Origin: Halioglobus sp.
GTDB lineage: Bacteria > Pseudomonadota > Gammaproteobacteria > Pseudomonadales > Halieaceae
Length of the DNA: 64,000 bases
Reading direction: 5' to 3'
NCBI GenBank assembly: GCA_020443425.1
Contig: JAGRIE010000005.1
Coordinates: 112,476 to 176,475 of the forward strand
The notes under the pieces were generated by a model. It did no database searches. It saw only the letters and a program-made list of their open reading frames with translations, and had not been told where the DNA came from. This document shows, piece after piece, positions 1 through 64,000 of the stretch. The first letter of the stretch is position 1. Each line of letters opens with the position of its first letter. A program made the position numbers and the translations under genes.

Positions 1-985
1 AGTTGCCCATTCCCGGGTCCCGGTGGGCGATTACAATTTTGAGGCTGCCGTCAGCTTCGTAGCGCGCGGAATACTTGTTCACCGTCACATCCAGGTAGCG
101 GTAATCCAGTGACTCCTCCCAGTAATTGTTCACCTGGAAATTCCAGAACTCACACTCCGGCGGATCCACCTCAATCACCAGCGCCTCGTTCTCCCGCAGC
201 GCCCAGTAGCCATACCAGATGGTGTTATTGGGATCCCCCAGGCTGGACGCCTTGTCGATCGGGTTGTAGACCAGTTCGTTCGGCGTGCGCTTGAAGTTCT
301 CGACATGATTGGCGAATATCGCCGCCGTGCTGTTGACGAAATTGGCCGCTGCGGTAAAGCCCTGGGCCAGCTTTTCGGCGGTCAGTCGCTGCGGCGTGGT
401 CTTGCCGTTCAGGGGCTCAATCGTAAACACAGCCATCTGGTCAGTGCGCCGGTTTTTCAGCAACTGCCTGACAATCATCAGGTTGGAGTTGTCCTTCATG
501 GGCAGCCAGTTTTTTGCCTGCGGCCTGCGGCTGACAATAATCTCAATGGAGCCATCCGCCTCGAACTGCATGTCTTTCACATCGAGGAAACCCGTCGGCC
601 CTGTTTTACCACCCTGCCCATAGCCACCGGAGAAAGTGCCGAAGCTCAGGTAGTCAACATCGCCGCGCGTGCCGGTAATCCGGTACTCCATCTCGCTGTC
701 GAGGACCGCGTTGCCGTAGATACAGTCCGGGTTGTCGCAGCCGATTTTCGCGGTTTCATGGCTCAGGCGATAAAACGTCGGCGCCGAGGTGTCGCTGTGC
801 TCAACGTACTGCTCCAGCGACAGGCGCACCAGGCGCGACAGGTAGCGCCAGCCCTCCGCCCGGTCCAACTCGCTGTCGGGTGAACTGTCGCGGAGAATCA
901 CCTCGCCGGCCGCTTTCAGCTGATCGCAGAAATCCGCCCACACTTTGCCGCTGTGCACCCGTTCCTGTGCAGATTCTGATGCCAT
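1..985 (-). CDS. DUF1214 domain protein, C-terminus cut by window edge
   Basis: About 328 codons are visible from an ATG at 985, preceded by GGAG seven bases upstream; the frame is still open at base 1, so the C-terminus is missing. Near the visible end, residues such as NNYWEESLDYRYLD and IAHRDPGMGN match the conserved DUF1214 region, which usually closes with a DPG-x-x-NWLDTAGH type motif. No signal peptide is seen. DUF1214 proteins have no settled activity; they are frequent in mycobacteria and marine gammaproteobacteria beside lipid or steroid catabolic genes. It is the most distal visible gene of a minus-strand run with LuxE/LuxC-like enzymes (45 bp behind the first LuxE-like stop), so a role in the same pathway is inferred. 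Confidence 0.75.
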   Translation of the reverse strand, partial: MASESAQERVHSGKVWADFCDQLKAAGEVILRDSSPDSELDRAEGWRYLSRLVRLSLEQYVEHSDTSAPTFYRLSHETAKIGCDNPDCIYGNAVLDSEMEYRITGTRGDVDYLSFGTFSGGYGQGGKTGPTGFLDVKDMQFEADGSIEIIVSRRPQAKNWLPMKDNSNLMIVRQLLKNRRTDQMAVFTIEPLNGKTTPQRLTAEKLAQGFTAAANFVNSTAAIFANHVENFKRTPNELVYNPIDKASSLGDPNNTIWYGYWALRENEALVIEVDPPECEFWNFQVNNYWEESLDYRYLDVTVNKYSARYEADGSLKIVIAHRDPGMGN

Positions 986-1030
986 TGCTCTTCTCCAGGT
1001 CTAGTGCCGCCAATCGGTTTCGGCAGCTGG

Positions 1031-2344
1031 TTACAAACGCCCGACACTGCCGGGCTCCAGCAGGGGGCCGGGCCGCCCGCAGCTGCAGGTGTCATCCCAG
1101 CGGATGGTGCCGCGGTCGCCGCTGATGATCCCACCCCAGCAATCTTCTGAGTTCAGGTCCAGCACCGCCAGTTGCCCGGACTGTATACCGTGCCGCGGCA
1201 GCGGGGTGCGCGTATTGGGCTGCAGGACGAACGGGATGCTGTGGTAGTGGAAATGGTGCATGCCGTGACGACACGCCTCGGTGGCATTTGCCACCAGTTC
1301 TGACATGCCCCAGCCAGACGACATATTGCCGGCGTCAACACCCACCGCCTGCCGGAATTGTTCCTGCCAGTCATCCGGCAGCAGGGTGCCATCCTTGACA
1401 CCGCCCACCAGCGAAAATACCGAATCGGGTGCAAACGCCCCGGTCACACCGGCCCGCCGGAACGATTGGGTGATCTGCCAGGCTTTGTCAAACGAACCCT
1501 GGAAAAACACCCGCCTGCCGCGGTAATTCTCAATCAGGTTATCGGTCCACTGCCTGATACGCTGCGGGAGCTCGCGCTGGTGGCGCTCCACCGCCTCGCG
1601 GTTGGCCGCGACTATCGGGTCACGGAGGCACTCCGCCAGAGTGCCACTGGCTGCGGCATTGCGCAGCTTGCCCTGGGCAATCGCAAACTCCGGGCTGAGA
1701 AACTCGCCCAGTGCCTGCACCGGGTGCTTCAGGTAGCGCTGCTCCAGGCCGTCGAAGATCGCCTGCAGGATGCGGTACTGTCGCCGCGGGTGCATCGTGA
1801 AATAGGTGACGTCATTGTCGCGCCGGTCCGGATCGAACAGCAGCGGGTTACCCCACACCATACTGTCGACGATCAGGTCGCGGTCGCTCTGTGAGCGCGG
1901 CACAAAACTCAACACCCCGCTGGTGCCGGTGGAGTGACAGACAAATATACCGGCCTGCTCATCCAGGCGGCGACACCATTCGGTGAGGCTGTCACAGCCG
2001 TCCATATCGACCGCGGACAGATCGTGCGAGGTCAGCGTGTCGAGCCAGTCCGTCATGCGGTCATACTGGTTGCTCTCTATCCACGCCAGCTCGTAGCCTT
2101 TATACACGCCATCCTCAAACAAGACGGCGGCGAAGTCCTGCAGGCATTCGTAGGTGGCTGGCTTGTGGGCTGCATACAGCTGGCCGACGAGCGGAATCCG
2201 GTTTGCCTGGCGCTCCAGCTTGCGTTTTGCCGCTGCCAGCTGGAACGCCTCGATGTCGTCGCGGTCGAACTGATCCAGCATCGTATTCAGCGGCGGCCGC
2301 AGCAGTGCAGCAGTCTCATCGAGGTAGGCCTCCAGGCTTGTCAT
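1031..2344 (-). CDS. LuxE-like acyl-protein synthetase (copy 1)
   Basis: A 437-residue protein of the acyl-adenylating LuxE/PaaK-like fold. It carries a clear phosphate-binding motif STGTSGVLSF at about residues 138-147 and ends with a CSCGRPGP motif (Cys420/Cys422) of the type found near the C-terminus of LuxE and phenylacetate-CoA ligase relatives. LuxE activates a carboxylic acid as acyl-AMP and holds it as a thioester before passing it to LuxC. ATG 2344 is chosen; an in-frame GTG at 2374 would add ten residues and overlap the end of the LuxC-like gene. It lies 43 bp downstream of that gene, so co-transcription is likely. The substrate is unknown, and no luxA/luxB pair adjoins it. Confidence 0.72.
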   Translation of the reverse strand: MTSLEAYLDETAALLRPPLNTMLDQFDRDDIEAFQLAAAKRKLERQANRIPLVGQLYAAHKPATYECLQDFAAVLFEDGVYKGYELAWIESNQYDRMTDWLDTLTSHDLSAVDMDGCDSLTEWCRRLDEQAGIFVCHSTGTSGVLSFVPRSQSDRDLIVDSMVWGNPLLFDPDRRDNDVTYFTMHPRRQYRILQAIFDGLEQRYLKHPVQALGEFLSPEFAIAQGKLRNAAASGTLAECLRDPIVAANREAVERHQRELPQRIRQWTDNLIENYRGRRVFFQGSFDKAWQITQSFRRAGVTGAFAPDSVFSLVGGVKDGTLLPDDWQEQFRQAVGVDAGNMSSGWGMSELVANATEACRHGMHHFHYHSIPFVLQPNTRTPLPRHGIQSGQLAVLDLNSEDCWGGIISGDRGTIRWDDTCSCGRPGPLLEPGSVGRL

Positions 2345-2387
2345 GGTCGCCGTACCGTGTGCGCACTGCCGCACTGTGCTGTTGGTG

Positions 2388-3833
2388 TCACCGGGGTTTG
2401 CGCCACTGTGCCGGCACCTCGTTAGTCATACAGTCCTCGGCCAGCACCCAGGTGCTCATTTTGCGCAGCGCCTCATTGCCGTCGTGAGGGTCGACACTGG
2501 GGTCAAAATGCCGCATATAGCCGAGCGACGTGATGCGCTGTACGCCGTGCAGAGCAAGGGTGGTGCGCAGTTCATCGCGCACGCTCTCCGGGTACACACC
2601 GACGGTCTGCACGTCGCGAGTGATGAATGACAGCATTGCATCGTAATCCTGCAGCGGCACGATATTGAGTGTCCGGTATTTGAGCTCGTCGGCAAAATCC
2701 ACCTGATCGCCCTCCAGCGAGATAATCACCCCGCCGCGCTTGTCGCCGCCGATAACATGGTACTCGTCGTCCAGCATCGACAGCATTGCGATCTTGGACT
2801 TGAACCCGGCATCCATATGGATGGCCTCACTGCTGATCTCGGGCGGAAGATTCTGTATTTCGTCGAAGACCATCTGCCCGAACCGCATGAGTTTTTCGAG
2901 GAAATCCTCACTGCCATCGGAAATGGCATACGCGAGCCGACAGTTCGAGCAACCGTTCTGGTTGCCGTTGCCGACATCGTCCGCCAGGCGAATGGCCGCC
3001 TCCCGCATTGTCTCCTCCGAGGCGAGGGTCGCGGCACCGAGAATGGCGCGACTGATTTTGGGATCGAATGTCACCAGGTCAATTCCGGGGCGCACATAGT
3101 TGGAAATATGGCGGATCGACTCGTAGCCGCCCCAGGCCACGATGCGTTCAATATTGCTCGGGTGATACAGCTTGCGCTCGAAGGCCTCGTCGCCGCCGCG
3201 CCAGTACACTGCGCTGTAGGATCTGGTCAGCGGGTGGTCCGGGGCCATATCGATCGCGGTGCGCGCCAGGGCGACGGCCGTGCCGAGTTCATTGGAGGGA
3301 ATCTTCACGATGGCATAGCCTCGGATCAGCGCATTCCTGACAAAGGTCAGTATCGCCCCCGACGGGCCGTTGCCGGCGATCACATGCACAGTGGGAACAC
3401 CGAAGGCATGGATATGCGAGATGCGCCCCGTCGCGCGGTGATACGTCTTCCAGCCTTCGAGGTGCTCGCGCCCCACGGTGTCGATCATCGCCTCCAGTGC
3501 CTCGCGGGTGAAAAAACGCTGCAAATCGGCGAGCGCGCCCTTTATCAGGTACACCGGCACGTCGTTGAACGCTTCAGCCAGTTCCAGCGCCCGCTGCAAA
3601 TGCGGGTTGTCGGCAATATCCAGGCGCTGGCCGAATGCCACCAGGTAATCGACAACTTCGTCGATCGTCAGCTCGTACAGGGCCTCCATCTCGCGCCGCG
3701 AGGGCAGCAGGATGCTAGACAGGTACTTGTTCGGGTCGGGGCAGCTGAAATCGGCACCGTAGCGCCCCTGGTAGGTCACCTCACAGTCCTCTATCACTTC
3801 GCCGCGGGCGACAATGGGAATCTGGTATTGCAT
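2388..3833 (-). CDS. LuxC-like acyl-CoA/acyl-protein reductase
   Basis: A 481-residue protein of the LuxC branch of the aldehyde dehydrogenase superfamily, expected to reduce an enzyme- or CoA-bound acyl group to an aldehyde with NAD(P)H. The cofactor segment VHVIAGNGPSGAILTFVRN (about 149-167), followed by IVKIPS, matches the GN-x-P...KPS pattern of LuxC. The likely nucleophile is Cys295 or Cys298 in GNQNGCSNCRLAY. The start is set at ATG 3833 because AAGGAAG sits eight bases upstream; an in-frame ATG at 3851 and longer options read into the upstream gene. It is flanked on both sides by LuxE-like genes on the same strand, an E-C-E order. The natural product could be a fatty, aryl or branched aldehyde; this cannot be read from the sequence. 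Confidence 0.8.
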   Translation of the reverse strand: MQYQIPIVARGEVIEDCEVTYQGRYGADFSCPDPNKYLSSILLPSRREMEALYELTIDEVVDYLVAFGQRLDIADNPHLQRALELAEAFNDVPVYLIKGALADLQRFFTREALEAMIDTVGREHLEGWKTYHRATGRISHIHAFGVPTVHVIAGNGPSGAILTFVRNALIRGYAIVKIPSNELGTAVALARTAIDMAPDHPLTRSYSAVYWRGGDEAFERKLYHPSNIERIVAWGGYESIRHISNYVRPGIDLVTFDPKISRAILGAATLASEETMREAAIRLADDVGNGNQNGCSNCRLAYAISDGSEDFLEKLMRFGQMVFDEIQNLPPEISSEAIHMDAGFKSKIAMLSMLDDEYHVIGGDKRGGVIISLEGDQVDFADELKYRTLNIVPLQDYDAMLSFITRDVQTVGVYPESVRDELRTTLALHGVQRITSLGYMRHFDPSVDPHDGNEALRKMSTWVLAEDCMTNEVPAQWRKPR

Positions 3834-3879
3834 CGGGGTTTCTTCCTTCATAAAGCTATGTTCCAGTGCGCATTCGCCG

Positions 3880-5313
3880 TCAGGCCCTGAGCAGGAAGTC
3901 CGCAGCGTCATCCAGTGCACCGGCGGTGCCGGCGCAGCCGATTTTATCATCCTGCAACTCGGCGACCCGGCTGATGGCCGCATCCAGGTATGCGCCCTGG
4001 TGACCGCAGCCACAGGGTTGGTCCCAGTTGATCGTCACCCTGTCACTGGTGATATAGCCGCCCCAGGAGGTGTCTGCCAGCAGGTCAAAGAATGCAAAGC
4101 GCCCCTGCTGACGACCGCTGCGCGGCAGCGGCTGGTCCGTTGTCTCATCCAGTACATAGGGGATCATACAGACAGGTATGTGGTAGTTGCCGTGGTCACA
4201 CATCTGCATCCCGGTGAGGCTCTCCTGCATGCCGTAGCCGATGCGGATGGCGCTTTCGGGAATACCCAGCGCCGCGGCGGCACGTGCTTTCCAGTCGTCA
4301 GGTGCTGTGCCGGAGACAAAGCCACCTCCGCAGAAGAAGAAGGAATCAGCTGCATACGCCCCTTTGATGCCCTGCTGTTCAAAGCGCATCGCGAGGTCGT
4401 ACAGCATCTGCATACTGCTGTAGAAGATAATCCGTTGATCGCGATAATCGTCCAGCATGCGCTGCATCAGCGCCTCGATCTGCAGGGGTTTCTCTGCGTT
4501 GAGACGCGCGATCTCATCTTTGCGCGCGAGCAGGGCCGGGTTGATCTGCAGCGAGCCTGCCTCGCCTTTCCTGCTCGCTTCACGGATACGGCCGGCCAGC
4601 GTCAACAGGTCGGCGTCAGTGTACCCGAGCGGGGCATCCACCAGTCCGTTGCCGAAGGTGTCCTCGTAAAAATCAAGGAAACGCCAGCTTCTTGCGCCGG
4701 CGCGGGCGCCGGGATAAATGAGCGGCACCCTGTCCACACCGGACTGCAACGGTGCTGCATCGCCATCAACCGCCTGCATCGCCATCTGGATACCCCACAG
4801 TGTGGCGCGCTGGGCGGTCATCCACTCCTCGCATGTGCGCGGCAGGAAAGCCGCCTTGCCATTGCCGCCGGCGGATATCATCAGGTCGACACTGGACTGT
4901 TGCTGCAATACCGCTATCCAGTCCTCAATCGATTCACAGGAAGACGCATCAACTGCCGCCAGATCAACCGCACACAATTTGCCCAGCCACTTCGTCATGC
5001 GCTTGAAATCGCTGTTCTCCAGCCAGGACTGCGGATAGCTCTGGAATGTCTCCTGGTTGTAGAATATCGGCAGCGCGTCGTCGAAACAGCCAACACTGTC
5101 AATCCCGTGCTGTTGCGCCATCTGCCCTACAATCGCGATACCGCCGACCGCGGCGTCAAATTTACGGCGCAACCACTGCAGGCGGATATCATCCAGCTCT
5201 GCGGGCGGCAGCGAGAACACCACCTCTTCCGGATAATCGATGTAGCAGCTGATTGTATCTTTGAGTTGCTGCCTGTACAGGCCAGCCACCTCCGGATCGA
5301 CGCGCGTGCGCAT
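3880..5313 (-). CDS. LuxE-like protein with altered P-loop (copy 2)
   Basis: A 477-residue paralogue of the 1031-2344 protein: both share the block around W-x-E/I-S/N...RMT-x-WL, the FFxGS/FYSS strand, the GxxGAxAxDS motif and a C-terminal Cys motif (here CGCGHQGAY). The adenylate-binding loop STGTSGVLSF of copy 1 is replaced by SAGGNGKAAF (about 147-156), losing the conserved Thr/Ser residues. It may be a structural or regulatory partner, or use another substrate. ATG 5313 has AGGAGA eight bases upstream. It precedes the LuxC-like gene by 46 bp and follows an SDR gene by 99 bp in the same transcript direction. Family assignment is fair; catalytic competence is doubtful. Confidence 0.65.
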   Translation of the reverse strand: MRTRVDPEVAGLYRQQLKDTISCYIDYPEEVVFSLPPAELDDIRLQWLRRKFDAAVGGIAIVGQMAQQHGIDSVGCFDDALPIFYNQETFQSYPQSWLENSDFKRMTKWLGKLCAVDLAAVDASSCESIEDWIAVLQQQSSVDLMISAGGNGKAAFLPRTCEEWMTAQRATLWGIQMAMQAVDGDAAPLQSGVDRVPLIYPGARAGARSWRFLDFYEDTFGNGLVDAPLGYTDADLLTLAGRIREASRKGEAGSLQINPALLARKDEIARLNAEKPLQIEALMQRMLDDYRDQRIIFYSSMQMLYDLAMRFEQQGIKGAYAADSFFFCGGGFVSGTAPDDWKARAAAALGIPESAIRIGYGMQESLTGMQMCDHGNYHIPVCMIPYVLDETTDQPLPRSGRQQGRFAFFDLLADTSWGGYITSDRVTINWDQPCGCGHQGAYLDAAISRVAELQDDKIGCAGTAGALDDAADFLLRA

Positions 5314-5412
5314 TGCCGGTATCTCCTGTTATTCAAGTTGTGCAAACCCGCCGCCTGCCGGGCGGCCCACATCACACTGCAGCGCGCTGGCGCACCGCGG
5401 GTATCCAATCGC

Positions 5413-6189
5413 CTAGGGTATGATCAGCCCGGCATTCACATCGAGGCTGGCTCCGGTTATCGCCGCAGCGCGGCTGGAAGCCAGGAACAATACTGCCTCC
5501 GCCACCTGGCGGGAACTGGGGATAAAACCCAGCGCCTGCGTCGCAATCAGCCGCTCTACCACGGTGTCTGCGCTGACACCCTCGGCAACGGCCACGCGGT
5601 CAAAATGCGCACGCAGCTGTTCGCTGTCGATATAGCCAGGCATCACATTGTTGACCCTGATATTGTGGGGGCCGAGTTCAACGGCCAGTGTGCGGCTCAG
5701 GTTCTGCAGGGCCCCCTTGCTGGAGCAGTAGGCCCCTGAACCCGCAGCCGGCTCCCGAATCCTGAAGGTATTGATGTTCACGATCGCCCCCGCCGAGACT
5801 TTCAACGCCGGCACCACCGACCGCACCAGGCGCAGCGCACCGGTGACATTGACATCAAAAGTCGGCTGCCATTCGGTGTCGATATCGAGATCACACAAGG
5901 CCTTGAAGCCGCCGTGGTTGAACGCGTTATTCACCAGTACATCGATGCTGCCAAAAGCCTGCAGCGCCCGCTCTGCCAAACCCTCGCACGTCGACTGGTC
6001 AGTGACATCGGTTGGCACGGCGATAGCGCTGCCGCCGTCGGCGTTAATCTGTGCTGCTATGTCGTCGATATACGCGACGTTGCGCGCTGCCAGCACCACG
6101 TTGGCACCCTCCTCAGCGAACATCCTGGCCATGGTGAGGCCTAGCCCGGGGCCGGTGCCCGATACGATTACCGTCTTGTCTGCAAACAT
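5413..6189 (-). CDS. Short-chain dehydrogenase/reductase (SDR)
   Basis: A 258-residue classical SDR. The Rossmann motif TGPGLGLTMA is at about 11-20, the NNAF motif (variant of NNAG) near residue 88, and the catalytic pair is in YCSSKGAL (Tyr-x-x-x-Lys) near residue 154. The end NAGLIIP lacks the usual DGG-x form, and the Gly-rich loop is TGPG rather than TGxxxG with Ala/Ser, so it belongs to a divergent subgroup. These enzymes oxidise or reduce alcohols and ketones with NAD(P). It is the second gene of the minus-strand run that includes the LuxC/LuxE-like genes, suggesting it acts on an intermediate of that pathway, for example an alcohol linked to the aldehyde. The substrate is unknown. Confidence 0.85.
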   Translation of the reverse strand: MFADKTVIVSGTGPGLGLTMARMFAEEGANVVLAARNVAYIDDIAAQINADGGSAIAVPTDVTDQSTCEGLAERALQAFGSIDVLVNNAFNHGGFKALCDLDIDTEWQPTFDVNVTGALRLVRSVVPALKVSAGAIVNINTFRIREPAAGSGAYCSSKGALQNLSRTLAVELGPHNIRVNNVMPGYIDSEQLRAHFDRVAVAEGVSADTVVERLIATQALGFIPSSRQVAEAVLFLASSRAAAITGASLDVNAGLIIP

Positions 6190-6261
6190 CCTGATGCCTA
6201 TCCTGTTAGAAAGCGGTGCCCATTACATCGCCCACGTAGCCTGCCTGTAAACACCCTGCAC

Positions 6262-7335
6262 TCAGGACAGTGCGCCCTTACCTGCGATGCTACTGAAGTC
6301 GAGCCAGCGCCTGAAACCGGGTTCGGACTCTACCAGCCGTGGAATGGCATTGACACAGCACATCGCCGCCGCCTTCATGGCGCCGATATTGTGGTCTTCG
6401 CCGTCCAGTCCAAAATCCAGCTCACAGCGAAAGTTCGGCGAGCCTTCAACAGTGATTCTGTAGGTGCCCGGACCGTTGCCCTGCGGCCAGTGCGGCGCCA
6501 CGTCCTCGCGAAGCCTGGCCACATGTTCCAGTACGATACGCTCCTCGCCGTTTACCACGCCGATCACCTCAAAGCGCAAGCCGGCGGCGGTGCCTTTTTC
6601 GATGGTCCCGGTGGGAATTTCGAAGGTGGCAGGCGCCGGCGCCTGTTCGTGCCGCTGGCGGACTTCGTCGAGTTCCACGCCCAGCGCCTCCGCGATCATG
6701 CGCGCGGAAGGCCCCCAGGTCATGGTGATCGCACCCGGCGACAGCAGTGGGACATCGGTACCAATGGGTTTGCCAAACCCCATGAACATTTCCAGCGTCT
6801 CGGGCTGGTCATAGGAGTCGTACCCCCATATAGTCTGCTGCCGGAGTGTGCGGATATTCTCGGACATGGCAGAGAGCATAATCGGCAGCGCGTCGGGTGC
6901 AAACCCCGGGTCAATACCCGCACAAAGGAAACTCGTCCCGCCCTCGCGACAGGCCTGCTCAATCATCGCGGCCACATCGGGAACAAACTCAAACGGGTTA
7001 ACGAGCGTCACCATGGAACTGGTGACCAGGTTTTTACCGGAGCGCAGGATATCGCACATATCGCCGATACACTCCTGCGGCCTGAAATCACTGGCCGCGG
7101 TATAGCACACAATATCTGCATCCATGGCCAGGATGCTCTCCCTGTCATCGGTCGCCAGGATACCTGTCTCCGGACCACCCACAAGCAGGCCCGCGTCGAC
7201 ACCCACCTTCTGCGGATCGCTCACCATCAGGCCTACCAGTTCGAGGTGGTCCCGGTTGATAATGCCCTGTAACGCATGAATGCCCACATGGCCCGTCGCC
7301 CACTGAATAACTTTATAGTTCACGGTATACCCCAC
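6262..7335 (-). CDS. DapB-fold NAD(P)H-dependent oxidoreductase
   Basis: A 357-residue protein with an N-terminal Rossmann segment (YKVIQWATGHVGIHALQGI, about 7-25) of the type annotated as dihydrodipicolinate reductase-like in mycobacteria and marine gammaproteobacteria. It is about 90 residues longer than true DapB and lacks the DapB substrate motif, so lysine synthesis is unlikely; relatives include amine dehydrogenase-like enzymes of unclear substrate. The start is uncertain: GTG 7335 is listed, and GTG 7323 preceded by GAGTGGGG is equally possible. It is the first gene of the minus-strand run and reads divergently from the ThDP decarboxylase gene across 244 bp. Its role in the cluster is inferred only from position. 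Confidence 0.75.
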   Translation of the reverse strand: MGYTVNYKVIQWATGHVGIHALQGIINRDHLELVGLMVSDPQKVGVDAGLLVGGPETGILATDDRESILAMDADIVCYTAASDFRPQECIGDMCDILRSGKNLVTSSMVTLVNPFEFVPDVAAMIEQACREGGTSFLCAGIDPGFAPDALPIMLSAMSENIRTLRQQTIWGYDSYDQPETLEMFMGFGKPIGTDVPLLSPGAITMTWGPSARMIAEALGVELDEVRQRHEQAPAPATFEIPTGTIEKGTAAGLRFEVIGVVNGEERIVLEHVARLREDVAPHWPQGNGPGTYRITVEGSPNFRCELDFGLDGEDHNIGAMKAAAMCCVNAIPRLVESEPGFRRWLDFSSIAGKGALS

Positions 7336-7579
7336 TCAGTGCCAAGGAGCCTAGGAGACTATGGCTTATGCCGGACAAAATAAACGGTGACATTGGTGCA
7401 TATCCTACAGAAACTGTGTCATATTTTTGCCACCTCTACCGGCGATGCGGACCCGCGATCCGAGCGGCTCAACAGGCTGTCACTCCGCGCGACGGGACCT
7501 CAACCCCCAGCTCACCGGCTAGTGATCCACAGTACAGTTTTACGTTATTGTTTACCCAAACCCATAATCCGGAATCGAT
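7336..7579. promoter_or_regulatory. Divergent intergenic region
   Basis: This 244-bp gap separates the starts of the DapB-fold gene (left) and the ThDP decarboxylase gene (right), so it must hold promoters for both. I could not single out a convincing -35/-10 pair or operator. No gene for a regulator adjoins it. Confidence 0.4.
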
Positions 7580-9253
7580 ATGAACCCATCGCCAACCGCC
7601 ACTGACTTCCTCATTCCCGACTACCTCCTGCAGCGTCTGGCCGAAATCGGCATTCACCATATTTTCGGTGTGCCGGGCGACTTCATCATGCCGTTCTTCG
7701 GCCGCATCGCCGGATCCGCTGTAGAACACATCGGCTGCTGCAATGAACTCAATGCCGGCTACGCCGCCGACGGTTACGCGAGGGTGCAGGGTGCCGGGGC
7801 TGTCGTCGTCACCGGTGGCGTCGGCCCGCTCAGTCTTATCAACGCGGTGGCGGGAGCCTACGCCGAGAATGTGCCTGTCGTCGTTATCGCCGGCGGACCC
7901 GGCGTCGCCACCTTCCGGCGGCAGCCCAAAATCCATCACACCATTCCGGGAAACTTCCTCGCGCCAGTGAAGATGATGGCCGAGGTGACCGCTGCCGCTG
8001 TTTTGCTGGACGACGCAGCAACCGCACCGGCACACATCGACGCGGCTATCGCGGCCTGCCTCTCCACCTGCAAACCGGTCTATATTGAAATACCGATGGA
8101 TATACAGAAGGCAGCCTGCGAACGACCCGAACCACTGGCGCTGCCCGAACGCATCTCACCACGTTCCCCAGCGCAGGTGCGCTCTCTCGCCGGCGAGATC
8201 GCAGCCAGGATCGGCAACGGTGAGCGCGTGGTCATCTGTGTCGGCCACGAGGTGGAGCGCTTCCAACTCCAGGCGCAGCTGACGGCACTGATCGACAAGA
8301 CCGGGCTGCCGGTCGCGTCCATGATGTTTGGGAAAGCCGGCTATGTTGAGTGCCTGGACAGTTGTATCGGCCTGTACATGGGCGCGATCTCTCCCGACGA
8401 GGTGCGCACGTTCGTCGAGGACGCCGACCTCGTGCTCTTCATCGGCGCCCATGAAACCGATATGAATATGGGTATCGGCACGGCAAGGTTACAACCCGAG
8501 CGGACGGTCTTCCTGCGCGAGGGCGAGGCCGTGTTCAAAGACAGGACCTGCAGCGATATACCGCTCGGCGATTTTCTCGTCGAACTCACACGACAAAGCG
8601 AGGCCGCGGGTGGTATGCGCTTCCCGGCACAGCCGGTGCAATCGTTCTTCTACAGCCGGAACGAGCCCTTTCAAGCAGCGCCCACAGACGCACTGACCAG
8701 CACCCGTTTCTACCGGCGACTGGTACATTTCATCCAGCCCGGTGATGTGATTGCCGCCGACACCAGTGCCGGCATCAATTCCGCCAGTTTCCAGTTACAG
8801 CAGGATGCCATTTCAATCACCACCCCATACTGGGCGTCAATGGGCATGTGCTTTGGCGCGGCGGTGGGCGCCAGCTTTGCGCCCAGGCTGTCAAACCGTG
8901 TGATAGCACTGGAGGGGGACGGCTCACTGCTGATGACCATCCAGGAGCTGTCGACCCTGGCCCGCTACCAGAAGCCCACCATCGTTTTTGTACTGAACAA
9001 CAAGGGCTATACCGTTGAGCGCATGATCCACGATGGCGCGTTCAACGATATTCCCGAGTGGCGCTACCACAAACTCCCCGAGGTCATTCCCGGCTGTCAC
9101 AGCCTGCAGGTCCGCACCGAGGGAGACCTGGAGCACGCCCTGGCCGCCGCGGGGGAGCACAGCGGGCCGGGGCCCCTGATTATCGAAGTCCACCTGGACG
9201 CGCGCGACGTGTCTGACCTGTTCCAGGTGTTTACCCGCTTTTTCCAGCCCTGA
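7580..9253 (+). CDS. ThDP-dependent 2-keto-acid decarboxylase family enzyme
   Basis: A 557-residue member of the pyruvate/indolepyruvate decarboxylase group. The catalytic Glu lies in CCNELNAGYAADGYAR (about residue 56), the paired His motif of decarboxylases in KIHHTIPGNF (about 118-119), and the ThDP/Mg motif runs from GDGSLLMT to NNKGYTVE (about 453-482). The full three-domain length is present. Presence of HH, Glu and NNKGYTVE argues for a decarboxylase making an aldehyde from a 2-keto acid, rather than acetolactate synthase. It is transcribed away from the LuxC/LuxE-like run, so both arms may generate or handle aldehydes. The upstream ribosome site is weak (CCGGAAT). The substrate (aromatic or branched keto acid) is not determinable. 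Confidence 0.8.
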   Translation: MNPSPTATDFLIPDYLLQRLAEIGIHHIFGVPGDFIMPFFGRIAGSAVEHIGCCNELNAGYAADGYARVQGAGAVVVTGGVGPLSLINAVAGAYAENVPVVVIAGGPGVATFRRQPKIHHTIPGNFLAPVKMMAEVTAAAVLLDDAATAPAHIDAAIAACLSTCKPVYIEIPMDIQKAACERPEPLALPERISPRSPAQVRSLAGEIAARIGNGERVVICVGHEVERFQLQAQLTALIDKTGLPVASMMFGKAGYVECLDSCIGLYMGAISPDEVRTFVEDADLVLFIGAHETDMNMGIGTARLQPERTVFLREGEAVFKDRTCSDIPLGDFLVELTRQSEAAGGMRFPAQPVQSFFYSRNEPFQAAPTDALTSTRFYRRLVHFIQPGDVIAADTSAGINSASFQLQQDAISITTPYWASMGMCFGAAVGASFAPRLSNRVIALEGDGSLLMTIQELSTLARYQKPTIVFVLNNKGYTVERMIHDGAFNDIPEWRYHKLPEVIPGCHSLQVRTEGDLEHALAAAGEHSGPGPLIIEVHLDARDVSDLFQVFTRFFQP

Positions 9254-9309
9254 TACAGCAGTGGCAGTACCATGCGGCCCATTGCAGGGCGGCCGCGCGC
9301 TACCGGCGA

Positions 9310-10077
9310 CTACAGCGAGAGCAAGGTTCCGGCGGTCCAGCCGCCGTCGACCACCAGCGGGTGACCTGTGATAAACGACGCTTCATCCGAGGCCAGGAAC
9401 AGAATGGCGTTGGCGATCTCGTCAGCTTCACCGAAGCGGCCCATCAGGTGCGCCTCTTCCATCTGCTGCTTCATAGCGCGCATACTTTCATCCTGCAGCG
9501 CCGCCGTGAGCGGCGTCTCAATCGCCCCCGGACACACGCAGTTCACCCGGATGCCGCTCTTGGCGAAATCGGCAGCCATGTTACGGGTCATCTGTATGAC
9601 GGCCCCTTTCGAGGTGCCGTAGGTAATCTGCCCGTTCAAGCCGACCATCCCTTCAATACTGGCGATATGCACAATGCTGCCACTGCCCTGCTGCAACATG
9701 GATTTGGCCGCGTGCTTGGCAAACAGGAAACTGCCCTTCAGGTTGATATTCATCACGCGATCCCACTCAGCCTCATCGACATCAGTGGTGGCACCGTAAC
9801 TGGACACACCAGCCGCATTGACGAGTACATCGATACGGCCGAATTTTTCCACCGCACGTTCAACCGCCGAGATCACTGCCGCCTCACGGGTGACATCACC
9901 GGTCAGGAAATCACTGCCCTTCGCACAGGACGCCACAGCCTGCCAGGCCTCGCCCCCCTCGTTCACATCGAAACCGACGACGGTAGCGCCCTCCTGCGCG
10001 AAACGCAGGGCTGTCGCGTTGCCAATTCCGGAGGCCGCACCACTGACCAGCGCCACTTTATCTTTGAGTCTGTCCAT
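9310..10077 (-). CDS. Short-chain dehydrogenase/reductase (SDR)
   Basis: A 255-residue classical SDR with all standard motifs: GAASGIGNA (about 13-21), NAAG near residue 88, catalytic Ser in HIASIEG, YGTSK (Tyr/Lys pair near 153-157), the PG motif VCPGAIETP, and a C-terminal DGGWT. ATG 10077 is chosen; GTG 10080 is directly in front. AGGTG lies about seven bases upstream. It converges with the ThDP decarboxylase gene over 56 bp, which contains only short GC-rich repeats. It probably oxidises a secondary alcohol or reduces a ketone with NAD(P); the substrate is unknown, though its location ties it to the aldehyde/alcohol chemistry of this region. Confidence 0.88.
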   Translation of the reverse strand: MDRLKDKVALVSGAASGIGNATALRFAQEGATVVGFDVNEGGEAWQAVASCAKGSDFLTGDVTREAAVISAVERAVEKFGRIDVLVNAAGVSSYGATTDVDEAEWDRVMNINLKGSFLFAKHAAKSMLQQGSGSIVHIASIEGMVGLNGQITYGTSKGAVIQMTRNMAADFAKSGIRVNCVCPGAIETPLTAALQDESMRAMKQQMEEAHLMGRFGEADEIANAILFLASDEASFITGHPLVVDGGWTAGTLLSL

Positions 10078-10528
10078 CACATCGCACCTGTTAAATCGGA
10101 TTATTGTTATGGCTGGTGCCCGCCTCGGGCAAAAGCCGTGGAATACACCACTGCCTGCGAGCGACCACAGAACACGCGGCCGCCGCCGAACGCGGCTTCA
10201 AAATAGAATTAACGGGCTCGTAATGTAAAACCCGCATCGTGTGAAAACAAGTACATAACGACGCGAATGCTTGGCTTATTCAATCAACCAGCGCGCGACC
10301 AAAAGCCGGGGTTCTTTGTTGACCTCAAATAGCCTGTTCCACGCGCGATTACGGGCTGTAACGCCATTCACACCACACAGACATGTGATAGTATTTTTTC
10401 GCAGTGTGGCTGCGTCGAGCGCAACTCTACAGCCGCTGCAACCGCTTTCACACCATTGACGCGACAGCGCCGAATAGGAATATTCACTAATTACAACAAG
10501 CCAGAAACATCCAGCGGAGAAACACAAC
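10078..10528. other. 451-bp intergenic region upstream of the LLM gene
   Basis: No supportable gene: the small ORFs here lack start context and recognisable residues. The region separates divergent genes (SDR left, LLM oxidoreductase right). Two copies of TTCACACCA occur 80 bp apart at 10367-10375 and 10447-10455, in a stretch richer in A/T than its surroundings; they could be activator or repressor half-sites. GGAG is located nine bases before the ATG at 10529. Confidence 0.4.
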
Positions 10529-11629
10529 ATGAGTCAGGAATTTCCGGAATTGGGTATTTACACACTGCCCGGCAGAATCAGCGATCCACAGCGAACCCTT
10601 GAGGAGGTGCCACTGGCCGAAGAGCTGGGTATCGGTTCGATATGGCCTGCGGAGCGGTACGACTACAAGAATGTCGAAGTCCTGTGCGGGGCCGCCGCCG
10701 CCATTACATCCTCGATAAAGATTGCCACCGGCCTGATGAACTACCCCACCCACCATCCGATGGAACTCTGCTCGTTCGGCGCAACCATGAGCCACCTCTC
10801 TGGCAATCGCTTTGCCATGGGCTTCGGTCGCGGCTTTGATCGACTGTACGATGTATTCGGCTCACCGCGCGCCAATATGCAGGGGTTGAGTGAGATCCCG
10901 GAAGTCCTGCGCAGCCTGTGGAACAACGGCATGTTCTCCGGCGAGAACTCGATCGGCAAGTTTCCCTACCTGTTTATGAAAACCCCGCCGGACAATGCAC
11001 CCCCGATGCTGCTCGGTGCAATGGGACCGAAGACACTGGCACTCGCCGGCCGTCACTACGACGGCGTACTGCTACACCCGTTCCTGACAGACAGGGCGAT
11101 TAGCGAGTCGGCAGAGATAGTGCGCAGCGCCGCCGAACAGGCCGGTCGTGACCGGAATGCCTGCAAGGTGTGGGCAACACTGGTCAGTGCAGCCGACCAG
11201 AGCGAGGAGGAGACGCTGGCGATAGGCCCGGCCCGCCTGCTCACTTATGTGCATATGGACGGCTATGGCGAGTTGATGTGCAAAATAAACGGCTGGGACC
11301 CTGCTGTCCTGAGAGAGATCCGCAACCACCCGCTGTTCGAAGGCGGAAAATCCGCTGACCAGGACTTCACTCGCTACGAGACGGCGGAGGTGACGTCGCT
11401 GTTCCCCGACCACTGGATGCCGGAGTCAGCCGCACTGGGTAGCGCAGAGCACTGCGCCAATCGCCTCAACGACCAGTTTGATGCCGGCGCTGACGGCGTC
11501 CTGATTCACGGCAGTCTGCCGCGGCAGGTAAAAACCCTGCTGGCAGCGTATCGAAAGGTCAGGCGCAAAGACTACTTCGAGCAGCACGACCCGTGGTTTG
11601 CACCGTCACCGGTCGGCACTGGCTTCTAG
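10529..11629 (+). CDS. LLM-class (luciferase-like) flavin/F420-dependent oxidoreductase
   Basis: A 366-residue TIM-barrel protein of the bacterial luciferase superfamily. Typical features are the N-terminal strand PELGIYTLPG, then SIWPAERYDYKNVEVL, GLMNYPTHHPMELCSFG, RFAMGFGRGFD, and MLLGAMGPKTLALAGRHYDG, the flavin phosphate-binding strand. Members act as flavin-dependent monooxygenases or F420-dependent dehydrogenases; the sequence recalls a mycobacterial-type F420 subgroup, but this is memory-based. It is the first gene of a plus-strand cassette, 60 bp before a haloalkane dehalogenase. It lacks a LuxB-like partner gene, so light emission is not implied, yet it lies within 3.2 kb of the LuxC/LuxE-like run. 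Substrate unknown. Confidence 0.85.
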   Translation: MSQEFPELGIYTLPGRISDPQRTLEEVPLAEELGIGSIWPAERYDYKNVEVLCGAAAAITSSIKIATGLMNYPTHHPMELCSFGATMSHLSGNRFAMGFGRGFDRLYDVFGSPRANMQGLSEIPEVLRSLWNNGMFSGENSIGKFPYLFMKTPPDNAPPMLLGAMGPKTLALAGRHYDGVLLHPFLTDRAISESAEIVRSAAEQAGRDRNACKVWATLVSAADQSEEETLAIGPARLLTYVHMDGYGELMCKINGWDPAVLREIRNHPLFEGGKSADQDFTRYETAEVTSLFPDHWMPESAALGSAEHCANRLNDQFDAGADGVLIHGSLPRQVKTLLAAYRKVRRKDYFEQHDPWFAPSPVGTGF

Positions 11630-11689
11630 CACCCCGCCGGGGCTGGCCGCCTGATTCCGCTAACGGACATTCAATAAGGAGGTTTAACC

Positions 11690-12568
11690 ATGCTGTCAGA
11701 AACCCTGGATTACCAGAAGAAATTTGCCGACGTCAACGGCAGGCAGATCGCCTACATCGAGCAGGGCAGCGGTGACCCGATCGTGCTGCTGCACGGCAAC
11801 CCGACCTCCTCATTCCTGTGGCGCAATGTGTTACCTGAACTCACTGCCAGTGGTCGCGTGATTGTGCCGGACCTTATCGGCCATGGCGATTCAGCGAAAC
11901 TTCCGGCCAGTGAAGGCCCGGAGCGTTACACGCTGGAGGTCGCCTACGATTTCGTGAACGGCCTGCTCGAGGTTATCGGTGCCGACGACAATGTGACTCT
12001 GGTGATTCACGACTGGGGCAGCGCTATCGGCTTTATGTGGGCGATGCGACATCCGGCAGCCGTGAAAGGTGTCGCCTATATGGAAGGCATCGTCAAACCG
12101 GTGACCTGGGCTGACTGGCCGGAAGGCGCCGTCGGTATCTTCAAGGGCTTTCGCTCCGACAAGGGCGAGGACCTGATCCTCAACCGCAATATGTTCATCG
12201 AGGCCGTGCTGCCCAGTTCAGTGCTGCGGACACTGACAGAGGCAGAAATGGCAGCCTACCGCGCACCCCACCTGGAGCCCGGGGACCGGCAGCCACTGCT
12301 GAACTGGCCGCGACAAATCCCGATAGAGGGCGAGCCCGAGGATGTGGTGGCACTGGTCGACGAATACGGCGCCTTCATGGCCGGCAGCCAGATACCGAAA
12401 CTGTTTATCAACGCAGATCCGGGCTCCATACTCACAGGCCCGCAGCGCGAATTCTGCCGCAGTTGGCCGAACCAGCAGGAAGTGACTGTGACAGGCCTGC
12501 ATTTCATCCAGGAGGACTCGCCGGTTGAGATCGGCCGGGCCGTTGCCAACTGGTTATCCAAGCTTTAA
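11690..12568 (+). CDS. Haloalkane dehalogenase, subfamily II type
   Basis: A 292-residue alpha/beta hydrolase whose active site lines up with LinB/DhaA: HGNPTSSFLWRN with halide-binding Asn37, nucleophile Asp108 and halide-binding Trp109 in IHDWGSAIGF, acid Glu132 in AYMEGIVKP, and base His271 in GLHFIQEDSP. All five diagnostic positions are kept, so hydrolytic cleavage of carbon-halogen bonds is the expected reaction. A near-perfect AAGGAGG ribosome site lies seven to eight bases before the ATG. No signal peptide, so cytoplasmic. Marine bacteria carry such enzymes often, with natural halocarbons as presumed substrates. Renilla luciferase belongs to the same fold family, but the intact Asp-His-Glu triad and Trp109 favour a dehalogenase. 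Confidence 0.88.
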   Translation: MLSETLDYQKKFADVNGRQIAYIEQGSGDPIVLLHGNPTSSFLWRNVLPELTASGRVIVPDLIGHGDSAKLPASEGPERYTLEVAYDFVNGLLEVIGADDNVTLVIHDWGSAIGFMWAMRHPAAVKGVAYMEGIVKPVTWADWPEGAVGIFKGFRSDKGEDLILNRNMFIEAVLPSSVLRTLTEAEMAAYRAPHLEPGDRQPLLNWPRQIPIEGEPEDVVALVDEYGAFMAGSQIPKLFINADPGSILTGPQREFCRSWPNQQEVTVTGLHFIQEDSPVEIGRAVANWLSKL

Positions 12569-12600
12569 CTCTCCCTTCAATATCACAAGGTAGCCCAATC

Positions 12601-12915
12601 ATGCCTGACATCCCCGTCTATATCGTCGCCAACCTCATCGCCCATGACAAGGCGGAGTATTTGAAATATGAGAAAGGCTTTTTCCCGCTATTAAAAAAGC
12701 ACGGCGGCTCGTTCATTACCTATGATGATAACGCCAAGCACCTGGAAGGCTCCGAACCCCGTCCCGGCCGCATGATAATTTTCCAGTTTCCCTCAGAGGC
12801 AGCGGCCGAGGCCTGGTACAACGACCCCGAGTACCAGGCGCTGTCGGAACATCGCCGCGCCGGCACCGACACGGTATCACTGACCCTGGTACACGGCCTG
12901 CCCCCGCGCAGCTGA
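12601..12915 (+). CDS. DUF1330 domain protein
   Basis: A 104-residue ferredoxin-fold (dimeric alpha/beta barrel) protein. YIVANLIAHDKAEYLKYEKG near the start and SEAAAEAWYNDPEYQAL followed by R-x-A-G-T at the end are typical of DUF1330. No enzymatic activity is established for the family; dimeric barrel proteins often bind small hydrophobic molecules or remove reactive products. It follows the dehalogenase by 32 bp with AAGGTAG upstream, so it is probably the third gene of that transcript. A GC-rich hairpin overlaps its stop codon. Confidence 0.85.
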   Translation: MPDIPVYIVANLIAHDKAEYLKYEKGFFPLLKKHGGSFITYDDNAKHLEGSEPRPGRMIIFQFPSEAAAEAWYNDPEYQALSEHRRAGTDTVSLTLVHGLPPRS

Positions 12916-12933
12916 TCACAGCGCGCGGGGGCA
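12899..12933 (+). terminator. GC-rich hairpin at end of the LLM-dehalogenase-DUF1330 cassette
   Basis: Perfect 11-bp arms TGCCCCCGCGC and GCGCGGGGGCA are separated by 13 bases that contain the DUF1330 stop codon. No U-rich tract follows directly; a T7 run comes only about 35 bases later (near 12968). A terminator or mRNA-stabilising hairpin is likely. Confidence 0.5.
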
Positions 12934-13131
12934 ACTGCAACAGCTTCGCGCAGCGGCCCAGGTGTCAGCTTTTTTTACACCACTGCCAGGATTGCCGGTC
13001 AGCGGTCAGCCGCTATCGGCGCAAGGCCGCGAAAACACAAGATATCCCGTTGCGTGGCGTATTTCTTGCTGCTTTTTTCGACTATGCCGCGCACAGGCGA
13101 CGGCAATAATAAAAACAGGAGCGCTCGAATT

Positions 13132-13743
13132 TTGCCTATTCCACTCAATACCAAACGATTGCTCGCGACCCTGGCCGTCATCTGCCTGGCACAGGTCTCC
13201 CAGGCACACGCGGCACTGTTGACCCTGGAGCCCGATACCGCACAGGTCGACAGCGGCGACGCCGTATCGCTGGCACTGGTGGTCAGTGGCCTCGGCAATT
13301 TCACGGCCGACTCACTGGGGGCCTTTGACATCTCAGTGACCTACGATGCCGCCGTGCTGTCCTTCACCGACTACACACTGGGTGACGTCTTCCTCGGGAA
13401 TACCAGCCTGTTTACGGCACTGGATGTCAGTGCCGGCGATAGCGGCGGTGCGTTCAACGTGGCACAGATCAGCCTGCTACCTGCCACCACGCTGAACACG
13501 CGGCAACCAGGCAGTTTCATCCTGGCCTTGCTGAATTTCGATGTGATCGCACTGGCGCCGGGGGCGGCGACCGCCGTGTCCCTGCCGGACACTGCTGTGT
13601 TGGCCGACCAGAACGGTTTTGCACTGCCGGTCTCTTATGGTGGTCCGGCAACGATCAGCGCCGTGCCACTGCCGGGAACACTGCTGCTGGTACTCAGTGG
13701 TTTGCTGGGCTGGAGCGTCATCGCACGGGCGAGCAGGCCCTGA
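13132..13743 (+). CDS. Exported cohesin-domain-like protein with PEP-CTERM-type tail
   Basis: About 203 residues. A Sec signal peptide (KRLLATLAVICLAQVSQAHA) is followed by a cohesin-like beta-sandwich: LEPDTAQVDSGDAVSLALVV, then LGAFDISVTYDAAVLSF, then a late FDVIALAPG strand, as in cohesin/type-carrier domains. The C-terminus VPLPGTLLLVLSGLLG plus basic residues is a VPLPA/PEP-CTERM-like exosortase sorting signal: short Pro motif, hydrophobic helix, Arg-rich end. The start is set at TTG 13132 because AGGAG lies ten bases upstream and the signal peptide begins right there; ATG 13084 or 13054 in frame are alternatives. The next gene has a dockerin-like Ca-binding module, so the two may bind one another. 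No exosortase gene is in view. Confidence 0.7.
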   Translation: MPIPLNTKRLLATLAVICLAQVSQAHAALLTLEPDTAQVDSGDAVSLALVVSGLGNFTADSLGAFDISVTYDAAVLSFTDYTLGDVFLGNTSLFTALDVSAGDSGGAFNVAQISLLPATTLNTRQPGSFILALLNFDVIALAPGAATAVSLPDTAVLADQNGFALPVSYGGPATISAVPLPGTLLLVLSGLLGWSVIARASRP

Positions 13744-13819
13744 TCCCGCCCCTCTGGGTCGCAGGTGCGGCTGGGCCTGTCCGGAGAAAACACAACAACA
13801 CATAATCGGGAGCGCCCTC

Positions 13820-16369
13820 ATGCGTCATCTGGCAAAAACCCTGTTCATACTGCCATTGCTGCTGGCCAGTGCTGGCAGCCATTCACAATGTGGTGCCCCG
13901 GCACCGTTGCTGTGTGATACAGACGGCGACCGCATCGTCGACGCCGCTGACATTTCCGCAATCGGTCGCGCCAACGGCAGCCCCTCCAGCGGTCCCGGGG
14001 ATATCCGGGATATAGACGGTGACGGCTTCATTACCGTACTCGATGCGCGGCAGTGTGTGGCGCACTGTGAGCAGCCGGGGTGTGGCTTTGACGACCCGGA
14101 ATTCCCCGGCTACAAACTGGTAAAACTGGCTGCGGGACCGGATCTGGAGACGCGCACATTACAGGCGCTGATCGCGGCGCAACCGAAGACCATTATCGAA
14201 TTACCCGCCGGCACCTTTGACTTTGTCGGCGAACTGAGTAGCAGCGTCGACAATATCGTACTGCGCGGCCAGGGCATGAGCGCAGCGGGCGGCACTGTGC
14301 TGAATTTCGCCAACCAGACTGTCGGCGCACAGGGCCTGTCGGTAACCGGCAACAACTTCGTGGTGGAGGACCTTGCCATAGAGGACACCTCCGGCGACGC
14401 GATCAAGGTGGAGGGTACCAACGGCATCACCATACGGCGCGTTCGCGTTGAATGGACCAACGGCCCCGACGAGAACAACGGCCCCTATGGACTGTATCCT
14501 GTGCAGACGCGCAACGTGCTTATCGAGGACTGCGAGGTCCGCGGCGCCAGCGACGCCGGTGTCTATGTCGGGCAATCTGAAAACATCATTGTGCGGCGCA
14601 ACTACGTTTACGAGAACGTGGCGGGGATAGAGATCGAGAACTCCAAGTTCGCCGATGTCTACGACAACAACACCACCGGCAACACCGGCGGCATACTGGT
14701 GTTCGACCTGCCGGGACCGCCAGTCCAGGGCGGTGAGGCAACCCGAGTTTTCAACAACCTGATCGTGGACAACAACGAACCGAACTTTGCCCCCGCTGGC
14801 AATATCGTCGGCACCGTGCCGTCGGGCACCGGTGTGATGATCATGGCGAATGACGATATCGAGGTCTTCGGCAATACGATTACCGGCAACCAGTCGATCG
14901 GCACACTCATTGTCAGTTACTATTTCGTCAACGCCTTTGTCAGTAAACCCACCTACGATCCGGTGCCGGAGAAAATCTATATCCACGACAACACCATGAG
15001 CAACAATGCGTACAACCCACAGGGTGACGCGGCGCTGGTGGAACTGGTGCTGGGCCAGGCCATGGATCACTTCTACGACAGCTCCGGTGTCGGCACCAAT
15101 GGCGGCCTGTTGGTAGAATTTCCCGATGGGCTTACCGAGAACCAGGCTATCTGTATCGTCGACAACGGCCCCGAGAGCACCATGGGCACCTTCAACATCA
15201 CCGCCGTGCTGGGCCTGGTCCCGGGTAGCCCCGCTATTTCGACAGATCCGGCGCTCTTCAACTGCAGCCACGCCTCACTGCCGCCCATCGTGCTGGAGCC
15301 GCCGGTGGACCTGGACAATCCCACCGAGCCCAACCCGGCTGAATTGTGCGATGTGCCGGGCGAGGGTATCAACGCCGACGCCTACCTGGCGAACTGCCCC
15401 AATCTCTCGGACTACCGCCTGTTCGCCGATCAGGGCAACCCGCTGAGCGGTGCCAATGGTGGCGTGATTTATGACCTGAACACGCCGTTGTTCACCGACT
15501 ACGCCAACAAGTATCGCTTCGTCTTCCTGCCAGAAAATACCAGGGCCGCGTATCGCGATACCGAAGCCTTCGATTTCCCGGTGGGCACGATCATCGCCAA
15601 AACGTTCACCATCCAGGCGGATTTACGCGACGACAGCAGCGCCCAGGATATCATCGAAACGCGGCTGCTGATCCGCCGCGCCAGTGGTTGGGCAGCCCTG
15701 CCCTACATCTGGAACAGCGATAAATCCGATGCCGTGCTGACGGTGACCGGCGGCACCAGGGCCGTCAACTGGATTGACATGGAGGGCCTGCCGCGCAGCA
15801 CCAACTACGTCATCCCGAACACTAACAACTGCGCCAACTGCCACGGTGAGGACACCATGCTACCGCTGGGCCCCACCGCGCGCTCGCTGAACAGGGATTT
15901 CAACTACGACAGCGGCACTGCCAACCAGCTCGACCACTGGACAGCGGCCGGCATCCTCAGCGGCGCACCGGACGACACCGCCGCGATTCCCAGCATACCG
16001 CTGTGGGGCGACACCAGTGCTGACCTCAACGAGCGCGCGCGCGGCTATCTCGACGTCAACTGCGCGCACTGTCACTCACCGGGTGGCGCCGGTGACACCT
16101 CAGGGCTGCTGCTGGAGTACTTCCGCCCGTTCGGCCCGGCTGTCGGCGAGTGCAAGCCACCGGTTGCGGCCGGTCCGGGCTCGGGTGGTCTTGGCTACGA
16201 CATCGTACCGGGCGATGCCGCTGATTCGATCCTGGTATTCCGCATGGCCTCCAATGACCTGGAAGTGCGTATGCCGGAAATTGGGCGCTCTATTGTTCAT
16301 CCGGAGGGAGTTGAATTGATCGCGCAGTGGATCAATGCGATGGACCCGGTGGACTGCGAAGCGCCCTGA
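13820..16369 (+). CDS. Dockerin + parallel beta-helix + dihaem cytochrome c fusion
   Basis: An 849-residue exported protein with GGGAG before ATG 13820 and signal peptide LFILPLLLASAGSHS. Modules in order: a dockerin type I-like pair of Ca loops (DTDGDRIVDAADI and DIDGDGFITVLDA, about 33-80); a right-handed beta-helix (about 100-480) rich in N/G repeats such as NIIVRRNYVYENVAGIEI; a Pro-rich linker near 487-510; and a C-terminal SO2930/HNE_0200-like domain with two CXXCH haem sites, CANCH at 671 and CAHCH at 748. The beta-helix and cytochrome modules are, from memory, usually neighbouring separate genes, so the fusion is notable. It lies 76 bp after the cohesin-like gene. A surface or periplasmic redox role is inferred; the substrate is unknown. 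Confidence 0.75.
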   Translation: MRHLAKTLFILPLLLASAGSHSQCGAPAPLLCDTDGDRIVDAADISAIGRANGSPSSGPGDIRDIDGDGFITVLDARQCVAHCEQPGCGFDDPEFPGYKLVKLAAGPDLETRTLQALIAAQPKTIIELPAGTFDFVGELSSSVDNIVLRGQGMSAAGGTVLNFANQTVGAQGLSVTGNNFVVEDLAIEDTSGDAIKVEGTNGITIRRVRVEWTNGPDENNGPYGLYPVQTRNVLIEDCEVRGASDAGVYVGQSENIIVRRNYVYENVAGIEIENSKFADVYDNNTTGNTGGILVFDLPGPPVQGGEATRVFNNLIVDNNEPNFAPAGNIVGTVPSGTGVMIMANDDIEVFGNTITGNQSIGTLIVSYYFVNAFVSKPTYDPVPEKIYIHDNTMSNNAYNPQGDAALVELVLGQAMDHFYDSSGVGTNGGLLVEFPDGLTENQAICIVDNGPESTMGTFNITAVLGLVPGSPAISTDPALFNCSHASLPPIVLEPPVDLDNPTEPNPAELCDVPGEGINADAYLANCPNLSDYRLFADQGNPLSGANGGVIYDLNTPLFTDYANKYRFVFLPENTRAAYRDTEAFDFPVGTIIAKTFTIQADLRDDSSAQDIIETRLLIRRASGWAALPYIWNSDKSDAVLTVTGGTRAVNWIDMEGLPRSTNYVIPNTNNCANCHGEDTMLPLGPTARSLNRDFNYDSGTANQLDHWTAAGILSGAPDDTAAIPSIPLWGDTSADLNERARGYLDVNCAHCHSPGGAGDTSGLLLEYFRPFGPAVGECKPPVAAGPGSGGLGYDIVPGDAADSILVFRMASNDLEVRMPEIGRSIVHPEGVELIAQWINAMDPVDCEAP

Positions 16370-16376
16370 CCCGCGG

Positions 16377-18062
16377 TTACGACTCCGCGGACAACGCTTG
16401 CAGCGTCTGCTCACGCATGACGAATTTCTGCATCTTCCCGGTGACCGTCATCGGGAAGTCCTGCACAAACCGGATCAGGCCGGGCACCTTGAAATGGCTG
16501 ATGCGGTCGCGGCAGAACACCCGCACCTGGTCGCCATCCAGCGCCGCGCCCGGACGCGCCTTTATCCAGGCGCAGACCTGCTCGCCGTAGCGCTCATCGG
16601 GTATACCGAACACCTGTACCTCCTGGATGTCCGGATGGGTGTACAGGAACTCCTCTATCTCACGCGGGTAAATATTCTCACCACCGCGAATAATCATATC
16701 CTTGATGCGGCCGGTGACGCGTGTGTAGCCCTGCTCATCCATCACGCCGAGATCACCGGAGTGCAGCCAACCGTCGCGGTCTATCGTCTGCGCAGTGCGC
16801 TCGGGATCGCCCCAGTAACCCAGCATCACGGAGGGGCCCCGGCAACATATCTCGCCCTGCACCCCCACGGGCACCACGGAGCCCGCAGCATCGACAATCC
16901 TGATCTCGCAGTGCGGTGCGGGCCTGCCGACACTGCCGACCCGCTTGTCGATGTCGTCATCCGCTGAGGTCATATGGTTGACCGGACTGGTTTCGGTCTG
17001 GCCGTAGGCGATCAACACCTCACGCATATGCATTTCACCCAGCACGCGCTTCATCACCTCTACCGGACAGGGTGCACCCGCCATAATACCCGTGCGCAAG
17101 CTACTCAAATCATGGCTGTGAAAATCGGCGTGCTCGAGTTCGGCGATAAACATCGTCGGCACCCCATGCAGCGCTGTACAGCGCTCTTCGGCGACCGCAG
17201 CCAGGGTCGCGCCGGGCTCGAATGCCTCACTCGGGAAAACCGCCGCTGCGCCGTGTGTGACACAGGCGAGGTTTCCCATCACCATGCCAAAGCAGTGATA
17301 CAGCGGGACGGGAATGCACAGTTTATCGGCCGCGGTCAGCCGCATACCGTCACCGACCAGCTTGCCATTGTTGAGGATATTCCTGTGTGTCAGGGTGGCG
17401 CCCTTGGGGTTGCCGGTGGTGCCACTGGTGAACTGGATGTTGATTGCATCCGTGGCCTTCAGTGACGCGCCAAGTGCCGCCAGCTGCCCGCGCTGGGCCT
17501 CACCGCCCATCTCGCAGACCTGTGCAAAATTGAACATGCCCGCAGTGACAGCGCTGCCCATGCGGATGACCGTTGTCAGCGCCGGCAGGGCCGCCGCCTG
17601 CAGCGCACCCGGCGCACAACCGGACAACTCCGGTGCCAGCGCCCGCAGCATGCCGAGGTAGTCGCTGGACTTGAATGCGGCTGCACAGATAACGGCCTTG
17701 CACTGCACTTTGTTCAGCGCGTACTCCAGTTCATAGCGCCGGTAGGCGGGATTGATACAGACCATGATGGCGCCGATTTTGGCCGTGGCAAACTGGGTGA
17801 GGCACCACTCGTAACAGTTTGGCGCCCAGATCCCCACGCGGTCGCCCGGCTGCAGGCCCAGTGCGAGCAGGCCACAGGCGAGCCGGTCGACCTCGCGCTG
17901 GTACTCGCGGTAGCTCCAGCGGACCGACTGGTGCCCAACTACCAGTGCGCACGCGTCGGGGTAGCGCGCTGCCGTTTGATCAAAGGCCGCGCCGATGGTG
18001 TCGCCCAGCAGGGGTTCGCTGTTCAGCCCCGCCAGTTCGCTGTGTGTCAATGCCTCAGGCAT
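16377..18062 (-). CDS. Acyl-CoA synthetase (AMP-forming, FadD-like)
   Basis: A 561-residue ANL-superfamily ligase. The AMP-binding motif FTSGTTGNPKGATLTHRN lies near 190-207, the YGQTETSP motif near 338, the D/GD motif in DGWLHSGDLG near 430, and the hinge and catalytic-Lys region in GRIKDMIIRGGENIYPREIE and, at the C-terminus, MTVTGKMQKF. All catalytic parts are present. The pattern is that of medium/long-chain or aryl acyl-CoA ligases that start beta-oxidation. It is divergent from an acyl-CoA dehydrogenase gene across 120 bp, supporting linked expression. It ends seven bases from the cytochrome fusion stop, convergently. Chain-length preference cannot be told. Confidence 0.88.
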   Translation of the reverse strand: MPEALTHSELAGLNSEPLLGDTIGAAFDQTAARYPDACALVVGHQSVRWSYREYQREVDRLACGLLALGLQPGDRVGIWAPNCYEWCLTQFATAKIGAIMVCINPAYRRYELEYALNKVQCKAVICAAAFKSSDYLGMLRALAPELSGCAPGALQAAALPALTTVIRMGSAVTAGMFNFAQVCEMGGEAQRGQLAALGASLKATDAINIQFTSGTTGNPKGATLTHRNILNNGKLVGDGMRLTAADKLCIPVPLYHCFGMVMGNLACVTHGAAAVFPSEAFEPGATLAAVAEERCTALHGVPTMFIAELEHADFHSHDLSSLRTGIMAGAPCPVEVMKRVLGEMHMREVLIAYGQTETSPVNHMTSADDDIDKRVGSVGRPAPHCEIRIVDAAGSVVPVGVQGEICCRGPSVMLGYWGDPERTAQTIDRDGWLHSGDLGVMDEQGYTRVTGRIKDMIIRGGENIYPREIEEFLYTHPDIQEVQVFGIPDERYGEQVCAWIKARPGAALDGDQVRVFCRDRISHFKVPGLIRFVQDFPMTVTGKMQKFVMREQTLQALSAES

Positions 18063-18182
18063 GGCCTGTCACCGTGTCATCATACGTTATCGTTATCGGT
18101 TCCCGCGAGCATACTGCCCCGCTGAACCGATTTGCAACAGGGCGCGTATACAGGGCGAACTCACCACAGGCGGATCGACCCC

Positions 18183-19958
18183 ATGCGCTACCAGGCACCC
18201 ATCAGTGACCTTCAGTTTTTGCTCTTCGATGTACTCGGCGCTGACACCCTGCACCAGTTGGAACGCTACCGCGACGCCACCCCCGACATCATGACAGCGG
18301 TTATCGAAGAGGCCGGCAAACTCGCTGCGGATGTGCTGCAGCCACTGAACAAGGTTGGCGATCAGCAGGGCTGCCACTACGACCCCAAAACCCACGAGGT
18401 CACGACACCACAGGGCTTCAGGGACGCTTACCAACAGTTCTCGGCCGGCGGCTGGGCGTCACTGGACGCCCCCACGGAGTTCGGCGGCCAGGGCCTGCCG
18501 CACACACTCAAGTTCATCGTTGATGAGATGGTCTGCTCCAGCAATATGTCGCTCGGCATGTACGCCGGACTCACCCACGGAGCCATCAGCGCACTGTATG
18601 CGCACGGCTGTGAGCAGCTCAAAGCCACCTATCTGGAGAAACTGGTCAGCGGCGAGTGGACGGGGACGATGTGCCTGACGGAGCCGCAATGCGGCACTGA
18701 CCTGGGCCTGATCCGAACACGGGCAACCCCGCGAGCGGACGGCAGCTACAGCGTTGAGGGCACCAAGATCTGGATCACCGGCGGCGAGCACGACCTCGCC
18801 GACAACATCGTTCACCTGGTACTGGCGAAATTGCCGGGAGCGCCCGATACCACCAAGGGGATCTCCCTGTTTATTGTGCCCAAGGTGCTGCCAGACAGCG
18901 GCGAGCGCAACCCGGTCTTCTGCGGCGGGCTCGAGCACAAGATGGGCATCAAGGGCTCTGCCACCTGTGTCCTCAATTTCGAACAGGCCCAGGGCTGGCT
19001 GGTCGGTGCCGAGAACGATGGCATGCGCGCCATGTTTACGATGATGAACGAGGCGCGACTGATGGTCGGCATGCAGGGCCTGGGTATTGCCGAGATGGCG
19101 TACCAGGAGAGCCTTGGCTTCGCTCGCGAGCGACTGCAGGGTCGCGCCGTGTCCGGCCCCGGCAACCCGGACGGCCCCGCAGACCCGATTATTGTGCATC
19201 CCGATGTGCGCCGCATGCTGATGCGCCAGAAAGTACTGAACGAGGGCATGCGGGCGCTCGCACTGTTTACAGGCCGCCAACTGGACCTCAGTGTCGCGCA
19301 CCCCGATGCCGGGGAGCGAGAAGCCGCCGACGACCTGGTGCAGCTGCTGACCCCTGTGGTCAAGGCCTTCCTCACCGACGAGGGTTTCAACAACGCCAAC
19401 CAGGGCCTGCAGGTACTCGGCGGCGCAGGCTTTACCACTGACTGGCCGCTGGAGCAGTTGGTGCGCGATGCGCGTATCGCCAGGATCTATGAGGGTACCA
19501 ACGGCATCCAGGCACTCGACCTGGTGGGCCGCAAGCTCGGCCTTCACGGTGGCCGGCTTATCGGGCGCCTGTTCACACTGCTGGCCACACACCTGCAGGC
19601 CCATGCCGACGCACCGTTTCACCAGCCGCTGGCCGCGGCGGTGAAGTCGCTTGAGGACGCCACTGCGTGGGTTGCCGGCAGGGGCATGGAAGACCCGGAG
19701 CAGGCCGCCGCTGCAGCGGCGCCCTACCTGCGCCTGATGGCGCTCACCGTGATCGCCTACCTCTGGTCGAGAATGGCGATCGTCGCCCAACAGCAACTCG
19801 ATGCCGGGGCGGGAAACACGGCACTGTTAGAGGGTAAACTGGTCTCCGCGCAGTTTTACTTTGACAAGCTGCTCCCCGAGAGCAGCTGGCTGCTCGCCGA
19901 TATCACCAGCGGGAAACACAGCGTGATGGCGCTCAGCGATGCGCAGTGGGACGCGTGA
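18183..19958 (+). CDS. Acyl-CoA dehydrogenase, long form with C-terminal extension
   Basis: A 591-residue flavoprotein: the N-terminal helix MRYQAPISDLQFLLFDVL is typical of the 590-600-residue FadE/DmdC-like group, followed by GTMCLTEPQCGTDLGLIRT and KIWITGGEHD (flavin and substrate loops), then the active-site base segment RIARIYEGTNGIQALDL near 440. The C-terminal ~130 residues correspond to the acyl-CoA dehydrogenase C-terminal domain of this group. It introduces the trans-2 double bond into an acyl-CoA; DmdC relatives act on methylmercaptopropionyl-CoA, so DMSP-linked substrates are an option. ATG 18183 is chosen over an upstream extension that has no family match. Divergent from the acyl-CoA ligase gene; convergent with icd, only four bases apart. 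Confidence 0.88.
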   Translation: MRYQAPISDLQFLLFDVLGADTLHQLERYRDATPDIMTAVIEEAGKLAADVLQPLNKVGDQQGCHYDPKTHEVTTPQGFRDAYQQFSAGGWASLDAPTEFGGQGLPHTLKFIVDEMVCSSNMSLGMYAGLTHGAISALYAHGCEQLKATYLEKLVSGEWTGTMCLTEPQCGTDLGLIRTRATPRADGSYSVEGTKIWITGGEHDLADNIVHLVLAKLPGAPDTTKGISLFIVPKVLPDSGERNPVFCGGLEHKMGIKGSATCVLNFEQAQGWLVGAENDGMRAMFTMMNEARLMVGMQGLGIAEMAYQESLGFARERLQGRAVSGPGNPDGPADPIIVHPDVRRMLMRQKVLNEGMRALALFTGRQLDLSVAHPDAGEREAADDLVQLLTPVVKAFLTDEGFNNANQGLQVLGGAGFTTDWPLEQLVRDARIARIYEGTNGIQALDLVGRKLGLHGGRLIGRLFTLLATHLQAHADAPFHQPLAAAVKSLEDATAWVAGRGMEDPEQAAAAAAPYLRLMALTVIAYLWSRMAIVAQQQLDAGAGNTALLEGKLVSAQFYFDKLLPESSWLLADITSGKHSVMALSDAQWDA

Positions 19959-19962
19959 CCTC

Positions 19963-22194
19963 TCACGCCCGGCCGTTTCCGTCCACGATCGCATTCAGTG
20001 TAGCGCTCGGCCGCATCACCTTGGTCACCGTATCACCCGCTGCGTGATAGTAACCATCCAGCGCTGCCGGCCTGCCCTGCACCGCACTTAACTCGGCGAT
20101 GATGGTTGCCTCATTGTCGCGCAGGCGCTGCGCCAGTGGCGCCAACTGGGCCGCCAGCTCTGCGTCTTCAGTCTGCGCGGCGACAGCCTCTGCCCAGTAC
20201 AGGCCCAGGTAAAAGTGGCTGCCGCGGTTGTCCAGCTCGCCTGTTTTTCGCGACGGTGACTTGTTGTTTTCGAGCAGTTTACCAGTGGCTTCATCCAGCG
20301 TTTTTGCCAGTAGCACTGCGCGAGCAATGCCCTGTTTCACACCCATGTCCTCCAGCGACACCGCCAGTGCCATAAACTCACCCAGTGAATCCCAGCGCAG
20401 GTGATTCTCCTCCTCGATCTGCTGTACATGCTTGGGCGCGGAACCGCCGGCACCCGTTTCATACATGCCGCCGCCATTCAGCATGGGCACGATGGATAAC
20501 ATTTTGGCGGAGGTGCCGAGTTCGATAATCGGGAACAGGTCCGTGAGGTAGTCACGCAACACATTGCCGGTCACCGAGATCGTGTCCAGTCCGCGTTTCA
20601 TCCGCTCCATCGACAGTCGAATCGCCTCGTTGTACCCCATTATCTGGATGTCGAGACCGCTGGTGTCATGCTCCTGCAGGTACTCCTCGACCTTGGCCCG
20701 CAGCTGGCGATCGTGCGCGCGCTCCGGGTCCAGCCAGAAAATCGCCGGCGTGTCCGACTGTCGCGCCCGGTTGACGGCCAGCTTGACCCAGTCGCGCACC
20801 GCGACATCCTTGGTCTGGCAGGCGCGCCAGATATCACCCTCTTCAACCTGGTGTGACATCAGCACACGACCGTCCTCATCGACCACCCGCATGGTGCCGG
20901 CCGAGGCGATCTCGAAGGTCTTGTCGTGTGAGCCGTACTCCTCCGCTTTTTTCGCCATCAAGCCGACATTCGGCACCGAGCCGAGCGTGGTCGGCTCAAA
21001 GGCACCATTGGTCTTGCAGAAATTGATCACCTCCTGGTAGATGCGCGCGTAGGTACTCTCCGGCATCACCGCCTTGGTGTCTTTCAGCTTGCCGTCAGGA
21101 CCCCACATCTGGCCGGAGCTCCGGATCATCGCCGGCATGGAGGCGTCGACAATCACATCACTGGGCACATGCAGGTTTGAGATCCCCTTGACAGAATCCA
21201 CCATCGCCAGCTCCGGGCGCTGCGAGTAGCAGGCCTGTATATCCTGTTCAATCTCCTCCCGCTGCGAACGCGGCAGATGGGCGATATTATCGTACACACT
21301 GCCGAGGCCGTTGTTGGGGTTGACGCCCAGCTCCCTGAACAGCTCTGCGTACTTCTCGAAGACGTCCTTGTAGAACACCTTCACGGCATGACCAAACACG
21401 ATGGGGTGTGAGACTTTCATCATCGTGGCTTTCACATGCAGCGACCACATGACACCAGTGTCCTTGGCATCGGTCATGCTCTCTTCAAAAAATTGCTCCA
21501 GTGCCGCACAGCTCATAAACATGGAGTCCAGCACTTCACCCGCCTCAAGTTGCAGGATTTTCTTCAGCTCCACGGTGCCGTCCGGTGACACGAACTCAAT
21601 ACGCACGACGGTCGGCTCAGCGACGCTGATCGACTGTTCACTGGAGAAGAAATCGCCCGCCCGCATGTAGTCGGCATGGGTGCGCGACGCCTTGCTCCAA
21701 GCGCCCATGGTGTGGGGAAATTTACGCACAAAGGCTTTCACTGCTGCCGGCGCGCGGCGATCCGAGTTGCCCTCCCGCAGCACCGGGTTCACCGCACTGC
21801 CAAGCACTTTGGAATAGCGCTCCGCCGCCTGTTTCTCGTCTGCGGTCTGCGGGTTGTCCGGGTAGTCTGGCAGCGGGTAGCCCTGGGCCTGCAACTCGGC
21901 GATACACTCCTTCAACTGCGGCACCGAGGCGCTGATATTGGGCAGCTTGATAATATTCGCCGTGGGCTGCTGGGTCAGCTCCCCCAAAAACGCGAGTCCA
22001 TCCTCAACGCGCTGGCCTTCATCCAGTACATCGCGAAATGCAGACAGCACCCGCCCCGCCAGCGACACATCGGTCAGTTTCACCTCGATACCCGCCGCCT
22101 CGGTGAACACCCTGACAATGGGCAGCAGTGAATACGTTGCCAGTGCCGGTGCTTCATCTGTCAGTGTGTAGTAAATCGTCGGCTTCTCGCCCAT
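19963..22194 (-). CDS. icd: Monomeric NADP-dependent isocitrate dehydrogenase
   Basis: A 743-residue protein matching the roughly 740-residue monomeric IDH (IDH-II). It opens with [20 protein letters not shown] and contains the family blocks [33 protein letters not shown], and [17 protein letters not shown], with [17 protein letters not shown] further on. It oxidatively decarboxylates isocitrate to 2-oxoglutarate in the TCA cycle and provides NADPH. Start ATG 22194 has GGAG seven bases upstream; the 35 extra in-frame residues before it show no family similarity. It stands alone between acyl-CoA metabolism genes. Monomeric IDH is common in marine gammaproteobacteria. Confidence 0.96.
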
Positions 22195-22400
22195 GCCCTG
22201 TCTCCAAAAAATATTGCAGAATCTGTCAAGCGCCGGATTGTCGCACACTTCGGCAGCACGGTATGGATCTGGCGGCCTGGCAGGCAAAATTTTCTGCATT
22301 GTCCCGGCGGTAGTTCACCAGTGCGACCGCCAGGCACGCCATTGTTGGCAGAGTCGCCTCCGGTGCAACGCGGCGGGCGCCGCCCCCGGTGAGCGACGCG

Positions 22401-23057
22401 CTAGAATGTCATTTCGGGTACATGGTCCGGAATGGACAGCGCGCCCTCAGTGAGGCTGGCAATCTCCTCGACGCTGACGCCGGGCGCACGTTCGCGCAGG
22501 ATAAACCGTCCATCGGCGATATCCAGCAGTGCCAGGTCGGTCAGGACGCGCTTGATACAGCCCTTACCTGTCAGCGGCAGCGTGCATTCAGACAGCAGCT
22601 TGGACTGCCCCGACTTCGAGGCGTGGGTCATGGTCACAATGATATTCTCGGCTCCTGCCACCAGGTCCATGGCGCCGCCCATGCCCTTGATCAGTTTTCC
22701 AGGAATCATATACGACGCAATATTGCCCTGGCAGTCCACCTCAAACGCACCCAGCACCGTCAGATCGACATGGCCGCCGCGAATCATTGCGAACGACTCC
22801 GCCGACGAGAATATCGACGCCCCCTTGACCATCGTGACAGTCTGCTTGCCGGCATTGACCAGGTCCGCATCCACCTCCTCCTCCAGCGGAAACGGGCCCA
22901 TGCCGAGCAGCCCGTTCTCGGACTGCAGCATCACCTGCATGCCCTCGGGAATAAAGTTTGCGGCCAGCGTGGGGATACCAATACCGAGGTTTACGTAGTA
23001 GCCGTCCTGGAATTCCTGCGCGACGCGCTGCGCCAGTTGATCACGTGTCAAAGCCAT
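22401..23057 (-). CDS. scoB: 3-oxoacid CoA-transferase, subunit B
   Basis: A 218-residue beta subunit of the succinyl-CoA:3-ketoacid CoA-transferase type. YVNLGIGIPTLAANFIPEG, the catalytic Glu in LQSENGLLGMGPFP, the glycine-rich MIPGKLIKGMGGAMDLV and C-terminal APGVSVEEIASLTEG are all characteristic. With subunit A it moves CoA between succinyl-CoA and acetoacetate (or a longer 3-oxo acid). AGGAG is nine bases before ATG 23057; an in-frame TTG at 23063 is too close to that site. It follows subunit A by 12 bp, so the two are surely co-translated. The neighbourhood of acyl-CoA ligase and dehydrogenase genes fits ketone-body or aromatic/fatty acid catabolism. Confidence 0.94.
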   Translation of the reverse strand: MALTRDQLAQRVAQEFQDGYYVNLGIGIPTLAANFIPEGMQVMLQSENGLLGMGPFPLEEEVDADLVNAGKQTVTMVKGASIFSSAESFAMIRGGHVDLTVLGAFEVDCQGNIASYMIPGKLIKGMGGAMDLVAGAENIIVTMTHASKSGQSKLLSECTLPLTGKGCIKRVLTDLALLDIADGRFILRERAPGVSVEEIASLTEGALSIPDHVPEMTF

Positions 23058-23069
23058 GTCCAATACTCC

Positions 23070-23771
23070 TCAGGCGCTGCGCACAGTGCGCTTTTCAATA
23101 TCCTTGGCAAACGTGCCCTGGATCAGCCGGTTCACGTAGATACCCGGCAGGTGTATCTCATCCGGATCGAGCTGGCCGACCTCGACAATCTCCTCCACCT
23201 CCACCACGGCAATCCTGCCCGCGGTAATGGCCATGGGATTAAAGTTGCGCGCAGTTTTGCGAAAGACAAGGTTGCCATAACGATCGGCCTTCCAGGCCTT
23301 GGCTATGGAAAAGTCGCCGCGCAAGGCCTCCTCGAGGATGTAGTAGCGACCGTCAAACTCGCGCACCTCCTTGCCTTCGCCCACTGGCGTACCGTAACCG
23401 GTTGCGGTATAAAACGCCGGTATTCCTGCGCCTCCGGCCCGCATTTTCTCCGCCAGTGTGCCCTGGGGGGTGAGCTCCACCTCCAGTTCACCGCTCATCA
23501 TCTGCGCTTCAAACAATGCGTTCTCCCCGACGTAGGAGGCGATCATCTTTTTGATCTGCCTGTCTTCCAGCAGCAGTCCCAGGCCCTTGCCATCGACACC
23601 GGCATTGTTTGAGGCGATGGTCAGGCCCCGGGTACCCCGGCGCTTGATTTCCTTGATCAGGTTCTCGGGGATACCACAGAGCCCGAAGCCGCCGGCGATA
23701 ATTGTCATGCCGTCCTCCAGGCCCGACAGCGCCTCCTCGTAACTGTCTACCACTTTGTCAAATCCGGACAC
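23070..23771 (-). CDS. scoA: 3-oxoacid CoA-transferase, subunit A
   Basis: A 233-residue alpha subunit with the family signatures [19 protein letters not shown] (about 21-39), [15 protein letters not shown], the [19 protein letters not shown] block, and [19 protein letters not shown] with downstream [10 protein letters not shown]. It carries the CoA-binding half of the heterodimer. The apparent start is GTG 23771, with only a G-run upstream instead of a clear Shine-Dalgarno. It leads the two-gene operon with scoB. Confidence 0.93.
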
Positions 23772-24002
23772 AGCAACCCCCCCATTTCGTAAGGATCAAC
23801 AAGTATTGCACAGCGGGCTATTATCCCCGGTATTTATCGCGCAAGCCACCGCTGCCTGCAATGCTGGCAACAAGGGGCACCCCAAGCGCTGCGTCGCAAA
23901 TAGTTCAGCCCACTGTCATGATATTTACATGATGCACGCCCACACTTTGCCTCACGCAGGCGCGTTGAACAGCCGGAAACCAACTAGGGGAGCGAGCAGG
24001 AA

Positions 24003-24191
24003 ATGAATGATCCGCAAAGTATTGATGTAAAGAACCTCAGCAGTCGCAAGCTGTGGGAACTGGTCCACGCTATGCAATTGCCGCAAGCGCAACACTGCCT
24101 GGCGGAGCAGGAACTGCTGCTGCGCCGGCGTTACCTGGAGCACTCAGGCAACCTGCACCCCTCAAGCCATGTGAACAGGATCTGCGCCTGA
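24003..24191 (+). CDS. Small hypothetical protein
   Basis: A 62-residue ORF not recognised as any family. GGGGAG and CAGGA lie upstream of its ATG. The central part SSRKLWELVHAMQLPQA is a plausible amphipathic helix and the middle is Leu/Glu/Arg-rich (AEQELLLRRRYLE), which looks more protein-like than random; no signal peptide or membrane segment. It sits alone between scoA (divergent) and carbonic anhydrase (convergent). Real coding is likely but unproved. Confidence 0.5.
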   Translation: MNDPQSIDVKNLSSRKLWELVHAMQLPQAQHCLAEQELLLRRRYLEHSGNLHPSSHVNRICA

Positions 24192-24286
24192 CACAGCTGG
24201 TGAGTGTTGTTCCGCAGATACCGGGCGCGATCCGGGCGGGGAAAACACAGCAGCTTGAATCCGCCGTGTTCTCCCACCGGCAGACC

Positions 24287-24988
24287 TCAATCGAGGAAGG
24301 TGACCTCACCTGAATGCAGGTCATACATTGCACCGACGATATTGACGTCGCCCGCCGCCACCATCTCCGCAACTATCGGGCTCTTCTCCAGAATATTCTG
24401 GATAGTCAGCTCGACATTCTTCTCTGCCACGAGTTGAACGAACTCCGGGTTGGCTGAGGTCTTCTCGCCGGGATAATCGGCCAGCGCATCAACAGCCGGC
24501 TTGACGTTTTCCAGCAGCGCCGTGATATTGCCCAGCTGGACATTGTCGATGGCAGCGCGCACAGCGCCGCAGCTCTCATGCCCCATCACCACTACCAGTT
24601 TTGCTCCCGATACCTTGGTGGCAAACTCGATACTGCCGAGGATGTCAGTATTCTCGATATTGGCAGCGACCCTGGCGACAAAGATATCGCCGATACCCTG
24701 GTCGAAAACGTCCTCCACAGGCACCCTGGCATCAACACAGGACAGAATCATTGCCTTGGGGTACTGACCGGACGCCGCATCGCGCACCAGCGAGGAATGG
24801 TCGCGCACTGTGCGGCTGGAATTGACAAAACGGTCATTGCCGCCACCGAGCAGTTCGACTACCTGGTTCGGGGTCAGCAAAGCCTGCTCCTCTACGGTCA
24901 GCACACGGTCTGTGCGCGGCTGTGGAGTCTCTGCATAGGACAGTGAAGACAGCATCAGTAGCGCGAGGCCCATTGTTGTTTTTTTCAT
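24287..24988 (-). CDS. Exported beta-class carbonic anhydrase
   Basis: A 233-residue protein with Sec signal peptide MKKTTMGLALLMLSSLSYA, so it probably acts in the periplasm, interconverting CO2 and bicarbonate. Zinc ligands are Cys84, His137 and Cys140, with the Asp86/Arg88 dyad, in SCVDARV and MGHESCGAV. The closing VGAMYDLHSGEV is also typical of beta-carbonic anhydrases. The start is ATG 24988 with AGGGAAA upstream; in-frame extension to 25066 has no family support. Exported beta-CAs are less usual than cytoplasmic ones. It may support bicarbonate supply or pH balance. Confidence 0.92.
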   Translation of the reverse strand: MKKTTMGLALLMLSSLSYAETPQPRTDRVLTVEEQALLTPNQVVELLGGGNDRFVNSSRTVRDHSSLVRDAASGQYPKAMILSCVDARVPVEDVFDQGIGDIFVARVAANIENTDILGSIEFATKVSGAKLVVVMGHESCGAVRAAIDNVQLGNITALLENVKPAVDALADYPGEKTSANPEFVQLVAEKNVELTIQNILEKSPIVAEMVAAGDVNIVGAMYDLHSGEVTFLD

Positions 24989-25241
24989 AAGTTTCCCTTT
25001 TTTCATCCAATGAAGAAGCCTGTTGGCCAGACTCATGAACTGAGCGGAAGTAGTGGATACAGACAACTCGCGCAGCGTTCACACCATACATGCCGTTCCA
25101 GGACACACCAAACCATTTTTGCGAATATGTGACATCAGTGCACAGCGCCTGTGTCACTTCGCACGCACCCGCAGGTTTGACGCGCCCCTGGGCAAACACC
25201 ATAATCGCTGAACCGCTGGCGTATCGAACATGGAGTTGCAG

Positions 25242-27914
25242 ATGCAGGGGGCAAATAAGAATTACAATGCAAAACGCTCATCTATCGGTCGCGCCGCCAG
25301 TTGCCTGAGCGTACTGGCGAGTTTATCTCTGGCGACACTCGCCTCGGCAACCGTACCCGACACCTCAATCCACTCGTGGCTACCGTATCCGATCAAGAAC
25401 ATCAGCAGCACTTTTCTCCCGCAAGGCTTTGGCCCCTCCGGTTATATCAACGCCACAGCGGTCGCCAGTAGCGAAGATTATGCGCTGCTCGGCACCGCTC
25501 ACCCGGTTCGCAAGACCCGGGCCTGCGTCGGGCTACATGCCTGTCTCGGCATCCATCTGGACGTTTTTTTCGAGGCAAACCCTGTCTATGTCATCGGCCC
25601 CTGGGATGGCACCGAGTCTGCAACGCTGCAGATACTGGCACCGACGCATACGCTCGGTGTCGAGCAGTTTGGCAGCGCCCTGGCAATCCAGGGCTCGCGC
25701 ATTGCCGTGGGTGCCGCCTCCGTCTTCAGCTGGGACTACAGTATCGATGTCAGCACATTATCGACCACCCTCGAGACTTTCCCAACCGACAGTGGTCGCG
25801 TGCATCTCTACCAGATCAATGGCTCGACCATCAGCCCGGAACGGACCATTGTCTACGGCGAGCTACACGAGCAGTTCGGAGCTGCAGTGGCGATGGATAA
25901 CCAACATCTGCTGGTGGGCCGCCCCGGTGCGCTGCCGGCTGCGGCTGACCTGTTTGACCCTGCTAGCGGCGAACATCTCGCCTCGCTGGTATCGCCCGGC
26001 ATTGCTGACGGGTTTGCAACCTCGGTGGCGCTGGCGGGCGACCTGGCGATCATCGCCGCGCCCGGATTTGATACCGTCTACGTCTACGTCTACCGCGATG
26101 ATGGCAACGGGCACTGGCAGCCAGCCGGCACACTCGACAGCCCCGGCTCGGGCACCGGGTTCGGCGCGTCGATCGCCGCCGATGGCGAGCGCATCATCGT
26201 AGGGGCACCGGATATAGACCGCGCTTTCATCTATGAGGATGACGGCGACACCCACTGGCCTGCGGTCGGCGAGTTGGTGGGCGCAAGCGACAGCCGGCTG
26301 GGCACCGCAGTGGCAATCACCGGTGATGTTGCGTTCGCCGCTGCGCCACAGCTGCTGTACCAGGGGATGCCCCTTGGCATCGTGGTGCGCCATGAGCGGC
26401 GTGATGGCAGCTGGCCTTTTGTGAGTCACACCATCGCATCCCCCGCCCGGGACAGCGCAACCTACGGCACCCGCATCAGCGCATCCAGCGGCATGCTCAC
26501 AGTGCTGTCGACAAGCAATGATCCAGAGCTCCCTGATCATTACCATATCTATACCGCGGCCGGAAAAATCTGGGACACCGACGGCGATCGTGTGGTGCAG
26601 TGGCTCGATAACTGCCCCGATACCGGCAATGCCAGGCAACTCGACTTTGATGGAGATGGCCGGGGCAACGCCTGCGATTACGATGTCGATGACGACGGCC
26701 TGTCGAACCAGCAGGAGGTGCAAGCGGGAACCGACCTGTATAACCCTGATACCGATGGAGATGGCGTACCGGACGGGGAGGATCCGCAGCCCCTGGTCCC
26801 CGACCGCGACCGGGACGGGCTCAGCGACGACGACGAGGTCGCGAGCGGCAGTGATCCTCTCGACCCGGATACCGATAACGATGGCCAGGAGGATGGCGAG
26901 GACCCGTTCCCGCTGGACCCCAATGACGGCTGGCTGCTGTATGAACGCCTGGACATCAGCCATGCGGAACTGGCGCTGGGCGCCCAGGTATTGCTGGTAC
27001 GCAAATCCAACGGCGACATCGAGGCGATGACCCGACAGGGCGGGCAATGGCAGGAGATACCGGCCCCGACACTCGACAACCAGCCACTGCCCGCGATCGG
27101 CACCATGGCAATGAAGGGCTCGCGCGCTGTCTTTGTGCAGGACAATGCCGCCGGCGCCTATAACTTCAGGTACATTTTTCATGTCTTTGATTACACTCCC
27201 GACACCGGCTGGCGCTGGCTCGGGAGCGGCAATACCTCGTCCGCCCTGGGATCGATCACAAGCATCACCGACATAGCGGTTGACGGCGACACTGTGGCCG
27301 CGCTGGTCAGGTCAGCCGGTAACAGCATCGCGCTGGTGTTTGATACAAACTCGGGCAGTGTCCGTCTTCGCGCCCGACATTTTACCGAGGGGACCGCAAT
27401 CACAGTCTCCGGCGCTGCAGTCGCCATAGGAGCAGGCACAGCGTACGACAGCGAGGGAGCGGTGGAGATCCTTGCAGCGGAGAATGACTACCGGGTTCAA
27501 ACCGTGCGCCGAAGCCCCACACTGCGGCGCAGCGGACAGCGCATTGGCCAGGCAATCAGCCCGGCACAGTCCGGCGAGTTCCTGGTCAGTTCAGAGGCCG
27601 GCGGCTTCTGGCTGCACAACAGCGGCGAGGGCTGGCAGTTGACGAAACTCGGCATTCCGCCGCCCTATATATTCCCCGGTAACGATTACTGGCTGGCCGG
27701 CGACGGGCGCGGTATCGTAATACATGGATTACACAACTGGCGGGTTTACAATGGCTACAATAAATCGCTGCTGGGACAGTTGCGCAACAGTGTCAGCAGC
27801 AGCCGGCATCCCCTTACCAATGGTGAGATTGTGGTGCACGGCAGCCGCTTGCATTCGGGGCCCGATTATATTGAGATTTACCACACACAGCGTCAGCTGC
27901 CGCCCGGCTGTTGA
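25242..27914 (+). CDS. Secreted FG-GAP-like / thrombospondin type 3 repeat protein
   Basis: About 890 residues. Start ATG 25242 has GGAG six bases upstream; ATG 25230 is possible. A signal peptide ends near SLATLASA. Residues about 60-430 form repeating blocks of the FG-GAP/integrin-alpha-like kind (FGSALAIQGSRIAVGA, FGAAVAMDNQHLLVG, FGASIAADGERIIVGA, LGTAVAITGDVAFAA), a beta-propeller with one blade every ~55 residues. A thrombospondin type 3 Ca-binding stretch at about 444-563 carries many D-x-D-x-D motifs (DTDGDRVVQWLDNCPD, DFDGDGRGNACDYDVDDDG). The last 330 residues have no clear match. Such proteins are Ca-stabilised, extracellular and possibly adhesive. A channel-like gene follows closely. 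Confidence 0.75.
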   Translation: MQGANKNYNAKRSSIGRAASCLSVLASLSLATLASATVPDTSIHSWLPYPIKNISSTFLPQGFGPSGYINATAVASSEDYALLGTAHPVRKTRACVGLHACLGIHLDVFFEANPVYVIGPWDGTESATLQILAPTHTLGVEQFGSALAIQGSRIAVGAASVFSWDYSIDVSTLSTTLETFPTDSGRVHLYQINGSTISPERTIVYGELHEQFGAAVAMDNQHLLVGRPGALPAAADLFDPASGEHLASLVSPGIADGFATSVALAGDLAIIAAPGFDTVYVYVYRDDGNGHWQPAGTLDSPGSGTGFGASIAADGERIIVGAPDIDRAFIYEDDGDTHWPAVGELVGASDSRLGTAVAITGDVAFAAAPQLLYQGMPLGIVVRHERRDGSWPFVSHTIASPARDSATYGTRISASSGMLTVLSTSNDPELPDHYHIYTAAGKIWDTDGDRVVQWLDNCPDTGNARQLDFDGDGRGNACDYDVDDDGLSNQQEVQAGTDLYNPDTDGDGVPDGEDPQPLVPDRDRDGLSDDDEVASGSDPLDPDTDNDGQEDGEDPFPLDPNDGWLLYERLDISHAELALGAQVLLVRKSNGDIEAMTRQGGQWQEIPAPTLDNQPLPAIGTMAMKGSRAVFVQDNAAGAYNFRYIFHVFDYTPDTGWRWLGSGNTSSALGSITSITDIAVDGDTVAALVRSAGNSIALVFDTNSGSVRLRARHFTEGTAITVSGAAVAIGAGTAYDSEGAVEILAAENDYRVQTVRRSPTLRRSGQRIGQAISPAQSGEFLVSSEAGGFWLHNSGEGWQLTKLGIPPPYIFPGNDYWLAGDGRGIVIHGLHNWRVYNGYNKSLLGQLRNSVSSSRHPLTNGEIVVHGSRLHSGPDYIEIYHTQRQLPPGC

Positions 27915-27958
27915 GGCTGCGAAGCGGCCAACACCGGGTCGCGCCGCGTGAGTCGCCC

Positions 27959-29221
27959 GTGAACGAGACCGATACGCGCAGACGCAAGTTCCCGTGGCGC
28001 TCAGCCGGCGCGCTGTTCTTCTTTATCGCTGCACTGGCGGGATTCGCCTCCGGGGTCTCAGTGACAGAGCGCGACGGCATCAGCTCAGCCAACCTGCTGA
28101 CACAGGCCTACTACAGCCTCAGCCTGTTTGTACTGGGCGGTGTCGACCTGGGGACACCCTACGGTGGGCCACTGTACGGCAGGATACTGTTGTGGGCAGC
28201 CTATTTCGGTGCGCCCGTGCTCGCGGCCTCGACGCTGTTCAACGCATTACTGCGGGCGCTGGCGCCGCAGCGCTGGAAACTGCAGCGCCTGAAGGGACAT
28301 GTGATCGTGGTTGGCGCCGGTGAACTGTCGCTGAGCTACCTCAGGGTTCTGCGCAGGCACCGGCCGCATGTCCCCGTGATCGTGGTATCGCGGCTGGCGC
28401 CGGATCAATCGATTGTCGATGAGTTTGAACAGGGTCTGCACGCCACCGTGGTGCTGGGGGATATCACCCACGAATTCTTCCTGCGGCAACTGCATGTCGA
28501 GCGGGCCATGAAGATACTGCTGCTGTCCGACAACAGCCTGCGCAGCTACGAGGCGGCCAGCATTCTCATCAACATGGTGCCGGACATCGGCTCCCGTATC
28601 GTCATCCACTGCGCCCGCCTGCGTTTCATGCGCGCGATGGAGAGCACCCACGTGGCCCAGAGTTGCGACACCTTCAACACCTACCACCTGGCCGCCAGCG
28701 GCCTGGTGCGGGAGCAGATGCTGCCACAGTTCCGGGAGACCCACGACAAGGACATCGTGGTGATCGCCGGATTCGGGCGGTTTGGACAAACCATTCTGGA
28801 GGAACTGCAACGCCACGCCATCAGCGAGCTGTCGACCGTGGCCATTATTGAGCAGGATGCCAACCGCCGGGTGATGGTTGCAGAGGAGCAGATGGCGTTC
28901 AGCCAGGGTTACCGGCGCGAAGTCTATGACGGCGACATCTCCCACCCCGAAGTCTGGCGACGACTGCAGGAGGAAATACCCATGCAACAGGACGGCAGGA
29001 ATTCTGTATTCGTGCTCGGCACCGGTCGCGAAGAGGACAATCTGCGCACTGCCCTGTGGATCCGGCGCAAGTATCCGAGCGCGATGGTCATTGCACGCAG
29101 CAGCAAGGAATCCCGCTTCGCCGGCGAGGTCGCCAGCGAGCACAACCTGATCTGCATCAGCATCAACCAGCTGGTGGAGGAACACATCCCGAAAAGCTGG
29201 GTGGACATCGGGCCGACCTGA
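27959..29221 (+). CDS. Channel-like membrane protein with two TrkA-N/RCK-type domains
   Basis: About 420 residues. Two hydrophobic helices (about 14-36 and 70-95) flank a short pore-like loop QAYYSLSLFVLGGVDLGTP, then two Rossmann-type NAD-binding domains follow (HVIVVGAGELSLSYLRVL and IVVIAGFGRFGQTILEEL). The architecture is that of a two-helix K+ channel with tandem RCK modules, but the selectivity filter TVGYGD is replaced by VLGGVDLGT, so K+ conduction is doubtful. The start is unclear: GTG 27959 is listed, and TTG 27911, overlapping the upstream stop, is also in frame. It might be a ligand-gated regulator or a different ion pathway. Confidence 0.65.
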   Translation: MNETDTRRRKFPWRSAGALFFFIAALAGFASGVSVTERDGISSANLLTQAYYSLSLFVLGGVDLGTPYGGPLYGRILLWAAYFGAPVLAASTLFNALLRALAPQRWKLQRLKGHVIVVGAGELSLSYLRVLRRHRPHVPVIVVSRLAPDQSIVDEFEQGLHATVVLGDITHEFFLRQLHVERAMKILLLSDNSLRSYEAASILINMVPDIGSRIVIHCARLRFMRAMESTHVAQSCDTFNTYHLAASGLVREQMLPQFRETHDKDIVVIAGFGRFGQTILEELQRHAISELSTVAIIEQDANRRVMVAEEQMAFSQGYRREVYDGDISHPEVWRRLQEEIPMQQDGRNSVFVLGTGREEDNLRTALWIRRKYPSAMVIARSSKESRFAGEVASEHNLICISINQLVEEHIPKSWVDIGPT

Positions 29222-29360
29222 CCGCCGCATGCGCTGCCCGCCGCGCCAGTCATAAGGAAAAGCAATTGCGATGATACTGACAATCCCTTTTAACTGTCGT
29301 GCGATGTTCGCTATCATCTGACCGGATCAATCACCCTCAGACCTCAACAGGAGACATGCA

Positions 29361-29927
29361 ATGCGCAATCGAGTACCCAATGTCGTGTTCAAGACACGCG
29401 TCAGGGATGAGTCCGTGGAAGGCGAGAACCCCTATCGCTGGGAAGACAAAACCACAGCCGACCTGTTCGGCGGCAAGCGGGTTGTTGTGTTTTCACTGCC
29501 GGGCGCGTTTACGCCGACCTGCTCATCCAACCACCTGCCCCGCTATGATGAACTGTACGAGGAGTTCAAGGCGGAGGGCATCGATGAAATAATGTGCGTC
29601 TCCGTGAACGACGCCTTTGTGATGTTCCAGTGGGGCCGCCATGTCGGCAATAAAAATATCTACCTGTTGCCGGATGGCTCCGGCGAGTTCACACGCAAAA
29701 TGGGAATGCTGGTGGACAAATCCAACCTCGGTTTCGGCATGCGTTCCTGGCGCTACTCCATGCTGGTGAACGACGGCAATATCGAGCAGATATTCATTGA
29801 GCCGGAGTTCGGCGACAACTGTGAACTCGACCCGTTCGAGGTATCAGACGCCGATACCATGCTCGCCCACATACGCGGCAAAAAACCAGAGGGCGTGGCG
29901 AAGCCATCCGTGGCCTTCACCGGCTGA
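29361..29927 (+). CDS. Peroxiredoxin, Prx5 type
   Basis: A 188-residue thiol peroxidase with the peroxidatic Cys54 in [14 protein letters not shown], the hallmark of the Prx5 subgroup, followed by [13 protein letters not shown] and the [13 protein letters not shown] block. It reduces hydrogen or organic peroxides with thioredoxin or glutathione. There is no fused glutaredoxin domain. CAGGAG lies before the ATG. It is a single gene, convergent with the cytochrome gene across two strong hairpins. Together with katG it gives this region an oxidative-stress character. Confidence 0.92.
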
Positions 29928-29934
29928 ACCGCAG

Positions 29935-29986
29935 CAGCGAGTTCTCTCGCTGGCACCGCCGGCCCGGTCGCGAACCCCGGGCCGGC
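29935..29986. terminator. Two adjacent hairpins between convergent genes
   Basis: The first hairpin (29935-29952) has 7-bp arms CAGCGAG/CTCGCTG around TTCT. The second (29958-29986) has perfect 10-bp arms GCCGGCCCGG/CCGGGCCGGC with a nine-base loop. They lie in the 70 bp between the peroxiredoxin and cytochrome stops and probably serve both directions, though no U-tract is present. Confidence 0.6.
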
Positions 29987-29997
29987 TGCGCACTCCG

Positions 29998-32900
29998 CTA
30001 TTGCCCGATGGTTTCGCGATCCCCGGCCAACATCAGTTTCCACGACTCAATCACCTTCGGACCGTACTCCGTGTTGACGGCCTCGGTATTCAGGTGGCTG
30101 GTCAGGTAGTACAGGCGCTGGATATCATCCATCGCCATCGGTCCGGCGCTGGCGTCACGAAAACGCTCCTGCAGGTAGGACGGTGGAATCGACTGGTTGT
30201 AGATATTCACCTCTACCGTACCCAGGTCGGCGATCTGCGCCGGCGTCAGGGTCGCCTCGTACTCGATGGTGTCCGCCCCCGTCAACGCGGGATCCGTGTA
30301 GTAGGGGTCAGCCGATTCCGGACCAGGCAACAGCGCCAGCTCCCGGATAAAGGCGGAGCTCGAGGACGTGAAAACCGCGGGGTCATAGCCCAGTGGCTTG
30401 ATCCTGTTGTCCTTGAGGCTGGTCATGCGTCGCAGGAAGCTGGTGGTGATGTCACCGGCGGAGTCTGCGTACACTTCCTGGTAGATCTGCACCTGGTCAC
30501 CGCGGGTGATGCGCTGGTAGTGCGGCTGCGGCAGGCTGCCGGGAAACGCTCCAGGCTGCTCCGAGTCGAGCACGGTATCGGTGACACCATCCAGGATAGC
30601 GCCCAGCTTGTTGGTGCGTCCCGACGCCCACACCAGGTCGCCGGCACTGTCGCGAATCAGCAACTCCAGGAACACCCGCCGAAACGCGACACCGGAGGGC
30701 AGGTAGTGACCCGTTTTGTTAATGACTTTCACGCGCGTGCGAACCTTGTTGCCCGGCAGCACCTCGACAGCGGTGATGTCGACCTCGGCAGTTCCCTCGC
30801 GCGCCATGTTCACCATGGAGTTCATACCCGTGATCAGCGGCGGTGTCACATTGCTCGCGGTGAGCCCGTCGACCTGGCGAATACCCAGCACCAGTGGGAA
30901 CTGCTGGAACATCTGGTTCAGGAACACGTTCAGGCCGTGCAGCTGGTGACGGGAAAACTCGCTGCGCTCAGTCAGCGTAATCTCCTCGTCAGGCAGGCGC
31001 TCGGTGGTCGGCGCAGAGTTATTGTCTTCAATATTGGCTATTTTGGTGTGCAGCTTGGTGCCCTTGTAGTGTGTGCTCATATGACAGCTATTGCAGCTGC
31101 GCGACTGTGGCCCCTGCTGGCCGTACACGCTGTTGGTCCACTCCAGGTGCGTGGACTGCTCGTAACTGGCGCCGTGCTGAACGCCGTTGTTGTCGAATAC
31201 CGGCAACAGGATATTGTGGCAGGTCCCACACATGTCGGCGGAGGACAGCTGCTCTCCATAGCGCGGCGTGATGCCGACCGAGTTGTTCATCGGCGCCGTG
31301 ACGATGGTGTCATCGGCGTACGGGCCATAGAGCTCGGAATCGGGCCCGGTGACAAAGTTGCCGGTAAAGGAGGCTTCCTCGCCGAGGGCATCGGGTGATA
31401 CGCGGTGGCAAACCGTGCAGGAAATACCATCGCGCGCCAGCGCCGCATAGTTCTGTTCACCATTCTCGGCGGCGTGTGGCCACTGCTTGACGACATCGCG
31501 GGTGAATTCCTTGCCAAAGGGGACACCCTCCGGCGGGGGAATCGCGTACAGCGCCTCGCAGTTGTCGGTGCCCTCCCCCGGTGTGTCGATGGCGAGCTGG
31601 CGCGAGCCCATCACACCGTGGCAGCGCAGGCAGGTCTGCTCGATACAGGGTGTCAGTTGCGGCAGGTGATTGGTCTCACTCTGCAGCTGCGCGAAGAAAA
31701 TAGGATCGCGCCCGGCAAGGCCCATCGGCGATGCACGCCACTCCGCATAGGGCGACAGGTTAAGTGCCTGTGGCTCTGCGCCGGACTCATCAAAAAAGAT
31801 CATATTGGAGGTGGCAGCGGACATGGAGGCGGCATCGTGACAACCCGCACACTGGTCCGATGTGACGAACTTGGTCGCCCCGTGCGGATTCAACTGGCTT
31901 CCCGCCAGCGCATGGTCATAGGTCTCGGCCGGCATGCTGAGTGCCATCGCCTGTGTGTATGTGACCGGGCCGAGCTGGTCGTAGAATTCCAGGAAACTGT
32001 CATCGGGTGTTGCCAGTGGTACCGGAAACGGGTTGGCCGTATCCGCGACGTCATCATCGCCCACCGAGGCATCGTGTTTGCCAACGAAGGGCGCGATACC
32101 CACCTGCTCCAGCTGGTCCAGACCGGGACTGCTGCTGAACTGACGGTAACGCGCGCCGCTGGTAAGCACATTGTCCAGTGACGAGAAGGTGGATTCCCTT
32201 GCCGCTGAGGCATGGCAGTTGATGCAGTAGGCACCGTATCCGGCATTGGGATACACCATATTCGCAATCTGTGTATCGGCACCGCCGGTGGGGTAAAAAT
32301 CCGGGTTGCGCTGCGTACTCTGCTCCAGTTCCGCCAGTGCAACTTCTGAGGTGACGGCGGCCAGCCCCAGCACCGGGGGGTTGCCCTCGTCGGGCGATGA
32401 TTCAGCGGCGTAATAGCCCCAGTACCAGCCATCGGTGGTCGCCTGTGCGTTCTTGACAATGATCGTCCAACTGCCGGGCTCAGGGTCTTCGGTAATCACC
32501 ATGCAGGCGTTTTCCTCAAGCTCTATCCCGAGTGACTCGTCGATACTGTGCATCGCCTTGATTACCATTGCACCGTCGGGCAGCGGCCCACTGCGATCGC
32601 CGCACATCCACTCGACCACTTCCGGGGAGTAGTAGATCTTCACCGCAGGATGGGAGCCATAGTTGGCGCCACTGCCTATGTCACCGACATAGGGACCGGT
32701 GAGACGCCACTGCTTGTCGCTGCTCCAGTTCAGCTCGTCAGCGTAAGTCTGGGCGCGCAGGAATGCCTCAAGGCGCCGGTCGTAGTCATTTTTCGCGGTG
32801 AGATCATCCATCGGCGGTGGCGTGCGCAGGTCTTCCGGCAGCACCGTGCCGTGCGGGGCGGTATCCGCGCACCAGCGCGCCAGTTCCTGCTCACTGGGCG

Positions 32901-33066
32901 GAGCCGGGTTGGTCTGGCAGACCCATTCACCGGTATCCGCCGGCAGCATGCCGGCGGGTTGCACTGCCGCAGACTGGTTGTTGTTGGAGGTGTCACTGCA
33001 GGCAGTGGTGAAAAGCGCGGCTGTGATAGCAAACGCAGCAGCGTACCGGCCATTGAACGGCATCAT
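29998..33066 (-). CDS. Six-haem c-type cytochrome, putative lipoprotein
   Basis: About 1022 residues with six CXXCH haem-attachment sites: CINCH (near 281), CAGCH (405), CLRCH (478), CTVCH (549), CGTCH (612) and CNSCH (657). The N-terminus has a hydrophobic segment ending in FTTACSD, a possible though imperfect lipobox. After the haem region comes a beta-rich part of ~330 residues (RVKVINKTGHYLPSGVAFRR), as in cytochrome c554-like/multihaem enzymes. It may be a redox enzyme or electron-transfer protein on the outer face of a membrane. ATG 33066 (or 33063) follows GGGGAT. A candidate promoter overlapped by a Fur-like palindrome lies about 125-155 bp upstream. No partner membrane protein is adjacent. 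Confidence 0.82.
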   Translation of the reverse strand: MMPFNGRYAAAFAITAALFTTACSDTSNNNQSAAVQPAGMLPADTGEWVCQTNPAPPSEQELARWCADTAPHGTVLPEDLRTPPPMDDLTAKNDYDRRLEAFLRAQTYADELNWSSDKQWRLTGPYVGDIGSGANYGSHPAVKIYYSPEVVEWMCGDRSGPLPDGAMVIKAMHSIDESLGIELEENACMVITEDPEPGSWTIIVKNAQATTDGWYWGYYAAESSPDEGNPPVLGLAAVTSEVALAELEQSTQRNPDFYPTGGADTQIANMVYPNAGYGAYCINCHASAARESTFSSLDNVLTSGARYRQFSSSPGLDQLEQVGIAPFVGKHDASVGDDDVADTANPFPVPLATPDDSFLEFYDQLGPVTYTQAMALSMPAETYDHALAGSQLNPHGATKFVTSDQCAGCHDAASMSAATSNMIFFDESGAEPQALNLSPYAEWRASPMGLAGRDPIFFAQLQSETNHLPQLTPCIEQTCLRCHGVMGSRQLAIDTPGEGTDNCEALYAIPPPEGVPFGKEFTRDVVKQWPHAAENGEQNYAALARDGISCTVCHRVSPDALGEEASFTGNFVTGPDSELYGPYADDTIVTAPMNNSVGITPRYGEQLSSADMCGTCHNILLPVFDNNGVQHGASYEQSTHLEWTNSVYGQQGPQSRSCNSCHMSTHYKGTKLHTKIANIEDNNSAPTTERLPDEEITLTERSEFSRHQLHGLNVFLNQMFQQFPLVLGIRQVDGLTASNVTPPLITGMNSMVNMAREGTAEVDITAVEVLPGNKVRTRVKVINKTGHYLPSGVAFRRVFLELLIRDSAGDLVWASGRTNKLGAILDGVTDTVLDSEQPGAFPGSLPQPHYQRITRGDQVQIYQEVYADSAGDITTSFLRRMTSLKDNRIKPLGYDPAVFTSSSSAFIRELALLPGPESADPYYTDPALTGADTIEYEATLTPAQIADLGTVEVNIYNQSIPPSYLQERFRDASAGPMAMDDIQRLYYLTSHLNTEAVNTEYGPKVIESWKLMLAGDRETIGQ

Positions 33067-33193
33067 TGGAATCCCCTGTCCCCGGAAACGATCCACCTAA
33101 CCTGGCGGCGGCGTCGCTATTGTTATGTGCAGCCGCGCGCAGGAGAACTGCGCCGCGGCGACCTTATTGTATTGAGCAATCTGAACGCACTGG

Positions 33194-33223
33194 ACTATAC
33201 AAGGGAATTGAGAATCAATTCAA
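33194..33223 (-). promoter_or_regulatory. Promoter with Fur-like palindrome upstream of the cytochrome gene
   Basis: On the minus strand TTGAAT (33223-33218) and TATAGT (33199-33194) are spaced by 18 bases, a reasonable sigma70 promoter. A perfect 17-bp palindrome GAATTGAGAATCAATTC (33205-33221) overlaps the -35 element; its centre TGAGAATCA equals the core of classic Fur boxes. Iron repression of the haem-rich cytochrome is inferred; FNR-like binding is less likely because half-site spacing differs. Confidence 0.5.
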
Positions 33224-33318
33224 TCCGCTGCGGCGTGTAAAAAAATGACAAAAATAACAGGTGTGTTGCGAAGAACGGCTGCGACGAGGGATTCCGAGGT
33301 GGGCAGGCGGGGAGAGAG

Positions 33319-33352
33319 GCCCCCACACTGCCTGCAATGGCGGTGTGGGGGC
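33319..33352 (-). terminator. Hairpin downstream of katG
   Basis: Fourteen-base arms GCCCCCACACTGCC and GGCGGTGTGGGGGC pair with one G-U/A-G type mismatch around the loop TGCAAT, eight bases past the katG stop. The T-tract expected on the minus strand is missing. Confidence 0.5.
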
Positions 33353-33359
33353 GATGGCA

Positions 33360-35594
<2,235 letters not shown>

Positions 35595-35713
35595 TTACGC
35601 GACACTGGTGCGAGGTAAATTTACTTTTGCTTATGCCTGCGATAGCGAAATCGTATGGTCGACCTCCATCAAGATCAACGGAAACTATCAAACGACGGGT
35701 ACGGGCGTTGCGC

Positions 35714-35738
35714 ACCCCGGTGCACGATCGACCGGGGT
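35714..35738 (-). terminator. Hairpin between the coiled-coil gene and katG
   Basis: Perfect 8-bp arms ACCCCGGT/ACCGGGGT around GCACGATCG lie just past the coiled-coil protein stop (35747) and before the katG promoter zone. No U-tract; terminator function is tentative. Confidence 0.4.
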
Positions 35739-35746
35739 TGCAGTAC

Positions 35747-36013
35747 TCAGGAACCGGTGAACACTTTTTTCAGATGCTGCAGTCGCTCCTCACTGGCATC
35801 CCTGGCCTCTTCCAACTGTTTTTTTGCATCGTCCATTTTACCCTGCAATTCCTCGATGTTCTTTTTGACTTGCGATTGGATGTCAGCCTTGGCTTTTTCA
35901 TTCTCGGCCTCAGCCATACGGCGATCCGCTTCGGCCTGCTCTGCTTCCACCTGCTTGTCGAGTTCATCAATTTTGGTTTCAATCGCCTTACTAACTGAGT
36001 CCAGCAATGACAT
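35747..36013 (-). CDS. Small coiled-coil protein
   Basis: An 88-residue protein almost wholly predicted as one charged helix: heptad-like Leu/Ile/Ala spacing in IETKIDELDKQVEAEQ and KKNIEELQGKMDDAKKQLEE. It has no signal peptide and no cysteine. AGGAGG lies seven bases before ATG 36013; longer in-frame versions begin in GC-rich repeat DNA and are rejected. No family is recognised; such short coiled-coil proteins can act as oligomerisation or stress-related partners. It precedes katG on the same strand but is separated by 212 bp and a hairpin. Confidence 0.7.
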   Translation of the reverse strand: MSLLDSVSKAIETKIDELDKQVEAEQAEADRRMAEAENEKAKADIQSQVKKNIEELQGKMDDAKKQLEEARDASEERLQHLKKVFTGS

Positions 36014-36382
36014 GGTCGTGCCTCCTGATAGGGTTGTTCGATTCAACGCCTGCTGAGCTGATACATCCGCAGGCTTCACGGGCTGTGTTGCAATATGTAT
36101 GCCAGCGTTTGAAAGCAAGTGGTGGGCAATGCTGCAAACCCGCGGCAGCCGTGGCTTGCAACGGCTGCCGCGAGCTGCGGCCGAGCGCAACCGGCTGCCG
36201 CCCCGGCCTTCTCACATGTAATCTTTTCCCCGGCTGTGCAATACCTACAATCCGTCCACCGCGATGTGCAGCGTTGCGCGCCTCCCAGTCGCGCCGGACC
36301 TGTTGCGCAGCGCCCGGTGCTGGCTCGCCACCGGCGACTATCGTAAGCTAGACGGCCCCAAACGCAGACAGGAGATACCGCC
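36014..36382. other. 369-bp divergent intergenic region
   Basis: This region separates the coiled-coil gene (left) and the dienelactone hydrolase gene (right). ORFs within it lack ribosome sites or family-like residues. It must carry two promoters, which I cannot place with certainty. Its main structure is the perfect inverted repeat listed separately. Confidence 0.4.
36141..36172. repeat. Perfect 12-bp inverted repeat
   Basis: Arms CGCGGCAGCCGT and ACGGCTGCCGCG are separated by GGCTTGCA. It is centred about 143 bp from the coiled-coil start and 227 bp from the hydrolase start. It could be a hairpin in either leader RNA, or a regulator site; no U-tract on either strand. Confidence 0.6.
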
Positions 36383-37156
36383 GTGAACATGAACCGTATA
36401 CTGAGCCTGTGCATGCTGTTGCTGGCAGCACCCGCACTTGGTGAGATCGTCGAGAAGAAAGTCGACTTTAACAACGAGCTCGGCAGCGCCGTGCTTTACT
36501 ACGACGATGCGATCGAGGCACCGAGCCCCGGCGTTGTCGTTGTCCACGAGTGGTGGGGCATGGATGACTACACGCGCAGCCGCGCGAAACAGCTGGCCGA
36601 GGCCGGGTACAGCGCTGTGGCCGTCGATATGTACGGACATGGCAAGGTCGCGCAGCACCCGGGTGATGCCAAGGCCTTCATGAATGCGGCACTGGAAAAC
36701 CCCGAATCGATGAATGCCCGTTTCGATGCCGCGCTGTCGCTGCTGGGCAGTGCGCCAAATGTCGACCCCGCGCGCCGCTACGCTATCGGCTACTGTTTTG
36801 GTGGCGCCGTGGTATTGAACCAGGCGCGCAGGGGAGCGGACCTTGCCGGCGTGGCAAGCTTCCACGGCAGTCTCGGCACCGATAAGCCCGCTGCACCCGG
36901 TGTCATCAAGGCGCGGATACTGGTCGCCACTGGCGCTGACGACCCGATGGTACCGGCCCGACAGGTCGGCGATTTCGTCGTGGAGATGAGCGACGCCGGT
37001 GCAGAGTTGCAGTTGCTGAGCTTTCCCGGTGTGGTTCACGGCTTTACCAATCCGGCGGCTACCGCAAAAGGCGAGGAGTTTGACATGCCGCTCGCCTATG
37101 ACGAGCGCGCGGATGCCATCAGCTGGCAGGCGCTGATGCAGATGCTGGCGCGCTAA
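36383..37156 (+). CDS. Exported dienelactone hydrolase family protein
   Basis: A 257-residue alpha/beta hydrolase with signal peptide ILSLCMLLLAAPALG. The cysteine nucleophile Cys138 is in GYCFGGAVV, with Glu56 in HEWWGMDDY, Asp in GADDPMVP and His in GVVHGFTNP: the complete Cys-Asp-His plus Glu set of dienelactone hydrolases. Classic enzymes open dienelactone in aromatic degradation, but exported relatives are of unknown substrate. The start is GTG 36383, since AGGAG is eight bases upstream; ATG 36389 would sit too far. An MFS gene begins five bases after its stop, so the two form an operon. Confidence 0.88.
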   Translation: MNMNRILSLCMLLLAAPALGEIVEKKVDFNNELGSAVLYYDDAIEAPSPGVVVVHEWWGMDDYTRSRAKQLAEAGYSAVAVDMYGHGKVAQHPGDAKAFMNAALENPESMNARFDAALSLLGSAPNVDPARRYAIGYCFGGAVVLNQARRGADLAGVASFHGSLGTDKPAAPGVIKARILVATGADDPMVPARQVGDFVVEMSDAGAELQLLSFPGVVHGFTNPAATAKGEEFDMPLAYDERADAISWQALMQMLAR

Positions 37157-37161
37157 CCAGA

Positions 37162-38448
37162 ATGGAAAAAGCCCCCCACCCGTTCACCATCGCCAATTAC
37201 CGCTATCTGTGGCTCTCTCGATTGACATCGATGATCGCGCTGTATGCGTTGCTGCTGATACTGGGGTGGCAGGCGTACAACCTGGCGCGGGAGGATATGG
37301 GGGTCAGCGCATCGGCCGGCATTCTCGGTCTGCTCGGCCTGCTGCAGTTCGTACCGCTGTTCCTGCTGACGCCCGTCACCGGCTGGGTGGCTGACCATCT
37401 GGACCGCCGCTGGATCGCCCGCACAGTGCTGCTGGCACAGTCCGCAATCGCGCTGCTGCTGGGCATACTGACATACACCGGCAACATCACGCTGGCCTGG
37501 ATCTACGCCGTTGCCGTGTTGCTGGGCATCTGTCGCGCCTTCCTGGGGCCGGCGATTTCATCGCTGGCACCCAACCTGGTGCCCAAGGGTTCACTGCCGC
37601 GCGCCATCGCGCTGTCCACCATCGCGTGGCAGGTGGGCGTGATCGCCGGGCCGGGGCTGGCGGGACCGTTTTACAAGATCGGGCCGTCTGTACCGTATTT
37701 TCTCTGCACAGTACTTTATGGGGTAGCGACCATCGCCGTGTTCCTGATTGGACCGGTACCGCGCAGCGTCATCGACAGAACCAAGGGGCCGCTGCGGCAG
37801 GTCGTCGACGGCGTCGCCTACGTCTGGTCCAACAAGCTGGTGCTGGGCGCAATTACGCTAGACCTGTTCGTGATGTTCCTGGCCGGCGCGACAGCAATGA
37901 TACCCGTGTTTGCCAAGGACATCCTGGGCGAGGGAGAAATTGGCCTGTCGCTGCTGGCGGCGTCTCCGGCGGTGGGCGCCGTGATTGTGGCGATCACCTT
38001 TTCCTTCGCACCGCTGTCAAAAAATGTCGGCAACCTGATGCTGGCGGCCATGGCGGTGTTCGGCCTGGCCACCATCGGCTTCGGGCTCAGCAAAGTCCTC
38101 TGGCTTTCGATGCTGTGCCTCGCGGTGTGCGGGGCCGCGGATATGTTCGGCGTGTATGTCCGCTCCTCACTGATACAGTTGCACACGCCCGATGACCGCC
38201 GCGGCCGCGTGAACGCGGTCAGCCAACTGACCATCAGCGCATCGAACGAGTTGGGCGATGCGCTGACCGGTGGTCTGGCGGTTCTGTTCGGCCCCATTGC
38301 TGCGCTGGTCGGTGGTGGCGCTGCCGCTATCGCGGTCACCGGCTTGTGGTCACGGCTGTTTCCACAACTTGGCGCAGCGAAAACCTTTGATTCGCCGGCT
38401 GAGGTGCTGGCGATGGAGGCCGGAAACACCGGTGTAAAAGCCCCGTAG
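37162..38448 (+). CDS. MFS transporter, EntS-like
   Basis: A 428-residue membrane protein with about 12 hydrophobic segments and the MFS loop motif GWVADHLDRRWIAR (variant of G-x3-D-x-x-GRR, about 74-87), repeated as DDRRGRVNAVSQL in the second half. The family is the MFS_3/enterobactin-exporter-like group. The substrate is unknown; it might export a product or take up one processed by the upstream hydrolase, with which it is co-transcribed (five-base gap). It converges with the lipoprotein gene. Confidence 0.85.
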   Translation: MEKAPHPFTIANYRYLWLSRLTSMIALYALLLILGWQAYNLAREDMGVSASAGILGLLGLLQFVPLFLLTPVTGWVADHLDRRWIARTVLLAQSAIALLLGILTYTGNITLAWIYAVAVLLGICRAFLGPAISSLAPNLVPKGSLPRAIALSTIAWQVGVIAGPGLAGPFYKIGPSVPYFLCTVLYGVATIAVFLIGPVPRSVIDRTKGPLRQVVDGVAYVWSNKLVLGAITLDLFVMFLAGATAMIPVFAKDILGEGEIGLSLLAASPAVGAVIVAITFSFAPLSKNVGNLMLAAMAVFGLATIGFGLSKVLWLSMLCLAVCGAADMFGVYVRSSLIQLHTPDDRRGRVNAVSQLTISASNELGDALTGGLAVLFGPIAALVGGGAAAIAVTGLWSRLFPQLGAAKTFDSPAEVLAMEAGNTGVKAP

Positions 38449-38507
38449 CCGCGCTTGCAGTTGGATACTGCCTGGTGCGGTGCGACGGCACCCGCGCCAA
38501 GCCCCGC

Positions 38508-39695
38508 TCACCTGCGATCGTACTCGCGCTGTTGCTGTCGCAACTTTGCCATGAATGGCGACTCAACCGGCACCACCAGCCCACCGAGAAAGGTCGAGAG
38601 AAATACCTGTGAATCGGGTTGCTCGTAAGTCACCGGTACAAAATTGCTCAGCGCGACGATTTTGTCCTCCTTCACCATGAGATAGATACGCCCGATATAC
38701 GGATCGCCGTTGAGGTCGACCAGATCGACTGTCTGCACAATGCCGGCGCTGCCGCCCCGCGGCGACTCCACCAGCACTTCCCGCTGTTCCGCGAACCTGA
38801 CATCCCGCCACTCACCGGCTTTCAACGCCGTTTCGAAATCTGCGCGAATGAGCTTCATCTCTTCCGACAGGACAGCGGCGTAGTCAATCCAGGAGGTCGC
38901 ACGAATCGGGTAAATACTTACTGCATACTCATCGAACTGGAATTCCGGCCTCGCATAGCTGAATGCGACGCCGTCAAACGGAGTGCCCTGTGCCGTCTCA
39001 CCCATTCTCAGGTACTCCCCCGCCCGCTCGGGAACAACCAGCTCGTTGGTGTAATCCGAGGCTCCCAAGGCGTCAGCCAGGTATTGGCCGGAGAGCACAT
39101 CGTTGTTCTTGATGTCCTCGATAATGCTGGCCGTGATCTTTCCGGCCAGCTCGATTTTTTCCTGCTCGGGATTGGTGTAGAGGGCCGTCGTGGGCGCAAA
39201 GGTAAACTCATAGCTCGTTTCGCGAATGACATGACCACGCCAGAGAATGAGGACCTCGACGACAATATCGTACTCCTGCGTGAACGGCACCAGTAGCAGT
39301 GTCGCCCCCGACAAAGCGGCATTGGCGATGCCGCCCGCGCTCTCATCGAGAAAACTGGCCTGGGTAATGGCGATCGCAAAATCGACATTGCTGTCAGCAA
39401 ACTTCACCGCCGCGAAGTAGTTGCTCTCCCGGAGTTGCTCCAGCTCATAATCCAGCGTCAGCAATCGCAGGTCACAATGCTGTAGCAGCGACGCTTGATC
39501 GAACTCTATACAGCGTTCACGCAACGCGTCACTCGGTTCCTTGTAGAACAGCGACACCTCTGGCCACAGCACATCACCATAGACGTTTGACTCCGCACTC
39601 ACCTTTGGCTTGGTGGTGGTTGTGCAACCCGCCGCGAGAGCCAACAACACGCAGAACACCAGTACCCTGTTTGCAGGCCTAGTCCATTTGTCCAT
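38508..39695 (-). CDS. Hypothetical lipoprotein
   Basis: A 395-residue protein with a good lipoprotein signal: VLVFCVLLALAAGCTTTT, lipobox LAAGC. Two mature Cys pairs (ERCIEFD and HCDLRLL) may form a disulfide. No family is recognised. A central hydrophobic stretch (GGIANAALSGATLLLVPFTQEYDI) and later EEMKLIRADFETALKAGEW suggest an envelope assembly or trafficking role at most. ATG 39695 is preferred over the preceding in-frame TTG. It stands alone, convergent with the MFS gene. Confidence 0.7.
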   Translation of the reverse strand: MDKWTRPANRVLVFCVLLALAAGCTTTTKPKVSAESNVYGDVLWPEVSLFYKEPSDALRERCIEFDQASLLQHCDLRLLTLDYELEQLRESNYFAAVKFADSNVDFAIAITQASFLDESAGGIANAALSGATLLLVPFTQEYDIVVEVLILWRGHVIRETSYEFTFAPTTALYTNPEQEKIELAGKITASIIEDIKNNDVLSGQYLADALGASDYTNELVVPERAGEYLRMGETAQGTPFDGVAFSYARPEFQFDEYAVSIYPIRATSWIDYAAVLSEEMKLIRADFETALKAGEWRDVRFAEQREVLVESPRGGSAGIVQTVDLVDLNGDPYIGRIYLMVKEDKIVALSNFVPVTYEQPDSQVFLSTFLGGLVVPVESPFMAKLRQQQREYDRR

Positions 39696-39953
39696 CAACG
39701 GTTACTCATACTGAATCGCTTCGGGTGACAGTATCGCAGTTCACCAGCATCGGCCACTTATCACCGGAGAATATATCGCTTTATAGGTATGTGTTATATC
39801 CGCTACGCGCTGGACACGACTTGTTAGAGATAGTGTGACTCCATTCAAAGAAACGGGGTGCCGGTTTCTTATTTGCCGTTTGCGTAGGCAGAATCAAACA
39901 AGCTGTCGAGACAGACAACAGCACAAAACAGAAACGGTATTGGAGTGGTATCT

Positions 39954-40385
39954 ATGAACATTAAAACCCTATTCACGACACCATTATCCTACCTGCCTTT
40001 TTCCAACCCGACTACCGGCAAGGCTGACAAGGGAGCGTCCAGGAAATCCGCGACCTCGAAACGCACCGGAACGGCGAAAGACCCACAACCGCTCCCACTC
40101 AAGCCCTGGCGCGGGACCTCCATTGTCGTCGGCAAAAGGCCCTGTGAGGCGGTGAAAGCAATCGGCAGCAGGCGCTTCCTGCTGGCCGATGGCGATACCC
40201 CGATGTTACCGCTCGCAGCGTGCGATGCCTCTCGGTGCAATTGCAAATATATGCACCATGACGATCGCAGGGACGATGAACACGACCGCCGGCTGACCGC
40301 CACGCTGAGAACAGACCTGTATGAGGACAGCGGCAACGAAAATCGAAGGTCAACCGGGCGCGGCCGCCGCAAGACCGACAAATAG
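39954..40385 (+). CDS. Small Cys/His-rich basic protein
   Basis: A 143-residue protein; ATG 39954 has GGAG upstream. The N-terminal half is basic and Ser/Thr/Pro-rich, likely disordered. The compact motif C90-x4-C95-x-C97-x-Y-x-HHDDRR followed by DRR looks like a metal site and recalls short gammaproteobacterial proteins with a C-x-C-x-Y-x-H-x-DRR pattern of unknown role. The end is Arg/Lys-rich (RRSTGRGRRKTDK), fit for nucleic-acid binding. No signal peptide. It lies alone behind a 258-bp gap with an A/T-rich leader. Confidence 0.6.
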   Translation: MNIKTLFTTPLSYLPFSNPTTGKADKGASRKSATSKRTGTAKDPQPLPLKPWRGTSIVVGKRPCEAVKAIGSRRFLLADGDTPMLPLAACDASRCNCKYMHHDDRRDDEHDRRLTATLRTDLYEDSGNENRRSTGRGRRKTDK

Positions 40386-40469
40386 GCGCCGGCTCGACCA
40401 GGGATTGCCCACCCAGCGAGCGATATTCAACCCGGGAAAAAACGCGAACCGGCAATACCCGGTGACTCC

Positions 40470-41093
40470 TTACAGCGGCGCTGACGACATGGCATCACGC
40501 GCCAGCTCTTCGATCTCCTGCCAGTGGCCGTTGCCGACCAGTTCCGCAGCGACCATCCACGATCCGCCGCAGCACACAACATTGGGCAGTGCCAGGAACT
40601 CCCTGAAGTTCGCGGCACTCAGCCCCCCGGTGGGACAGAATTTGACCTCGGGGAACGGCCCTGCGAGCGACTTCAGCAGGGTCAAACCGCCAACAGCCAC
40701 GGCGGGAAACAGCTTGAAACAGGAATACCCTTCGTCCAGGCCCAGCATCACCTCCGAGGCGGTCGCCACACCCGGCACGAAATCGACGTTGGCCTCGCGC
40801 GCGGCGCGCAACAACTGCGGTGTCGCGCCGGGACTGACCACCATTGACGCGCCCGCCTCGACCGCACTGTGCAACTGCCTGGCGTTGGTCACTGTACCGG
40901 CCGCGACAATCATTTCGGGAACCTCTGCGGCCACCGCGCGAATGCTGTCCAGTGCGGCCTCGGAGCGCAGCGTGATCTCTACCGCCTTCATACCTCCGCG
41001 CCCCAGGGCCTGCGCCAGCGCCACTGTACTGCGCACATCCATCGCAGTGATAACGGGCAGCACTCGGCAGTTGGACAGGGTCTCAATAATCAT
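40470..41093 (-). CDS. eda: KDPG aldolase
   Basis: A 207-residue class I aldolase. Schiff-base Lys127 lies in SCFKLFPA, catalytic Glu39 in AVEITLR, with AAGTV and PTGGL phosphate-binding turns. It cleaves 2-keto-3-deoxy-6-phosphogluconate to pyruvate and glyceraldehyde-3-phosphate, the last step of hexuronate breakdown and of the Entner-Doudoroff path. It is third in a gntR-lipase-eda run; only 22 bases separate it from the lipase stop. No edd or zwf is in view, so this copy probably serves uronates. Confidence 0.96.
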   Translation of the reverse strand: MIIETLSNCRVLPVITAMDVRSTVALAQALGRGGMKAVEITLRSEAALDSIRAVAAEVPEMIVAAGTVTNARQLHSAVEAGASMVVSPGATPQLLRAAREANVDFVPGVATASEVMLGLDEGYSCFKLFPAVAVGGLTLLKSLAGPFPEVKFCPTGGLSAANFREFLALPNVVCCGGSWMVAAELVGNGHWQEIEELARDAMSSAPL

Positions 41094-41115
41094 GGGAATA
41101 CAATCTCTTTGGGGT

Positions 41116-41985
41116 TCAGATGATGACCGGTGGTAACAGGCAGGTCGCCAGCGGCACTCGTATCGACCGCCCGGCCAATGCGTCCAGGGTCATGTGGACA
41201 GGCACAGGATCGGCAATCATACCCAGGTGCCCGACAATACGCAGCGGGCACATCTGCCCGATTTCAACATTTGTCGCGCCCGGCCCCAGTTTGGCATTGT
41301 CAAACTTGACCACGGGAAAGCCGAACAAACCGCTTCCCCAATACCACACCAGCTCATCATTGTTGGTGTAAAACGCGTAGTATTCGACGTCCCCGGGCGT
41401 CATTCCCCCCTCATTGAGCGCGGTAATGAACTCAGAGCCCTGCTGCATCTGTACACAGGGATGCATGCTTTCACAGGTGAGGCCGAACGGCGCCAGAATC
41501 GGGCCGGTGAAAAAATTCAGCAAAGGTATAAATTCGGTGCCGGCATTCGGGCCAGCCAGTGACACCATCTTGTCCACATACGCCTCCCCACCGTAGTTCT
41601 TGATGTAGGCCCGTGCGACGAGCGCGCCCTGCGAATGCCCGACGAGATCCACCGCCGTGGCACCGGACCAGGCGAGTACATCCTCGACGAACAGTTTGAG
41701 CGCCAGAGCCGAAATCTCAATGGGCATGGTGCCGGGAATCCCTGCCAGCGCCTCATCGCCCTTCAACTCCAGCACGCAGTGCGTGAAGCCCGCCGCATGC
41801 AGCGAATTGCCCAGCACCAGCTGGTTGGCAATCTCCGGACTGAAGGTCCCCGCGACGATAATGACCGGGTTGCCGCCATTGGCACCGGTGGTACAGGCCT
41901 CCTCAGCGGTTGGATTGGGCTTGCAACCTGCTGCCAGAAAAACAGCGCATAAAAGCGCAGACGTAACGACACTGCGGAAATTCAC
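41116..41985 (-). CDS. Lipase-like alpha/beta hydrolase, lipoprotein
   Basis: A 289-residue protein starting at GTG 41985, which has an excellent AGGAGGAG five bases upstream. A lipobox LAAGC (VVTSALLCAVFLAAGC) marks it as a lipoprotein. The nucleophile elbow GHSQGALVAR and preceding VDLVGHSQ strand fit triacylglycerol lipases/esterases, with an early NPVIIVAGTF strand for the oxyanion region and late Asp/His candidates. It hydrolyses an ester outside the cytoplasm. Placement between gntR and eda implies a link with hexuronate use, for example release of uronate from an acylated conjugate; that is inference. Confidence 0.8.
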   Translation of the reverse strand: MNFRSVVTSALLCAVFLAAGCKPNPTAEEACTTGANGGNPVIIVAGTFSPEIANQLVLGNSLHAAGFTHCVLELKGDEALAGIPGTMPIEISALALKLFVEDVLAWSGATAVDLVGHSQGALVARAYIKNYGGEAYVDKMVSLAGPNAGTEFIPLLNFFTGPILAPFGLTCESMHPCVQMQQGSEFITALNEGGMTPGDVEYYAFYTNNDELVWYWGSGLFGFPVVKFDNAKLGPGATNVEIGQMCPLRIVGHLGMIADPVPVHMTLDALAGRSIRVPLATCLLPPVII

Positions 41986-42077
41986 GGGCACTCCTCCTGT
42001 TCTTTTTATTGCCCGGAATGTAGACGACGCGATCAATCGGGTCAAGCAAGCACGGCCGGGGCCGTTCGGTATAAACA

Positions 42078-42872
42078 CTATCCGATGGCTTTGGTGAGAT
42101 TGAAACGATCGCGGCTCTTGGACGTCTGCGTGCGCGCTGCCGCCACCGCTTCCGCCTCAGTGGCCTCCAGCATACTTTCAATCACCGCCATCAAATGGGC
42201 CCTCATGGCTTTGCGGGCCGCGGCGGCGTCGTGCGCTTTCAACGCATTGTACACATCCCGGTGTTGCTCCACCGAGGGCCTCAGGCCGGAATTGCGCGCT
42301 TTCTGCAGCGTGCTCGCCGTCAGCATGGAGCTTTCCCGGATCGCCCACAGCCCCTCAATCGTTGCCAGTATGGCGCTGTTATTGGTTGCCTGGGCAATAA
42401 TCATATGGAACTTTTTATCCGCCACCTCGTGACTGTCGATACCGTTTTCGTTCTCCTCGACCATTTCATCCAGCGACGCGGCGAGCTGTGCAAGCTGCTC
42501 ATCAGTAATCATCGTGGCTGCCAGTGCCGCCGCTTCACCCTCGAACAGCGCCCTGGCCTCCGTCAGTTCAAAGGGGCCCACGTCCTGGTCGGAAAAACGG
42601 CTCTTGTCCTTCTTGTATTCGAGTACATACACCCCCGAGCCCATGCGCACCTCGACGTAGTGCGCCAGTTCCAGCGCGATCACCGCCTCGCGGATCGTGG
42701 GCCGACTCACCCCGAACATCGCGGCTAACTCACGCTCCGCAGGCAGGCGAGTACCGGCCTCATACTGGTGTGCTTCTATCAGCGCTATCAGCTTTTCAGC
42801 GACCTGTTGATAGAGACGGGGCTCGCGCGCGGGGCGCTCCGCGCTAGAGGTGTGCTTGGCTTTACCGTTCAT
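42078..42872 (-). CDS. GntR/FadR-family (FCD) transcription regulator of hexuronate genes
   Basis: A 264-residue regulator. The winged helix covers about 20-90, with LPAERELAAMFGVSRPTIREAV as the recognition region, and the FCD ligand-binding domain covers about 100-240 with conserved metal-site residues (E/D, H in SHEVADKKFHMII, QHRDVYNALKAHD). Relatives are UxuR/ExuR/KdgR-like repressors that release DNA when a uronate intermediate binds. It begins the gntR-lipase-eda run, 92 bp before the lipase. Two copies of a TGGYCNGRCCA-type site stand upstream of it, and single copies precede uxaC and kdgK, which supports control of the whole pathway including itself. Confidence 0.88.
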   Translation of the reverse strand: MNGKAKHTSSAERPAREPRLYQQVAEKLIALIEAHQYEAGTRLPAERELAAMFGVSRPTIREAVIALELAHYVEVRMGSGVYVLEYKKDKSRFSDQDVGPFELTEARALFEGEAAALAATMITDEQLAQLAASLDEMVEENENGIDSHEVADKKFHMIIAQATNNSAILATIEGLWAIRESSMLTASTLQKARNSGLRPSVEQHRDVYNALKAHDAAAARKAMRAHLMAVIESMLEATEAEAVAAARTQTSKSRDRFNLTKAIG

Positions 42873-42947
42873 AACTGCTCTGGTTTGGACTCACAGGGAA
42901 TGCCGTGTGAAAACACGCTGGGCAGGAAAACCATAGCACAAGACTTT

Positions 42948-42980
42948 TGGTCAGGCCATATTCACGGTGCGGCCTGACCG
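42948..42980 (-). promoter_or_regulatory. Paired FadR/GntR-type operators before gntR
   Basis: TGGTCAGGCCA (42948-42958) and CGGCCTGACCG (42970-42980) are near copies of one semi-palindrome, 22 bp apart, 75-110 bp ahead of the gntR start. The shape TGGYC-N-GRCCA agrees with the TGGT-x3-ACCA rule of FadR-type regulators. Autoregulation is inferred. Confidence 0.6.
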
Positions 42981-43008
42981 AATGGGCAGCGTGATACAGG
43001 CCGCTGCA

Positions 43009-43707
43009 TCAGGGATGCTGCGCACCATGATGCAGGGAACGGAAGAACGGGTCTGACTCCTGGTCACCCAGGTCAGCGTAATCGATCACCACATAGGACG
43101 CCCTGTCCTGCATCGCCCTGGCCACCGATTCTGGCTCCGACGATACGTTCAGCAGGTGCCAGGACATCCGGCTCTGGCCGCGCGCCAGTGTCAGCCGCAA
43201 CACCAGCCGCTGCGCAGGCAACCAGTCCAGAGTGTATTCATCACCTTCGACCTGGTATGCGTACGTCTCCACCGCGGCACAATCAGGAGCCTGCTGTTGT
43301 GCGGCCCGCCTGCTCGCCGGGGACATCACTGCGGACGGTACCATTTGGTAGACCTGATCCCACTCCAGCTCACTGGACGGCTCCGCAGCGACCGCCTGGT
43401 AAAATTCAATACCGCGTTGTTGCTCGTCAAAGAAGCGGCTGTAATGCACCCCCCCGCGACTGTTGCGCTCCCACATGTCGGTCGTATGTGCCTGTGGGTG
43501 CACGTGCAGGACTCTGTGTTCGGACCGCAGCAGGTGCAGCGTCTCGGTCACCACCGGGCTCTCGTCAGCGGATTGCTGCGAGATCTCATAGGTCGCGCCA
43601 TAGACCGTGTCCGGCATGTGGCAGCTGATATCCTCCAGCGCAAACACCAGCGTCGGCAGGCCGGCTAACAGCAGCCCCCAGCAGGCCAGTACAGTCCGAA
43701 TAGTCAT
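43009..43707 (-). CDS. Hypothetical exported protein
   Basis: A 232-residue protein with signal peptide ACWGLLLAGLPTLVFA. GGAG lies nine bases before ATG 43707; ATG 43722 is an in-frame alternative without a ribosome site. Two cysteines (ISCHMPD, APDCAAV) could pair. His/Arg-rich segments (LLRSEHRVLHVHPQAH) are present but no motif matches a known family. It sits behind the terminator of the alkaline phosphatases and before gntR, on the same strand, likely transcribed separately. Confidence 0.6.
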   Translation of the reverse strand: MTIRTVLACWGLLLAGLPTLVFALEDISCHMPDTVYGATYEISQQSADESPVVTETLHLLRSEHRVLHVHPQAHTTDMWERNSRGGVHYSRFFDEQQRGIEFYQAVAAEPSSELEWDQVYQMVPSAVMSPASRRAAQQQAPDCAAVETYAYQVEGDEYTLDWLPAQRLVLRLTLARGQSRMSWHLLNVSSEPESVARAMQDRASYVVIDYADLGDQESDPFFRSLHHGAQHP

Positions 43708-43726
43708 TGCAGGATTCTCCATTACT

Positions 43727-43749
43727 AAAACCGGGGGCTCACGCCCCCG
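43727..43749 (-). terminator. Rho-independent terminator of the alkaline phosphatase genes
   Basis: The 7-bp stem CGGGGGC/GCCCCCG with loop of four is followed on the minus strand by GTTTTAG, just 27 bases beyond the stop of the 43776-45482 gene. Confidence 0.75.
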
Positions 43750-43775
43750 CTGTTAGATTGCACTCCCGGACGGGC

Positions 43776-45482
43776 TCAGATGGCGGCGTCAGCCCGTGCA
43801 AGCAGGTCAGTGGCGTAGTCCATGATGTGGAAGATAACGCTCTGCTCACTGGTGCCGGATACCAGATGCGCACCCGGGCCATTGGCGTACAACCCCACGT
43901 CTTCGCCTGAATGCGTCTCTGAACCCAGAGGCACCAGCGTCTCCTGGTGATACCCTGACGCCTCAGTATCGATACTGCTGAGATCGACCCGGCCACTGAA
44001 AGGCGGGAGGCTGTAGGCCGCGTCGGCATCTGTCTCATCACCCATATCCCGGAAACCCAGACCGTTGGTATAAGCCAGTGTCGTATAGGGCATACCATCC
44101 GCAGCCAGCGCCGGCCCGGTTGCTCCCGTCACCACCACTTTACCGAGAATAGGGTTGCCGCGTTTCGGGTAGCCACCCAGCGTCATGACATGACCGTGAT
44201 CCGCCGTGACCAGAATCAGCGTCTCCTGTGGATCAGTTGCCGCCATCGCCGCCGCAACGGCCCTGGAGAGTTCTACGGTATCAACCAGTGCACCGTGTGC
44301 GTTACCTGCATGGTGCGCATGATCGATACGACCGGACTCCACCATCAGGAAGAATCCCTGATCGTTATTGTCGAGGACATCGATGGCGGCCGCAGTCATC
44401 TCGCTCAGCGATGGCTCACCGGCAATATCATTTTCACGGTCGGCCTCATACTGCATGTGCGACTCGTTGAACAAACCCAGTAACTTGCTGATAGATGAGG
44501 TATCGACGCTCTCGAATCCGGCGCGGTCGATGACATAGACACCCTGCGGATACTGCTGCTGCCACTCCGCTGTGAGGTCGCGGCCGTCGGTGCGATCGCC
44601 CTCTACACTGCTCACCGCATCCGCTGTATTGAAAGCCGGGTCCTTGGGCAGGAAATGACGTCGCCCACCACCCAGGACCACGTCGATACCATCGACGTCA
44701 GCGCCTGGCACCCGGGCCTCGAGGTTAGCTTCCAGGTTGACGAGCTGGCTGGCGATATCCTCACAGCCGCCGTTCACTGCGGCACTGGGCATGTCCGACA
44801 CGTCCTCCCAGTTGCGATCGGCCGATTTGGCATAGGTTGCCGCTGGCGTCGCGTGCGTAACCCGTGCTGTAGAGATAATACCGGTGGCAAGACCGGCAAT
44901 CTCGGCCAGTTCCAGATAGGTGGCGACCTCGTTGCCTGCGACCGTGCTGCAATCCCCGCGCTCGATATCAGCGTCGACACCGATGACACCGACATCGGTT
45001 TTCAGGCCACTGATCATGGCGGTCATGGTGCCGGCGGAATCGGGTGTCTGCGCGTCGACATTGTAGGTTTTCACAAGACCGGCGTACGGAAACTCCCCGA
45101 AGCTGAGATAACCCTCCTCCCCGGACTCGCCCGCCATCTGCCCGGCAAATATGCGTGCGGCAGTGACTGTCGACACACCCATACCATCACCGACAAACAG
45201 GATAACGTTCCTGGCACTGCCGCGCTCCGCCAGCAGCCTGGCAGGGTCGCGCGCCTCCAGCCTGTCCGCAGCGTCAACGAACCAGCTACTGCTGACATTG
45301 GTCTGCAGATCCGCTGCTGACAGCATGGTCACCGGGGCCGGGGCCGGCACCGGAGCCGGCTCTGTCGGGGGGTCGACTACCAGGGCGCCACCGAAATCGC
45401 TGTTATTGTTGTTATTACTGTCACACGCAGCCGCAATTACGACCAGCGCCGACATACCTACTGCTTTCGCGAATGTTTTCAT
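43776..45482 (-). CDS. Alkaline phosphatase, lipoprotein form
   Basis: A 568-residue PhoA-superfamily enzyme. The metal/active-site pieces are VGDGMGVSTV (Asp/Mg-Zn site), nucleophile Ser149 in TPDSAGTMTA, VESGRIDHAHHAGN, ILVTADHGHVMTLGG, and a final SETHSGEDV His. The signal VVIAAACDS with lipobox Cys20 anchors it to a membrane, followed by an Asn-rich and Pro/Ala linker (DSNNNNN, APVPAPAP). It releases phosphate from organic esters in the periplasm. GGGGA precedes ATG 45482. It follows, 11 bases behind, a closely related phosphatase gene with a plain signal peptide. Confidence 0.93.
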   Translation of the reverse strand: MKTFAKAVGMSALVVIAAACDSNNNNNSDFGGALVVDPPTEPAPVPAPAPVTMLSAADLQTNVSSSWFVDAADRLEARDPARLLAERGSARNVILFVGDGMGVSTVTAARIFAGQMAGESGEEGYLSFGEFPYAGLVKTYNVDAQTPDSAGTMTAMISGLKTDVGVIGVDADIERGDCSTVAGNEVATYLELAEIAGLATGIISTARVTHATPAATYAKSADRNWEDVSDMPSAAVNGGCEDIASQLVNLEANLEARVPGADVDGIDVVLGGGRRHFLPKDPAFNTADAVSSVEGDRTDGRDLTAEWQQQYPQGVYVIDRAGFESVDTSSISKLLGLFNESHMQYEADRENDIAGEPSLSEMTAAAIDVLDNNDQGFFLMVESGRIDHAHHAGNAHGALVDTVELSRAVAAAMAATDPQETLILVTADHGHVMTLGGYPKRGNPILGKVVVTGATGPALAADGMPYTTLAYTNGLGFRDMGDETDADAAYSLPPFSGRVDLSSIDTEASGYHQETLVPLGSETHSGEDVGLYANGPGAHLVSGTSEQSVIFHIMDYATDLLARADAAI

Positions 45483-45493
45483 TGTCGATTCCC

Positions 45494-47077
45494 CTATTGC
45501 GCAATCAGGCGACGCGCCTTGTTCATGATGTGAAAGACCATGCTCTGTTCTACCGTCCCGCCGACGTACTGTGCAGCCGGACCGCTGGCGTGCAGGGCGA
45601 CATCTTCGCCCGCGTGGGTTTCCGACCCGAGTGGCACCAGGGTTTCCTGGTGGAATCCAGGAGCTTCTGTATCGACTGCGCTGAGATCGACCCGGCCGCT
45701 GAACGCGGGCTGTGCATAGGCCGCATCTGCATCCGTCTCGCCACCGAGATCGCGGAAACCCGGCCCATTGCTATACGCGAGTGTGGTATAGGGCATACCG
45801 TCAGCAGCCAGCGCCGCATCGGTTTCACCCACATTGACCACCTTGCCCAGTATCGGGTTACCGCGCTTCGGATAGCCGCCCAGCGTCATCACATGACTGT
45901 GATCCGCCGTCACCAGAATCAATGTCTCCTCGGGGTTGGTGGCCGCCCGCGCTGCCGCCACCGCGCGAGACAACTCCACTGTGTCCGTCAACGCGCCGTG
46001 GGCACTGCCGGCGTGGTGGGCGTGGTCGATACGGCCTGATTCCACCATCAGGAAGAAGCCCTGCTCATTGTTATCCAGCACTTCGATTGCAGCGCGGGTC
46101 ATTTCTGACAGCGAGGGCTCGCCGGCAATATCGTTGTTGCGGTCAGCTTCGTATTGCATGTGGGACTCGTTAAACAGGCCCAGTACTTTATCCAGCGAGG
46201 CCGTATCCAGTGCGTTGAAACCGGCGGCGTCGATCACATACGCTCCCTGTGGGTACTGCGCTTGCCACTCTGCTGTCAGGTCGCGGCCGTCGGTGCGATC
46301 ACCCTCCACACCACTGACCGCATCGGCCGTGTTGTAGGCTGCATCCTTGGGCAGGAAATGTCGCCTGCCACCGCCCATCACAACATCGATACCATCGACG
46401 TCGACACCGGGATAGAGGGCTTCGAGGTTCGACTCCAGGTTCACCAGCTGACTGGCAATATCTTCACAACCGGCCGCCACCGCATCCTGGGGCATATCAG
46501 AGTCATCCTCCCAGTTGCGATTCGGCGCTTTCGCATAGGTCGCTGCAGGCGTGGCGTGAGTTATGCGCGCCGTCGACACGATTCCGGTCGACATTCCGTT
46601 GATTTCCGCCAGTTCCAGATAGGTCGCCACTTCATTGCCGGCAACAGTGGCGCAATCGCCATACTCGACATCTTCATCGACGCCGATCACACCGACGTCG
46701 GTTTTCAGGCCGGACATCATCGCGGTCATGGTGCCGGCAGAATCCGGGGTCTGGGCGTCGACGTTGTACGTTTTCACCAACGCAGTGTAGGGAAAGGATT
46801 CAAAGCTGAGTAAGCCCTCCTCACCGGATTGCCCCCGCAGCTGGCCATCGTGGATGCGCGCCGCCGTGAGCGTGGAAACTCCCATACCATCGCCGACAAA
46901 CAGAATGATATTTTTGGCGACAGTGCTGCCGGCAGCTGCATTTTTTGCCGCGATTGCTGCCTGTGCATCGCTAAACCAGCTGCTTGCAAGCTGGCTCTCA
47001 GGCAGGATGTCAGCGGCAACACCCCCTGCGCACAGCGTGGCGCCAAGCGTAATTATCCGCGGGAACGTGAGTTTCAT
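45494..47077 (-). CDS. Alkaline phosphatase, soluble exported form
   Basis: A 527-residue paralogue of the next gene, sharing long identical runs (for example DAQTPDSAGTMTAM with nucleophile Ser113, HFLPKD, VESGRIDHAHHAG, ADHSHVMTLGGYPKRG). The N-terminus is an ordinary Sec signal (RIITLGATLCAGGVAA); a lipobox is lacking, so it should be soluble in the periplasm or secreted. Notice ADHSHV here versus ADHGHV in the other copy. ATG 47077 follows GAGAGG; the 19 in-frame residues before it are not counted. It leads the two-gene transcript. No Pho box was identified in the 171-bp leader. Confidence 0.92.
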   Translation of the reverse strand: MKLTFPRIITLGATLCAGGVAADILPESQLASSWFSDAQAAIAAKNAAAGSTVAKNIILFVGDGMGVSTLTAARIHDGQLRGQSGEEGLLSFESFPYTALVKTYNVDAQTPDSAGTMTAMMSGLKTDVGVIGVDEDVEYGDCATVAGNEVATYLELAEINGMSTGIVSTARITHATPAATYAKAPNRNWEDDSDMPQDAVAAGCEDIASQLVNLESNLEALYPGVDVDGIDVVMGGGRRHFLPKDAAYNTADAVSGVEGDRTDGRDLTAEWQAQYPQGAYVIDAAGFNALDTASLDKVLGLFNESHMQYEADRNNDIAGEPSLSEMTRAAIEVLDNNEQGFFLMVESGRIDHAHHAGSAHGALTDTVELSRAVAAARAATNPEETLILVTADHSHVMTLGGYPKRGNPILGKVVNVGETDAALAADGMPYTTLAYSNGPGFRDLGGETDADAAYAQPAFSGRVDLSAVDTEAPGFHQETLVPLGSETHAGEDVALHASGPAAQYVGGTVEQSMVFHIMNKARRLIAQ

Positions 47078-47248
47078 AGGCCCTCTCAGTGTCAATTGCA
47101 TTGCGTTGAAACAGAACGTAATTCTCGCCGCCACTGCACTGCTTGCAGTAGCGGGAAGAATTGTCTGGGGCTGCAGGATGAACAGAGGGTGTTACGGTTT
47201 TATAGATTCCGCGTGAAAGAAATAAGAAGAAAAAATGACAGCGGCCGG

Positions 47249-48448
47249 CTAGTGCAGGCGCTCGACCGCTTTGATGACACCGCGAATCTCTGCCAGGCCT
47301 TTCAGGCGGCCGATACAGGAATACCCGGGGTTCACCGTTTTGCCGCGGTCGTCGAGGATCTGGTGCCCGTGATCAGGCCGGATGTAGATCTCACCGAACT
47401 CGCCGCCCTCCGCCTTTCGGCGACGCTCTTCAGCCAACAGCGCTGCAATTACACCCACGATATCGACGTCGCTGTTGAGGTGACTGGCCTCGTAAAAGGA
47501 GCGCTGTTCACCGGCGTCGCGGATCACACCGCGCAGGTGGGAGAAGTGGATTCGCGGGGCGAACATCCTCGCCATCTCGGGCAGGTCGTTGTCCGGTCGA
47601 CTGCCATAGGTACCGGCACACAGGGTGATACCGTTGGCCGGACTCGGCTGCGCCTCGAACAGGATTTTGAGGTCCGCCGCGGTACAGATAATCCTCGGCA
47701 GGCCGAGCATGTCACGCGGCGGATCATCGGGGTGGATAGCCAGCTTGACGCCCAGCTTCTCCGCCACCGGCAGTACTTGCCCGAGAAAATTGAACAGGTT
47801 GTTGCGCAGGGTATCCGCATCCATACCCTGGTAGCGCGCCAGCATCGCGCGAAAAGTATCGAGACCGTAGGCGTCGGTCATCTTGCCCGGGAGGCCGGCA
47901 ATGATATTGTTCGTCAGCAGCTCCCGCTCCTGCTCGGACATCGCCGCAAACAACTGCCTGGCCGCCGCGATCTCGGCCTCGGAATACTCCTGTTCCGCGC
48001 CCTCGCGCTGCAGGATGCACAGGTCGAAGACGGCGAATTTGTCCTGATCAAAACGCAGCGCATAACCGCCGCTCGGCAGCGCGTACTTCAGATCTGTCCG
48101 CGTCCAGTCGATAACCGGCATGAAGTTGTAGCAGATGGTCTTGATACCGCAGGCCGCCAGGTTCTCCATGGTGGCAATCCAGCTGTCGATATAGCGCTGG
48201 CAGCCCTCGCGTGCCAGCTTGATATCCTCGTGCACGGGGATACTTTCCACCACCGACCACACCAGCGGCGACTGCCCCGGCTCACAGTTCTCGATCAGGG
48301 CCTGGTGTTCGCGGATTGCCGCTATCGGCCACACGTCTCCCGTGGGGATATCGTGCAGCGCGCTGACGATATCGGTGGCATCCGTCTGCCGGATATCGTC
48401 GATTGTTACCGGATCACCGGGGCCAAACCATCGCCAGGACTCACGCAT
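47249..48448 (-). CDS. uxuA: Mannonate dehydratase
   Basis: A 399-residue UxuA: RWFGPGDPVTIDDIRQ at the start, CYNFMPVIDWTRTDL, AIHPDDPP, and the closing YIRPDHGHQILDD and PGYSCIGRLKGLAEIRG are signatures, including His/Cys/Asp metal-site residues. It dehydrates D-mannonate to 2-keto-3-deoxygluconate in the cytoplasm. GGAGAAAG precedes ATG 48448. It follows uxaC by 75 bp and is probably in one transcript with it. A T-rich minus-strand tract comes shortly after the stop and might end transcription. Confidence 0.96.
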   Translation of the reverse strand: MRESWRWFGPGDPVTIDDIRQTDATDIVSALHDIPTGDVWPIAAIREHQALIENCEPGQSPLVWSVVESIPVHEDIKLAREGCQRYIDSWIATMENLAACGIKTICYNFMPVIDWTRTDLKYALPSGGYALRFDQDKFAVFDLCILQREGAEQEYSEAEIAAARQLFAAMSEQERELLTNNIIAGLPGKMTDAYGLDTFRAMLARYQGMDADTLRNNLFNFLGQVLPVAEKLGVKLAIHPDDPPRDMLGLPRIICTAADLKILFEAQPSPANGITLCAGTYGSRPDNDLPEMARMFAPRIHFSHLRGVIRDAGEQRSFYEASHLNSDVDIVGVIAALLAEERRRKAEGGEFGEIYIRPDHGHQILDDRGKTVNPGYSCIGRLKGLAEIRGVIKAVERLH

Positions 48449-48523
48449 CTGCTTTCTCCCACTTCGGTAGCGAAGCGCTCAACCTCGCGGATTGATTCAA
48501 GTTCACTGTGTTTTGCTGTGTTG

Positions 48524-49939
48524 TCACAGCTTGTACGCTTGTTTGGCCAGGCTGTAGGACAACTCGACTGCGAGCTCCCCGGCCTCATCCATATCCAGAC
48601 GGTGATCGCACACCAGTTCGGCCAGCCAGTTGCAATCCATTCGCCGCGCGACATCGTGACGCGCGGGAATAGACAGGAAAGCCCGTGTGTCATCGTTGAA
48701 GCCGACGGTATTGTAGAACCCCGCGGTTTCCGTGGTCTGCTGGCGGAAGCGGCGCATACCCTCCGGACTGTCGTGAAACCACCACGGCGGACCCAGTCGC
48801 AGGCAGGGATAGTGACCGGCCAGCGGCGCCAGTTCACGGCTGTAGGATGTCTCGTCCAGCGTGAACAGGATCAGCGTGAAACCCGGTGTGTTGCCGTATT
48901 TGTCCAGCAGCGGCTTGAGCTGTTCTACATAGGAGGTCTGCAGCGGGATATCGGCACCCTTGTCACGACCAAAGCGCTGGAACACCTGGGCATTGTGGTT
49001 CCTCGATGAGCCTGGGTGCAATTGCATCACCAGCCCGTCTTCAATACTCATGGCCGCCATTTCTGTCAGCATGTGGGCGCGAAACAACTCTGCCTGTTCG
49101 GGGCTTGCCTGCCCGTTGAGCGCGAGCGTGAACAGGGCATCGATTTCTGCGGCGGGAAGCTCCGCTGTGCGCGCAGTGGGGTGGCCGTGATCCGTCGACG
49201 TCACACCGGTCTCTTTGAAATAGGCACGGCGTAGGCGGTGCGCGCGCAAATAGCCCTGGAAGGTGGAGGTATCCTCGCCCGTCAGCGCGCCAAACTGGCG
49301 CACGGCGTCGGCAAACCCCTCAAACTCCGGGTCTACCACCGGATCCGGGCGGTAGGCCGATATCACCCTGCCCCGCCATGAACTGGCCGCAATGGCTTTG
49401 TGATGGGCGAGGTCACTCAGTGGCGACTCAGTGGTCGACAGCAGCTCGATATTGAACCGCTCAAACAGGGCGCGCGGCCTGAACGCGTCGGTGGCCAAAG
49501 CGGCATTGATGGTATCGTAATAGTGATCGGCGGTTTCCGCACACAGCACCTGCTCGAAACCGAACACCTCGGCGAAGACCGTATCCAGCCACAGCCGCGA
49601 GGGCGTACCTCGGTAGAGGTGGTAGTTGCCTGCCAGCAGGTGCCATATCTTGCGGCAGTCCTGTTCCACGGCGGAACCGTCGACACAGGCTATCCCCAGG
49701 TCCTCCAGCGCAATACCCTGGCTGTACAGCATACGGAACACATAGTGATCCGGCTTGATCAGCAGCTCAGTGGCATTCTCGAACGGGGCGTTACCGGAAA
49801 ACCAGGACGGGTCGGTATGGCCGTGCGGGCTGATGATGGGCAGCGCCCTGACCGTTTCGTAGAGCTGCCGCGCAACACCGCGCTGCTTCTCGTCGGCCGA
49901 GAACAGCCTGTCGGGATGTAAAACCAGCTTTTTTGCCAT
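48524..49939 (-). CDS. uxaC: Glucuronate (uronate) isomerase
   Basis: A 471-residue amidohydrolase-fold isomerase: IISPHGHTDPSWF metal-site HxH, FRMLYSQGIALEDLG, HPTARTAELP, MQLHPGSSRNHN, and GFNDDTRAFLSIPARHD are all UxaC blocks. It turns glucuronate into fructuronate (and galacturonate into tagaturonate). ATG 49939 is chosen, with GAGGAT about ten bases upstream; a GTG at 49957 is in frame. It is first in the uxaC-uxuA pair and reads divergently from kdgK. An operator copy lies 56 bp upstream. No uxaA/uxaB appears nearby, so the route is for glucuronate. Confidence 0.96.
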   Translation of the reverse strand: MAKKLVLHPDRLFSADEKQRGVARQLYETVRALPIISPHGHTDPSWFSGNAPFENATELLIKPDHYVFRMLYSQGIALEDLGIACVDGSAVEQDCRKIWHLLAGNYHLYRGTPSRLWLDTVFAEVFGFEQVLCAETADHYYDTINAALATDAFRPRALFERFNIELLSTTESPLSDLAHHKAIAASSWRGRVISAYRPDPVVDPEFEGFADAVRQFGALTGEDTSTFQGYLRAHRLRRAYFKETGVTSTDHGHPTARTAELPAAEIDALFTLALNGQASPEQAELFRAHMLTEMAAMSIEDGLVMQLHPGSSRNHNAQVFQRFGRDKGADIPLQTSYVEQLKPLLDKYGNTPGFTLILFTLDETSYSRELAPLAGHYPCLRLGPPWWFHDSPEGMRRFRQQTTETAGFYNTVGFNDDTRAFLSIPARHDVARRMDCNWLAELVCDHRLDMDEAGELAVELSYSLAKQAYKL

Positions 49940-49994
49940 TGAATGAAAAATCCTCACTGCCCATGCGGCTTCATGGCGTGGTTAATCGGTGGTT

Positions 49995-50005
49995 TGGCCT
50001 GACCA
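49995..50005 (-). promoter_or_regulatory. FadR/GntR-type operator before uxaC
   Basis: TGGCCTGACCA, in the wider context TTTGGCCTGACCATT, is the reverse complement of the kdgK site TGGTCAGGCCA. It stands 56 bp ahead of the uxaC start, where it could block a promoter. Confidence 0.65.
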
Positions 50006-50074
50006 TTCCTGATGGCGCCAGACCGCAGAATGGCCGCTATCCCGGCTTTGGCCGCCTATAGTAGACCAAAAATT

Positions 50075-50087
50075 GGTAAGTCCAAAA
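50075..50087. promoter_or_regulatory. Short palindrome in the uxaC-kdgK gap
   Basis: ACCAA-AAA-TTGGT is a perfect 5-bp inverted repeat with 3-bp spacer, midway between the two divergent genes. It resembles UxuR/ExuR-type TTGGT/ACCAA half-sites in inverted orientation; a second regulator or looping contact is possible. Confidence 0.35.
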
Positions 50088-50204
50088 TCTTTGTTCATCG
50101 CCGGCCCCGGTTCCCCACAGTACCGCTGCTAGCGGCGATGTATTCCCTTCACTGCAAAGCAAAGCGGCGCGGGGGAATGCTTATTGCCGGGAATTCCCTC
50201 ATAA

Positions 50205-50215
50205 TGGTCAGGCCA
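50205..50215 (+). promoter_or_regulatory. FadR/GntR-type operator before kdgK
   Basis: TGGTCAGGCCA, within AATGGTCAGGCCAATT, ends 40 bp before the kdgK ATG. It is identical in its 11-base core to the site ahead of gntR at 42948. Confidence 0.65.
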
Positions 50216-50255
50216 ATTGCTGGGCCAATAATCAGGTGAAGACAGGCAGTATACT

Positions 50256-51227
50256 ATGAGCGATATCGTCATTCTGGGCGAAGTAATGATAGAACTGGCG
50301 CCCCTGGCGGAACAGCACTACGTGCTGGGTACCGCCGGCGACACCTATAATACCGCTTGCACACTGCAGGGGCTCGGACTCGATGTGAGCTATGTGACGG
50401 CGCTGGGGGCCGGCCGGCAGGCCGACAGAATCCGCGCCGCTGCCGCCGCGCAATCACTGAGCCTTGTCGAGCCGCCCATGGATGCGCAGCGAGCCCCGGG
50501 GCTCTATATCATCAGCACTGACAGCAGTGGCGAGCGCAGCTTCGAATACTGGCGCCGGGATTCCGCAGCAAGCGCGCTGCTCAAGCAGCCCGATAGCCTG
50601 ATGGCGTTGCTGGAACCACTGCAGGCCACACCCTGTTTCTATTTCACCGGCATCACTCTGGCCCTGATGAATACGGACAGTCGCCGGGCACTGCAGGCTT
50701 TCCTGTGCGCTTACCGAAAAAGCGGCGGCACCGTGATCTTTGATCCGAACTACCGCCCTGCGCTGTGGTCGAGTCCAGATGAGGCCGCGCAGGCCATCAG
50801 CGCGGTACAGACCGAGGTGGACATCTACCTGCCCGGCCTTGAGGAGGAGGAAGCGCTCTTCGGTTACAGCAACATCACCGAGGCCACCACAGCCCTGCTG
50901 GCCGCAACCGCACGTGAGGTGGTGATCAAGAACGGGGCGGCAAGCTGTACCCTGGTTGCCAATGGCAGAGCGCGGGACATCGCCATCACCCCGGCGCGCG
51001 AGGTCGTGGATACCACAGGCGCAGGCGACACGTTCAACGGCGCCTACATCGCGGCAAGGCTGCGGCAGTGTGAGGCTGTCGATGCCATCGCCTTTGCCTC
51101 GCGAGCGGCCGGCGAGGTATTGCGCGTCAAGGGCGCGGTGCTCGACAGCGCGCAACTGCGACAGCTGCGGGCCGATTTGCAGAACGTGCAACAACAGCAG
51201 CAACAGCAGCAACAGCAGCAACAGTAA
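50256..51227 (+). CDS. kdgK: 2-keto-3-deoxygluconate kinase (PfkB family)
   Basis: A 323-residue ribokinase-fold kinase. Substrate-side FDPNYRPALW and the ATP/anion motif DTTGAGDTFNGAY with catalytic Asp258 are intact, and the N-terminal ILGEVMIELAP plus GTAGDTYNTA fit KdgK. It phosphorylates KDG to KDPG. GACAGG lies nine bases before the ATG. The C-terminus ends in 12 consecutive glutamines made by a CAR-triplet repeat, absent from usual KdgK and beyond the fold. It leads a kdgK-uxuB-ligase transcript divergent from uxaC. Confidence 0.92.
   Translation: MSDIVILGEVMIELAPLAEQHYVLGTAGDTYNTACTLQGLGLDVSYVTALGAGRQADRIRAAAAAQSLSLVEPPMDAQRAPGLYIISTDSSGERSFEYWRRDSAASALLKQPDSLMALLEPLQATPCFYFTGITLALMNTDSRRALQAFLCAYRKSGGTVIFDPNYRPALWSSPDEAAQAISAVQTEVDIYLPGLEEEEALFGYSNITEATTALLAATAREVVIKNGAASCTLVANGRARDIAITPAREVVDTTGAGDTFNGAYIAARLRQCEAVDAIAFASRAAGEVLRVKGAVLDSAQLRQLRADLQNVQQQQQQQQQQQQ
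51189..51224 (+). repeat. CAA/CAG triplet microsatellite
   Basis: Twelve glutamine codons, mostly in a CAGCAGCAA pattern, directly before the kdgK stop; the repeat-like CAACAG continues just after the TAA to about 51233. Slippage would change the number of Gln residues without a frameshift. Confidence 0.85.
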
Positions 51228-51312
51228 CAACAGACCGTGAATACCCCGTCCCGTTTCAATCACGCCAGGATCGAGCCCGAGCCGTTCGACCGCGACCGGA
51301 TATAGCGCAAAC

Positions 51313-52788
51313 ATGAATTTATCGACACAGTACCTGGCCGCACATCAAGGCCACCAGAATGTCAGCGTCCCACAGTACGACCGCGACACTACCGGCATCG
51401 GCATCGTGCATATCGGGCCCGGCGCGTTCCATCGCGCGCACCAGGCCGTCTATACAGAGGACGCGATGAACCTGTCCGGTGGCAACTGGGGCATCTGCGG
51501 CGTGTCACTGCGCAGCAGTACCGCGCGGGACCTGCTGTCACAGCAGGACTACCTCTATACCCTGGCGATACTGGACAAGGCCATACGCTACCAGATAATC
51601 GGCGCCCTCCGGGAAGTGCTGGTAGCGGGCCCACAGAGCGATGCGATCCTGGACCGGCTGAGCGCGGCCACCACCCGTATTGTGTCACTGACCATCACTG
51701 AAAAAGGCTACTGCCTGAATGCTGACGGCGCACTGGACCTGCGACACCCGGAGATCGCCGCAGACCTGGCCCATCCACAACAGCCGCAGGGCGCCATCGG
51801 CTTCCTCGTCGAGGGACTGCGGTTGCGATGGGCTTCCGGTACTGCGGCCTTTAACGTACTCAGCTGTGACAATGTATCGGGCAATGGTGACAAACTGCGC
51901 AGGGCCGTGCTGGACTACGCGCGGCAAATTGATGCCGGGCTGGCAGACTGGATCGCCGAACAGGTCGCGTTCCCGAATTCCATGGTCGACAGCATCACCC
52001 CCAAGACTGAAGACTACACCATCGCCACAGTCTCCGAGGCGATCGGTGCACAGGATCGCTGGCCGATACAGCGCGAGCAATTCACGCAGTGGGTGATTGA
52101 GGACAACTGGGGCGGAGAGCGGCCAGACTGGCACCGGGTGGGCGTCGTATTCACCTCCAATGTTGCCGGCTTCGAGAAAGCGAAACTGCGTCTGTTGAAC
52201 TGCCTCCACTCGACACTGGCCTACGCGGGCTCGCTGGCGGGCTTCAACACAGTGTATGAGGCCGCCAGCGATGGCGGCTTCCAGCGCTTCATCTCGGAAC
52301 TGGCGCGCGCCGAAATCATCGGCTCATTCGAGCCACCTCAGGAGCTGGATATCGAGCAGTACAGCCGGGACGTGATCACCCGGTTCCTGAACCCACAGAT
52401 TCACCACCTGCTGTCCCAGATAGCCTGGGACGGTTCGCAGAAAATCCAGATGCGGATTCTCCCCATCCTGCGCGACAACCTGCGCCTGCAGCGGTCCACG
52501 CAACGGCTGTGCCTGTCACTGGCCAGCTGGTTTGAATTTATCTGTCAGGCACTGCAGCAGGGGCAGGAGATCGTCGATCCGCTGGCAGACTCGTTCACCC
52601 GTATAGCGGCTTTGAAGAGCCCGGATCCCGCTACCGTGGTACAGGGTTTTCTCGGCATCGACAGCGTCTTCCCTGGTGACCTGGCACATAACCCGGTGAT
52701 TGTCGCGCAGCTGGGCGACAGCCTCGCCGCATTGCGGGATTGCCGCCGCCGCGGCGGATCGATAGCAGATGTACTGGGTGTACAATGA
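51313..52788 (+). CDS. uxuB: Fructuronate reductase (mannitol dehydrogenase family)
   Basis: A 491-residue long-chain polyol dehydrogenase. The N-terminal IVHIGPGAFHRAHQAVY nucleotide site, SLTITEKGYCLN, SCDNVSGNGD, IEDNWGGERPDW and the catalytic Lys region KLRLLNCLHSTLAY are characteristic. It reduces fructuronate to mannonate with NADH. Tagaturonate reductase or mannitol dehydrogenase have a similar fold, but the neighbours uxaC, uxuA and kdgK point to UxuB. It starts 85 bp after kdgK with a poor ribosome site. The ligase gene begins four bases after its stop. Confidence 0.92.
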   Translation: MNLSTQYLAAHQGHQNVSVPQYDRDTTGIGIVHIGPGAFHRAHQAVYTEDAMNLSGGNWGICGVSLRSSTARDLLSQQDYLYTLAILDKAIRYQIIGALREVLVAGPQSDAILDRLSAATTRIVSLTITEKGYCLNADGALDLRHPEIAADLAHPQQPQGAIGFLVEGLRLRWASGTAAFNVLSCDNVSGNGDKLRRAVLDYARQIDAGLADWIAEQVAFPNSMVDSITPKTEDYTIATVSEAIGAQDRWPIQREQFTQWVIEDNWGGERPDWHRVGVVFTSNVAGFEKAKLRLLNCLHSTLAYAGSLAGFNTVYEAASDGGFQRFISELARAEIIGSFEPPQELDIEQYSRDVITRFLNPQIHHLLSQIAWDGSQKIQMRILPILRDNLRLQRSTQRLCLSLASWFEFICQALQQGQEIVDPLADSFTRIAALKSPDPATVVQGFLGIDSVFPGDLAHNPVIVAQLGDSLAALRDCRRRGGSIADVLGVQ

Positions 52789-52792
52789 CCGT

Positions 52793-54436
52793 ATGATCCC
52801 GCTCGACGACCTGGTTACACAGACAGCCACTGGCTGGGAATGGCATATACCGCCACGATTCAATATCGCCCGCGCCTGCGTACGCCAGCATATCGAACGC
52901 GGCCATGGCAGCGACACAGCGCTGGTGGTGGAGGACGACGTACTGGGGACATCCCAGCTGAGCTATGCAGAGCTGGACACCGCGAGTGGCCGGTTTGTCT
53001 CCGCGTTGGCGGAACTGGGCGTGCACCCCGGGGAGCGCGTACTTATTCGCCTGCCCAACTCAATCGACTTCCCGGTGAGTTTTTTCGGGTGCCTGAAGTT
53101 CGGCGCCGTTGCCGTGCCGACCTCGACACTGCTGTCGGCACCGGAGGTTACCTACCTGGCGCAGGACTCCGGCGCCAGGGTACTGGTCACGCACAAATCC
53201 ATGTGGCCCCAGCTGAGCAGGGGAATCGCGGGGCAGACACAGCTGGACTTCGTGCTGCTGGCGGGCAGCGGCGAGATGGCTGCAGACTCGCCCACCACAG
53301 GCGCGCAGCTTATTGACCTGCAGGCATTGCTCCACAGCTCCCCCGCAAATGATTTTATTATCGACAGCAGTCCCGATGACCCCGCCTACCTGGTGTACAC
53401 ATCCGGCACCACCGGTTTCCCCAAAGGTGTACTGCATGGGCATCGCTCACTGCTGGGACGCCAGCCATCGAGTCACTTCTGGTTTGATTTCAAACCCGGC
53501 GACCGCATCATACACTCGGGAAAATTCAACTGGACGTATGTGCTGGGCACAGGACTGATGGATCCGCTCTTTCACGGGCACACCGTTATCGTCTACGAGG
53601 GCCAAAGTGACGCGGGGATCTGGCCGCAACTGATCAGCAAGCACCGCTGTACGGTGTTTATCGGCGTCCCCACCCTCTACCGGCAGATCCTCCAGAAAAC
53701 GGGTTTCTGCGGCGCGGATGTGCCGACACTGCGCCACTGCATGAGTGCCGGCGAACACCTCAGCGACGAAATGCTGTTTCAATGGCGAGAGCGCTTTGAC
53801 ATGGATATTTACGAAGCCATCGGCATGAGTGAATTTTCCTACTACATCTCCCAGAACAGGCAGCGCCCGATTCGCCCCGGCGCCGCCGGCTTCATACAGC
53901 CCGGCCACGAGGTTGCACTGCTGGACGAAAACTACCAGCCGGTGCAAGCCGGCGCCGAGGGCATGCTCGCGGTCAGGGATACCGACCCGGGCCTGTTTCT
54001 CGGCTACTGGGAGTTGCCGCAGGAGACGGCGAAGTCATACAGGGAAGGCTACTTCCTCACCGGTGATTACGCGCGCGTGGACGAGGATGGGTATATCTGG
54101 TTTGTCGGACGGCGGGACGACATCATCAATACCTTCGGCTACCGGGTCTCCCCCCATGAAGTGGAGCGGGTGATGAAGACACACCCCGCGGTCGCCGACT
54201 GCGTCGCGCTCGGCGAGCCGTCCGGCAGGGATAAAATCCTGGTCAGCGCCTGTATCATCCTGCACCCGGGTGCGAGTGCCGACGCGCAGGAGATCCTTGA
54301 CTTCGGACAGCGTAACCTCGCCCGTTACAAGGCGCCCAGGCTGGTGCATTTCCTGCGCGATTTTCCCCGCACAAAAAACGGCAAGGTGCTGCGCAAGCAG
54401 ATGCTGGCAGACCTGGCTGGCGACCAAACCGTGTGA
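52793..54436 (+). CDS. Acyl-CoA ligase (AMP-forming, benzoate/acetate-CoA ligase-like)
   Basis: A 547-residue ANL ligase: AMP motif YTSGTTGFPKGVLHGHRS, adenine motif YEAIGMSEFSYY, GYFLTGDYARVDEDGYIWFVGRRDD and C-terminal catalytic Lys in TKNGKVLRK. The overall pattern with FNWTYVLGTGLMDPLFHG is nearer to the benzoate-CoA/medium-chain/acetyl-CoA ligase branch than to FadD. It activates a carboxylic acid. ATG 52793 is four bases past the uxuB stop, so it belongs to the kdgK-uxuB transcript, which is unexpected for pure sugar-acid catabolism and suggests that an acyl or aryl acid is freed along with the uronate. Substrate unknown. Confidence 0.85.
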   Translation: MIPLDDLVTQTATGWEWHIPPRFNIARACVRQHIERGHGSDTALVVEDDVLGTSQLSYAELDTASGRFVSALAELGVHPGERVLIRLPNSIDFPVSFFGCLKFGAVAVPTSTLLSAPEVTYLAQDSGARVLVTHKSMWPQLSRGIAGQTQLDFVLLAGSGEMAADSPTTGAQLIDLQALLHSSPANDFIIDSSPDDPAYLVYTSGTTGFPKGVLHGHRSLLGRQPSSHFWFDFKPGDRIIHSGKFNWTYVLGTGLMDPLFHGHTVIVYEGQSDAGIWPQLISKHRCTVFIGVPTLYRQILQKTGFCGADVPTLRHCMSAGEHLSDEMLFQWRERFDMDIYEAIGMSEFSYYISQNRQRPIRPGAAGFIQPGHEVALLDENYQPVQAGAEGMLAVRDTDPGLFLGYWELPQETAKSYREGYFLTGDYARVDEDGYIWFVGRRDDIINTFGYRVSPHEVERVMKTHPAVADCVALGEPSGRDKILVSACIILHPGASADAQEILDFGQRNLARYKAPRLVHFLRDFPRTKNGKVLRKQMLADLAGDQTV

Positions 54437-54454
54437 CACACCGCCGTGCCTGCG

Positions 54455-56626
54455 TCAGATATGCCCCAACTCATGCAACTCAGCGAGGATGAGTTTCTGA
54501 ATCGCGACGTGCTTGAAATCCTCCGGTTGTTCCAATCCCATGCGCGCCAGGTAGGGCTGTGCCGATTCCGGATACTCCCCTGATGCCGCCACCGCGCCGG
54601 CCAGCGTTTTGAACAGATGACGGCGCGAACCCATCTTGGCTTTCAGGCTCTGCAGCACATCGGCGAGCACCTTTTCCTCAGGGGTGAAATCGCTGCCAAA
54701 GGGATAGGCTGGGAAAAAACCCTCGGGCTGCAAACGGGCGACAATCCGCTCCAGCCGCTCGGGCGTGTTATTGCGGTACTGCGCCGGTATTTCATAATCA
54801 TCGGGAATCTTGCCGGCGCTCTTGGCCTGCTCTAACAACTGCGGCTGGAACCGCGAGTCGGCGATATTCAACATTCGGGCGATGACATCCTTCTCGCGCT
54901 GACCGCGCAACATCGCCACGCCGTATTCGGTCACGACAATATCGCGCAGATGGGCCGGAATGGTGGTGTGGCCGTAATTCCAGACAATATTGGATGTCGT
55001 CTCTCCACCTTTGCTGCGGGTACTGCGGCACATCAGCACAGAGCGCCCATCGGCCAGCGCATGCGCCATCGCAACAAAGTTGTACTGGCCACCGACACCG
55101 CTGATTTTGCGCCCATCCTCGAGGCCGTCCGAGCAGGCATCCCCCAGCAGGCTCACCATGATGGCAGTGTTGATAAAACGCGCCTTCTGCCGCTGCAACC
55201 GCGCTATTTCCTCGTGACCGTAGAGCTGGTTCACATAGGCGATATCCGTCATGCAGATTCTCCTGGACTCCTCCTCCGGCATCTCGCGCAGCTGCCGGTA
55301 CATAGCCTGGGGGCCGAGAAAGAAACCCGCGTGAAGTACCATCCCCCCCCGGAGTTGCTGGCCCAGGCAGTGGCGGTTTATCTGCTCCAGCGCCGCGACA
55401 TTCCCCAGATCCGCCTCAATTTCAATGCCATCGCCGCAGCACAGGACGCCATCCGCCAGTACAACCCGGTCCTGGAAAATGCCGTACTTGATGAGAAAAC
55501 GGACATCCTCCGGCGTCAGGCGGGGAGACACCAGCTGCTCCTGGACCAACAGGGGCAGGGTCTGCGCCGTCACCCCCTCTGCCAAGCGACCCTCATTTAC
55601 CAACCGTTGCAGCCCGACATGGTCGTACACGGCGCGCTTGAGCACCCCGTGGTTGATGAGATGCCGGAAGCCGTCGGCAAACATTTCGGTCGAGCCGTAA
55701 ATACCCTGCTGGAATTCGCCGGTCTCTCCGACCCGGTCAATAATCTCCCCGAATCGATCAGTCAGGCCCGACTCGGCCAGCACGTCACGGTACAGCTGAT
55801 TGCGCTCGTGCCGCAGGATGCAGGCGTAGGCGATAGCATCGCCGAGCGCCCCGATGCCGATCTGCAGGGTTCCTCCGTCGGGAATCAGGCTGCTCGCATT
55901 GAGCCCGATCATGTAATCGGTGATATCCACGGCCGTGGACGGCGGCCCCAACAGCGTGTGATTGAACCTGGGGTCATCGAGAATAAAGTCGTAGGTATCC
56001 ACAGGGACGATGGCATCGTTGTACATGAACGGCAATTCATCGTTAACCTGGCCTACCACTGCAATCTGTTTTCCCTCCTCCCGCAGCGCCTGGATCCGCG
56101 GCAGGATATCCAGCGCATACGCATCCTGGCTCATACTGTAGGCTGGCTCGCCGTCGATCTCCCGGCGGGCGATCATCTGGCCGAACACGTTGCAGCCCTG
56201 CTCTATCATATCCCTCAGCCAGTGCGTGAAATTACTGTACACAAAATTCTGCTGGGCGTGTTTATTGCCCAGGTACGTGCCGGCCTGCAGGAACACTTCA
56301 ACAATCTCGATGTTCTTCGGCAGTTTGCCACGCTGGTAGGGTTCCACGTACTCGAGCTCGGGGAGGTTTCCGAACACGCGGTCCACAAACGGCTCGAGAA
56401 AGCGCTTTTCCAGATCACTACTGCCGCGCGGACGGCTGAATGACACCCCGGTGATGATCGTCAGCTGGATGTCCGGGTCGGCGACCGCGCGGCGATACAG
56501 GGCATTGAAGATATGGATGGGCCTGCCGAACCCGCCCGCGATAACAACTTTTTTCCCCACTTTGTCGATCAATGCATCCACGCACTGGTCCAGGTCTGAA
56601 AAGTAAATGGGATGTGTGGGTGTCAT
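54455..56626 (-). CDS. Acetyl-CoA hydrolase/transferase family protein, long form
   Basis: A 723-residue CoA-transferase; ATG 56626 follows GGGAGAG by eight bases, and the 115 in-frame residues before it are not family-like. Blocks include LIPDGGTLQIGIGALGDAIA, GGMVLHAGFFLGP, and ISGVGGQYNFVAMAHALADG, with the glutamate motif TEYGVAMLRGQ near 600. Usual members have 430-500 residues; this protein has an internal insertion and a C-terminal ~100-residue helical extension, as in a larger subgroup. It probably moves CoA between acyl groups and acetate. It ends 18 bases from the acyl-CoA ligase, convergently. Confidence 0.82.
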   Translation of the reverse strand: MTPTHPIYFSDLDQCVDALIDKVGKKVVIAGGFGRPIHIFNALYRRAVADPDIQLTIITGVSFSRPRGSSDLEKRFLEPFVDRVFGNLPELEYVEPYQRGKLPKNIEIVEVFLQAGTYLGNKHAQQNFVYSNFTHWLRDMIEQGCNVFGQMIARREIDGEPAYSMSQDAYALDILPRIQALREEGKQIAVVGQVNDELPFMYNDAIVPVDTYDFILDDPRFNHTLLGPPSTAVDITDYMIGLNASSLIPDGGTLQIGIGALGDAIAYACILRHERNQLYRDVLAESGLTDRFGEIIDRVGETGEFQQGIYGSTEMFADGFRHLINHGVLKRAVYDHVGLQRLVNEGRLAEGVTAQTLPLLVQEQLVSPRLTPEDVRFLIKYGIFQDRVVLADGVLCCGDGIEIEADLGNVAALEQINRHCLGQQLRGGMVLHAGFFLGPQAMYRQLREMPEEESRRICMTDIAYVNQLYGHEEIARLQRQKARFINTAIMVSLLGDACSDGLEDGRKISGVGGQYNFVAMAHALADGRSVLMCRSTRSKGGETTSNIVWNYGHTTIPAHLRDIVVTEYGVAMLRGQREKDVIARMLNIADSRFQPQLLEQAKSAGKIPDDYEIPAQYRNNTPERLERIVARLQPEGFFPAYPFGSDFTPEEKVLADVLQSLKAKMGSRRHLFKTLAGAVAASGEYPESAQPYLARMGLEQPEDFKHVAIQKLILAELHELGHI

Positions 56627-56858
56627 TGTTGTGTCTCTCCCTATTCCAGGGGGTAGTGGCTCGAAAACGTCCCGTCCGCGCTGCGGGCTAGGTATAGCAT
56701 CCGAGCGATGAACTTTCCATAGACAGGGGCGCAGCACACACATTTTGTGCCTTCGCTGGCCATCTGCCCTGACCTCAACTACGATAACAGCAGCCAACGC
56801 GATCCGACAGTGGCATGCCCCGTCGGGCAGTGTCATTTTTTGCGAGGAGATTACGCGC

Positions 56859-57305
56859 ATGTCAGATACCAATTTGCAAATAGTCCGCCGCCTGCTGGAG
56901 GAGGTCTGGACACAGGGCAATCTGTCGCTGCTTCCGGAGCTGATCGCAAATGACGCCGTATCGCACCCCATGCCGCAGTTGGGTCCTCTACACGGGCCGG
57001 CCGAGTACCGGCATTTCCTGGCCGTCCTGAAGGGCGCGTTTCACCACATGCAATTCAGCATCGAGGACCAGTTCTCCTGCGGCGGTAAAGTGGCCACCCG
57101 CTGGGTGACCCGGGTTGCCGATGAGGCCGGCGACGCCAGGCAGGACGACCAGACCGGCGAGGAGCTGATCGTCAATGGCACCACTATCACCCACCACAAC
57201 GACAGCGGCAAAATCATTGCCGAGTGGGCTACATGGGATACCGGCAGCCTCTTGCAGTCCACCGCAGCACCCCGGGTTCTGGCACAGCTTTCGATCAAGC
57301 TGTGA
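56859..57305 (+). CDS. SnoaL-like (NTF2-fold) protein
   Basis: A 148-residue protein beginning NLQIVRRLLEEVWTQGNLSL, with LIANDAVSHPM, GPLHGPAEYRHFL and VATRWVTR..GTTITHHNDSGKIIAEWATWD, the usual course of SnoaL-like polyketide cyclase/ester cyclase relatives. Most such proteins are unassigned small-molecule-binding enzymes. GAGGAG is nine bases before ATG 56859. The stop overlaps the next start in TGATG, implying translational coupling with the sulfotransferase. Confidence 0.85.
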   Translation: MSDTNLQIVRRLLEEVWTQGNLSLLPELIANDAVSHPMPQLGPLHGPAEYRHFLAVLKGAFHHMQFSIEDQFSCGGKVATRWVTRVADEAGDARQDDQTGEELIVNGTTITHHNDSGKIIAEWATWDTGSLLQSTAAPRVLAQLSIKL

Positions 57306-58300
57306 TGCGATCTTTACCCAGGCGCTTGCTGTGGCGAGCGCGATGTCTGTTTGACCGCAAAAAAGCCAGCCAGCCGGGGCTGTTCGTACACATTCCCAAA
57401 ACATCGGGAATGAGTTTTGTCGACGCGCTGGCGCAGCGACAATCTGTGGTCTACGCCTACGGCAGAAGTGCACCCCGGACCAGCGATAGTGTGCAGGAGA
57501 ATATTTATGATCACTATCGGCCGTACAAACTGTTCCGTACGACACACGGTGACCCGGTGTGGCTGGCGGGGCATTTCAGGGTTTTCAAGCACGCCGAGCT
57601 GGTTGAATGCCGCAGGATTATCACCTTTGTGAGAGATCCGGTTGACCGGGTAATCTCTCATTTCAACCACGCCATCTCCTATATCAGCAGCGATGGCATC
57701 GATATCGACAGCTTCATAAACCAGCCCATCAACCAGAATGTGCAGTCCAAGTATCTGGACGGTATGCCCAGGGACTGTATCGGCTTTGTCGGCGTGACAG
57801 AACACAATGATGCCTCTCTCGCCATCATCAACCATGAACTCGGCCTGGACCTGAGCCAGCAGTACACGAACCGCAATACCACCAAAACGCTGGATAGAGA
57901 GCGACTCGATGAGGGGCTCTACCGCCGCATCAGGGAACTGAACTGGCGGGACCTGGAACTGTACGACTGGGCCGTCGCCAACCTCGAAACACGGTATCGC
58001 TTTATCAGTGAGGGCAAGCCGTGGTGCCACGGTGTCTACACCGTGACGCAGGACGCGGAGCTCTGCGGCATTGCATTTTATGCCGCGAGTGACGAGGCCG
58101 TGACAGTCAATATCTTGAGGAACGGCGTTCACCTTAAGACGCTGACGGCAGACCTGCGCTACCGACAGCCCCTGCCGGCGATATTCCCGCGCCGCCAGCG
58201 CATCGCGTTCCGCCTGCCAGTACAGCAACCCTACAGCGACTACGATGTTGTCGTAGCCAGCACCGGGCAGCGACTGAATTTCAGCGCCGCCATCGCCTGA
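57305..58300 (+). CDS. Sulfotransferase (sulfotransfer_2-like)
   Basis: A 331-residue protein. The PAPS 5'-phosphosulfate loop is FVHIPKTSGMSF (about 27-38) and the 3'-phosphate strand is ITFVRDPVDRVISHFNHAI (about 108-126), with a later GVTEHNDASLAIINHELG segment, as in animal-type carbohydrate sulfotransferases and marine bacterial relatives. The C-terminal ~80 residues (about 250-331) form an extra beta-rich part. It transfers sulfate from PAPS to a hydroxyl on a glycan or lipid; the acceptor is unknown. It starts in the TGATG overlap with the SnoaL-like gene, a pairing that hints at a shared small-molecule substrate. Confidence 0.82.
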   Translation: MRSLPRRLLWRARCLFDRKKASQPGLFVHIPKTSGMSFVDALAQRQSVVYAYGRSAPRTSDSVQENIYDHYRPYKLFRTTHGDPVWLAGHFRVFKHAELVECRRIITFVRDPVDRVISHFNHAISYISSDGIDIDSFINQPINQNVQSKYLDGMPRDCIGFVGVTEHNDASLAIINHELGLDLSQQYTNRNTTKTLDRERLDEGLYRRIRELNWRDLELYDWAVANLETRYRFISEGKPWCHGVYTVTQDAELCGIAFYAASDEAVTVNILRNGVHLKTLTADLRYRQPLPAIFPRRQRIAFRLPVQQPYSDYDVVVASTGQRLNFSAAIA

Positions 58301-58351
58301 GCTACCCCGCACCACCACAACCCCACAGCGCGACGCCATCACTACCGATAT

Positions 58352-58381
58352 CGATGCCGAGGTCGCCGGATACCGGCATCG
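58352..58381. terminator. Hairpin between sulfotransferase and efflux outer-membrane gene
   Basis: Eight-base arms CGATGCCG/CGGCATCG with a 14-base loop that itself allows GCCGG/CCGGC pairing. It stands in the 118 bp between convergent stops; no T-tract. Confidence 0.4.
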
Positions 58382-58418
58382 GTTAACCTAGCCTGTCAGG
58401 CAGCGCGTCGCGACTGGC

Positions 58419-59942
58419 CTAGAACAGGGGTGGCGGCCCATCGGCCTCTCCCACCGGGGGCGCCGGCCTGCCGGTGAGTTTACCGGCCTCATCGACCCAG
58501 CCACCGCCCATCGCCTTGTATATATTGGTCGATGACGTCAGCACGGAGGCGCGCAATGCCGCCAGTGTCAGCTCCGCCGGAAACAGGGTTTGCTCGGCCT
58601 GCAGTACGGTGGAGTAAGGCACATAGCCACCGTCGTACTGCAACTTGGCCAGCCTTTGGTAATCTGTCAGCGCCGACACCAGCCGCTCCTGCGCCTGTAA
58701 CTGCTGGGCAATTTTTTCACTGGCAACCAGCGCATTATCGACATCGGCAAAGGCGTTTTGTACCGCGAGCCGGTAACCGGCGAGCGCAGCGCGCTGTGCC
58801 GCCTCGGCCTGGGCCACCTGTCCACTGACTGCCCCAAACGTGAAAATCGGCCCCACGACCTGGCCGGCGTAATTCCAGCTGCGGGTGGAACCCTCAAACA
58901 GGTCGGACAGGCTGGAACTGGTGCTGCCGAAAGCTCCGGTCAATGAAATAGTGGGAAAATACAGCGCCCTGGCCGCACCTATCTGCGCATTGGCAGCAAT
59001 CAACGCCTGCTCGGCCTGCAACAGGTCCGGCCGCCTTTCGAGCAGTTCAGAGGGCAGGCCGGCCGGCACGGCAGGCGTGAGCAACGCGGAGATGGGCTCG
59101 CCGCGCGGAATCGGCGCTGGATTACGCCCCAACAGCACCGACAGCGCATTCTCCAACTGGGCGATATCGGATTCGATCTGCGGAATCTGGGTCGCGGCTG
59201 TCTCATACTGCGATTTCGCCTGGGCGACCGTCATCTGCGATGTCTGGCCGTATTTGAACTGCAGTTCATACAAGCGCACAGATTCGCCGTAGGCCGCGAG
59301 CGTGCGCTGGCTCACCGCCAGTTGCTCGTCCAGGCCGCGCAGCGCGATATACGCATTGGCAACCGATGACACCAGCGTCAGTATCACGCCGCGACGGACT
59401 TCATTCGTGGCCAGCATATTCGCCTGTGCCGCCGTGGACAGGTTGCGAATCCGGCCCCACAGGTCCAGCTCCCAGCTGGCGGACAAAAACGCCTGGTAAG
59501 TGTCCTGCGGATTCGGGATATTCGGTACCAGGGCCGTCAGGCCGGTATCGGGTGAGCGCACTTCTTCGCCGCTGAGACCGTAGCCGAGCTGAGGGTACAG
59601 TGCTGAGCGCGTCTGGGTGACGATCCCGAGCGCCTGCTCTACATTTGCCGCCGCAATCTGGACGTCGTAGTTATTCCGCAGCGCCGTTGCGATCAACTCC
59701 TCCAGCACGGGGTCACCGAACTGCTGCCACCACGCGGTATCGGCGGTGGCGGCAACCTCCGCCGGCTCGAAGCGGTAGGCTTCGGGCGCCACAACATCCG
59801 GCCTCTCGTAGTCCGGCGCCAGCGTGGTACACCCGGCCAACAGCAGCGCCGAAGTGAACACCAGTGCCGCAGGCGATCGCCTGCGCCAACGCGACAGCAT
59901 CGCTACCACGGCGGGAAACGCCTGCATTTTTCTGTGGGCCAT
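58419..59942 (-). CDS. Outer-membrane efflux lipoprotein, NodT/OprM family
   Basis: A 507-residue TolC-like channel with lipobox LLLAGCTTL in the signal sequence and the NodT signature APDYERPDVVAPEAYR and AWWQQFGDPVLEELIATAL. Two repeats of helical barrel follow (NEVRRGVILTLVSSVANAY, LQAEQALIAANAQIGAARA, NAFADVDNALVASE). It forms the outer-membrane exit duct of the tripartite pump. The start ATG overlaps the permease stop in TGATG; ATG 59927 is possible too. It is third in the adaptor-permease-channel operon. Confidence 0.93.
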   Translation of the reverse strand: MAHRKMQAFPAVVAMLSRWRRRSPAALVFTSALLLAGCTTLAPDYERPDVVAPEAYRFEPAEVAATADTAWWQQFGDPVLEELIATALRNNYDVQIAAANVEQALGIVTQTRSALYPQLGYGLSGEEVRSPDTGLTALVPNIPNPQDTYQAFLSASWELDLWGRIRNLSTAAQANMLATNEVRRGVILTLVSSVANAYIALRGLDEQLAVSQRTLAAYGESVRLYELQFKYGQTSQMTVAQAKSQYETAATQIPQIESDIAQLENALSVLLGRNPAPIPRGEPISALLTPAVPAGLPSELLERRPDLLQAEQALIAANAQIGAARALYFPTISLTGAFGSTSSSLSDLFEGSTRSWNYAGQVVGPIFTFGAVSGQVAQAEAAQRAALAGYRLAVQNAFADVDNALVASEKIAQQLQAQERLVSALTDYQRLAKLQYDGGYVPYSTVLQAEQTLFPAELTLAALRASVLTSSTNIYKAMGGGWVDEAGKLTGRPAPPVGEADGPPPLF

Positions 59943-62900
59943 CAGTCGCCCTCCCGTTTTGCAGGCGCGCTCTGGCCGGTGCCTGTGCCGGCGTCTGTCG
60001 GCGGCTTTTCATCCTTGTGCTTGCGTTCGGCAAAACTGTCAAAGAGGTAGAACAGCAGCGGCACATACAACATAGCGAGCGTGGTCTCACCGATCATGCC
60101 ACCGATAATACCGGTGCCGATGGAGTGACGTGCATTTGCACCGGCACCCATCGCCAGTGCCAGCGGCAGGCACCCCGCCGCGAATGCCAGCGATGTCATG
60201 ATGATGGGCCGCAGCCGCTGCTCACCCGCCAACACGGTCGCCTCCATAATGGATTTGCCCTGCTTGCGGAAATCCACAGCCGCAGACACCCGCAGTACGG
60301 CATTCTTTGCTCCCAGCCCGATCAGTACCAGCAGCCCTATCTGGAAATAGACATCGTTCTCCAGACCGCGCGCCGCAATCATCAACAGCGCACCCAGGAT
60401 GCCAAACGGCACCGCGGACATCACCGCACCCGGCAGGGTCCACGACTCATACTGTGCCGCCAGCACCAGGAATACGATGATGAGGCCAAAGACGAAGGCG
60501 ATCATCGAGGTGCCGCCCGACTGCTGTTCTTCAAACGCTATACCAGACCAGCCGTAGGTATAGCCCTGCGGCAAGGTCGCATCGGCAACCTCCTCCATCG
60601 CGGCGATCACATCGCCGGAGCTGTAGCCCTCAGCGGCACTGGCATTGACCTTGGCGGCGGGGAAGCCATTGAAGTGCGGCAGCATATCCGGGCCGGACAC
60701 CCACTCCGTCGTCACCACCGCCGACAGCGGCACCATCTTGCCGTTACTCGATCGTGTGTAGAGACGCCGCAGGTCTTCCGGTGTCTGGCGATACTTGGCA
60801 TCCGATTGCAGAATCACCCACCAGACACGGCTGAACTGGTTGAACTGGCTGGCCGTCAGCGAGCCGAACTGGGCCTGGATGGCGCTGTAGACATCCTCTA
60901 CCGGCACACCCAACAGGGTCGCCTTCTCGCGGTCCACATTGACGCGCAACTGCTGGGTGTTGGCGCGGAAGGTGGAAGTCACCCGGGTAAGTTCCGGCCG
61001 CTCGGAGGCTGCCTTGATAAACTTCCTCGTCACGGCATCGAGCTGCGCCGGGTCGCCGGCACCGGTGTCCTGGACCCAGAATTCAACGCCGCCGGTGGTA
61101 CCGATACCCGGAATCGGTGGCGGCGCGACCGGGTACACAATGGCTTCCTCGATGTCAGCCGTCTCTTTCGCCAGCGTCATCAGTACTGCGCGCGCATTCT
61201 CCTCTCGTGCCGTCGAAGCCGAATCATAGCGCTGCTCGAAATCCTTGAGCGTGACAAAAAACGCGCCGGCATTGGTCTTGAAGCCGCTGTCGAGCAGGCT
61301 GTAACCGGTAATCATGGAGCGCGTGTCCACGCCGGGAATGTTGGCGAATACGGCGTCGACCTTTTCGGCCACGGCCTGTGTGCGCTCAATACTGGCGGCC
61401 TCGGGCATGATAATCGCCGCCATCACATAGCCCTGGTCCTCATTCGGCACGAAACCCGTGGGAATCACCGAGAACAGGTGGTAGATGCTCCACAGGAAAA
61501 AGACCAGCAGTGCCAGCGCTATGGCCGTGCGCTTGATCACGAATTCCACCGCGTGACCGAAGCCACGGGTGGTGGCGTCAACCTGGCGGTTGAACCAGGC
61601 AAAGAATCCGCGCTGTGGTGGCGGGTTGTGCTTCAGCAATATCGCACACATGGAGGGCGTCAGTGTCAGGGCCAGGAACCCGGATATCGCCACCGAGACC
61701 ACAATAGTGACAGCAAACTGCTTGTACAGCTGGCCAGTGGTACCGGGCAAAAACGCCGCTGGCACAAATACCGATGCCATCACCAGCACCACGGCCACTA
61801 GCGATGTCGCAATCTCACCCATGGACTTGATGGTGGCCTCTTTGGGCGCAAGGTTGTGATCGTGCATATTGCGCTCGACGTTCTCCACCACGACGATGGC
61901 GTCGTCCACCACCATGCCTATCGCGAGCACCAGCCCGAACAGTGTGATCAGGTTGATAGAGAAACCCAGCGCCAGCATGCCGGCGAAGGTGGTGACCAGC
62001 GCCACCACAATGGCCACGGTACAGATGATCGTGGTGCGAAAACTCTGCAGGAACAGGAACACCACCAGCACCACCAGGATCACGGCCTCAATCAGGGTGT
62101 GTATCACCTCCTCGATGGAGATCTTCACAAAGTCATTGGTATCCAGCGAGATAACGTATTCCAGTCCCTCCGGGAACCGCGACTTCAAATCCTCCAGCGT
62201 TTTCCTGACCCACTCCGAGACAGTGAGGCCGTTGGCACCGGGTTGCAGGTACACCGCAATGAAGGTCGCCGCAGCGCCGTTGAGCTTGGAATCGACAATA
62301 TACTGGCGCAGCCCGACCTCGGCACGCGCCACATCGCCCAGCCGCACAATGGCGCTGTTGTCCGGGTCAGCGCGCAGGATAATGTTCTCGTAATCCCTCG
62401 GATCGACAAAAGGCTCCTGTGTCACCACCGGCAGCGTCAACTGCACCGGGCCGTCCGTCGGTTGCTGGCCGATCTGGCCGGCACCGAACAGCGCGTTCTG
62501 CTTGTTGACAGCCGAAGCGATATCGCTGGTGGTGATGCGCAGCGACGCCATTCTGTCAGGATTCATCCATATCCGCATGGCCTGGTCCGGCACCCCCATG
62601 ATCTGTGCCTGACCGGCGCCTGGCACCCGCTTCAGCGCATCCAGGATGTACACGTTGGCGTAGTTGGCAATGTAGTCAGCGCTGTAGCGCTCATCCTTGC
62701 CGTACACACCGATCAGCATCATGATGGAGGAGGATTTTTTCTGTACCGACACGCCCTGCTGCGTCACCGCTTCTGGCAATTGCGGCAGCGCGAGATTGAC
62801 ACGATTCTGCACCTGCACCTGGGCGATATCGGGATCGGTGTCGAGAGAGAAGTAGACCGTCATCGTCAGCTGGCCGGTGGCCGAACTGGTCGACGTCATG

Positions 62901-63133
62901 TACAGCATATTATCGACGCCGTTTATCTGCGCCTCTATCGGCGCCGCCACCGAGTCGGCCAGTGTCTTGGAGTCAGCACCGGGGTAGGTGGCGGAGACAT
63001 TGACCTGCACCGGCGTGATCGTCGGGTACTGCTGGACCGGCAGCACCGCCAGCGACACGGCCCCGGCGAGGCACAGTACGATGGCTACAACGCTGGCGAA
63101 AATCGGCCGCTCAATAAAAAATCGCGAGAACAT
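59942..63133 (-). CDS. RND efflux pump permease, HAE1 (AcrB/MexB) type
   Basis: A 1063-residue inner-membrane transporter. It opens MFSRFFIERPIFASVVAIVL, with the periplasmic SATYPGADSKTLADSVAAPIE block and the proton-relay segment GMVVDDAIVVVENVER with the Asp pair near 405. The 12 membrane helices and two large periplasmic loops are full length. It expels hydrophobic or amphipathic compounds at the expense of the proton gradient. It follows the adaptor gene by 17 bp. The C-terminal tail is polar and long (KHKDEKPPTDAGTGTGQSA). No regulator is in view; it may be off the right edge. Confidence 0.95.
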   Translation of the reverse strand: MFSRFFIERPIFASVVAIVLCLAGAVSLAVLPVQQYPTITPVQVNVSATYPGADSKTLADSVAAPIEAQINGVDNMLYMTSTSSATGQLTMTVYFSLDTDPDIAQVQVQNRVNLALPQLPEAVTQQGVSVQKKSSSIMMLIGVYGKDERYSADYIANYANVYILDALKRVPGAGQAQIMGVPDQAMRIWMNPDRMASLRITTSDIASAVNKQNALFGAGQIGQQPTDGPVQLTLPVVTQEPFVDPRDYENIILRADPDNSAIVRLGDVARAEVGLRQYIVDSKLNGAAATFIAVYLQPGANGLTVSEWVRKTLEDLKSRFPEGLEYVISLDTNDFVKISIEEVIHTLIEAVILVVLVVFLFLQSFRTTIICTVAIVVALVTTFAGMLALGFSINLITLFGLVLAIGMVVDDAIVVVENVERNMHDHNLAPKEATIKSMGEIATSLVAVVLVMASVFVPAAFLPGTTGQLYKQFAVTIVVSVAISGFLALTLTPSMCAILLKHNPPPQRGFFAWFNRQVDATTRGFGHAVEFVIKRTAIALALLVFFLWSIYHLFSVIPTGFVPNEDQGYVMAAIIMPEAASIERTQAVAEKVDAVFANIPGVDTRSMITGYSLLDSGFKTNAGAFFVTLKDFEQRYDSASTAREENARAVLMTLAKETADIEEAIVYPVAPPPIPGIGTTGGVEFWVQDTGAGDPAQLDAVTRKFIKAASERPELTRVTSTFRANTQQLRVNVDREKATLLGVPVEDVYSAIQAQFGSLTASQFNQFSRVWWVILQSDAKYRQTPEDLRRLYTRSSNGKMVPLSAVVTTEWVSGPDMLPHFNGFPAAKVNASAAEGYSSGDVIAAMEEVADATLPQGYTYGWSGIAFEEQQSGGTSMIAFVFGLIIVFLVLAAQYESWTLPGAVMSAVPFGILGALLMIAARGLENDVYFQIGLLVLIGLGAKNAVLRVSAAVDFRKQGKSIMEATVLAGEQRLRPIIMTSLAFAAGCLPLALAMGAGANARHSIGTGIIGGMIGETTLAMLYVPLLFYLFDSFAERKHKDEKPPTDAGTGTGQSAPAKREGD

Positions 63134-63150
63134 AACAGAGGGTTCCTTGC

Positions 63151-64000
63151 CTAGCTGCTCGCCGTTGGCGTCGAGGCAGCGGCATCCTTCCCGGATGCAT
63201 CATCCGCGTCTTTTTCCGGTTTCACCGTGACTGCCACGCCCGGCGCAAGTCGCAGCGCACCATCGACAACAACGCGATCACCGCGGCCGAGTCCCTCGTT
63301 GATAAACCACTCATCCCCGTGCCAGCCACCGACTTCGACGGGGCGCATTTCCGCCTGCTCGTCCTCGTTGACCACCCACACAAAATGCCCCTGCGCACTC
63401 TGTTGCACGGCCCGCTGCGGCACCAGAATCGCGTTGGGACGCGTGGCGCCCAGCAGCCGTGTGCGCACATACTGGTTGGGGCGCAGGATACCATCGGGAT
63501 TCTCGACCACTGCGCGGATCAGGAAAGTGCCTGTTTCAGCGTTGTAGGAGGGGTCGGTGAAATCGATTTTGCCCTTCTGCGGGAACAGCGTGCCATCACC
63601 GAGTTCAACCTCAACGGTGAACTGCAGCCCCTCGGGGGGCTTCAGCAGCCCCGCTTTCTCTTCCCGGCGGATACGCTCCATATCGTTTTCAGAAAGACTG
63701 AAGTTGATCCACATCGGCGACAGCACGGACACTGTTGTCAGCTGCGCATTCTTGGCATCGAGGTAGGTGCCGTCCGCAACTGCCGAGAAGCTGCTGACAC
63801 CATCGACCGGCGAGGTGATGGTCGCGTAGGACAGGTCCAGCTGTGCGGATTCCAGCTGTGCCTTTGCCTGCTCCACAGCGGCGGCATTCTGTTCGAACTG
63901 GCCGCGCGCGTCGTCAAGATCCCGCTGTGACAGCGCGTTCTGCTCCACCAGCGGCTTGGTCCTGGCGAGGTTTGCGCGCGCAACCTCCAGCGCAGCCATG
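63151..64000 (-). CDS. RND periplasmic adaptor (membrane-fusion protein), N-terminus missing
   Basis: About 282 residues are visible; the reading frame is open at base 64000, so the signal peptide and first barrel part are outside the window. Visible order: coiled-coil hairpin (ARANLARTKPLVEQNALSQ, EQNAAAVEQAKAQLESAQ), the lipoyl-half strand YATITSPVDGVSSF, beta-barrel VLSPMWINFSLSENDM, and the membrane-proximal LRPNQYVRTRLLGATRP. It bridges the permease and channel. The end is Ala/Asp/Lys-rich. It heads the adaptor-permease-channel operon. Confidence 0.93.
   Translation of the reverse strand, partial: MAALEVARANLARTKPLVEQNALSQRDLDDARGQFEQNAAAVEQAKAQLESAQLDLSYATITSPVDGVSSFSAVADGTYLDAKNAQLTTVSVLSPMWINFSLSENDMERIRREEKAGLLKPPEGLQFTVEVELGDGTLFPQKGKIDFTDPSYNAETGTFLIRAVVENPDGILRPNQYVRTRLLGATRPNAILVPQRAVQQSAQGHFVWVVNEDEQAEMRPVEVGGWHGDEWFINEGLGRGDRVVVDGALRLAPGVAVTVKPEKDADDASGKDAAASTPTASS

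Follow-up and report, generated by a model that had tools for sequence, protein, structure and literature searches.

A LuxC-family reductase gene between two LuxE paralogues with complementary motif losses: a possible split acyl-protein synthetase in Halioglobus

We asked why a LuxC-family acyl reductase gene in the genome of a marine Halioglobus should lie between two LuxE-like genes, and what each of the two LuxE proteins might contribute. The locus occupies the left end of the stretch of DNA that was analyzed (64,000 nucleotides, hereafter the window; contig positions 112476-176475), where six co-directional genes on the minus strand follow one another in the order given by the initial annotation, which we confirm. 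Genes for a DapB/2,4-diaminopentanoate-dehydrogenase-like oxidoreductase of the DapB/Ord fold (6262..7335) and an SDR oxidoreductase (5413..6189) are followed by LuxEa (3880..5313), LuxC1 (2388..3851, the start being 3851 or 3833), LuxEb (1031..2374) and a gene for a DUF1214 protein (1..985) that ends ~100 bases left of the window. Divergent from this operon, on the plus strand, lies a gene for a TPP-dependent decarboxylase-like enzyme (7580..9253), whose top NCBIfam match is indolepyruvate decarboxylase at a score under that model's cut-off. Left of the window, the same contig carries two nitrilase-type genes, a TauD-type gene, a TonB receptor gene and, ~6 kb from the window, a second cluster, LuxE2-LuxC2-sulfotransferase. 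No Rfam family matched within the window. The six-gene run is real, with the three genes LuxEa-LuxC1-LuxEb (the triad) as its core.

Within the family, LuxC1 homologues (E<=1e-10) occur in 13 of 140 genomes, and beyond the window's own genome only Halioglobus japonicus BC5_1 (G128; 83%, or 87% over the trimmed protein) and Halioglobus sp. NAT121 (G116; 74%) exceed 45% identity. A search of 84,980 species genomes gave 472 stretches matching LuxC1, of which 459 encode a LuxC relative; the loci surveyed are the best 78 of these 459 candidates, and triads whose LuxC is more distant could be among the remainder. None of the 78 loci lacks a LuxE match. A LuxE gene is directly adjacent to LuxC upstream only in 69 of them, downstream only in one, on neither side in four and on both sides in four (L071-L074), bearing out the earlier impression that LuxE on both flanks is unusual. 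The triad was found in five genomes, three of the Halioglobus group and two represented by short MAG contigs, one from Acidobacteria (L072, 8 kb; LuxC1 identity 79%) and one from Novosphingobium (L074, 12 kb; 74%). These two contigs could be misbinned. Among 195 genomes of the Novosphingobium MAG's genus and 38 of the Acidobacteria MAG's class, LuxC at LuxC1-like identity occurs in one each, the genome already known. The Acidobacteria LuxEb nests inside the Halioglobus copies in the LuxEb tree, making transfer or misbinning likely. We also considered plasmids and rejected them as carriers of the triad: with LuxC1 as the sole query, a LuxC match was present in 35 of 72,556 plasmid records, always below 60% identity. 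The widespread LuxE family is annotated 'hypothetical protein' in all four plasmid neighbourhoods examined.

The initial annotation had taken the six genes for one dedicated set. We reject a conserved six-gene system, as all six are found only in the window's genome and BC5_1 among the five triad genomes, the two MAG loci being contigs of 8 and 12 kb. The DapB-fold, SDR and DUF1214 partners are conserved solely in this pair of genomes, BC5_1 being the closest relative of the window's genome. The DapB-fold gene adjoins the triad only in the window's genome and BC5_1, where an 87% orthologue of the SDR gene adjoins it as well; a 39% SDR lies ~4 kb from the triad in the Novosphingobium MAG. In NAT121 the triad has no DapB-fold or DUF1214 gene within 50 kb, and both are absent from the two short MAG contigs. 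The same-strand run of NAT121 reads LuxEa-LuxC1-LuxEb-TPP enzyme-P450-LuxE2-LuxC2; its TPP enzyme, which differs from the window's divergent TPP decarboxylase-like gene, has a 54% homologue adjoining a LuxC in the Acidobacteria MAG.

LuxC1 falls within the LuxC acyl reductase family (PF05893) at 141.2 bits against a cut-off of 21. Its nucleophile Cys (residue 301 numbered from the 3851 start; codon 2949..2951, minus strand) is invariant in 18 of 18 aligned LuxC, and Photorhabdus LuxC aligns with it over 386 columns, Cys on Cys, which supports the LuxC/LuxE-type acid reductase that had been proposed for this locus. Against the luminous-LuxC equivalog (NCBIfam NF052251) it scores 117.8 bits, far under the cut-off of 750. 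None of luxA, luxB and luxD was seen among the neighbour genes scanned around the triad, and two luciferase-like proteins near it score as F420-type (TIGR03619 and TIGR03857).

For LuxEa, LuxEb and LuxE2, no Pfam family matched at E<=10, LuxE (PF04443) included, and 12 of the 68 members of an alignment of these proteins match PF04443 at E<=0.01. Sequence profiles and predicted folds relate LuxEa and LuxEb to the LuxE of PDB 7xc6. In a VIA-align fold comparison this structure is among the matches listed for LuxEb and absent among those listed for LuxEa, and it is absent among the best 50 Foldseek matches. LuxEb is predicted to be an adenylating enzyme of the LuxE/PaaK fold, and LuxEa is its paralogue.

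We aligned the LuxE proteins in 113 rows, two fragments of under 300 residues having been excluded beforehand, and retained 101 rows after duplicate removal. The 91 single LuxE among them, chosen because they adjoin the best LuxC matches and in many cases close kin, all have both the ATP loop [ST]xG[TS]xG and a tail Cys. LuxEb keeps the loop in five of five genomes (in the window STGTSG, residues 148-153; 1916..1933, minus strand) and the C-terminal acyl-Cys tail in none. LuxEa has an intact loop in none of the five, the loop Thr being gone, and keeps the tail Cys in four (in the window residue 460; codon 3934..3936, minus strand). Its degenerate loop (residues 147-152; 4858..4875, minus strand) reads SAGGNG in the window's genome and BC5_1, SAGAEG in NAT121 and SASADG in both MAGs. 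ATP loop and acyl-Cys do not occur together in either protein in any of the five genomes. Photorhabdus LuxE has N at loop position 5 (SSGTNG), so the diagnostic change is Thr/Ser-to-Gly/Ala at position 4, where 91 of 91 single LuxE have T or S and five of five LuxEa have G or A; ATP binding may be weakened by this change and not lost altogether.

In two MAFFT alignments, the LuxEa tail Cys falls on the column of C-terminal Cys360 of Photorhabdus LuxE, a placement based on gapped alignment, the profile comparison with LuxE ending before the tail. Cys360 is the equivalent of Cys364 of P. phosphoreum LuxE, which PMC8301110 reports as the site of acyl transfer, the acyl group going on from there to the LuxC Cys. 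The exception is the LuxEa of the Acidobacteria MAG, which stops before the tail at ...WDQPCG, with the LuxC1 ATG 11 bases on, so that neither LuxE of that copy has a tail Cys; it is either counter-evidence to a split mechanism or an exception. In none of the five genomes did the 400 bases 3' of LuxEb, read in three frames, contain a tail-like motif, which speaks against a hidden or frameshifted tail.

In the LuxE tree, LuxEa and LuxEb each form one clade (100/100 each) and are sisters (98/95), and LuxE2 falls in another part of the tree, among Paraburkholderia, Sphingobium and Cellvibrionales rows. The idea that the lost motifs themselves produce the sister grouping was rejected: a tree made by a quick method without the trait columns and without six divergent rows was unchanged. 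The LuxEa and LuxEb stems are long (0.95 and 1.25), and long-branch grouping is possible. The motif losses probably represent one event per lineage, not five. In all 10 LuxEb pairs, the loop region is more conserved than the rest of the protein. For the degenerate LuxEa loop the comparison is even, with higher conservation than the remainder of the protein in three of six pairs and lower in the other three; this loop does not drift freely, which counts against a split of function.

We propose that the triad is a LuxC/LuxE-type acid-to-aldehyde reductase whose acyl-protein synthetase is split over LuxEa and LuxEb, a reading whose probability we place a little under one half (about 0.48). The reductase would depend on ATP and NAD(P)H and would not be tied to light. 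LuxEb would convert the acid to acyl-AMP, the acyl group would pass to the tail Cys of LuxEa as a thioester and from there to the LuxC1 Cys, and LuxC1 would reduce it to the aldehyde. Slightly more tentatively, a duplicated LuxE may have undergone complementary loss, leaving an ATP-using LuxEb without an acyl carrier and an acyl-carrier LuxEa unable to use ATP, with activation, carriage and reduction on three chains. The computed basis of this model comprises the families, predicted folds, motif losses, sisterhood, five-genome conservation and tail-Cys alignment, and from these we infer each catalytic step, a physical complex and a substrate that is perhaps a steroid- or isoprenoid-type acid. 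Among the matches listed, we found no account in the literature of a split or paired LuxE or of such a triad operon.

In the main rival to the split synthetase, LuxEb delivers acyl-AMP to the LuxC1 Cys directly or by way of CoA, LuxEa is a scaffold or regulator that takes no part in catalysis, and the tail Cys of LuxEa has a structural role. We consider this doubtful, given that four of five LuxEa keep the tail Cys and that this Cys shares an alignment column with the acyl-Cys of luminous LuxE. Among the four species with a tail, moreover, the LuxEa tail is more conserved than the rest of the protein in five of six pairs and equally so in the sixth.

Another reading, that of the initial annotation, concerns the substrate and is compatible with the split synthetase: all six genes would form a pathway devoted to a single side-chain acid, of a steroid or terpenoid. 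A ~42 kb island, syntenic between the window's genome and BC5_1 except for a displaced TauD gene, holds steroid-side-chain-type genes in both. A steroid 3-ketoacyl-CoA-thiolase-type gene reaches 602.7 bits against a cut-off of 515 and a PRK07855 lipid-transfer-protein gene (thiolase fold) 637.4 against 469; a CasI-like CoA ligase gene, at 660.9, stays under its cut-off of 900. The remaining two encode a P450 and a ChsH2-type protein (PF01796; 64 bits against 27.1). The initial annotation had mentioned neither these genes, nor the LuxE2-LuxC2 pair, nor the complementary LuxE losses. BC5_1 is probably the cholesterol-grown sponge isolate BC51, with which it was matched by name and family; in PMC5790920, a table of steroid degraders includes BC51, a sponge Halieaceae isolate, and six such degraders, one of them a Halieaceae, grew with cholesterol. 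Gene context in the two genomes favours a steroid or similar isoprenoid acid as the substrate. A fixed steroid link is opposed by NAT121, where the triad (contig C57) and the closest PRK07855 homologue (90%; contig C4) are on separate contigs. The Acidobacteria MAG has no PRK07855 homologue at E<=1e-60, those of the Novosphingobium MAG reach only 40-41%, and neither short MAG contig has the DapB-fold or DUF1214 gene, all of which speaks against a dedicated six-gene pathway, a reading we consider doubtful.

It is improbable that both LuxE are effectively complete enzymes that tolerate the motif losses and differ in substrate or act in the manner of a homodimer. E353 and D413 (LuxE2 numbering), the two other site residues checked, are kept in all 101 LuxE, LuxEa included, as would be expected of an active enzyme, which counts against the split, and loop position 5 is variable in luminous LuxE. 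Weighing the other way are the change at position 4 in every LuxEa and the missing Cys tail in every LuxEb. By a LuxE profile search, every one of the three Halioglobus genomes has three LuxE genes, and the two MAGs, which may be incomplete, have LuxEa and LuxEb only; at the end of one of its contigs the Acidobacteria MAG carries another, partial LuxC. LuxE2-LuxC2 and the triad share a 15 kb span in all three Halioglobus genomes, and the complete LuxE2 nearby could serve LuxC1, which counts against the split. Least probable of all is a decaying triad whose LuxC1 is supplied by that LuxE2: dN/dS is well below 1 (LuxEa 0.10-0.31, LuxEb 0.09-0.41, with dS near saturation), the frames are open and the motifs conserved in five genomes, and no complete LuxE was found in the Novosphingobium MAG, itself possibly incomplete.

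If the synthetase is indeed split, the triad would distribute the LuxE reaction naturally over different proteins, allowing its half-reactions to be assayed one at a time, and would be a clean case of duplication and complementary loss in an enzyme. It would also point to what a widespread LuxE family, largely missed by Pfam, may do. As BC5_1 is a probable cholesterol degrader, an acid reductase with separable parts would open the fate of steroid-type acids in bacteria of marine sponges to testing.

Several known systems resemble the triad in part. Pairs of LuxE and 'acyl-CoA reductase' genes in Pseudomonas, Paraburkholderia, Sphingobium, Mycobacterium and Asgard archaea share its LuxE and LuxC families, but differ in that the other 74 of the 78 loci have no second LuxE directly beside LuxC and that loop and Cys are united in every single LuxE. 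PaaK-type AMP ligases make acyl-CoA. Compared with their structures (4r1m, 2y27, 6hdx), LuxEb stops where their C-terminal part starts, and LuxEa bears a short Cys tail. EhpF and EhpG of phenazine biosynthesis, which we take to be paired (PDB 3hgu, 3hgv, 3l2k), include a short adenylating enzyme, as here, and the phenazine-protein PDB entries are fold matches to the LuxEa and LuxEb models, but we know of no second adenylating paralogue in that system. The luminous LuxC-LuxE fatty acid reductase (PDB 7xc6; Photorhabdus) is like the triad in its LuxC, Cys included, and in its side-by-side genes, although no luxD or luxAB is among the neighbours named at the triad. The fold, ATP loop and C-terminal Cys column of its LuxE are matched by LuxEa and LuxEb taken together: where the luminous system has one complete LuxE, the triad has two complementary degenerate ones.

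A second LuxE-LuxC pair, separate from the LuxEa-LuxC1-LuxEb triad at the left end of the window, lies roughly 6 kb beyond the window's left edge in a LuxE2-LuxC2-sulfotransferase cluster (G000:C178:102187-106276). The LuxE2 of this cluster is complete, retaining both the ATP-binding loop and the C-terminal tail cysteine. LuxE and LuxC with intact motifs also occur in three Asgard archaeal MAG loci (L131, L132 and L146).

On plasmids, the gene immediately preceding LuxC belongs to this same LuxEa/LuxEb/LuxE2 family in all four neighborhoods read (L175-L178), with 37-44% identity to the LuxE queries, and in each it is annotated merely as 'hypothetical protein'. On the Caballeronia plasmid (L175:8983-19366), LuxE-LuxC is followed by an alcohol dehydrogenase and, about 7 kb further along, by a gene of the wax ester synthase family. 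Many Pseudomonas and Paraburkholderia loci likewise have an alcohol dehydrogenase-like gene after LuxC.

The triad of the 8 kb Acidobacteria MAG contig is preceded by a class III aminotransferase as well as by a luciferase-like monooxygenase (L072:322-2747); by reading of the translation, an integrase-like fragment follows it. Elsewhere in the window itself, positions 10529-12568 encode two proteins, an F420-type LLM protein that scores 341.6 bits against TIGR03857 and one of haloalkane-dehalogenase type at 388.5 bits, above its cut-off of 241, and positions 33360-35555 encode a 731-residue protein with a PF00141 peroxidase domain.

LuxC2-type genes are adjoined by TPP-dependent enzymes in Halioglobus sp. 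NAT121, the Acidobacteria MAG and Paraburkholderia caffeinitolerans (L151, L173, L174 and L128), an adjacency that hints at aldehyde carboligation.
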